A stretch of DNA of 33,148 nt from contig JABEUN010000017.1 of assembly GCA_013044385.1 (NCBI GenBank), positions 1 through 33,148 of the forward strand, written 5' to 3'. Each line of letters opens with the position of its first letter. Position 1 is the stretch's first letter. The translations under genes were made by a program, and so were the position numbers. Shown one piece after another: positions 1 through 33,148 of the stretch. The notes beneath the pieces are model-generated. The model saw only the letters and a list, made by a program, of their open reading frames with translations, searched no databases and was not told the origin of the DNA. The DNA comes from Acidimicrobiaceae bacterium (GTDB lineage Bacteria > Actinomycetota > Acidimicrobiia > Acidimicrobiales > Acidimicrobiaceae).

Positions 1-559
1 ACTAATGGTGAGGCCAAATGCCTAGAACTCGAGTTAACTTTTGAGCAACGTGAAGTTGGTATCCGTTTTGGTGAACTCGTCCGGTGGGTGTTCGTAAGTC
101 GATACCATTCTGACAAAAGGCCAGACCAGCAAGGTGTCTCAACTGTTCGGAGCAGCCTTGGCCGTTTCGAAGTGCATCTGGTGAAGACAAAGAAGAAGAC
201 CTCCTGGTAGACCGGGACCGATTCACGGTGGAGCAACCTTTACTCAGTTGAAATACTCCGGCCATTTGGGCTAATCAGGTTCCGCCTACTTTCATCCAGG
301 TGGCGGATGACGATGTGAGTCGTGATCGCAATACTCCGATGTTCAGCTCTGAATGAGGGGCGCATCGAATGACTGCGGGTCATTGTCGAGATCAGAAAGT
401 TCGGCTCGCCTTGGATTTCGAAGTTGACGATACCCAAACCGACTCAGTATTGACTTGGTCACACTAACTAGCAGGTTAATTATGTTGAACACTTCGCACT
501 GAACCTTCGGGAGCGGTCGGAGAGAAAATATTGTCACAGGTCGAAACTAGGCTGTATGG
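1..559. other. Upstream region of uvrA, no recognisable gene
   Basis: I see no convincing gene here. Short open frames exist on the minus strand, but none has a familiar protein motif or a good ribosome-binding site. The last 150 bases become more A+T-rich and contain TTGAC hexamers near 424 and 450 that could be -35 elements for uvrA, but no good -10 hexamer follows at the proper distance. I looked for an actinobacterial LexA box (TCGAAC-N4-GTTCGA) and found none. Confidence 0.5.
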
Positions 560-3391
560 ATGGCCGAGAAGTTGACTGTACAGGGTGCTCGAGAGCACAA
601 CCTGAAGAATGTGTCGGTCGAATTGCCTCGAGATCAGCTAATAGTCTTTACGGGACTATCTGGTTCAGGCAAGAGTTCACTGGCGTTCGATACTATCTTT
701 GCTGAGGGTCAGCGCAGGTATGTTGAGTCGCTTTCCTCCTATGCGAGACAGTTTTTGGGCCTTATGGAGAAGCCCGACGTCGATTTCATAGAAGGACTGT
801 CGCCGGCGATCTCCATAGACCAGAAAGCGGCGTCCAAGAACCCCCGTTCCACAGTTGGAACGGTCACGGAGGTCTACGACTATCTAAGGCTCCTTTATGC
901 GAGGATCGGTGTTCCTCACTGTCCCAACTGTCACAAGGAGGTCAGCCGGCAAAGTGCACAGGAGATCGTCGACAGACTGATGACTCTTGAGGAGGGTACT
1001 CGCTTTCTGCTGCTAGCGCCTGTGGTTAGAGGTAGGAAAGGTGAATATCAAGGGCTCCTTGACGACCTAGTTCGTAAGGGATTTGCAAGAGTTCGAGTTG
1101 ACGGCGAAATCGTTGAGCTATCCGAACGAGCAGACCTCAACCTTGCAAGGTACGAGTCGCACAATGTCGACGTAGTGGTTGATCGTCTCGTTGTCAGGCC
1201 CGGTATCGAGCGCAGGCTCACAGACTCTGTGGAGGCGGCCGTTGACCTATCAGGTGGGGTACTCGATGCGCAGATTGTCGATGGGGATGGCAACTACCTC
1301 GATCTTGTGACGTTTTCTCAATCACTTTCCTGTTCGGATTGTGGAATCAGTATCGACGAGGTATCTCCAAGGAGCTTTTCGTTCAATTCTCCTTATGGTG
1401 CTTGTTCACGCTGTGATGGACTCGGCACGCGATATGAGGCTGACCCGGATCTGATAGTTCCGGATCCAAAGGTGAGCATTCTGGGTGGTGCGATTCAACC
1501 GTGGGCGAATGTGCGATCGGAGTACTTCCAGTCAATTCTGGAGTCTGTCGCCAAAGAAGCGAGTATTCCGGTCAATAAACCCTGGGCGACATTGGATGAG
1601 GATCAGAAGCGGGTGATACTGTTCGGTGCAGAAGATCCGATTATGGTTAGCCACGCCAATCGTTGGGGTAAAACCAGGCGCTTCTCGCTGAATTATGAAG
1701 GCGTTGTGCCGTGGCTCGAGAGGAAACTTTCCGAGGCAGAGTCGGATACCTTCCGTTCGATGTGGGAAGGGTATATGCGGGTAGTGCCGTGTCCGGCATG
1801 CGGGGGGGCCCGCTTGAAGCCCGAATCTCTCTCTGTCACGGTGGATGGAATGGATATCTCGTCCCTGTGCGCCCTTTCTATCTCGGCTACCAAAGAGAGA
1901 ATCGAGGGGCTCAACCTTTCCCCTAGGGATCGCCAGATAGCCCAGCAAGTTGTGAGAGAGGTGATTCTCCGGCTCAACTTCCTCGTCAATGTGGGTTTGA
2001 ACTATTTGACACTCAGTCGGGCATCGGCATCTCTGTCGGGAGGCGAGGCACAAAGGATCAGACTTGCCTCGCAGATCGGGTCCGGTCTCGCAGGTGTCCT
2101 CTATGTCCTCGATGAACCCTCCATCGGCCTGCACCAGCGAGATAATCACCGACTGATCGAGACACTGCAGAGGCTGAAGAGTCTTGGTAACACGGTGATC
2201 GTCGTCGAGCATGACGAGGACACGATTCGAGCGGCTGACTACATAGTTGATATTGGTCCTGGTGCGGGCGAACATGGTGGACGAATAGTGTCTGCCGGTA
2301 ACTTCGAGGATCTCTGTGCGGCTCCGGAGTCGATTACCGGAAGCTACATTTCGGGTCGAACCTCCATTGCGATACCAGAGAGGCGACGGTCGCACAACGG
2401 TAAGTCGATCACGGTGGAAGGAGCACGCGAAAATAATCTGAAGGATGTGTTGGTGGAGTTTCCATTGGGGACGTTATGCGCTGTCACAGGTGTGTCTGGT
2501 TCCGGAAAATCCACGCTGGTAAACGAGATCCTATTGAAGGGCCTGCGTCAGAAGGTCTATAACTCAAGAGAAATTCCCGGTAGACACACGAGGATTTCCG
2601 GTGCAGAGCTGATCGACAAGGTAGTCGATATCGACCAGTCGCCGATTGGTCGAACTCCGCGCTCAAACCCGGCCACCTACACCGGGGTTTTTGACGGAAT
2701 CCGGAAACTGTTCGCCGAGACCCAAGAGGCGAGGGCTCGAGGATACATGCCGGGCAGATTTTCATTCAATGTGCGAGGTGGTCGGTGCGAGAACTGCTCC
2801 GGAGACGGCACGATCAAGATCGAGATGAACTTTCTGCCTGATGTGTACGTACAGTGTGAACTTTGCAAAGGTGCCCGGTACAACCGCGACACCCTAGAAG
2901 TGACTTGGAAGGGCAAGAGTATTTCTGACGTTCTGGATATGCCGGTATCGGAAGCAGCCAGATTTTTCTCAGCCCAGCCAAAGATTTCGCGTCACCTAAA
3001 GACGCTTGAGGAGGTAGGTCTAGGCTACGTCCGACTGGGCCAGAGCGCAACAACTCTATCGGGTGGGGAAGCTCAACGAGTGAAGCTGGCGACCGAACTG
3101 TCGAAGCGATCTACTGGCCACACGTTTTATATTCTTGACGAGCCGACTACGGGTCTACACTTCGAGGACATCAGGAAGCTGCTCCTGATCCTTTCGGCCT
3201 TGGTAGATCAGGGAAATACTGTGGTTGTGATTGAGCACAATCTAGATGTTATTAAGACTGTCGATTGGGTGATTGATCTCGGACCCGAAGGCGGGGATGC
3301 CGGTGGTGAAGTGCTAGCTACCGGGACACCCGAGGAGGTGGCAAAGGTCGACTCAAGCTACACAGGATTCTTCCTCGCCAAGATATTGTGA
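560..3391 (+). CDS. uvrA: UvrABC excinuclease subunit A
   Basis: DNA-damage recognition ATPase of nucleotide excision repair. It dimerises, scans DNA and loads UvrB at lesions. The protein has 943 residues, the usual UvrA length. Two ABC ATPase modules are visible: Walker [10 protein letters not shown] at about residues 32-40 with signature LSGGE near 492 and a DEPSIGLH Walker B region, then a second Walker [10 protein letters not shown] at about 644-652 with LSGGE near 833 and DEPTTGLH. Zinc-binding CxxC pairs are present, including CPNC, CSDC/CSRC, CPAC and the C-terminal CENC...CELC hairpin (about 743-769). The ATG start has only a weak AGG 8 bases upstream. uvrC follows after 33 bases, so the two are probably co-transcribed. 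uvrB is not in the window. A large open frame antisense to the middle of the gene is a shadow. Confidence 0.98.
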
Positions 3392-3424
3392 TGGATTTCC
3401 AGTTGCGCGTTGGGGGGGAAGTTC

Positions 3425-5323
3425 GTGCTGGCTAGACCCGCACCTGGATCCATCCCTGATGCGCCGGGGTCATATCTGTTTATGGATGGGGACGGCCGAG
3501 TCATCTACGTTGGAAAGGCGAAGTCGTTACGACAGCGGCTCAGCAACTACTTTCAATCCTTAGAGTCTCTGATGCCCAGGACGCAAGCGATGGTGCTTGC
3601 CGCGGAGTCACTTGAATGGATACAAGTCGCTTCAGATGTAGAGGCACTGGTCCTCGAGTATTCGCTGATCAAACGGTATAAGCCGCGCTACAACGTAAAA
3701 CTGAGAGACGATAAGAGCTATCCAATGCTTTGTGTCACCGTGTCAGATGAGTGGCCCAAGGCACTAGTAACCAGAGGTGCCCGAATCAAAGGCGCCAAGT
3801 ACTTCGGTCCTTATCCACATGCATCTGCCATCCGTGAGACGCTGGATGTGCTGCAGAGGTCCTTCCAGATTCGCACGTGTTCCGACTCAAAATTCGTTAG
3901 GCAGCAGAGGCTAGGAAAGCCGTGTCTGCTCTACCACATTGAGCGATGCAAAGGTCCTTGTATCGCCGCTATCACGGGGGCGGACTATGGCGCAACTGTC
4001 GATAAGGTCTGCTCTTTTCTAAAAGGTGATACCCGGGCAATAGTTGATGAACTCGCTGGGAGTATGCGGACTGCCGCCGAATCCCTCGAGTTCGAGAGGG
4101 CCGCAAGATTTCGGGATCAGCTCGAAGCTGTGAATAGGGCAATAGCGAACCAGCAGGTCCTTCTCGAAGGGGGTGGTGACCTGGACGTTGTCGGATTTGA
4201 AGCCGACGAACTAGAGGTCTCTGTGCAGGTTCTTCATGTGCGGCAAGGCAGGCTACTTGGTAGGCGAGGATTCATCCTCGATCGAGTTGAGGATCTTGAA
4301 CTCCCTGAACTGCTCTTCAAGGTGATCGAGCTGAACTATGCCGAGTCAGCGATCGACATTGCATCCGAGGTGGTAGTGCCGATGGAGCCGGTTGATGCAG
4401 ACCTTCTCTCGGACTGGCTAGGTTCCATTCGCACTAAGAGGGTTAAATTGACAGTAGCCAAGCGTGGCAACAAGCGGGCACTTTTGGACATGGCAGAACA
4501 GAACGCGAGGGACGAGCTTTCCCGGCACAGAATGAAGCGAGCCTCTGACCATAACGCACGTGCGCAGGCCCTCACGGCCCTCGCGGAGTATTTGGGACTC
4601 AATCAAGCTCCATTGCGAATCGAATGCTACGACATGTCCCACCTTCAGGGAACGAACTACGTGGGATCGATGGTGGTGATGGAAGACGGATTGCCGAAGC
4701 GTTCTGACTATCGGAGGTTCAGGGTTTCTACTCCTAAGAATGACGATTACGCGGCTATGCAGGAGGTTCTGAATAGGCGACTCACCCGTCTGGTTGAAGA
4801 GAGTCAAATGCCGGTGTCTGAGCGTTCGCGAAGGTTTTCATACCCCCCGAATCTCATTCTCGTTGATGGAGGAAAAGGTCAACTCAGTGTCGCTATAGCA
4901 GCAGTTGAAGCACTTGGACTGACCGGCCAGATCGAGTTGGCGAGCCTTGCTAAAGAGTTTGAAGAGGTCTACCGACCTGGTTTAAGCGAGCCGATCAGGA
5001 TTCCTCGCGGTTCGCAGGCCCTCTTCATGCTTCAACAGATTCGCGATGAGGCGCATAGGTTCGCTATCACCTACCACAGGACCCTCAGGGCGAAGCGATC
5101 CCTCTCCTCAGCACTAGACGGCGTGCCGGGGCTGGGTCCGAAGCGTCGACAAGCTTTATTGGACGCATTTGGTGGAATCAAGAAACTCAGGACCGCGTCG
5201 GTTGAAGAGATAAAGGGTGCTGGAGTCCTCCCTGAGTCAATCGCCGAGATGGCCTATGCAGCGCTTCATGCTGCAGATAAGAACCCAATCGATGTGAAGG
5301 CTGCCACCTCTCCGAGGATTTAG
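3425..5323 (+). CDS. uvrC: UvrABC excinuclease subunit C
   Basis: Dual nuclease of nucleotide excision repair that cuts on both sides of a lesion after UvrB loading. The order is an N-terminal GIY-YIG nuclease (GSYLF then VIYVGKAKSLRQRL in the first 80 residues), a UVR motif that binds UvrB (LEFERAARFRDQLEAV), the RNase H-like nuclease domain (IECYDMSHLQG and ILVDGGKGQL), and a C-terminal double helix-hairpin-helix (VPGLGPKRRQALL). I chose the GTG at 3425 (632 residues) because GGGGGGGAAG lies just before it. A TTG at 3410 would add five residues but has no ribosome-binding site. The gene follows uvrA closely and ends convergently with the GSII gene, with a strong hairpin between them. Confidence 0.97.
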   Translation: MLARPAPGSIPDAPGSYLFMDGDGRVIYVGKAKSLRQRLSNYFQSLESLMPRTQAMVLAAESLEWIQVASDVEALVLEYSLIKRYKPRYNVKLRDDKSYPMLCVTVSDEWPKALVTRGARIKGAKYFGPYPHASAIRETLDVLQRSFQIRTCSDSKFVRQQRLGKPCLLYHIERCKGPCIAAITGADYGATVDKVCSFLKGDTRAIVDELAGSMRTAAESLEFERAARFRDQLEAVNRAIANQQVLLEGGGDLDVVGFEADELEVSVQVLHVRQGRLLGRRGFILDRVEDLELPELLFKVIELNYAESAIDIASEVVVPMEPVDADLLSDWLGSIRTKRVKLTVAKRGNKRALLDMAEQNARDELSRHRMKRASDHNARAQALTALAEYLGLNQAPLRIECYDMSHLQGTNYVGSMVVMEDGLPKRSDYRRFRVSTPKNDDYAAMQEVLNRRLTRLVEESQMPVSERSRRFSYPPNLILVDGGKGQLSVAIAAVEALGLTGQIELASLAKEFEEVYRPGLSEPIRIPRGSQALFMLQQIRDEAHRFAITYHRTLRAKRSLSSALDGVPGLGPKRRQALLDAFGGIKKLRTASVEEIKGAGVLPESIAEMAYAALHAADKNPIDVKAATSPRI

Positions 5324-5649
5324 TCTCCAACTAGGCGGACACGATTTAATTTTGATAATTCTAGCTATCATCCGCTGTTGCAGGACGGGAGGCGTGCTCG
5401 GTGTGGGCCCGATGGCGGGACCTAGATGTATGGCCCGATTCACAGCATGCTCGGAGTGACTGTGCTGCTGTTCTGGAACGTTCTGGAGATCTCTGCACTG
5501 GGCAGAGGGGGATGAAGTAAGCGGTTGTCGTTCATGTATTAATGCAGATGGTGCGGTCGGAACTAGCCGACCGCACCATCTCAAACTGTTCGCTCAGTGC
5601 ACCTGCCGGTGCCGATCAACTACCTAAGGTGCTCCGACGAGGGCTTTTG
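5324..5649. other. Convergent intergenic region uvrC / glnII
   Basis: Non-coding gap between the ends of two convergent genes. The only clear structure is the perfect 15-bp hairpin at 5546-5581, listed separately. No coding frame here looks real. Confidence 0.6.
5546..5581. terminator. Perfect 15-bp hairpin, probable bidirectional terminator
   Basis: Arms at 5546-5560 and 5567-5581 are exact reverse complements (AGATGGTGCGGTCGG and its complement) around the 6-base loop AACTAG. It lies between the convergent ends of uvrC and the GSII gene, where a terminator is expected. Neither side has a strong run of T, so factor-independent termination is inferred from position and stem stability only. 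Confidence 0.6.
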
Positions 5650-6654
5650 CTACTGCCCCGATGCTGCTCCACAGATCGTCTCGACAATCAGCCTCGAGAC
5701 TACGTAGGGGTCTATGTTGGCGTTCGGGCGGCGGTCTTCCAGCCACCCTTTCCGTGCCTTTTCAACTGCCCACGGAATTCTGATCGAAGCGCCCCGATCT
5801 GATGCTCCGTAGCTGAAGACGTCGTAGCGTGCAGTCTCGTGCGCACCGGTAAGTCGACTCTCGATGCCGACTCCATAGTTGGATATGTGCTCATCCACTC
5901 TCTTGCCGAGCGCTTCACAACCCGCGATTATCGCTTCGTAGTCATTCCGCATCGCCTTGGTGGAGAAGTTGGTGTGGGCGCCAGCGCCGTTCCAGTCGCC
6001 TGCCATTGGTTTGGCGTCCCAGTTCACGACTGTTTCGTACTCTTCCGCTATCCTCATCAATAACCAGCGCGCCATCCAGAGCTGATCGCCGATCGCCGGT
6101 GGAGCGAGGATTCCGATCTGGAATTCCCACTGGCCCATCATTACCTCGGCGTTGGTGCCCTCGATGGCTAGGCCGGCCTCGATACAAGCGGCGGTGTGAG
6201 CTTCGACAATATCTCGTCCAACCATCTTCTCTCCACCGACGCCGCAATAGTACGGCCCCTGGGGCGCCGGATATCCATTCTCTGGCCACCCAAGCGGCCG
6301 TCCATCCTGGAAGAACGTGTACTCCTGCTCAATTCCAAACCAAGGCTCCTGGTCTGCATACTTTTCGGCAACTTCAACACATGCTGCTCTAGTGTTGGAA
6401 GGGTGGGGAGTGAAATCTGTCAATAGGACTTCGCATAGTACGAGAATATTCTTGCCACCGCGAATGGGATCTGGGCAGGTGAAAACCGGACTGAGCACGC
6501 AGTCTGAGTTGTTTCCCGGAGCTTGGTTGGTACTCGACCCATCGAATCCCCAAATACCAGGGGTCTCGTCGTCCTTCAGGATCTTGGTCTTGTTACGCAT
6601 TAGCGGTGTCGGCTTGGTGCCGTCAATCCATATGTACTCGGCCTGAAAACTCAT
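5650..6654 (-). CDS. glnII: Glutamine synthetase, type II (eukaryote-like)
   Basis: ATP-dependent synthesis of glutamine from glutamate and ammonia in the cytosol. At 334 residues it has the length of the GSII family; bacterial GSI (GlnA) is about 470. Typical GSII motifs are present: GFDGSSTNQAPG near the N-terminus, the metal-binding EQEYTFF, the AGDWNGAGAHTNFSTKAMR stretch, and RRPNANIDPYVV near the C-terminus. The adenylylation-site region of GSI is absent, as expected for this class. The ATG has AAGG about 9 bases upstream. It is monocistronic or follows the upstream MFS gene on the same strand. A GTAAA-N6-GTAAA direct repeat about 130 bases upstream may be a nitrogen-regulator site. GSII is known from some actinobacteria, rhizobia and eukaryotes. 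Confidence 0.95.
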   Translation of the reverse strand: MSFQAEYIWIDGTKPTPLMRNKTKILKDDETPGIWGFDGSSTNQAPGNNSDCVLSPVFTCPDPIRGGKNILVLCEVLLTDFTPHPSNTRAACVEVAEKYADQEPWFGIEQEYTFFQDGRPLGWPENGYPAPQGPYYCGVGGEKMVGRDIVEAHTAACIEAGLAIEGTNAEVMMGQWEFQIGILAPPAIGDQLWMARWLLMRIAEEYETVVNWDAKPMAGDWNGAGAHTNFSTKAMRNDYEAIIAGCEALGKRVDEHISNYGVGIESRLTGAHETARYDVFSYGASDRGASIRIPWAVEKARKGWLEDRRPNANIDPYVVSRLIVETICGAASGQ

Positions 6655-6779
6655 TCCTGCGCCTTCTGAATCTGCGAGCCAGAGGCTCGAATTTACATGT
6701 AGACATTACTGGGAGCCAGTTGTGCGCACCAGTACACCTATAGGCTCATCGGTCATTGTTTCGGTGCCTTTGCCGAATT

Positions 6780-6795
6780 GTAAACAGCGTGTAAA
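6780..6795. promoter_or_regulatory. GlnR-like direct repeat upstream of glnII
   Basis: GTAAA at 6780-6784 and GTAAA at 6791-6795 are separated by exactly 6 bases, an 11-bp period equal to one helical turn. Known actinobacterial GlnR boxes have the form GTnAC-N6-GnAAC, so the spacing fits and the half-sites fit loosely. It lies about 125 bases upstream of the GSII start codon, a sensible place for nitrogen control. Binding is inferred. Confidence 0.35.
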
Positions 6796-6896
6796 GTTGC
6801 TGATTTTAAATGTCCTTGCTGCGTCGGAACCGACGGCTGAATCCTTTGTCTCGTGCTTCAGTACTCAGGTGGATGAGCAGGCAGTGGGTTCTTAGA

Positions 6897-8081
6897 TCAC
6901 CCGATCTGCGATGCACGGCCTTTATAGGACCTTGTTAATAGTGGAATTGCGAAGATCGCAGTTGGTACCAGTGCGGCAAGGATCATGGCGCGCAGGCCTA
7001 GATGGTCTGCGATTATTCCGAGCAAGATAGGAGCGATGACCGCAGAGGCGTTTGTGAACCCAGATACTAGTGAGTTGGCACGAACGAGATCTGCACTCGA
7101 TACAGCTTGTCTAGTGAGGTCAAGTGATAGAGGGTATGTGACTCCGTGGGGAATTCCAAGTAGCACAAAGGAACCAAGCAGGAATACCGGGTTGCCCCCG
7201 ATAGCTAGAGTGAGGATTCCCCCGGTACTGAGTATCGCCGATGTAATCAGTAACGGGTGGTGATTAGTGCGGTGTGGTCGCAGGAGTATGAACCCTCGCG
7301 AACAAAGTGACGCAGTGAAGAAGAATGAGAAGGCAAGTTGACTCAGGCCAGCGGAGAAGTGGTAGATCACGTGCGCTATTACTGCGCCGAATGCCATGGA
7401 GGTGACGAATGGAAATTCGTAGAGCAGTTGCGAATAGATTGCCAACCTGAGGGTGGGATGTTTCAGGAGCTCGAATGCCTTAGCGCTTCGTTCGTTAGAG
7501 TGGATGGGGGACACGTGGTACGCGCTTCGCCTGCTGCCACGGCTTTTGACCGCAATAAAAATTCCGATTACGACCAGTGGCAGAAACGCGATCATCGCTG
7601 CGGTCAGCTTGTTCGACGTTAATTTGAGGACGAGCATCTCGTATAAAGGGCCTATTGCGAGACTTGCGCTCAAGGCAAACGTATAGGCAGCAATTCCCCG
7701 CGCGGGTGATATTCCATCTAAGTCGGATCCAATGCTGGCAAGACTGGGAAACATAATTCCATTTGATATGCCTGCCGTTACGTAACCAAGAAAAAAGAGT
7801 GGAACTGGTCCAGCAATTACCAATGCTATTGATAGAAAAGTTGTTACAAGAGCAACTATTGGCAATGTATCGCGCCATTTGGAGAGGTAACCGTTGGACA
7901 TCGCCATGATCGTGCCTGATAGGCCGGACAGCGTGACGGCCAGACCGATCGATCCGTTTGACAGGTGCAGGACGCTGTGGGCCAGAAGTGGTGCGGTAGT
8001 ACCGACGCTGTTTTGTGATGAACGGAATAGTCCGGTGACAGCCAAGAACGCTGCGATCCCGTAGAACTCCTGCTTCCTCAA
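6897..8081 (-). CDS. MFS transporter, substrate unknown
   Basis: Membrane carrier of about 394 residues with roughly 12 hydrophobic segments and a basic central loop (KSRGSRRSAYHV... near residues 180-205) between two six-helix halves, the usual major facilitator layout. Hydrophobic runs such as SIGLAVTLSGLSGTIMAMSNGYLSKW resemble the loop 2-3 region of MFS permeases, but the classical motif A is degenerate. The longest frame begins with TTG and has no clear ribosome-binding site, so the start is uncertain by several residues. It lies upstream of glnII on the same strand, 242 bases away, so separate transcription is likely. The substrate cannot be read from the sequence. Confidence 0.85.
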   Translation of the reverse strand: MRKQEFYGIAAFLAVTGLFRSSQNSVGTTAPLLAHSVLHLSNGSIGLAVTLSGLSGTIMAMSNGYLSKWRDTLPIVALVTTFLSIALVIAGPVPLFFLGYVTAGISNGIMFPSLASIGSDLDGISPARGIAAYTFALSASLAIGPLYEMLVLKLTSNKLTAAMIAFLPLVVIGIFIAVKSRGSRRSAYHVSPIHSNERSAKAFELLKHPTLRLAIYSQLLYEFPFVTSMAFGAVIAHVIYHFSAGLSQLAFSFFFTASLCSRGFILLRPHRTNHHPLLITSAILSTGGILTLAIGGNPVFLLGSFVLLGIPHGVTYPLSLDLTRQAVSSADLVRANSLVSGFTNASAVIAPILLGIIADHLGLRAMILAALVPTAIFAIPLLTRSYKGRASQIG

Positions 8082-8195
8082 TTGTTTCAGCTTTTTGAGA
8101 ATCTTTCCGCTCCAGTTGCCGAACTACCTGATGGCGTTCCGTCTCTTTCTCAGGCTAAGGCGACTTGAGTTGGATAGGGCACATGGTTATCGGTT

Positions 8196-8216
8196 GAGTC
8201 TTAGCACGCGAGACTC
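8196..8216. other. Short inverted repeat before the methyltransferase gene
   Basis: GAGTCT at 8196-8201 and AGACTC at 8211-8216 are exact inverted repeats with a 9-base spacer, followed by a pyrimidine-rich TTCTTCTTCT run. It lies in the divergent gap between the MFS gene and the methyltransferase and could be an operator or a small hairpin. No further support. Confidence 0.3.
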
Positions 8217-8277
8217 TTCTTCTAGGGAAGCTTTGAATTAGACGATGCCCTTGGAGGCGGAGAGTAGGTTTTTCATT

Positions 8278-9069
8278 ATGGATCCCAAGGGCGAAGATTT
8301 TGATTCAGAACTATTCAGGGCGGTTTCTAGAGATCTGTGGGAAGATCACGCAGCATGGTGGCAGGAGAATTTCACCGATGGGGCCGACGAGGAGTACGTT
8401 GAGCAGATCATCCCACTTGCAATTGATCAACTAAGAGAGGTTGGGGCAACAAGGGTCCTTGATCTTGGTGTTGGTGATGGGCAGGTGTCAAGGGCCGCAC
8501 GGGAGTCTCTCGAAGGTGATGTGAGGTTCGTGGGTGTAGACCCAGCGATGCTCCAGTTGCGTACTGCATCTGAGCGCGGCGGTATTGATCTGCTTCTACG
8601 GGCGGAAGCCAAGGAGTTGCCATTTGGACCATCGACATTTGATGCGGTTATGGCCTGTCTCGTATTTGAGCATGTCGTCGAGTTCGAGACAGCGATCTCT
8701 GAAGTGTCTCGGGTACTAGAGCCGGGTGGTTCATTCCTGTTTTTCTTGAACCACCCGATTTTGCAGACACCCGGTTCCGGATTTATTGACGATGTCGAAC
8801 TTGGCGAGCAGTATTGGAGAATCGGTCCGTACTTGGTCGAGGATCTGAGTTTTGAAGAGGTTTCAAAGGATGTCTTCATTCCGTTTGTGCATCGCCCGAT
8901 TTCCCGATACGTGAATGCCATAGCCAAGGCAGGAATGTGGATCGACCATATGGCCGAACCTGTGCCGCCTGAAGGTTTCCTAGATAAGGCGTGGGAGTAC
9001 CGAGCGGCAAAGGATTTTCCGCGCCTCCTTTTCATTAGGGCAAAGAAGGTGGGTGGGAGTGTCGGTTAG
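8278..9069 (+). CDS. SAM-dependent class I methyltransferase (Methyltransf_11 type)
   Basis: Small-molecule-type methyltransferase, substrate unknown. The Rossmann motifs are in order: motif I VLDLGVGDGQVSRAA (SAM-binding), the acidic end of strand 2 in VGVDPAMLQL, motif II/III LPFGPSTFDAVMACLVFEHV, and a VLEPGGSFLFFLNHP segment. I prefer the ATG at 8278 (263 residues) because AGAGTAGG sits 9 bases upstream; an ATG at 8245 would add 11 residues without a ribosome-binding site. Its 3' end overlaps the start of rapZ by about 11 bases, so the two are likely translationally coupled. This gene is not a usual member of the rapZ-yvcK cluster. Function in that context is not known. Confidence 0.88.
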   Translation: MDPKGEDFDSELFRAVSRDLWEDHAAWWQENFTDGADEEYVEQIIPLAIDQLREVGATRVLDLGVGDGQVSRAARESLEGDVRFVGVDPAMLQLRTASERGGIDLLLRAEAKELPFGPSTFDAVMACLVFEHVVEFETAISEVSRVLEPGGSFLFFLNHPILQTPGSGFIDDVELGEQYWRIGPYLVEDLSFEEVSKDVFIPFVHRPISRYVNAIAKAGMWIDHMAEPVPPEGFLDKAWEYRAAKDFPRLLFIRAKKVGGSVG

Positions 9070-9928
9070 TGATTTCATAGTGATTGCCGGCATGTCCGGT
9101 GCGGGAAGGTCTTCTGCTGCAGCGGCTCTTGAGGATATTGGCTGGTTTGTGATAGATAACCTTCCGGCCGAGTTGATCTCTAAGGTTGCAGAACTGGCAG
9201 AGTCAAGAGACGAAGAGGCTTCTAGATTCGAGCAGATCGCCCTGGTAGTGGGGCGTGGTTCGGGAGGCTCGGCTGCGAGGATCGAGGAGTTGATAGGGCA
9301 GTTGAGGCTCCTAGGCTCCCGAGTCAGAGTCCTGTTTCTGGATGCTTCCAACGATGCACTACTGGCCCGTTATGAGGGGACCAAGCGTCCTCATCCATTA
9401 GAGGCTGGTGGAGTTGTTCGATCAGTTGATGCAGAACGCGATCTGCTCGATCCGCTAAAGGGTATTGCCGATATCGTTGTCGATACGTCGGACTTGTCTG
9501 TGCATCAGCTCAAGGCCAGAATTGTCGAACTCGTCGGTGCGCCGATGGAAGATTCGGCTATTCACGTGTTTGTGACCTCATTTGGCTATAAGTATGGTCT
9601 CCCGCGCGATGCTGATCTCGTGCTCGACTGCCGTTTCCTGCCGAATCCTTACTGGGTTGAGTCTCTGCGAGACAAGAGTGGAAAAGACGCCGAGGTAGCC
9701 GAATATGTAATGTCAAGTAGCGACGCCCAGGAGTTCCTTGGCATGGTCGGTGACCTTCTAAAGTTTACGATGCCGAGATTTGTGCTGGAAGGCAAGAGCT
9801 ATCTGACTATCGCCATCGGCTGTACCGGAGGTCGACACCGCTCAGTGGCGCTGGTGGAACGGATTAGTGAGCAGCTCTTTGAACTTGGTTATCGCAGTCA
9901 GGTTCATCACCGGGACATACACCGATGA
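9059..9928 (+). CDS. rapZ: RapZ/YvcJ-family nucleotide-binding protein
   Basis: P-loop nucleotide-binding protein. In enterobacteria RapZ controls GlmZ/GlmS RNA turnover, and in Bacillus YvcJ affects competence; the actinobacterial role is less clear. Walker A region GMSGAGRSS occurs near the N-terminus, followed by ALEDIGWFVIDNLPAELI, typical of the family. The C-terminal half has the diagnostic FGYKYGLPRDADLVLDCRFLPNPYW and IGCTGGRHRSV motifs. The P-loop has Arg where most families have Lys, which is common in actinobacterial members. GTG at 9059 is preferred over GTG at 9053 because AAGAAGG is then 9 bases upstream. The stop overlaps the yvcK start (ATGA), indicating an operon. Confidence 0.95.
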   Translation: MSVSDFIVIAGMSGAGRSSAAAALEDIGWFVIDNLPAELISKVAELAESRDEEASRFEQIALVVGRGSGGSAARIEELIGQLRLLGSRVRVLFLDASNDALLARYEGTKRPHPLEAGGVVRSVDAERDLLDPLKGIADIVVDTSDLSVHQLKARIVELVGAPMEDSAIHVFVTSFGYKYGLPRDADLVLDCRFLPNPYWVESLRDKSGKDAEVAEYVMSSSDAQEFLGMVGDLLKFTMPRFVLEGKSYLTIAIGCTGGRHRSVALVERISEQLFELGYRSQVHHRDIHR

Positions 9929-10854
9929 CTCAGGCGCTTGAGAAATGTTACCTAGGTTCGGTAGTTGCTATCGGAGGCGGACATGGATTGGCAAACCTGC
10001 TGAACGCTATCAAGAGCCTGACTTGTTCATTGACAGCAGTGGTGACTGTCGCAGACGACGGAGGTTCATCTGGCCGATTGCGGAGAGAGCTTGGAGCGGT
10101 TCCACCGGGCGATCTGCGCATGTGCCTTGCAGCATTGGCTCCAGAGGATTCCGTTCTGGGTGACGTGATGACCTATAGGTTCCTCCAAGGTGAGCTCAAC
10201 GGACATGCCCTTGGAAATCTCATTCTCACGGCACTTGCGGAAACGTTGGGCGGGATGGACGATGCCTGTGTGGCCGCAGGAGAGATGCTTGGTATCGCCG
10301 GCAAGGTTCTGCCATGTGCCAATGAGCCACTTGAGCTGCACGCAGAGACTGTTTCTGGCGACGTCGTAGGCCAGGTTGCCGTCCATGACGCTAGTGGAAT
10401 TAAGCGAATCTGGGTTGAACCAGCTGACGTTAAGGTGCCAGACGCCGTGATTTCTGCTGTGGCGAATGCCGATTTCGTCATATTGGGGCCGGGCTCGCTC
10501 TATACGAGCGTTCTGGCAGCTGCTATTGCGCCGCCCCTCAGAGCTGCAATAGCAAATAGCAAAGCGAAAAAGGTCCTCGTTTGCAATCTCAGAGAGCAAC
10601 GCAACGAAACTCAAGGTATGTCGATTTCAGATCAGATCGCTGCGGTAGTGCAACACATTGGTGAGATCGACTGCGTACTGCTCGATGATAGATTCTGCGA
10701 ACCCGGAGTTCTTGAGCCGGAGTTCATTGGCAATACAACAGTAAAGGTTGCAGCGCTTTCCTCAGACGGTGGCCGCTCGCACGATGCGAACTTGCTGGTA
10801 GAGGCGCTTTTGGAGCTATGTGACTCACAAAGTGTATTTACGGTTGGAAAGTAA
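9925..10854 (+). CDS. yvcK: YvcK/CofD-like gluconeogenesis factor
   Basis: Member of the CofD-like family that binds UDP-sugars. In Bacillus and mycobacteria YvcK/CuvA is needed for growth on gluconeogenic carbon and for cell shape. Motifs: N-terminal glycine-rich VAIGGGHGLANLLNAIK, then TVADDGGSSGRLRRELG and PPGDLRMCLAAL, the FLQGELNGHALGNLIL segment, and VILGPGSLYTSVLA. Length 309 residues is normal. ATG overlaps the rapZ stop by 4 bases. In most Gram-positive genomes whiA comes next; here it is replaced by a short gap and then gap, with a candidate promoter directly after yvcK. Confidence 0.95.
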   Translation: MTQALEKCYLGSVVAIGGGHGLANLLNAIKSLTCSLTAVVTVADDGGSSGRLRRELGAVPPGDLRMCLAALAPEDSVLGDVMTYRFLQGELNGHALGNLILTALAETLGGMDDACVAAGEMLGIAGKVLPCANEPLELHAETVSGDVVGQVAVHDASGIKRIWVEPADVKVPDAVISAVANADFVILGPGSLYTSVLAAAIAPPLRAAIANSKAKKVLVCNLREQRNETQGMSISDQIAAVVQHIGEIDCVLLDDRFCEPGVLEPEFIGNTTVKVAALSSDGGRSHDANLLVEALLELCDSQSVFTVGK

Positions 10855-10857
10855 TAC

Positions 10858-10886
10858 CTGACAGCCGATGACTGTTGCGGTATCCT
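10858..10886 (+). promoter_or_regulatory. Candidate promoter of the gap-pgk-tpiA genes
   Basis: CTGACA at 10858-10863 (5 of 6 to the -35 consensus) and TATCCT at 10881-10886 (4 of 6 to the -10 consensus) are separated by the ideal 17 bases. It lies right after the yvcK stop and about 125 bases before the GTG of gap. A small inverted repeat (ATCCG/CGGAT, 10906-10921) follows in the leader. Confidence 0.4.
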
Positions 10887-10913
10887 AGGCAGCTAGCAGA
10901 TCTGGATCCGTGA

Positions 10914-12029
<1,116 letters not shown>

Positions 12030-12068
12030 GTAGTTGACTCGCTCGAGACTTGAAATCAGGGGAATGAA

Positions 12069-13202
12069 GTGAAGCTGCCACATCTTGAAGATCTGCCCGA
12101 TCTCCGCTCTAGGCGTGTGCTCGTGCGGGCCGATCTGAACGTGCCGCTTGACGAAGTCGACGGCAAGTGGGTAGTGGCGGATGATTTTCGCATACGATCC
12201 TCGATTCCTACGCTCCGGTGGCTCGTAGGCCAAGGTGCCGAAGTCACAGCCTGTTCGCATCTCGGTAGACCGAACGGTTCGCACGATAGTAAGTATTCTA
12301 TGGCTCCGGTCATCGCAGAGATGGCCCAACTGATACCAGAGGTAGTAGTCGGGGAAAATCTCCGATTTGATGCAGGCGAAGAAGCCAATTCCGAAGAGTT
12401 CGTCAAGGAGCTGATAAGCGGATTTGACTATTACGTTGATGATGCTTTCGGCTGTGCACATCGAAGACATGCCTCCATAGTTGGTCCGCCTAAATACCTT
12501 CCTTCGGCTGCTGGAAGGGTGATGGCTGAAGAAGTGGAGATGTTGGCGAGGCTGATTGAGGCTCCTGAGAGACCATTTGTCGCGGTTCTTGGAGGTTCGA
12601 AGGTATCAGACAAATTGGGCCTTCTGAGATCGATGCTGGACAGGGTTGACAAGGTACTGGTTGGCGGTGGAATGTGTTTCACCTTTTTGGCGGCACAGGG
12701 AACGCCAGTGGGCGACTCACTCATGGAGCCAAACATGTTGTCACAGTGTAGGGAGATGTTGGAGTCGGGAAAAATAGTGATCCCGCGTGATGTCGTAGCA
12801 CTACCGAGCTCCGAGCGCTTTGGAAGATGCGGTGGAGCTGTAGAGCCTTCATTGTTCGACGGAGGAGTCCCCGGGGGATATATAGGCCTTGACATCGGCC
12901 CGAGGAGTATTGAAGAATTTTCAACGATCATCGAATCGGCGAAGAGCATTCTCTGGAATGGACCAATGGGGGTCTTTGAAGACCCCAGACTCAACACTGG
13001 GACATTCGCCATTGCTGATGTCGTCGCGAAATCGGAGGCATACTCCGTCATAGGTGGTGGCGATAGTGCTGCTGCGATTATTGAGGCGGGATTGGCACAG
13101 TATGTGTCGCACCTTTCCACAGGCGGCGGAGCCAGCCTCGAATTCCTGGAGAAGGGAGATCTTCCGGGAATCGCCGCACTCAGGGATTCTTGGCACAGGT
13201 AA
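12069..13202 (+). CDS. pgk: Phosphoglycerate kinase
   Basis: Transfers phosphate from 1,3-bisphosphoglycerate to ADP, the first ATP-forming step of glycolysis. Motifs: substrate-binding VLVRADLNVPL near residue 17-27, TACSHLGRPNG, the DDAFGCAHRRHAS segment, FVAVLGGSKVSDKL, and the nucleotide-binding ILWNGPMGVFE and VIGGGDSAAAI. At 377 residues it is slightly shorter than the usual 390-400. The GTG start has AGGGGA about 5 bases upstream; an ATG 5 bases earlier is out of frame and stops at once. Middle gene of the gap-pgk-tpiA run. Confidence 0.97.
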   Translation: MKLPHLEDLPDLRSRRVLVRADLNVPLDEVDGKWVVADDFRIRSSIPTLRWLVGQGAEVTACSHLGRPNGSHDSKYSMAPVIAEMAQLIPEVVVGENLRFDAGEEANSEEFVKELISGFDYYVDDAFGCAHRRHASIVGPPKYLPSAAGRVMAEEVEMLARLIEAPERPFVAVLGGSKVSDKLGLLRSMLDRVDKVLVGGGMCFTFLAAQGTPVGDSLMEPNMLSQCREMLESGKIVIPRDVVALPSSERFGRCGGAVEPSLFDGGVPGGYIGLDIGPRSIEEFSTIIESAKSILWNGPMGVFEDPRLNTGTFAIADVVAKSEAYSVIGGGDSAAAIIEAGLAQYVSHLSTGGGASLEFLEKGDLPGIAALRDSWHR

Positions 13203-13290
13203 CACCAAGCGAGCTGGAGATACTGATCAGAGTAGCGTCGTGTTGAGTGACCTAACCCAGTGTTCCGATTTGAGGTTATGATCAAGGGCC

Positions 13291-14103
13291 ATGGCTGCCA
13301 AGAACCGAGAGACACTCCAACCAAAGATCAATCCGAACACAAACCGTACCCGATTGATCGCCGGAAACTGGAAAATGAACATGAACCACCTGGAGGCGAT
13401 ACAGGCCGTTCAGAAACTTCACTACTTACTCAGGCCGGCTGACTATGGGTTCGCAGAGATATGTGTTATTGCGCCCTTTGTTGATCTTCGCTCTCTCCAA
13501 CTGCTGATCGATAGCGACTCCATGGGATTTTCTCTAGGTGCGCAAAACTGCTACTTCGAGTCCAAAGGTGCTTTTACTGGGGAGATATCAGCTCCGATGT
13601 TGGCAAAATTGGGAGTGAGGTACGTGCTCGTTGGCCACTCCGAAAGGCGAACCATCTTCGGTGAGGACGATTCGATCGTAGCCAAAAAACTCAAGGCGGT
13701 CTTTGAGTCCCAGATGATTCCGATCCTGTGCGTCGGTGAGACTGAACAGGAGAAGCAGGCGGGCCGCTCGTCTGAGGTTCTGACTCGGCAGGTCCAAATT
13801 GCGATCGAAGCTGTGCCAGATGAACTACTAAAAAGAATTGTCATCGCATATGAGCCGGTTTGGGCGATTGGAACCGGACTTGCCGCAACCGATGTGGATG
13901 CAAGTTGGGGAGCATCGCATATTCGTTCAGTCATCAGATCGCTCAGATCTGCAGCGGTGTCAGATTCAGCGCACATACTTTACGGCGGCTCGGTCAATGC
14001 AGGCAACGCTCGCTCGCTGATAGATTCAGAATCGGTGGATGGACTTTTGGTAGGCGGTGCAAGCCTTGATCCCGAAGAATTCGCTCGAATTGTCCAGTCT
14101 TGA
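13291..14103 (+). CDS. tpiA: Triosephosphate isomerase
   Basis: Interconverts dihydroxyacetone phosphate and glyceraldehyde 3-phosphate. It shows the complete TIM-barrel signature: AGNWKMN with catalytic Lys at about residue 28, YVLVGHSERR with His near 116, AYEPVWAIGTG with catalytic Glu near 188, and the phosphate-gripping LYGGSVNAGNA and GLLVGGASL loops. Length is 270 residues, with about 15-20 extra N-terminal residues (AAKNRETLQPKINPN) before the family start. AAGGG lies very close to the ATG. It comes 88 bases after pgk, so it is probably in the same transcript. Confidence 0.97.
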   Translation: MAAKNRETLQPKINPNTNRTRLIAGNWKMNMNHLEAIQAVQKLHYLLRPADYGFAEICVIAPFVDLRSLQLLIDSDSMGFSLGAQNCYFESKGAFTGEISAPMLAKLGVRYVLVGHSERRTIFGEDDSIVAKKLKAVFESQMIPILCVGETEQEKQAGRSSEVLTRQVQIAIEAVPDELLKRIVIAYEPVWAIGTGLAATDVDASWGASHIRSVIRSLRSAAVSDSAHILYGGSVNAGNARSLIDSESVDGLLVGGASLDPEEFARIVQS

Positions 14104-14188
14104 ATAGCTCTGGATGTCGTCCCATGCTCGACCGAATAGTCTCTACAGGGGTCATGAATGGCCTTGATTCTGATAGGAGTTTGCGGAC

Positions 14189-14416
14189 GTGCTAACTGTG
14201 ATACTCGTGATAATTCACATCATCGTATCCATGGGGCTGATCATATTCGTGCTACTCCATTCGGGAAGGGGCGGAGGTCTCTCCGACATGCTTGGGGGAT
14301 CGGTTGGAGCTGCGGCAGCAGGTTCAACTGTTGCGGAGCGGAATCTGGATCGGATCACGATTCTGCTAGCGGTAATTTTCGCTGTTACCTCAGTAACTCT
14401 GGCCATTCGAATCTAG
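14189..14416 (+). CDS. secG: Preprotein translocase subunit SecG
   Basis: Small membrane subunit of the SecYEG protein-export channel. It has 75 residues with two hydrophobic segments (about residues 1-22 and 55-74) around a loop with the family hallmark SGRGGGLSDMLGG. GTG start with AGGAG 9 bases upstream. Its place directly after tpiA and before a tRNA-Leu gene is the common actinobacterial arrangement, which supports the call for so short a gene. Confidence 0.93.
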   Translation: MLTVILVIIHIIVSMGLIIFVLLHSGRGGGLSDMLGGSVGAAAAGSTVAERNLDRITILLAVIFAVTSVTLAIRI

Positions 14417-14499
14417 CATTGTTTTGATGACGCAATAAGTGCTGATCAAGGCTGTGGACTGCTAGATTATTTGTGCTCGGTGATGCCGGGCAAGTTCGA

Positions 14500-14586
14500 G
14501 TCGAAGTGGCGGAATAGGTAGACGCGCTAGGTTGAGGGCCTAGTGACCGCAAGGTCGTGGGGGTTCAAGTCCCCCCTTCGACACCA
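14500..14586 (+). tRNA. tRNA-Leu (anticodon GAG)
   Basis: An 87-base cloverleaf. The 7-bp acceptor stem GTCGAAG / CTTCGAC closes with discriminator A and an encoded CCA at 14584-14586. The anticodon loop TTGAGGG (anticodon GAG at 14534-14536, reading CUC/CUU) sits on a CTAGG/CCTAG stem. The T arm is GGGGGTTCAAGTCCCCC. A long variable arm (ACC-GCAA-GGT core) marks it as class II, as expected for leucine. No second copy of the 3' end was seen elsewhere in the window, so there is no sign of an integrated element using it. Confidence 0.97.
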
Positions 14587-14914
14587 TAGATATAATCTCA
14601 GGACAGATTTGGTCAGTAAGCCATCATGTCTTGATCAGCTGGTCCGTTCCTGAACCGTCCGAACTCCGTATTGGGATCGGGTGTGAAATCTCGAAGCAGT
14701 TCTCCGTGCTTTCTTATGGCTCAGAAGTCTCTCCCACAAGGGTGAAGGGTTCTCGGCCCTTCGGGGCCCTAACCACGACTATGTGGTGAGGAATTGTTCT
14801 GTATCGGAGGGCAGGCTCATCTCTGCCCATCGCGGCTATTGCACAATTTCAGATGGTACGGGTGCTCTGGGGGTCATAACCTCTGCTTCTGCTCTAATTC
14901 ATTGAGAAGACTGG
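14587..14914. other. Non-coding gap after tRNA-Leu with a UUCG hairpin
   Basis: No gene seen between the tRNA and the convergent merR gene. The notable structure is a hairpin at 14748-14774: GGCCC (14755-14759), loop TTCG, GGGCC (14764-14768), extended across a small internal loop by GGTT (14748-14751) with AACC (14771-14774). C(UUCG)G is an especially stable tetraloop. No T-run follows, so terminator function is uncertain. Confidence 0.45.
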
Positions 14915-15361
14915 CTATGACGTTTCCTTGATCAGCTCCTCAAGTCTTGCTTGCTTTTTGAGGCGTTCCTCTAAGAGTCGATTTATGGCCTGGTTGCGGT
15001 CAACGAGTCGTGAAATCAGTGCCCGATTGACTTCACTGGCGTGCAGTAGTGCCTCTTTCCGCTCCTGCTCCGTCGGCTCGGCACGCAGGAGGGATTTAAC
15101 CCTGGCAAAGGTCCGATCTGTGTCAACAAGAGCTTTTATTTCGGTAAGAGAGAACCCGAGACTTGACTGCAAAGTTCTGACTGTAGAGATTAGATCGAGG
15201 ATGTCTGGGTGGTATCTGCGTTCTGTGCCGACGGGTCCTTCGATGGATTCCAGCAGTCCAATCTCCTCCCAGTATCGAAGAGTTCTAGACGTGATCCCTG
15301 TTCTTTTGGTGACCTCGGAGATGCGTATGCTTTCCTCGGTCTGGATAGGGGAGCGGCTCAT
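14915..15361 (-). CDS. MerR-family transcriptional regulator
   Basis: DNA-binding regulator of 148 residues. The N-terminal winged helix-turn-helix is clear (RISEVTKRTGITSRTLRYWEEIGLL, about residues 13-37, then GTERRYHPDILDLI). A charged coiled-coil dimerisation helix forms the C-terminal half (LISRLVDRNQAINRLLEERLKKQARLEELI). There are no clustered Cys residues, so it is not a metal or redox sensor of the MerR/SoxR kind; a small-molecule or drug-type role is more likely. Its ATG overlaps the MFS stop by 4 bases (ATGA), so the regulator and the exporter form one operon. It probably controls the promoter region near 17142-17176. Confidence 0.93.
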   Translation of the reverse strand: MSRSPIQTEESIRISEVTKRTGITSRTLRYWEEIGLLESIEGPVGTERRYHPDILDLISTVRTLQSSLGFSLTEIKALVDTDRTFARVKSLLRAEPTEQERKEALLHASEVNRALISRLVDRNQAINRLLEERLKKQARLEELIKETS

Positions 15362-17124
15362 TCGATCGCCGCCTCAGGTGCAGCAATTTCAGGCGCAGTG
15401 ACTGGAGTAACATCCTCGTTGCCCGAACCGCCACGGAAAAGGGAGACCGCAGCTGCAATTATGCAAGCAACTACCGCGAAGATGAACGCTTCGCGAAGCC
15501 CAGACTGAAATGGGAGAGAAATGAGTTTTGGGAAGAACGACTTGCCGATAAGTGCCGTTCGATCAACCGATGGTAGCGACGCAAGTACCTTTGTCCCAAG
15601 TAGTTTCTGGACGGGATTGAAGCCGAGCAAGGCAGAAAAAAGCACAGAGACGGGTGGGAGGCTGGCAATCTTGTCTGCGACAGCGAGAGAAACTCCGTGG
15701 GAGACGAGGCCCTGGCGGAGAGTTCCGGGGAGTGTCCGAGAAAGTCCGGCGATCATCAACGAGAAGAAGATTCCAATCGAGAAGACCTGTGCAGAGTTCT
15801 GAAACGTGGAGTTCATGGCCCCGCCGACACCCCTCGCTGATGGTGGTAGCGAGTTCATTACTGCAGCTCGATTCGGTGAAGCGAAGACACCTTGGGAGAG
15901 GCCCGACAGCAGCAACACTATGAAGAATGTCGAGTAGGCGAACAGTACCTGCATGTGCAGGAACAGTACGAAAGCCACTGCCGTGCCGATCGGACCTACA
16001 GTTGCAAATATGCGCTGACCGAAACGGTCCGAGAGATACCCAGATGTAGGTCCTGCGATCAGGAATCCGAGCGTGAGTGGCAACATGTAAATACCAGCCC
16101 ATAACGGCGTGGCAGAGAATGCGAATCCATGGAGGGGGAGCCAGATTCCCTGTAGCCAGATAATCAGCATGAACATTAGTCCGCCGCGTGAGACTGAGAC
16201 CAGAAATGTGGATATGGTTCCAAACGCGAAGGCTCTGATACGGAATAGCGGGATCCTGAACATCGGATTCTCAACCTTGGACTCGACGATTAAGAATGCG
16301 ATGAGTGAAATGACCCCCATCGATAGCGCAAGTATGACTCCTGGGGATCGCCAACCGGTACTCGCAGCTTTGTATGGCTCGATGCCGTATGTCACCCCCA
16401 CCATGATCAGAATGAGTCCGATTGCGAAGGTAAAGTTTCCTAACCAGTCGACCTTCGATGGTCTGCGGATACCGCGATCCTCGAGCTTCGCGTAGGCCCA
16501 GATGGTCCCGAAGATACCAATTGGGACAGAAATCAGGAATATGAGGCGCCAGTTGATTGGTGCAAGGATCCCCCCAAGCACGAGTCCTATGAATGAACCA
16601 CCGATGCCAGCTACTTGGTTGATTCCAAGGGCCATTCCCCGTTGCGACCGCGGGAAAGCGTCGGTGAGGATTGCAGATGCGTTGGCCACCAAGAAAGCGG
16701 ATCCGACTCCTTGAACAATTCTCATCAGGATGAGCCAGGTAGCACCGGCCCTTCCTTGCATCCAGTCGATGGTGAGTAAGAGACTGCCGACTGTGTAGAT
16801 AACGAAGCCGAGATTGTACATTCTCACTCGGCCGAACATATCTCCAAGTCGTCCGAGGCTCACCACCAAGACACTTGTCGTAACCAGAAATCCAAGGATC
16901 ATCCAGAGGAGGTAGAAGCTGTTACCTGGAGCTAGAGGATCTAGGTGGATCCCTCTAAATATGTCCGGAAGGGCAATAAGCGTGATGGATGAATCTAGTG
17001 TGGCCATCAGCACGCCGAGTGTCGTGTTGGAAAGGGCGATCCAACGGTATCGATCGTTCGGCTCAGCACCACGGCCTAGCGCTATGTTTTTTGCCTCCGT
17101 GGTGGAGTCAGACGCAACTCGCAT
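15358..17124 (-). CDS. DHA2-type (14-helix) MFS multidrug exporter
   Basis: Proton-driven exporter of the EmrB/QacA class. The 588 residues carry about 14 hydrophobic segments, as expected for the DHA2 family. Visible features are the helix 1 start TTLGVLMATLDSSITLIALPDI (motif D1 type), GRLGDMFGRVRMYNLG (motif A) and IVQGVGSAFLVANASAI with DAFPRSQRGMALGINQVAGIGGSFIGLVLGG (motif C region). ATG start with a weak purine-rich GAAAG upstream. It is transcribed first, with merR overlapping its end, so a self-regulated drug or metabolite efflux operon is likely. Substrate unknown. Confidence 0.93.
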   Translation of the reverse strand: MRVASDSTTEAKNIALGRGAEPNDRYRWIALSNTTLGVLMATLDSSITLIALPDIFRGIHLDPLAPGNSFYLLWMILGFLVTTSVLVVSLGRLGDMFGRVRMYNLGFVIYTVGSLLLTIDWMQGRAGATWLILMRIVQGVGSAFLVANASAILTDAFPRSQRGMALGINQVAGIGGSFIGLVLGGILAPINWRLIFLISVPIGIFGTIWAYAKLEDRGIRRPSKVDWLGNFTFAIGLILIMVGVTYGIEPYKAASTGWRSPGVILALSMGVISLIAFLIVESKVENPMFRIPLFRIRAFAFGTISTFLVSVSRGGLMFMLIIWLQGIWLPLHGFAFSATPLWAGIYMLPLTLGFLIAGPTSGYLSDRFGQRIFATVGPIGTAVAFVLFLHMQVLFAYSTFFIVLLLSGLSQGVFASPNRAAVMNSLPPSARGVGGAMNSTFQNSAQVFSIGIFFSLMIAGLSRTLPGTLRQGLVSHGVSLAVADKIASLPPVSVLFSALLGFNPVQKLLGTKVLASLPSVDRTALIGKSFFPKLISLPFQSGLREAFIFAVVACIIAAAVSLFRGGSGNEDVTPVTAPEIAAPEAAIE

Positions 17125-17141
17125 TTATCTACTTTCGACGT

Positions 17142-17176
17142 GTTGACATTGAGTTTACCTTGACGTCAACGTTAAC
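17142..17176. promoter_or_regulatory. Candidate MerR operator for the MFS-merR operon
   Basis: A cluster of symmetrical elements lies 18-52 bases upstream of the MFS start: GTTGAC at 17142-17147, the perfect palindrome TTGACGTCAA at 17160-17169, and GTTAAC at 17171-17176. GTTGAC (17142-17147) and GTCAAC (17165-17170) form an exact inverted repeat with a 17-base spacer. MerR proteins bind such dyads in the promoter spacer. I cannot place the -35 and -10 boxes with confidence. Confidence 0.4.
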
Positions 17177-17583
17177 TAAGTAGCTTAATGCTTTGTAGCT
17201 CGGAGTCAGAGAACTTTCACGTACCACTAGTTGTCGACTATCGGGGTTCGCATTCACCGTGGCCGACGAGGTCAATGAGTTCGCAAAATAGGTATTTGAT
17301 TCGCACCGTCCCTGATTGACTAGTCTTCAAATTTCGCACCAGCCTGGCAGTAACTAGTCAGGCAGCTCCTTTTTTTCTGTTGGCCGTCCGTATTCCAAAG
17401 GGCGAGCCAGGGCACACTTTTTTGGATTCTGTGAAACTAGCGGCATGACCTCGTGGGAATTAGCTGTGCATCCCAGTTGCCCATTGCCCTGGTGGAGTAC
17501 TCCGACCAGTCGTGGAGCTCGTATGTTTACATCGTCGCTGGTCAAGTTGTGCTTCTCCCGCACTTTTGGTGTCCGACTGAATC

Positions 17584-17609
17584 CCGATCAGTTATCTAAC
17601 GCTGATCGG
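17584..17609. other. 8-bp perfect inverted repeat
   Basis: CCGATCAG (17584-17591) and CTGATCGG (17602-17609) are exact inverted repeats with a 10-base A+T-rich spacer. It is about 270 bases upstream of the rightward MFS gene and could be an operator for a dimeric regulator or a hairpin in its leader. A second GATCGG occurs shortly after. Confidence 0.3.
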
Positions 17610-17880
17610 CCAAGAGGGATCCAGTTCAGCGATCGGCGACTCAGACTGAAGGAGGAGACGATTAGTGGAAGTTGATGACGGATAACAGGCGGCCTGCTTG
17701 TGAGATTCTCACCTTTCATTCTGAACTCTTTGAGGTGAGGGGAGTGCTGGGAGGTAGCTAGCGTGGATCTCGGCAGGTCGATTCCTAGGCGTCGCTGCGA
17801 AATGAGTAGCTGGGGCTAAGTCGCCGGACTGGCGAGTACCTCGTGGCGAGCCTGCTTACTTACTTGGAGCTGGAGGAAAT

Positions 17881-19125
17881 TTGCGGTTTGGTTCCGGTCG
17901 GAGTGATGCGAGACCACCGGAAAATGGCGGGGGCTCCCCATTCAATCGCGACCTATTGGTCGCACTCATGGCTACGACGACCTCGTCATTGCCGATTTTC
18001 TTGGTTGGCACGCTAGCGGTCCAGATCAGAGCCGAACTCCATTTCTCAAAGAGTCTGTTAGGCCTAGTGATAACCCTCTCCTATTTGGGCGCGGCATCTT
18101 GGTCAATTCCCTCGGGTCGCGTTGCTGAATCGGTTGGTGGTGTCAGGGTGCTTCGTTGGGCACCACTGGTGGGCGCTACTCTGCTCATTCTGCTAGGGAC
18201 CGTTACTCGATCCTGGGTGGCATTCGCGCTGCTTCTGTTTCCATGCGGGATGGTCAGTGCATCGATTGCAACTGGATCCAATCTCTTCCTAGCCAAGCGG
18301 ACTGCGCCATCAAGACAGGGAGTCACCTTCGGGATTAAGCAGGCAGCGGTGCCGTTCTCGTCACTGATTGGCGGCCTAGCAGTTCCAGCAGTGGCTCTAA
18401 CTGTTGGATGGCGCTGGGCCTTCGTCGGAGGTGCCGCTCTGGCTGTTGTTACCTCCTTTTTGGTTCCCCGTCCAGAGACGAGTCTTTCAGATAGGAGACG
18501 TTCACGGATTAATGGTGCAACTCCGGTACTCAACAGGGGTGCCTTGCTGATTTTGGGTAGTGGACTTGGATTGGGAGTGTTCGCCGCGTCTGGGATGGCG
18601 GCATTTTTGGTTACCGACGCTGTGAGTATCGGAGTATCGCATGCAAACGCTGGCTTTCTTGCCGCTGTTGCCGGTGCGGCTGCGGTGGTTGCAAGGATTG
18701 TGACCGGGATCGTAGCTGACCGACGAGGTGGAGGTCACTTCCGAGTCGTGGCTGCGATGATGATTGTGGGAATGTTCAGCTACGCTGTCCTGGCTTTAGG
18801 CGCGACTACGGGCATCAAATGGATCTTTGTAATTGGGTCGGTTTCTGCCCTAGGCATTGGCTGGGGATGGAACGGACTCTTTAACTTCGCTACCATCCGG
18901 AGCCACTCGCAAGCCCCCGCTAGGGCGACCGGCCTCACTCAGGTTGGCGGACGATTAGGTGGGATGATGGGACCGCTTGTGATCGGCTTTGTTGCCGACA
19001 AGTCTTCCTTCGGTATTGCGTGGACCGTGTGTGCACTTCTGATGGGCGTTGCCGCAATCTCCGTGACCGTGGGGCAGAAAATGTTGCAGTCTAGGGACGT
19101 CGATGCCACTGCTGGACAGACCTAG
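17881..19125 (+). CDS. MFS transporter, substrate unknown
   Basis: A 414-residue, 12-helix major facilitator. GRVAESVGGVRVLRW in the loop after helix 2 corresponds to motif A, and GIVADRRGGGHFRVV matches the second-half copy. KRTAPSRQGVTFGIKQAAVPFSSLIGGLAVPAV is the motif C-like helix 5 region, and ARATGLTQVGGRLGGMMGPLVIGFVAD is its counterpart in the second half, as in oxalate/formate or cyanate-type permeases. The start is TTG, with GGAGG 4 bases upstream. The molybdenum hydroxylase gene follows 51 bases later on the same strand, so they may be co-expressed; a carrier for the hydroxylase substrate or product is a possibility, not a demonstrated fact. Confidence 0.9.
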   Translation: MRFGSGRSDARPPENGGGSPFNRDLLVALMATTTSSLPIFLVGTLAVQIRAELHFSKSLLGLVITLSYLGAASWSIPSGRVAESVGGVRVLRWAPLVGATLLILLGTVTRSWVAFALLLFPCGMVSASIATGSNLFLAKRTAPSRQGVTFGIKQAAVPFSSLIGGLAVPAVALTVGWRWAFVGGAALAVVTSFLVPRPETSLSDRRRSRINGATPVLNRGALLILGSGLGLGVFAASGMAAFLVTDAVSIGVSHANAGFLAAVAGAAAVVARIVTGIVADRRGGGHFRVVAAMMIVGMFSYAVLALGATTGIKWIFVIGSVSALGIGWGWNGLFNFATIRSHSQAPARATGLTQVGGRLGGMMGPLVIGFVADKSSFGIAWTVCALLMGVAAISVTVGQKMLQSRDVDATAGQT

Positions 19126-19176
19126 TTTGCTTCCAAAGGAGAGAAGTATCGATAGGTGAAGCCATAGAGTGGACCC

Positions 19177-21549
19177 ATGGCCGGATCAATACTTGGAACT
19201 TCTGTACGTAGAGTAGAGGACCCGAATCTACTTTTAGGGCAAAGTACCTTCGTCGAGTCGATAAAGGTCGAAGGGGAACTTCAGCTAATTTTTGTCAGAT
19301 CACCTTTCGCCCACGCGAATATTCGGGGGATTCAGACTGATGATGCCAAAAAGGCGCCTGGTGTGGTAGGTGTCTACACCGCAGCTGATCTTGGACTTCC
19401 ACCGCACCATGCTTTCATGGCGCTCAATGATCTTGCTAAGCGTCCTCCGCTTGCCGACGGTAAGGTCCGCTTTGTTGGCGATGCAGTGGTGGCCATAGTC
19501 GCAGAGACTAGGGCGCAAGCACTCGATGCCTCCGAATTAGTCGTGGTCGATTATGAGCCACTCGACGTGGTAGTGGATCCCGAGGAGGCGCTTTCGGCAG
19601 GAGCACCGCTACAGTTCGCGGGGATTCCAAACAACGTCGCGGCCGGTTTCAAGGATTCGGCTGGCGCTTCTGTTCTCGACGGGGCTGACAGGGTAATCCG
19701 GGCGAGGTTCGTCAACCAACGTGTAGCGGTGGCATCGATGGAGGGTAACGCGATTCTTTCGATACCACCGGATGTGTCGCCGGACCAGAAGCTGACTATC
19801 TTCGTCTCGACACAGATGCCACACGGTTTCGCGATGCTCATAGGGAAGATCCTTGGCATAGATCGAAGTGAAATGAGGGTGGTGGCTCCCAACGTCGGGG
19901 GGGCTTTTGGTGGCAAAGCCGGACTCACCGCCGAACATACTGTTGCGGTGGCGACCTCAAGGCTGCTGGGAAAGCCGGTCAAGTGGGTGGAGACGCGTTC
20001 GGAGAACATGGTTGCCATGCCCCATGGTCGCGGACAGGTCCAGTACGTCGAATTGGGTGTGAAGAATGACGGCACCATTGTCGGCTTGAGAGCTCGTATG
20101 GTCGGTGACGCAGGGGCCTATGCGGGCTTCGGCGGAGCGCTTGCCCTTGGACCCACTCGAAACATGGCCCAAGGTGTATACGAGATCCCGAAGATCTCTT
20201 ATGATGCCGTCGCAGCGCTGACCAACACTACGCCAATGGGCGCATTCAGGGGCGCGGGAAGGCCCGAGGCGACGGCATTTTTGGAGAGGTTGATCGACAT
20301 TGCCGCGGACGAATTGGGGATTGACCCGGCCCAAATGAGGAGGATCAACCTCATTTCTCCTAATCATTTCCCTTACGTGACAAGGATGGGGACTAACTAC
20401 GACGTCGGCGATTATGCCTCGACGCTTGAAAAGGCGCTCGAGGAGGCCGACTACAATTCCCTTAGAATCGAGCAGGCTCGCCGCATTGCAGATGGAGAAA
20501 CCAGGTTGCTCGGAGTCGGCATTAGCAGCTACGTCGAGGTAACCGCAGGTGGTTCTGGGTCGGAGTTCGGTGCTGTAAGGATCAATGCAGATGGGTCCGC
20601 CACAGTGCGAGTCGGAACATCCGGCCACGGTCAGGGGCATGCGACCTCGTTTTCGATGATCGTTTCCGACCGACTGGGTATACCTGTAGAGCAGATCTCG
20701 TTCGTTCAATCTGATACAGATGAGGTTCCGAGAGGATCTGGCACCGGGGGATCGAGGTCGCTTCAGATCGGTGGTTCGGCGATCTCGGGCGCCGCCGACG
20801 CAGTACTAGCAAAAGCTAAGGAAGTTGCGGCGCAAAAGCTTGAAGCATCGGTCGATGACATAGTGGTGAGTGATTTTGGTGGCCTCCAGGTTGCAGGCGT
20901 GCCTGACTCAAGAGTTAACTGGGTCGAATTGGTCTCCGAGGCGTCCGAGATGGGCCTTGCACTAGATGAAGAGTTCGACTTCACTCAGGCTGCAGCGAGT
21001 TTCCCATTCGGGTCGCACGTATCGGTTGTGGAGGTTGACCTCGAGACCGGCGCGGTCCGCCCGATTCGACACGTAGCAGTTGATGATTGTGGCAGGATAT
21101 TGAATCCACTGATCGTTCAGGGACAGCAGCACGGGGGAATAGCACAAGGAATAGCACAAGTTCTTTGGGAGGAAATTCGCTACGACGAGGAAGGAAATCC
21201 CCTGACGGCCAACTTCGCCGACTATGGAATTCCCAGCGCAGCAGAACTCTGTAGCTTCGAGACATTCAATACCGAAACTCCGACCCCACTGAACCCTCTT
21301 GGCGCCAAAGGTATCGGGGAGTCGGGAACCATAGGTGCCATGCCGGCAGTTCAGAATGCGGTAGTCGATGCGCTTTCTCACCTTGGAGTGCTGCACATCG
21401 ATATGCCTTGTACACCTGAGCGAGTGTGGAGTGCGATTGCAAATCCAATAGCGACAAGAGAACTCTGGAAGGAGCCCCCACCAATATTCGATCAACTTCC
21501 AATGCGTGGAGTCCAGCCAGCCAGCCCAGCTTCTGAGGTTGACGTCTAA
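19177..21549 (+). CDS. Xanthine dehydrogenase-family molybdopterin-binding subunit
   Basis: Large catalytic subunit of a molybdenum hydroxylase (XDH / aldehyde oxidase / form II CoxL-like). The 790 residues show an N-terminal hammerhead domain (about 15-120), the molybdopterin-binding segment with PNVGGAFGGKAG near residue 240, the GAFRGAGRPEA loop near 354-362, and NPLGAKGIGESGTIGA with the catalytic Glu near 715. True CO dehydrogenase has AYRCSFR at the loop; this protein lacks the Cys, so CO oxidation is unlikely and an aromatic, purine or aldehyde substrate is more probable. The usual FAD and 2Fe-2S subunit genes are not beside it. The ATG lacks a strong ribosome-binding site. Substrate not determinable. 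Confidence 0.92.
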   Translation: MAGSILGTSVRRVEDPNLLLGQSTFVESIKVEGELQLIFVRSPFAHANIRGIQTDDAKKAPGVVGVYTAADLGLPPHHAFMALNDLAKRPPLADGKVRFVGDAVVAIVAETRAQALDASELVVVDYEPLDVVVDPEEALSAGAPLQFAGIPNNVAAGFKDSAGASVLDGADRVIRARFVNQRVAVASMEGNAILSIPPDVSPDQKLTIFVSTQMPHGFAMLIGKILGIDRSEMRVVAPNVGGAFGGKAGLTAEHTVAVATSRLLGKPVKWVETRSENMVAMPHGRGQVQYVELGVKNDGTIVGLRARMVGDAGAYAGFGGALALGPTRNMAQGVYEIPKISYDAVAALTNTTPMGAFRGAGRPEATAFLERLIDIAADELGIDPAQMRRINLISPNHFPYVTRMGTNYDVGDYASTLEKALEEADYNSLRIEQARRIADGETRLLGVGISSYVEVTAGGSGSEFGAVRINADGSATVRVGTSGHGQGHATSFSMIVSDRLGIPVEQISFVQSDTDEVPRGSGTGGSRSLQIGGSAISGAADAVLAKAKEVAAQKLEASVDDIVVSDFGGLQVAGVPDSRVNWVELVSEASEMGLALDEEFDFTQAAASFPFGSHVSVVEVDLETGAVRPIRHVAVDDCGRILNPLIVQGQQHGGIAQGIAQVLWEEIRYDEEGNPLTANFADYGIPSAAELCSFETFNTETPTPLNPLGAKGIGESGTIGAMPAVQNAVVDALSHLGVLHIDMPCTPERVWSAIANPIATRELWKEPPPIFDQLPMRGVQPASPASEVDV

Positions 21550-21669
21550 TCACTTAGTTGGAGATTTAGGGCGTGGCCGTGGAAGTTTCAAGGTGTGCCA
21601 GACGTTACTGGTCTGTTGAAGGTTCGTGATCGTTTTTTTGTGTCAATTTGAGTACAAATGGAGTGTGCA

Positions 21670-22302
21670 ATGCCGGAGCGTGTCCAGTTCTTCTTCGATC
21701 CCATATGCCCCTGGGCATGGATCACGTCTAGATGGATCGTTGAACTCACATCCCAAAAGGTAGTGGATCCAACTTGGAGCTTTATATCTTTGACCCTCGT
21801 CAATGAAGGAAAAGATTATGAAAAGGAGTTTCCCGTTGGCTACACATCCATTCATGGACTCGGCCATCGGCTTCTGAGGGTCGCAGCAGCGACCAGAGAG
21901 CAGTTTGGAAACGAGGCGGTGGGGCGCTTTTACACTTCTGCTGGCGAGGCAATACACAACGAGGGACGTCGATCTGGTTATCTCGATGGAGGATCAATTG
22001 ACGATATTCTGGCGAAAGCTGGACTACCGGATTCGTTGGCAGCTGCGTTGGATGACGAGGTCTACGACAAGGTGATCCGGATGGAGACCGATCTAGCGCT
22101 GTCCAGAACCGGGAAAGATGTCGGAACACCGATCATTTCCTTGCTGGATAGGCAGGACTCCTCTTTTTTTGGACCTGTGATGAGTTCGATACCAAAAGGC
22201 GAGGATGCGCGAAGGCTCTTCGACGCGTACCTCACCTTTACCGCATTTGGTGACTTCTGCGAGATCAAGAGGGCTATCAGGTCGGCCCCGGTATTCAACT
22301 GA
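21670..22302 (+). CDS. DsbA-family thiol oxidoreductase, mycothiol-dependent nitroreductase (Rv2466c)-like
   Basis: Thioredoxin-fold protein resembling mycobacterial Rv2466c, a mycothiol-dependent reductase. The match extends over FDPICPWAWITSRW near the N-terminus, EAIHNEGRR in the middle helical insert, DVGTPIISL (the cis-Pro loop) and FFGPVMSSIPKGEDARRLFDAYLTF at the end. The active site is CPWA, with Cys at about residue 13 and Ala where Rv2466c has the second Cys, so a monothiol mechanism is expected. No signal peptide, so it is cytosolic. ATG at 21670 is preferred over ATG at 21658 because GGAG sits 6 bases upstream. A T7 run and a small hairpin just before suggest separation from the hydroxylase gene. 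Confidence 0.85.
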   Translation: MPERVQFFFDPICPWAWITSRWIVELTSQKVVDPTWSFISLTLVNEGKDYEKEFPVGYTSIHGLGHRLLRVAAATREQFGNEAVGRFYTSAGEAIHNEGRRSGYLDGGSIDDILAKAGLPDSLAAALDDEVYDKVIRMETDLALSRTGKDVGTPIISLLDRQDSSFFGPVMSSIPKGEDARRLFDAYLTFTAFGDFCEIKRAIRSAPVFN

Positions 22303-22342
22303 CGGCTGCCGAGTCGTAGCTGTCAACTAGGCTCGACTAGCT

Positions 22343-23947
22343 ATGCTCATCGCAGATTCCCTTTCAGTCGAAGTTGGTGGCAAGTTCATTGTGGCCAACG
22401 TCAACTTCCGAGTGAACCCCGGCGAAAAGGTTGGAATAGTCGGGCGTAACGGCGCGGGTAAGACCTCTTTGCTCAGGGTACTTGGAGGCGATTCGGAGCC
22501 TTCGGGTGGAAAAGTAGCGAGAATTGGGGATGTCGGCTATCTGAACCAGGAGCCTAAGGCTGACTTCGAGGCGGCCGAGATGTCGGTGGTTCAGAGGGTG
22601 ATTTCAGGCAAGGGCCTCGACGAGGTAGCATCGGCACTCGAAAAGCTAAGGGTTGCGATCAGTGAAGATCCCTCGGAGCTAAACATTCGAAGGTTCTCCA
22701 AGATGGAAGAGAAGTTCTCGCACTTGGGCGGATATCAAGCTGAAGCCGAGGCAAAAAGGATTCTGACCGGACTTGGGTTATCTGCAAATCGTTTTGACAT
22801 GCAGGTGGCGAACCTCTCTGGCGGAGAGCGAAGAAGGGTTGAGCTCGCGAGAATCCTGTTTGCTGGGAGTGATCTGCTGCTGCTAGACGAGCCTACTAAT
22901 CATCTAGATCTCGACGCAAAGACTTGGCTTTTATCATTTATGCGGACCTATCGCGGTGCCTTGATAGTTGTCAGCCATGATCTCAACCTACTGGATGAGG
23001 CTATTACCCGTATTTTTCACCTGGAGCGTGGGCAGGGCGACGGCTCCTTGACGGAGTATAAGGGTACATTCTCGCAGTACAAGGTGGCCAGAGAGCAGGA
23101 TCGCATTAGGGCAGATAAAGAGGCGGCAAGGCTTTCGACGGAGATAGTTCGACTCGAGACTCTCGCGGATTCAATGCGCCACCAGACAGCAAAAAGAGCA
23201 AGGGTGGCAAAGACCTTAGATCGAAGGGTCGAGCGTTTGGGAGAGCGAGTCGTCGAGAGGGCTGACGACTACCGGGCAAAAGTGTCGACTCGCCTGAAGG
23301 ACCCGCCTACCTCTGGCAGGGACGTCCTCTCGGTCGCTTCACTTTGTAAGGGCTTTGGCGGAAACGGAGTGTTTGAGGATGTCAACTTCGACGTGCGCAG
23401 GGGTGAACGCTGGTTAGTAGTTGGCCTCAACGGAGCAGGGAAGACTACTTTGTTGAAGTTGATCACGGGCGAGGTCCCAGCTGACCTAGGTTCCGTCCGG
23501 CTTGGACACAACGTTTCGATGGGTTACTATGCCCAGGAGCACGAGAATCTCGATAGGGATAAGACCCCATTTGAACTGATTCGAGAGGTGGCTGACGGGA
23601 CTCATACTGAACTGAGGTCTGCGCTAGCGAGTTTCGGTCTCGCCGGCGACGTTATATTCCAGCCCAGCCAGACACTTTCAGGTGGCGAGAAGACGAAGCT
23701 TTCATTGGCTATGCAAGTTTGGGGTGAGCACAATTTACTCCTGCTGGACGAGCCGACCAACAACCTCGATCCTGAGTCGCGCGTGGCTGTTGGCCAAGCC
23801 CTATCAGGGTGGAAGGGCACGATGATCGTGGTCACACACGACGAGGAGTTCGCTGCAGAGTTGGAACCAGATCGCGTTCTCATTATGCCCGACGGGACTA
23901 TTGACTACTATGACGATGGCTACCTCGAACTTATCGCCATGGCCTAA
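22343..23947 (+). CDS. ABC-F family ATPase (ribosome-associated)
   Basis: Soluble protein of 534 residues with two ABC domains and no membrane segments, the ABC-F pattern. First Walker A GRNGAGKTS at about 34-42 with LSGGERRRVELARIL and LLLLDEPTNHLD; second Walker A GLNGAGKTTL near 361 with LSGGEKTKLSLAMQVW and LLLLDEPTNNLD. Between them is a charged helical linker (about 235-320, rich in Arg, Glu and Lys) that in this family reaches the ribosomal P site. Family members act in translation control or antibiotic protection; which applies here cannot be told. It starts 40 bases after the DsbA-like gene and ends convergently with the peroxiredoxin. Confidence 0.95.
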   Translation: MLIADSLSVEVGGKFIVANVNFRVNPGEKVGIVGRNGAGKTSLLRVLGGDSEPSGGKVARIGDVGYLNQEPKADFEAAEMSVVQRVISGKGLDEVASALEKLRVAISEDPSELNIRRFSKMEEKFSHLGGYQAEAEAKRILTGLGLSANRFDMQVANLSGGERRRVELARILFAGSDLLLLDEPTNHLDLDAKTWLLSFMRTYRGALIVVSHDLNLLDEAITRIFHLERGQGDGSLTEYKGTFSQYKVAREQDRIRADKEAARLSTEIVRLETLADSMRHQTAKRARVAKTLDRRVERLGERVVERADDYRAKVSTRLKDPPTSGRDVLSVASLCKGFGGNGVFEDVNFDVRRGERWLVVGLNGAGKTTLLKLITGEVPADLGSVRLGHNVSMGYYAQEHENLDRDKTPFELIREVADGTHTELRSALASFGLAGDVIFQPSQTLSGGEKTKLSLAMQVWGEHNLLLLDEPTNNLDPESRVAVGQALSGWKGTMIVVTHDEEFAAELEPDRVLIMPDGTIDYYDDGYLELIAMA

Positions 23948-23984
23948 CGTGTTAGCGGCACAAATTTCTAGCAGATGACTGGCT

Positions 23985-24015
23985 ACGGAAGGTCACGATT
24001 ACCCATGCCTTCCGT
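23985..24015. terminator. Hairpin between convergent ABC-F and peroxiredoxin genes
   Basis: ACGGAAGG (23985-23992) and CCTTCCGT (24008-24015) are exact inverted repeats around a 15-base loop. The position, between two gene ends 120 bases apart, suggests a shared terminator. There is no strong T-run on either strand. Confidence 0.5.
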
Positions 24016-24067
24016 CGCTCAGTGTGGGCAGGTAGTTGCGGTGAGAGCCGAGCCCTCCTGCACCTAG

Positions 24068-24550
24068 CTACAGCTTTGCGAGGACCGATTCCGCAGAGGA
24101 GACCGTTAGTCCGCCGCCTGGCTCGATGTCGATCGACTTGACGATTCCGTCTTCTAAGATCGCTGCATACCTCTGTGATCGGAGACCTATTCCGAAGCCG
24201 CGACCATCGAGCTCGAGATTTGCGGCTTTGGTGAAGTCTCCATTACCGTCGGCAAGCATAACTACCTGATCATCGATGCCCTGAGACGCTGCCCAGGCCG
24301 TCATAACAAATGGATCGTTGACAGAGATGCAGGCGATCAAGTCCACACCCTTTGCCAAAAGATCTTCTGAACGTATAACGAAGCCAGGGAGGTGGTAATC
24401 AGAGCAGGTGGGCGTGAAAGCCCCGGGCACCGCAAAGAGGACTACTTTGCCCTTTCCGAGCAGGTCACTAGAGTTGACATTTTCAACCTGCCCATTTCTA
24501 ATGGCCGCCAATTCGACCGATGGTATTTTCTCTCCGACCGTGAGACCCAC
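24068..24550 (-). CDS. Peroxiredoxin, Prx5 type
   Basis: Thiol peroxidase that reduces hydrogen peroxide and organic hydroperoxides. The peroxidatic Cys is in VPGAFTPTCS at about residue 49, followed by HLPGF, the Prx5 signature. A second Cys (LIACISVND, about 74) could act as resolving Cys, but many plant-type Prx5 proteins work with an external thiol. FGIGLRSQRYAAILEDG contains the conserved active-site Arg. The open frame reaches back to 24715, but GTG at 24550 is the real start: AGGAG lies 5 bases upstream and the 160-residue product then begins at the family N-terminus. It lies downstream of the phosphatase gene on the same strand. Confidence 0.93.
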   Translation of the reverse strand: MGLTVGEKIPSVELAAIRNGQVENVNSSDLLGKGKVVLFAVPGAFTPTCSDYHLPGFVIRSEDLLAKGVDLIACISVNDPFVMTAWAASQGIDDQVVMLADGNGDFTKAANLELDGRGFGIGLRSQRYAAILEDGIVKSIDIEPGGGLTVSSAESVLAKL

Positions 24551-24730
24551 GCCAGCTCCTCGTCTACTCAATCTGCTCGGCCAAACTTCCGAACTAGAAG
24601 CTAGAACGTGACGGATCGCAGAGTTATGCCTCATTTGGGCCTCAAAGCTTGAAAAATCCTGTTTTGGTCTTTGGAATAGCTGCAGCGAATGGGTTTGAGA
24701 GCTCACTGAATTCACTTCACTCCATCCATT

Positions 24731-25243
24731 TTATCCCAAGCGTTCTCCAATATGACGAACGACACCTGGTATGGCTCTCTGAATCATCAGGCCTACATCC
24801 TGAAATTCGGATTGAGTACCGAAGTATGGATCTGGCACGGAAAACGTGCCTTCATTCTGATCGGAGAGGCTCAAAAGGAGGTGGATTTCGACGTCGTAAA
24901 CCGGCGTTCCCACGACGAACTGGCGTAACCAAGTTGCGTGGGTCTCATCGAGAGCCAAGAGAAGTAGTGGTTTCGTCAGGTCCTGTTCAGTCAGCTTGTG
25001 AGCCTTATGGCGACCCGGCCGATAGCCCATTGAGATAAGCGCGGACCTCGCCCGGGGATCCATGTCGTCGCCTGAGTGGAGGTCAATTGTGCCGGCACTT
25101 GTTACCGATACAAGAGCATCAGGTTCGAGTTTTGAAAGAGCGTCGCTGAGGATCACCTCTGCCATCGGCGAGCGGCAGATGTTTCCAGTACAGACCGCTA
25201 TCTCGGTTAACTTCTGCAGCATTTTGAACAAGTTAGTGCTCAT
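24731..25243 (-). CDS. Low-molecular-weight protein tyrosine phosphatase
   Basis: Cysteine phosphatase acting on protein phosphotyrosine or phosphoarginine. The P-loop CTGNICRSPMAE lies at about residues 18-29 (catalytic Cys 18, Arg 24 of the CX5R motif), and VPDPYFG near the C-terminal half supplies the general-acid Asp. SAGT follows at the usual distance. The open frame extends upstream to 25339, but the added residues lack family similarity. ATG at 25243 (170 residues) and ATG at 25222 (163 residues) are both possible; neither has a clear ribosome-binding site, so the transcript may be nearly leaderless or the start wrong by a few residues. In Actinobacteria such enzymes act in polysaccharide export or stress control; no kinase partner is next to it. 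Confidence 0.9.
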   Translation of the reverse strand: MSTNLFKMLQKLTEIAVCTGNICRSPMAEVILSDALSKLEPDALVSVTSAGTIDLHSGDDMDPRARSALISMGYRPGRHKAHKLTEQDLTKPLLLLALDETHATWLRQFVVGTPVYDVEIHLLLSLSDQNEGTFSVPDPYFGTQSEFQDVGLMIQRAIPGVVRHIGERLG

Positions 25244-27941
25244 GTGCAAAGGGGCTGCAAATGCCCGTACCAAGCAGGCAACTGCTCCAGAGCGAGTGGT
25301 CGACCGTATCGGCTGGTCCGTCAGTGCAATCGGTTGCAATCCCGCCTATATGCGGGTTGGTTAAATACGGAGAATGTGTCACAGCTTGTCGCAAGACTTA
25401 GGAGTGATGAAGTTCTGCAAGACTGCAAATTCTCTAAGTATCAACCAACGAACGATTGAGGGATATTTTGCGGAGCGAATTTTGTTTGTGCGACGGCGAA
25501 CCATTGCGCTAGCTCATCAGGTTGACAGGTTTAAATGGTAGCTCCGAGAGTAACTTACTTCGGGAAACTTGCACCCTGTGCTAGGAGCAAGTCGATCCAA
25601 TTTGCTATACGAAATTCCCATACGGGGTGCTGGCGTCGTGAATTAAGGCAATCGTGCAAATGGCTCAAGCGACTGTCTCGACTTCGGAAGGCGATCGTCG
25701 AGGGACTCGTTTGCCCTTGGCCGGTCGACTAAAAAACAGAGGTCGTCAATAAAGTGGTCGCCGAACGTCACGATGGTCCGGGTCGGTCCCGAATTAACTA
25801 ATTGCCGCATGTTTCGGCTATTTCAACTAGAAATCAGCTTGAGACTGCAACAGCTCTACTTTGGTATTCGGAGCTTGAGTTTCTTTTCTACTAGATTACG
25901 GGCCACCGAGTCTGCCAAAGAACAATAGAACGGGTTGGGCATTGCTGTTTTTCCTGACCTCTCAACTTGTATCTTGTGAGAAGTCGGTACACAGACGCGA
26001 AATAAGAGGTCTTGGGTATTCCAGGCGAATCGTCGCACCTAGATAACTCGGGGCGGTATTTGGCTAGTTGGTAGAGTTGATCGATACCAATGATCTCAGA
26101 AGCTAAACCGAGAATGTCGGCTTGGCGGATGACGGCGGAAGAGTCCCGGCCGAAATTGTCTGCAGAATGCGTAGGCGAACCTGTATTGGTTTGATGCGGA
26201 TTCGGGATGGCCGGGAGGAAGGCTTATTGCTGCATAGCCCGATGAGAGCTAGCGGTACTCGGGTCCGTGAGAGGTTGTGAGTTTCGTCAGTTGGCTGAGA
26301 ACCTAGCGTTGCAAAACCTACAGTTCCCTGTCTACTACAACGCAGTCCAGTGACGATCGAAGCTGCTTTGTCGGCCCAAGAAGTTCGGTCGCAGAATTTT
26401 GTTTCAGTCTGGAGTCTCCGATCTCTGTACTTAGACCAGACCAATCAACTTGTAGCGCTTGGTAGCCACAGCAGGGTCAAGGCCCGAATCGGTTGAGCGA
26501 TATGCAGGTCGTATTGATCACTCGTCTCAATAGGGAGGTTCAGTATTTTCGGCCTAGCTTTCGGGCCACTTCCTATCGGTCGCGCATCTATTTTCAAGCT
26601 TATCCTGCAAAAATAAGCAACTCCACAAACGTAAAGTTGAGCGGCGAAGCTCGTGCAATTTAACTCCGCTGACTAGGGCGACAACTGCGCTGAGGTAGAA
26701 ATGGCAGTGATCTCGTCTGACTTCATCTCACCGAGTCATCGCTGAACCTGTCTTGGTCCTTGTGTCAATCTCTTGCGTTAAGTCCAGAGGTTTCAAAGGT
26801 TGCAGAGCCGACTACTCGCCGCATCGATGAATGCACCGGTATAGCAGCCATTAACATTCCCACTCTCGGTCGTAACTCTTTGTACATTCTGAAGCATTCC
26901 ATCTGCTAGCTGTCCGGTATGTGCCCGAGGGTTGGATCTGAGGCAATCTGTCGACAACTGGCTGCTTTCTGCTTAGCTAGGAAGCCGACACTGGAGGGAC
27001 CTAGAGTGACTGACCCGAGACGTGGCTGAACTGTGCTGCGGGAGATGGTGGATTTCGATTTTGGAAGTGCTTGGCCCTGACGGAGACGACAACGGTCTGA
27101 TTAGGGCCGCTTGTTGACTGCCTCTGGTCTTAGAGATGGTTTGCCCGTCGGCTGGCCAAGTCGGTGACTTCGGGAGACGTTCCGAGTCCGAAAAATTAGC
27201 CAATTAGACGATGAGTCGTCGAAGCGGTACCGAACAGCTTTGAAAACTGACAGTTGCGTTCTAGGCCGAACCAGACGGCGCGAATTTGAGTACGGTGCAG
27301 TCGGTACACAGGTCGGGAAGGCGTCCTCGCTGTGCGCTGGGTTCTGTTAGGCCATTTTCGCCGACTTGCCTGAATCCGACTGGTGGGCGTCGCGCGACCG
27401 AAGTCACGGCGGCGTGCCGACGGGTCGGAATTTGGAATGGTCCGAAGTGGAATATCCAAAAAGTGATCGACTCTCACCAGATTTGTCGTAGCTCGGCCTG
27501 CCAAGGCATGAATGGTGTACTTGAACTGGGATAACGTAGCATCTGGGCTGTTTTGGTCGACTTACCCACCTTCTTAAAGAATAAGCAAACTCAGAATAAT
27601 CTGGAGGAAAACATTGTTAAATTTGCAGGAACTGTATTTAACCAGCTAAAAGGGTCTAAACCCTGCGAATTTTAGAGAAGTTGTTGAAATCCAGAGAAAT
27701 TACTTTTCTGGGAAATTCACACTCGAAAGTACTAAAACCGCTGCGTGGGACCCATAAGGGGCCAGAGCAAGGGTGTGTTGGGCACTGCGAGGGCGCGGGC
27801 GCAATCCGTAAGAAATCAAGTAAAAATGCATGCATGCACTGGCAGCGGTTAGAGTCATAGTGCAAAATAGCTTTCGCCCCGGCTCGTTAAAACCGGGTTG
27901 GGTCGGGCTTTATTGGAAACACAGGAGGTTTCAAGGGGCAT
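25244..27941. other. 2.7-kb region without recognisable genes
   Basis: All frames are broken by stops every few dozen codons. The longest open stretches (roughly 26103-26444 and 27196-27504 on the minus strand) have no family motif, no convincing ribosome-binding site and an unconserved look. Small structures: CCCGC/GCGGG hairpin at 25341-25356, AGGGT/ACCCT at 27651-27664, CCAGAGAA/TTTTCTGG (one G-T pair) at 27691-27711, and an ATGCATGCATGCA run near 27826. I found none of the hallmarks of tmRNA, RNase P RNA or SRP RNA. The last 350 bases are A+T-rich and probably carry the promoter of the lipoprotein gene. Decayed genes are the likeliest content. Confidence 0.5.
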
Positions 27942-29810
27942 ATGAAGCCAACAATCACAAAGAGGGGTTCTGGTATTCTCGCTGGAACCGCGGCTGCGGC
28001 ACTTTTGCTTGCAGCTTGCGGAAGCGGGTCATCCAGCTCTTCATCATCAACTTCGTCAGGTTCAGGCACAACGGCTGCTCCCACGAAGGTAGCGGGGGGT
28101 ACGGCAACGTTTGCTGAGGGGCCTGGCGCCTCTCCAAACTACATATTCCCCCTGACCTCAGGAAGTTTCTTCTCAATCAACAATCTGGCTCAGTTCCAGA
28201 TTCTCATGTATCGACCGCTTTACTTCTTCGGAAACGGAAATGAAAACGCGTCGATCAACTACGCGAACAGCATCGCGAATCCACCTGTGTTCTCGAACAA
28301 CAACCAGACGGTCACAATCACGCTGAAGCCATATAAGTGGTCCAACGGCGAAACTGTGAGTGCTAGGGACGTTGTCTTCTGGATGAACATGGTTAAGGCG
28401 AACAAGACTAACTGGGCTGCCTACGTGCCAGGTTCATTCCCTGATAACGTCGTGAGCTATACAGCTACGAGTCCGAATACTGTTGTGTTCCAGCTCAACA
28501 AGAGCTACAACCCAACTTGGTTCCTTTACAATGAGCTGTCGCAGATTACGCCGCTCCCAATTGCTTGGGACACTACGTCATTGACAGCACCTGCACCGAG
28601 TCCTACTGCGGCGAATCTGCCGGATACGACAACAACCGGAGCTCAGGCCGTATACACATTCCTCGATGGACAGTCGAAGGATCTTTCAACCTACGCGACC
28701 AGCCCAATCTGGTCGGTAGTTGACGGCCCGTGGAAGCTCTCCAGCTTCACCACGCAGGGCAAGGCTGTTTTCGTGCCGAACACTACGTATTCGGGACCCG
28801 TCAAGCCATCGCTGGCACAGTTCATCGAGCTACCGTTCACGCAGGATACTGCCGAGTTCAATGTGCTTGCAACGGGCGGTGTTGATGTGGGTTACATTCC
28901 AGTGCCCGAGATTGGCCAGAAGGCAAGGATTGCTTCGCAGGGATACACCTTCACTCCGTGGATTGACTTTGGAATCAACTATTTTGTTGAGAACTACCAC
29001 AACCCGGTTCTAGGCCCTGTGTATTCGCAGCTCTACTTCAGGCAGGCGTTCCAGCATGTCGTGGACCAAGAGCAGTGGATCACATCGTTCTATAAGGGTT
29101 ACGCTGTTCCGACCTACGGTCCGGTGCCAATTCTGCCTTCGAACCCGTTCGCGGACGCGGCATCAAAGCAGAATCCATACCCATACTCGGTGAGCGACGC
29201 AGTAGCGCTGCTTAAGTCACACGGGTGGACCGTTACACCCAACGGGACGGACGTTTGTTCCAACCCGGGTAGCGGGGCGAACCAGTGCGGTGCTGGCGTT
29301 GCTGCGGGAACGAAACTTTCAATGAATCTCCAGTACATGTCGGGTGCAACTGCGCTCGGACAGGCGATGCAGGCTCTTAAGTCAGCGGCAGCCGAGGCTG
29401 GAATCACCATAAACCTAACTTCAGCTCCCTTCAACCAGGTGATTTCAAATGCCGTTCCGTGTCAGTCGACGGCTGCTAACTGTACCTGGGACATGCAGAA
29501 CTGGGGTGGTGGATGGGAGTATTCTCCCGATAACTATCCAACTGGTGGAGAGCTTTTTGCCACCGGTGCTGGATCCAACTTCGGTAGCTACTCTGACCCG
29601 GTGAACGATGCAAACATCACTGCAACGCACACATCGACAGATGCTCAGGGATCGATGAACACGTATCAGGACTACTTGGTGAAGCAGCTTCCGGTTGTAT
29701 GGCAGCCTGCGGCCTACTACCAGCTGTCAGAGATCAGTAACAAGCTGGGTGGAGTGACTCAGAACGCTTACCTGAACTTGACACCAGAGACCTGGTACCT
29801 GAAGGGCTAG
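27942..29810 (+). CDS. Peptide-type ABC transporter substrate-binding lipoprotein (SBP family 5)
   Basis: Extracellular receptor of a DppA/OppA-type importer. A lipoprotein signal peptide is clear: basic MKPTITKRGSG, hydrophobic core, and lipobox LLAAC with the lipidated Cys at about residue 26. It is followed by a Ser/Thr/Gly-rich linker (about 28-48) that spans the wall. The mature domain has family 5 features: PLYFFG near the start, ITLKPYKWSNGETVSARDVVFWMNMVKAN (family signature), the GPWKL hinge region and LYFRQAFQHVVDQEQWI. Length 622 residues. AAGGGG lies close to the ATG, with AGGAGG a further 10 bases upstream. Two permease genes follow on the same strand. Ligand (peptide, nickel or sugar) unknown. 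Confidence 0.94.
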   Translation: MKPTITKRGSGILAGTAAAALLLAACGSGSSSSSSSTSSGSGTTAAPTKVAGGTATFAEGPGASPNYIFPLTSGSFFSINNLAQFQILMYRPLYFFGNGNENASINYANSIANPPVFSNNNQTVTITLKPYKWSNGETVSARDVVFWMNMVKANKTNWAAYVPGSFPDNVVSYTATSPNTVVFQLNKSYNPTWFLYNELSQITPLPIAWDTTSLTAPAPSPTAANLPDTTTTGAQAVYTFLDGQSKDLSTYATSPIWSVVDGPWKLSSFTTQGKAVFVPNTTYSGPVKPSLAQFIELPFTQDTAEFNVLATGGVDVGYIPVPEIGQKARIASQGYTFTPWIDFGINYFVENYHNPVLGPVYSQLYFRQAFQHVVDQEQWITSFYKGYAVPTYGPVPILPSNPFADAASKQNPYPYSVSDAVALLKSHGWTVTPNGTDVCSNPGSGANQCGAGVAAGTKLSMNLQYMSGATALGQAMQALKSAAAEAGITINLTSAPFNQVISNAVPCQSTAANCTWDMQNWGGGWEYSPDNYPTGGELFATGAGSNFGSYSDPVNDANITATHTSTDAQGSMNTYQDYLVKQLPVVWQPAAYYQLSEISNKLGGVTQNAYLNLTPETWYLKG

Positions 29811-29826
29811 CCAACTGGCTAGTTGG
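29811..29826 (+). other. Short hairpin right after the lipoprotein stop
   Basis: CCAACT (29811-29816), loop GGCT, AGTTGG (29821-29826). An alternative pairing CTAGCC/GGCTAG (29807-29812 with 29817-29822) overlaps it, so the two folds exclude each other. Possibly helps protect the 3' end of the abundant receptor message. Confidence 0.35.
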
Positions 29827-29832
29827 ATGTCG

Positions 29833-29871
29833 TGGCCCTGGCCTGAGGACTTGATCCCTGGGTCAGGGCCA
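29833..29871 (+). terminator. Hairpin between receptor and permease genes
   Basis: TGGCCCTG (29833-29840) and CAGGGCCA (29864-29871) are exact inverted repeats with a 23-base loop, followed by TGTAATTTG. A partial terminator here would let the receptor be made in excess over the permeases, as is usual for such transporters. The T-run is weak. Confidence 0.5.
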
Positions 29872-29989
29872 TGTAATTTGACCTTCGTTCTGATATTATT
29901 CGCCAAGGCGTAATTGAATTACCCTTGCTCGGAGATGGCTTTCTCTAAGAGGTTGAGTGGTTGACTATGAGTTGTAGGGGTTGGGTGTT

Positions 29990-30937
29990 TTGACTGCGTT
30001 CCTGATCCGGAGGGTTCTGCAATCGATCGTTGTGGTAATCGGAGTGACGATGATTTCGTTCATTCTCGAACATCTTCTACCGGGAGGTCCTGCCAAGGGC
30101 CTTCTTGGTAATCATGCGACGCCAGTACAGATAGCAGCGTTCAACCACCAGTATGGTTTGGACAAGCCGATCATTATTCAGTACTTGGACTACGCCAAGG
30201 GACTTCTACACGGCAATCTCCAGACTTCCTACAAGTTAAACGAACCGGTAACGTCGATTCTCGCTAGGGAGTTACCGAAGAGTTTGATGCTGGTAGGAAG
30301 TGCTCTTTTCATTTCAGTCCTGATTGCAATTCCAATCGGCATTGCACAGGCTGTGAAGCGTAATAAGACGCTCGACTATGTAATTACGGCGGTCTCCTTC
30401 ATTCTCTACTCCATGCCGTCGTTTTGGCTTGGAATCCTTCTGATCCTCGCCTTTGCTGAGAAGCTGCGCTGGTTCCCGGCAGAGGCTCCACAAGGCGCCA
30501 CGCTGGGCCAGATACTCGCCCAACCAAGTGGGCTAGTGCTGCCTATCATGACCTTGGCGTTGATCAATTTTGCTGCCTACTCGCGATACATGAGATCATC
30601 GGCTATCGAGTCTTTGGCGCAGGACTGGATCAGAACCGCTAGAGCCAAGGGCCTTTCTCAGCGGGTTATCCTCTTCAAGCACATGCTGAGGAACTCGCTT
30701 ATTCCGATTGCTACTCTGGTGGGTCTAAGCCTTCCCGGGGTATTCACCGCTGGCCTCATTACGGAGGCATTGTTCAATTTCCCTGGTACCGGATTCGATT
30801 TTTTCAATGCAGCGGTTAACGAAGATTATCCCCTTCTGCTTGGCATCATCATCGTTATCGGTATCGCCACGGTCGTAGGCAACCTCCTGGCAGATATTGC
30901 GTATGCCGTGTTGGACCCAAGGGTGAGGTATAGCTGA
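29990..30937 (+). CDS. Peptide-type ABC transporter permease (DppB/OppB family)
   Basis: Inner-membrane permease with about six helices. The N-terminal FLIRRVLQSIVVVIGVTMISFILEHLLPGG is the typical first helix of DppB, and YGLDKPIIIQYLDY and GNLQTSY match the periplasmic loop. The ATPase-contacting EAA loop is DWIRTARAKGLSQRVILFKHMLRNSLIP, and EALFNFPGTGFDFFNAA is near the end. I prefer TTG at 29990 (315 residues), which has AGGGG 9 bases upstream; TTG at 29981 would put that site against the codon. The next permease begins 7 bases after the stop, a clear operon. Partner of the lipoprotein before it. Confidence 0.93.
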   Translation: MTAFLIRRVLQSIVVVIGVTMISFILEHLLPGGPAKGLLGNHATPVQIAAFNHQYGLDKPIIIQYLDYAKGLLHGNLQTSYKLNEPVTSILARELPKSLMLVGSALFISVLIAIPIGIAQAVKRNKTLDYVITAVSFILYSMPSFWLGILLILAFAEKLRWFPAEAPQGATLGQILAQPSGLVLPIMTLALINFAAYSRYMRSSAIESLAQDWIRTARAKGLSQRVILFKHMLRNSLIPIATLVGLSLPGVFTAGLITEALFNFPGTGFDFFNAAVNEDYPLLLGIIIVIGIATVVGNLLADIAYAVLDPRVRYS

Positions 30938-30944
30938 GCAATGT

Positions 30945-31943
30945 TTGTCTACGTCGGTTCCCCTAGAGCAGGAGTGGTCTCCCAACGTGTCGCTGACTGA
31001 TAAAGAGAGTTTTCCGCAATCCGTTGGTGATGGCGCAAGCAGCGGTTCAGTTGGGCCGACCGATGGAACTGTTCCTGAAGGTGGTGATGTCTACGTCTCA
31101 GGCAGTGCCTGGAGGCTAGTTCTTCGCTCCTTTATTGACAACAAGCTCGCCCTGATTGGCTTGATCATTGTGATATTTATGTTGGCTTTTTGCTTCATCG
31201 GGCCACACCTGTATCACACGGACCAGTTGAACACGACGTACAACATCAATCTCCCTCCCGGCAAGGGAAGGCCTTTAGGTACTGATGAGAACGGTCGTGA
31301 TGTTCTTGGCCGATTGATGGTGGGTGGTCAGAGTTCGCTTGAGATCGGGTTTGCTGTGGCGTTCATAGCGACCTTCATCGGCGTCATTTATGGAGCGATA
31401 GCTGGGTTTCTTGGAGGTATCGTCGACTCCATCATGATGCGCCTGGTGGACGTATTCCTCGCGATTCCAACACTCTTCATTCTTATCTATCTCGCCTCCA
31501 TCTACCGTCCGACGATCAAGCTGTTAATTGTGGTGATCTCACTTGTATCTTGGCTGGGACCGGCTCGACTCGTTAGAGGTGAGGCTCTGTCGCTTCGGGT
31601 CCGTGAGTACGTAAAGGCTGTAAGGGTTATGGGTGGTGGTTCACGCCGAATAATTCTGCGCCATATCATTCCGAATACGATTGGAACCATCGTAGTGAAC
31701 GCTACCTTCCAAGTGGCTGATGCAATCTTGGTTATGGCTTCCCTGAGCTTCTTGGGATTGGGGATACCCCCACCGGCTGCCAACTGGGGTGGAATGCTCT
31801 CCAATGGTGTGAACTTTATCTATGACGGGTATTGGTGGCTAATCTATCCGGCAGGTGTTGCGATCGTGCTGACTGTGGTGGCCTTCAACTTCATTGGTGA
31901 CGCACTCAGGGATGCCCTTGAAGTGAGACTCCAGAGGCGTTAG
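30945..31943 (+). CDS. Peptide-type ABC transporter permease (DppC/OppC family)
   Basis: Second permease of the importer, 332 residues. A variable, Ser/Gly-rich N-terminus of about 55 residues precedes the first helix (FIDNKLALIGLIIVIFMLAFCFIG). The DppC hallmark HPLGTDENGRD appears as RPLGTDENGRDVLGRLMVGG. The EAA loop is VREYVKAVRVMGGGSRRIILRHIIPNT, and SLSFLGLGIPPPAANWGGML is the conserved end. The start is uncertain: TTG at 30945 lacks a good ribosome-binding site, while GTG at 30987 has AGGAG 12 bases upstream. No ATPase genes (DppD/DppF) follow; the sequence turns into mobile-element debris about 500 bases later. Confidence 0.93.
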   Translation: MSTSVPLEQEWSPNVSLTDKESFPQSVGDGASSGSVGPTDGTVPEGGDVYVSGSAWRLVLRSFIDNKLALIGLIIVIFMLAFCFIGPHLYHTDQLNTTYNINLPPGKGRPLGTDENGRDVLGRLMVGGQSSLEIGFAVAFIATFIGVIYGAIAGFLGGIVDSIMMRLVDVFLAIPTLFILIYLASIYRPTIKLLIVVISLVSWLGPARLVRGEALSLRVREYVKAVRVMGGGSRRIILRHIIPNTIGTIVVNATFQVADAILVMASLSFLGLGIPPPAANWGGMLSNGVNFIYDGYWWLIYPAGVAIVLTVVAFNFIGDALRDALEVRLQRR

Positions 31944-32453
31944 TTTCCAAAAGCTGTCGCTATCAGAGTTGTTATCGAGGAGCAGGTTGGTTCCCAGACG
32001 TAGGCGTTCGCCTTCACGATCTGTCTCGCTACGGCGATTGAGGTTGGTCCATGCAATTCGTGAGTCCTACGAAGGTCATTATGAGACTGGTGGAAATTGA
32101 CGCCTAAGTGAGGCTAAGGGCATGGTTTGGCCCCGCCTAGGTAGCTCAATGGTGGAAATGTTTATCTTTCGTTTCCGGTGGACCAAGTTGCTCATTGAAC
32201 CAGATGGGAGACCGCCTAAAAACGAGGCGCCGGAACGAGACTGGTCTCACTTCTACCAAGACAACTTGCTGGCGATGTCGCATTGGATGTGGATTTGGGA
32301 GATTCAATGCGCCCGTTTGTTTTAGCGGGGGAGCGTATCGCATCTCGCCATGTGTCGAACTCCTTATCGGTTTAATCTGTGGGTGCGGGTATGCAATGCC
32401 AGTATGCAACGGCGGTGTTCGTTGGGGCTCACGGTGTTGGATTCACTGACCCG
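31944..32453. other. Non-coding region after the permease genes
   Basis: About 510 bases with no recognisable gene. I see no trace of the ABC ATPase genes expected here (no Walker A or LSGGQ-type sequence in any frame). A TAGCTCAATGGTGGAA stretch near 32140 resembles a tRNA D arm but no cloverleaf can be built around it. The right edge is the target duplication of the IS21-type element. Confidence 0.5.
32449..32453. repeat. Target-site duplication, left copy
   Basis: ACCCG directly abuts the TGTCGA end of the element at 32454. The same five bases abut the other end at 32838-32842. IS21-family insertions usually duplicate 4-8 bases. Confidence 0.7.
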
Positions 32454-32504
32454 TGTCGACGACGCGTGAAACTGGAGCCAAAACGACGGGCGAAAATGAA
32501 GCCA
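32454..32504 (+). repeat. IS21-type terminal inverted repeat, istB-proximal end
   Basis: Starts TGTCGACGACGCG. Contains two 24-bp-spaced sub-repeats, GACGCGTGAAACTGGAGCC beginning at 32461 and GACGGGCGAAAATGAAGCC beginning at 32485. Matches the inverted copy at 32787-32837 with 13 mismatches in 51. Confidence 0.72.
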
Positions 32505-32556
32505 CGGCCTGTCTCTCGGTCTAGTCGGTTTGCCGTTCTGCTCGCACGCTTGGTAG

Positions 32557-32703
32557 CTATTCCAGGGCTCGATTTCTCAATCGGTAGCTAGCTCCTTTGA
32601 GAGTGAGGACCTCTGCATGGTGGACGATTCGGTCGATTATTTGAGGGGACGGGGCATCGAAAGCTTACCAAGCGTGATGCCGACCGCTGACGACAAGAGC
32701 TAG
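32557..32703 (-). pseudogene. istB: 3' remnant of istB (IS21 helper ATPase)
   Basis: On the minus strand, codons ending at a TAG (32557-32559) read AFDAPSPQI then IDRIVHHAEVLTLKGASYRL and RNRALE. The IDR(I/L)VHHAEV...LKG.SYRL pattern is the typical C-terminus of actinobacterial IstB proteins. Just upstream (32665-32667) an in-frame TAA interrupts, before LALVVSGRHHAW, which fits the preceding (V)SRWH-type segment of IstB. Only about 48 codons remain of roughly 250, there is no start codon, and nothing of the AAA+ core is present. IstB normally helps the IstA transposase choose and strain the target. Non-functional. Confidence 0.7.
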
Positions 32704-32722
32704 TGTGTCTGAAACTGTTCTC

Positions 32723-32837
32723 TTTTCGAGCGTTGTAACTGTACAGTTTTCGAGCGTCGTCGACACACTCATCCAATCTGATTGAATGGCCCCATTTTCG
32801 AGCGTCGGAATGGCCTCATTTTCGAGCGTCATCGACA
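32723..32837 (-). repeat. 24-bp periodic terminal repeats, outer (istA-side) end
   Basis: TTTTCGAGCGT occurs at 32723, 32747, 32795 and 32819. The starts are 24, 48 and 24 apart, so five 24-bp units are implied; the third (32771-32794) has lost the motif but keeps its tail GAATGGCCCCA, matching GAATGGCCTCA in the fourth. A perfect 12-bp palindrome AACTGTACAGTT (32737-32748) spans the first junction. In IS21 such arrays are binding sites for the transposase; here that role is inferred from family knowledge. Confidence 0.75.
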
Positions 32838-32842
32838 ACCCG
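32838..32842. repeat. Target-site duplication, right copy
   Basis: ACCCG immediately after the outer end of the IS21-type element, identical to 32449-32453. Confidence 0.7.
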
Positions 32843-33076
32843 TCCTAGGACGCCACTAGGCGATTTCAATTAGACGGCCCGACGACGTCAACGTATCTCT
32901 TTGTGTCATTCGGTAGTCGAGTTTTCCTCGGAGCCCTCCGTTAAGGGAGGCCTTTGATTCGTTATGGTCGCCAACTGGGTGCTTTTGTGCACTTGGGGGC
33001 GCCGTACCAGATCTCCTCCTATGGACAGATACTGAGGAGCTCCCCAACTACTAACCCACCCGATATGTGAGTTTTG

Positions 33077-33097
33077 CCTCCAGAATAGATATGGAGG
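33077..33097 (+). promoter_or_regulatory. Hairpin hiding the transposase ribosome-binding site
   Basis: CCTCCA (33077-33082) pairs exactly with TGGAGG (33092-33097) around a 9-base loop; TTT/AAA pairing beyond one mismatch can lengthen it. The GGAGG of the ribosome-binding site lies wholly in the 3' arm, 9 bases before the ATG at 33107. Such hairpins are known in several insertion sequences to block translation from transcripts that read in from outside. A transcript starting inside the hairpin would escape. Confidence 0.5.
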
Positions 33098-33106
33098 AAA
33101 ACAACC

Positions 33107-33148
33107 ATGAAGTCCAAGCGACACACCCCAGAGCAGGTGATCAGAAAG
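33107..33148 (+). CDS. IS3-family transposase OrfA, N-terminus only (runs off the window)
   Basis: The 14 visible codons read MKSKRHTPEQVIRK, the characteristic start of IS3-family OrfA, the helix-turn-helix protein that is normally fused by frameshifting to the OrfB catalytic part. ATG is preceded by GGAGG at 9 bases. The window ends in the gene, so intactness cannot be judged. The left terminal repeat should lie within the previous 100-250 bases, but without the other end I cannot place it. Confidence 0.75.
   Translation, partial: MKSKRHTPEQVIRK

Follow-up and report, generated by a model that had tools for sequence, protein, structure and literature searches.

A 384 bp unit with IS21 ends in an Acidimicrobiaceae genome is very probably a decayed nest of two insertion sequences

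Introduction

A short stretch of DNA with the inverted ends of an insertion sequence and a flanking target duplication could be a miniature mobile element, or it could be what is left of something larger. Which of these is the 384 bp IS21-like unit near the end of contig C67 of an Acidimicrobiaceae genome? The stretch of DNA analysed, here called the window, is this entire contig (33,148 bp), one of 95 contigs in a genome of 2.8 Mb. The original prediction described the unit as a deletion derivative in which the outer end of an IS21 element was fused to that element's own istB tail, and which might be mobile in the manner of a MITE. A deletion derivative with a real target duplication is supported by the results given below, and the unit is very probably a non-coding relic, formed by the decay of a nest of two ordinary IS21 elements.

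Results

The unit spans 32454-32837, and each of its ends carries the tip TGTCGA, inverted at 32837. The predicted 51 bp inverted ends were confirmed, with 38 of 51 positions identical; among 200,000 random pairs of 51-mers taken from the window the maximum was 28, and none reached 38. The sequence ACCCG directly abuts both outer tips, as predicted, and the chance that two random 5 bp flanks in this window would match is about 1 in 1000. The istB 3′ fragment predicted inside the unit was also found, as a match to profile PF01695 on the minus strand (32566-32643, profile positions 211-236, at the curated cut-off). The 27 aa tail covers profile positions 212-236 and scores 28.7 bits, against a cut-off of 24.1.

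Internal repeat analysis found a second set of 24 bp direct repeats inside the unit, and a second TGTCGA tip at 32765. The segment that ends at this tip, which was overlooked in the original prediction, carries a second istB tail followed by a complete IS21 right end, and meets the neighbouring piece at 32766 with a gap of 0 (Table 1). The three pieces account for the whole unit (187 + 125 + 72 = 384 bp). The predicted fusion of an outer end to its own istB tail was not upheld, as the istB tails stem from two different IS21 elements that lie in opposite orientations, the second of which contributes 125 of the 384 bp.

Table 1. Features of the 384 bp unit and its immediate flanks (window coordinates).
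Feature	Coordinates	Strand	Evidence
ACCCG target duplication of the outer element, left copy	32449..32453		Sequence; identical to 32838-32842
Outer IS21 right end (IRR, with two repeats at a spacing of about 25 bp), plus istB 3′ tail	32454..32640	-	187 bp alignment with the right end/istB end of the Frondihabitans IS21
Outer istB C-terminal remnant, 27 aa and stop (IIDRIVHHAEVLTLKGASYRLRNRALE)	32557..32640	-	PF01695, 28.7 bits
Putative deletion junction between oppositely oriented istB tails	32640..32641		Outer homology ends at 32640, inner homology starts at 32641
Inner IS21 istB tail and complete right end (IRR, 24 bp repeats)	32641..32765	+	Starts of contigs C57, C65 and C19 of the same genome; G006:C45
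Inner istB tail, 20 codons and stop	32641-32703	+	Part of the inner IS21 piece
Outer IS21 left end (IRL), cut at base 72 by the inner element, at the istA start	32766..32837	-	Plasmid IS21 left ends
ACCCG target duplication, right copy	32838..32842		Sequence

The relatives of the outer element are found on plasmids. Along its full 72 bp, its left end shows 82-86% identity to IS21 left ends on plasmids of Rhodococcus, Pseudomonas and Frondihabitans, and the first 52 bp of the 32454-32640 piece show 83% identity to a Rhodococcus IS21 left end. A 2,159 bp IS21 on plasmid 1 of Frondihabitans sp. PAMC 28766 (NZ_CP014514, approximately 85429-87587; L171:1914-4072) contains relatives of both outer pieces in the expected order and orientation: the left end (82% over 72 bp), directly adjoining an annotated istA, and, near its right end, the istB stretch 32582-32640 (85% over 59 bp). 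The layout of the ends and the tips are also alike. The Frondihabitans element differs in being full length, with an annotated istA and without a nested element; its istB reading is unannotated and looks frameshifted, and its flanks show no clear target duplication, unlike the ACCCG of the outer element. On plasmid pDF01 of Rhodococcus sp. p52 (NZ_CP016821), the left end shows 86% identity to the 72 bp outer left end and lies beside a helix-turn-helix (istA-like) gene, but the annotated gene there is only a short istA-like one and a right end was not found. Homology to the outer element ends at 32640 in three of the matched loci (L171, L173 and L174).

Because a single Frondihabitans IS21 carries both outer ends, and ACCCG brackets the pair, the two ends can be assigned to one element. 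Its membership of the IS21 family, as originally predicted, is supported by the multi-repeat inverted ends, the tips and the 5 bp target duplication, and by the matches of its ends to known IS21 elements. Each end has repeats (GACG..GAAA) about 24-25 bp apart, and the TG...CA tips are inverted, much like the IS21-family element IS5376, which makes 5 bp repeats and carries at either end two direct repeats spaced by 23 bp (PMC10122671). Of the genes of the outer element only the C-terminal tail of istB remains, and since the left ends of its relatives adjoin istA, it presumably once had istA as well. The original prediction called for a full IS21 with the same ends; a search of intact istB loci within the taxonomic family yielded no such parent, whereas the plasmid search gave the Frondihabitans and Rhodococcus relatives.

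The inner element has its nearest relatives in the same genome. Its right end (32667-32765) shows four mismatches in 97-99 bp to the first bases of contigs C57, C65 and C19. Over the part they have in common, these three contig starts do not differ from one another, and all show the same four differences from the window; immediately past the TCGACA tip they diverge. We take them to represent the right end of an IS21 present in several copies, where the assembly broke off. At the end of a further contig, C74, is a left end of this IS21 type with the start of istA (LEDWAIIRRLAAEGIP). The sequence ACCGA is common to the left flank of C74 and the right flank of C65, a 5 bp duplication, so that these two contigs most likely flank one full resident copy. 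The full-length inner element is unassembled in this MAG, its two ends being read from separate contigs. Compared with the resident IS21, of which the C74/C65 copy has both ends and ACCGA, the copy in the window is truncated and has four private differences. The inner piece is also 90% identical to G006:C45, and homology to the inner element begins at 32641 (L091). The istB tail followed by a right end with 24 bp repeats, together with the ACCGA duplication at the intact copy, supports placing the inner element in the IS21 family; this element is real and has moved within this genome.

The two elements meet at a well-defined point. Six other IS21 left ends align with the outer left end up to precisely base 72, which corresponds to the annotated istA start of the Frondihabitans relative; beyond it, the six continue into the start of istA, whereas the window has the tip of the inner element (TGTCGACGACG). 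As the outer left end is the one interrupted, we infer that the outer element was inserted first.

Upstream of the unit, the window carries peptide ABC transporter genes (27942-31943) that encode a solute-binding protein of family 5 and two permeases, and the nearest relatives of the permease gene are in Acidimicrobiaceae and other actinobacterial MAGs. An empty site was not found; searches of 30 relatives with the flanks (31954-32453, 32838-33039) gave no match. In the nearest MAGs, the intergenic DNA downstream of the second permease gene does not align with the window, though the gene does. The end of the contig (33040-33148) has a motif (MKSKRHTPEQVIRK) which we take to be the start of an IS3-type transposase gene. 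Since five more copies of this stretch occur elsewhere in the genome (79-99% identity), C67 probably broke at another multi-copy IS.

Other traces of IS21 elements were seen. Isolated left ends recur in the family and order (L096:4145-4216 and L097:169-240 in G008; L132:189-242 and L131:4558-4605 in G163; L113:101-186 in contig C38 of the same genome), some with a decayed istA start, and with no istB or right end seen nearby; these are probably relics. Two other istB genes are present in the genome (G000:C58:32950-33642 and G000:C3:374-685), one of them full length. The element DNA of the window gave no match to either, and they probably belong to other IS21 types.

Sequence searches with the 384 bp composite gave one full match in its own genome and three partial matches, limited to query positions 219-322 and all starting at the first base of a contig. 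It was not found in any other genome in searches of 40, 42 and 397 genomes (its own genome being counted in each, and the set of 397 being sampled from the order of the window). Several short copies, each with its own target duplication, were not found in the own genome or the searched relatives, and a genome-wide search for ends showed no further case of two facing ends lying within 600 bp.

Discussion

The identities and orientations of the two elements, the insertion point, the junction and the target duplication can be read from the DNA itself, and suggest the following history. First, an IS21 of the type found on the Frondihabitans and Rhodococcus plasmids, about 2.2 kb long, would have entered intergenic DNA in minus orientation, duplicating ACCCG. 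A different IS21, the multi-copy resident, would then have landed, in plus orientation, in the outer left end 72 bp from its tip, inactivating the outer istA by a hit at its start. Finally, a deletion of about 4 kb (a size derived from those of the elements), with one breakpoint in each istB, would have joined the istB tails at 32640/32641. The outer element would thereby have lost istA and most of istB, and the inner element its left end, istA and most of istB, leaving a unit that is presumably inactive at present.

An ordinary deletion would suffice to explain the junction, which bears no sign of the action of IS ends, as both breakpoints fall within istB. For the IS21 element ISPve1, transposition has been reported to produce large deletions, but these lay in target DNA (PMC3281130).

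One alternative, that one IS21 lost its middle and fused an outer end to its own istB tail, is correct in part, since a single element did supply both outer ends together with one of the istB tails. It is extremely unlikely, however. The two istB tails in the unit are distinct and point in opposite directions, and a third IS21 terminus lies at 32765, which another element of the genome matches almost exactly; one internal deletion of a single element cannot produce this arrangement. An inversion within one element, hinted at by two G006 matches on opposite strands, was ruled out, because the two tails are unlike in sequence and each has its matches in another element. The composite might instead be a chimera of two IS21 copies produced in the metagenome assembly, which is fragmented (95 contigs) and breaks at IS ends, and nearly 100 bp of the inner end are common to three contig starts. 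We consider this very unlikely, given that four differences are private to the inner copy and are not seen in the three contig starts, which are identical, that the ACCCG duplication suits the outer pair, and that the insertion point falls exactly at the inner tip.

It is conceivable in principle that the deletion came first and that the short form transposed afterwards. The deleted form would then itself have moved here in MITE-like fashion, using the IstA and IstB of an intact IS21, and ACCCG would date from that move. Each outer end does retain two repeats and intact TG...CA tips, and a perfect 5 bp duplication directly borders the short form. However, the original full-length insertion predicts the ACCCG duplication equally, and we agree with the caution in the original prediction that the duplication fits both histories. 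Across its own genome and the others searched there is a single copy, with no source copy and no other facing ends at 600 bp or less, and we regard such a move as highly improbable; the proposed MITE-like mobility is opposed by there being only one copy in its own genome and none in the other genomes sampled from the order, an outcome that the original prediction itself had named as refuting it. Bacterial MITEs are likewise short and non-coding, with inverted ends and a target duplication, but the unit differs from them in its single copy, its mosaic interior of two elements and the lack of any sign of amplification. In a literature search that covered open-licence full texts, the titles and abstracts listed describe no IS21 MITE. 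In vitro, the IstA of IS5376 requires two complete repeats per end (PMC10122671). There is accordingly a small chance that the composite could still be moved by the IstA and IstB of an IS21 in the same cell, as a non-autonomous mini-element arising from nesting and deletion.

A nested insertion followed by deletion thus remains the preferred reading, and is a common fate of insertion sequences. The 384 bp relic is by itself of little importance, being an ordinary IS21 fossil rather than a novel type of miniature mobile element. The steps of its decay might be dated from a series of close relatives. It carries a caution for the recognition of mini-elements: matching outer ends and a target duplication are not sufficient, as the interior may reveal a nest that has decayed in place.
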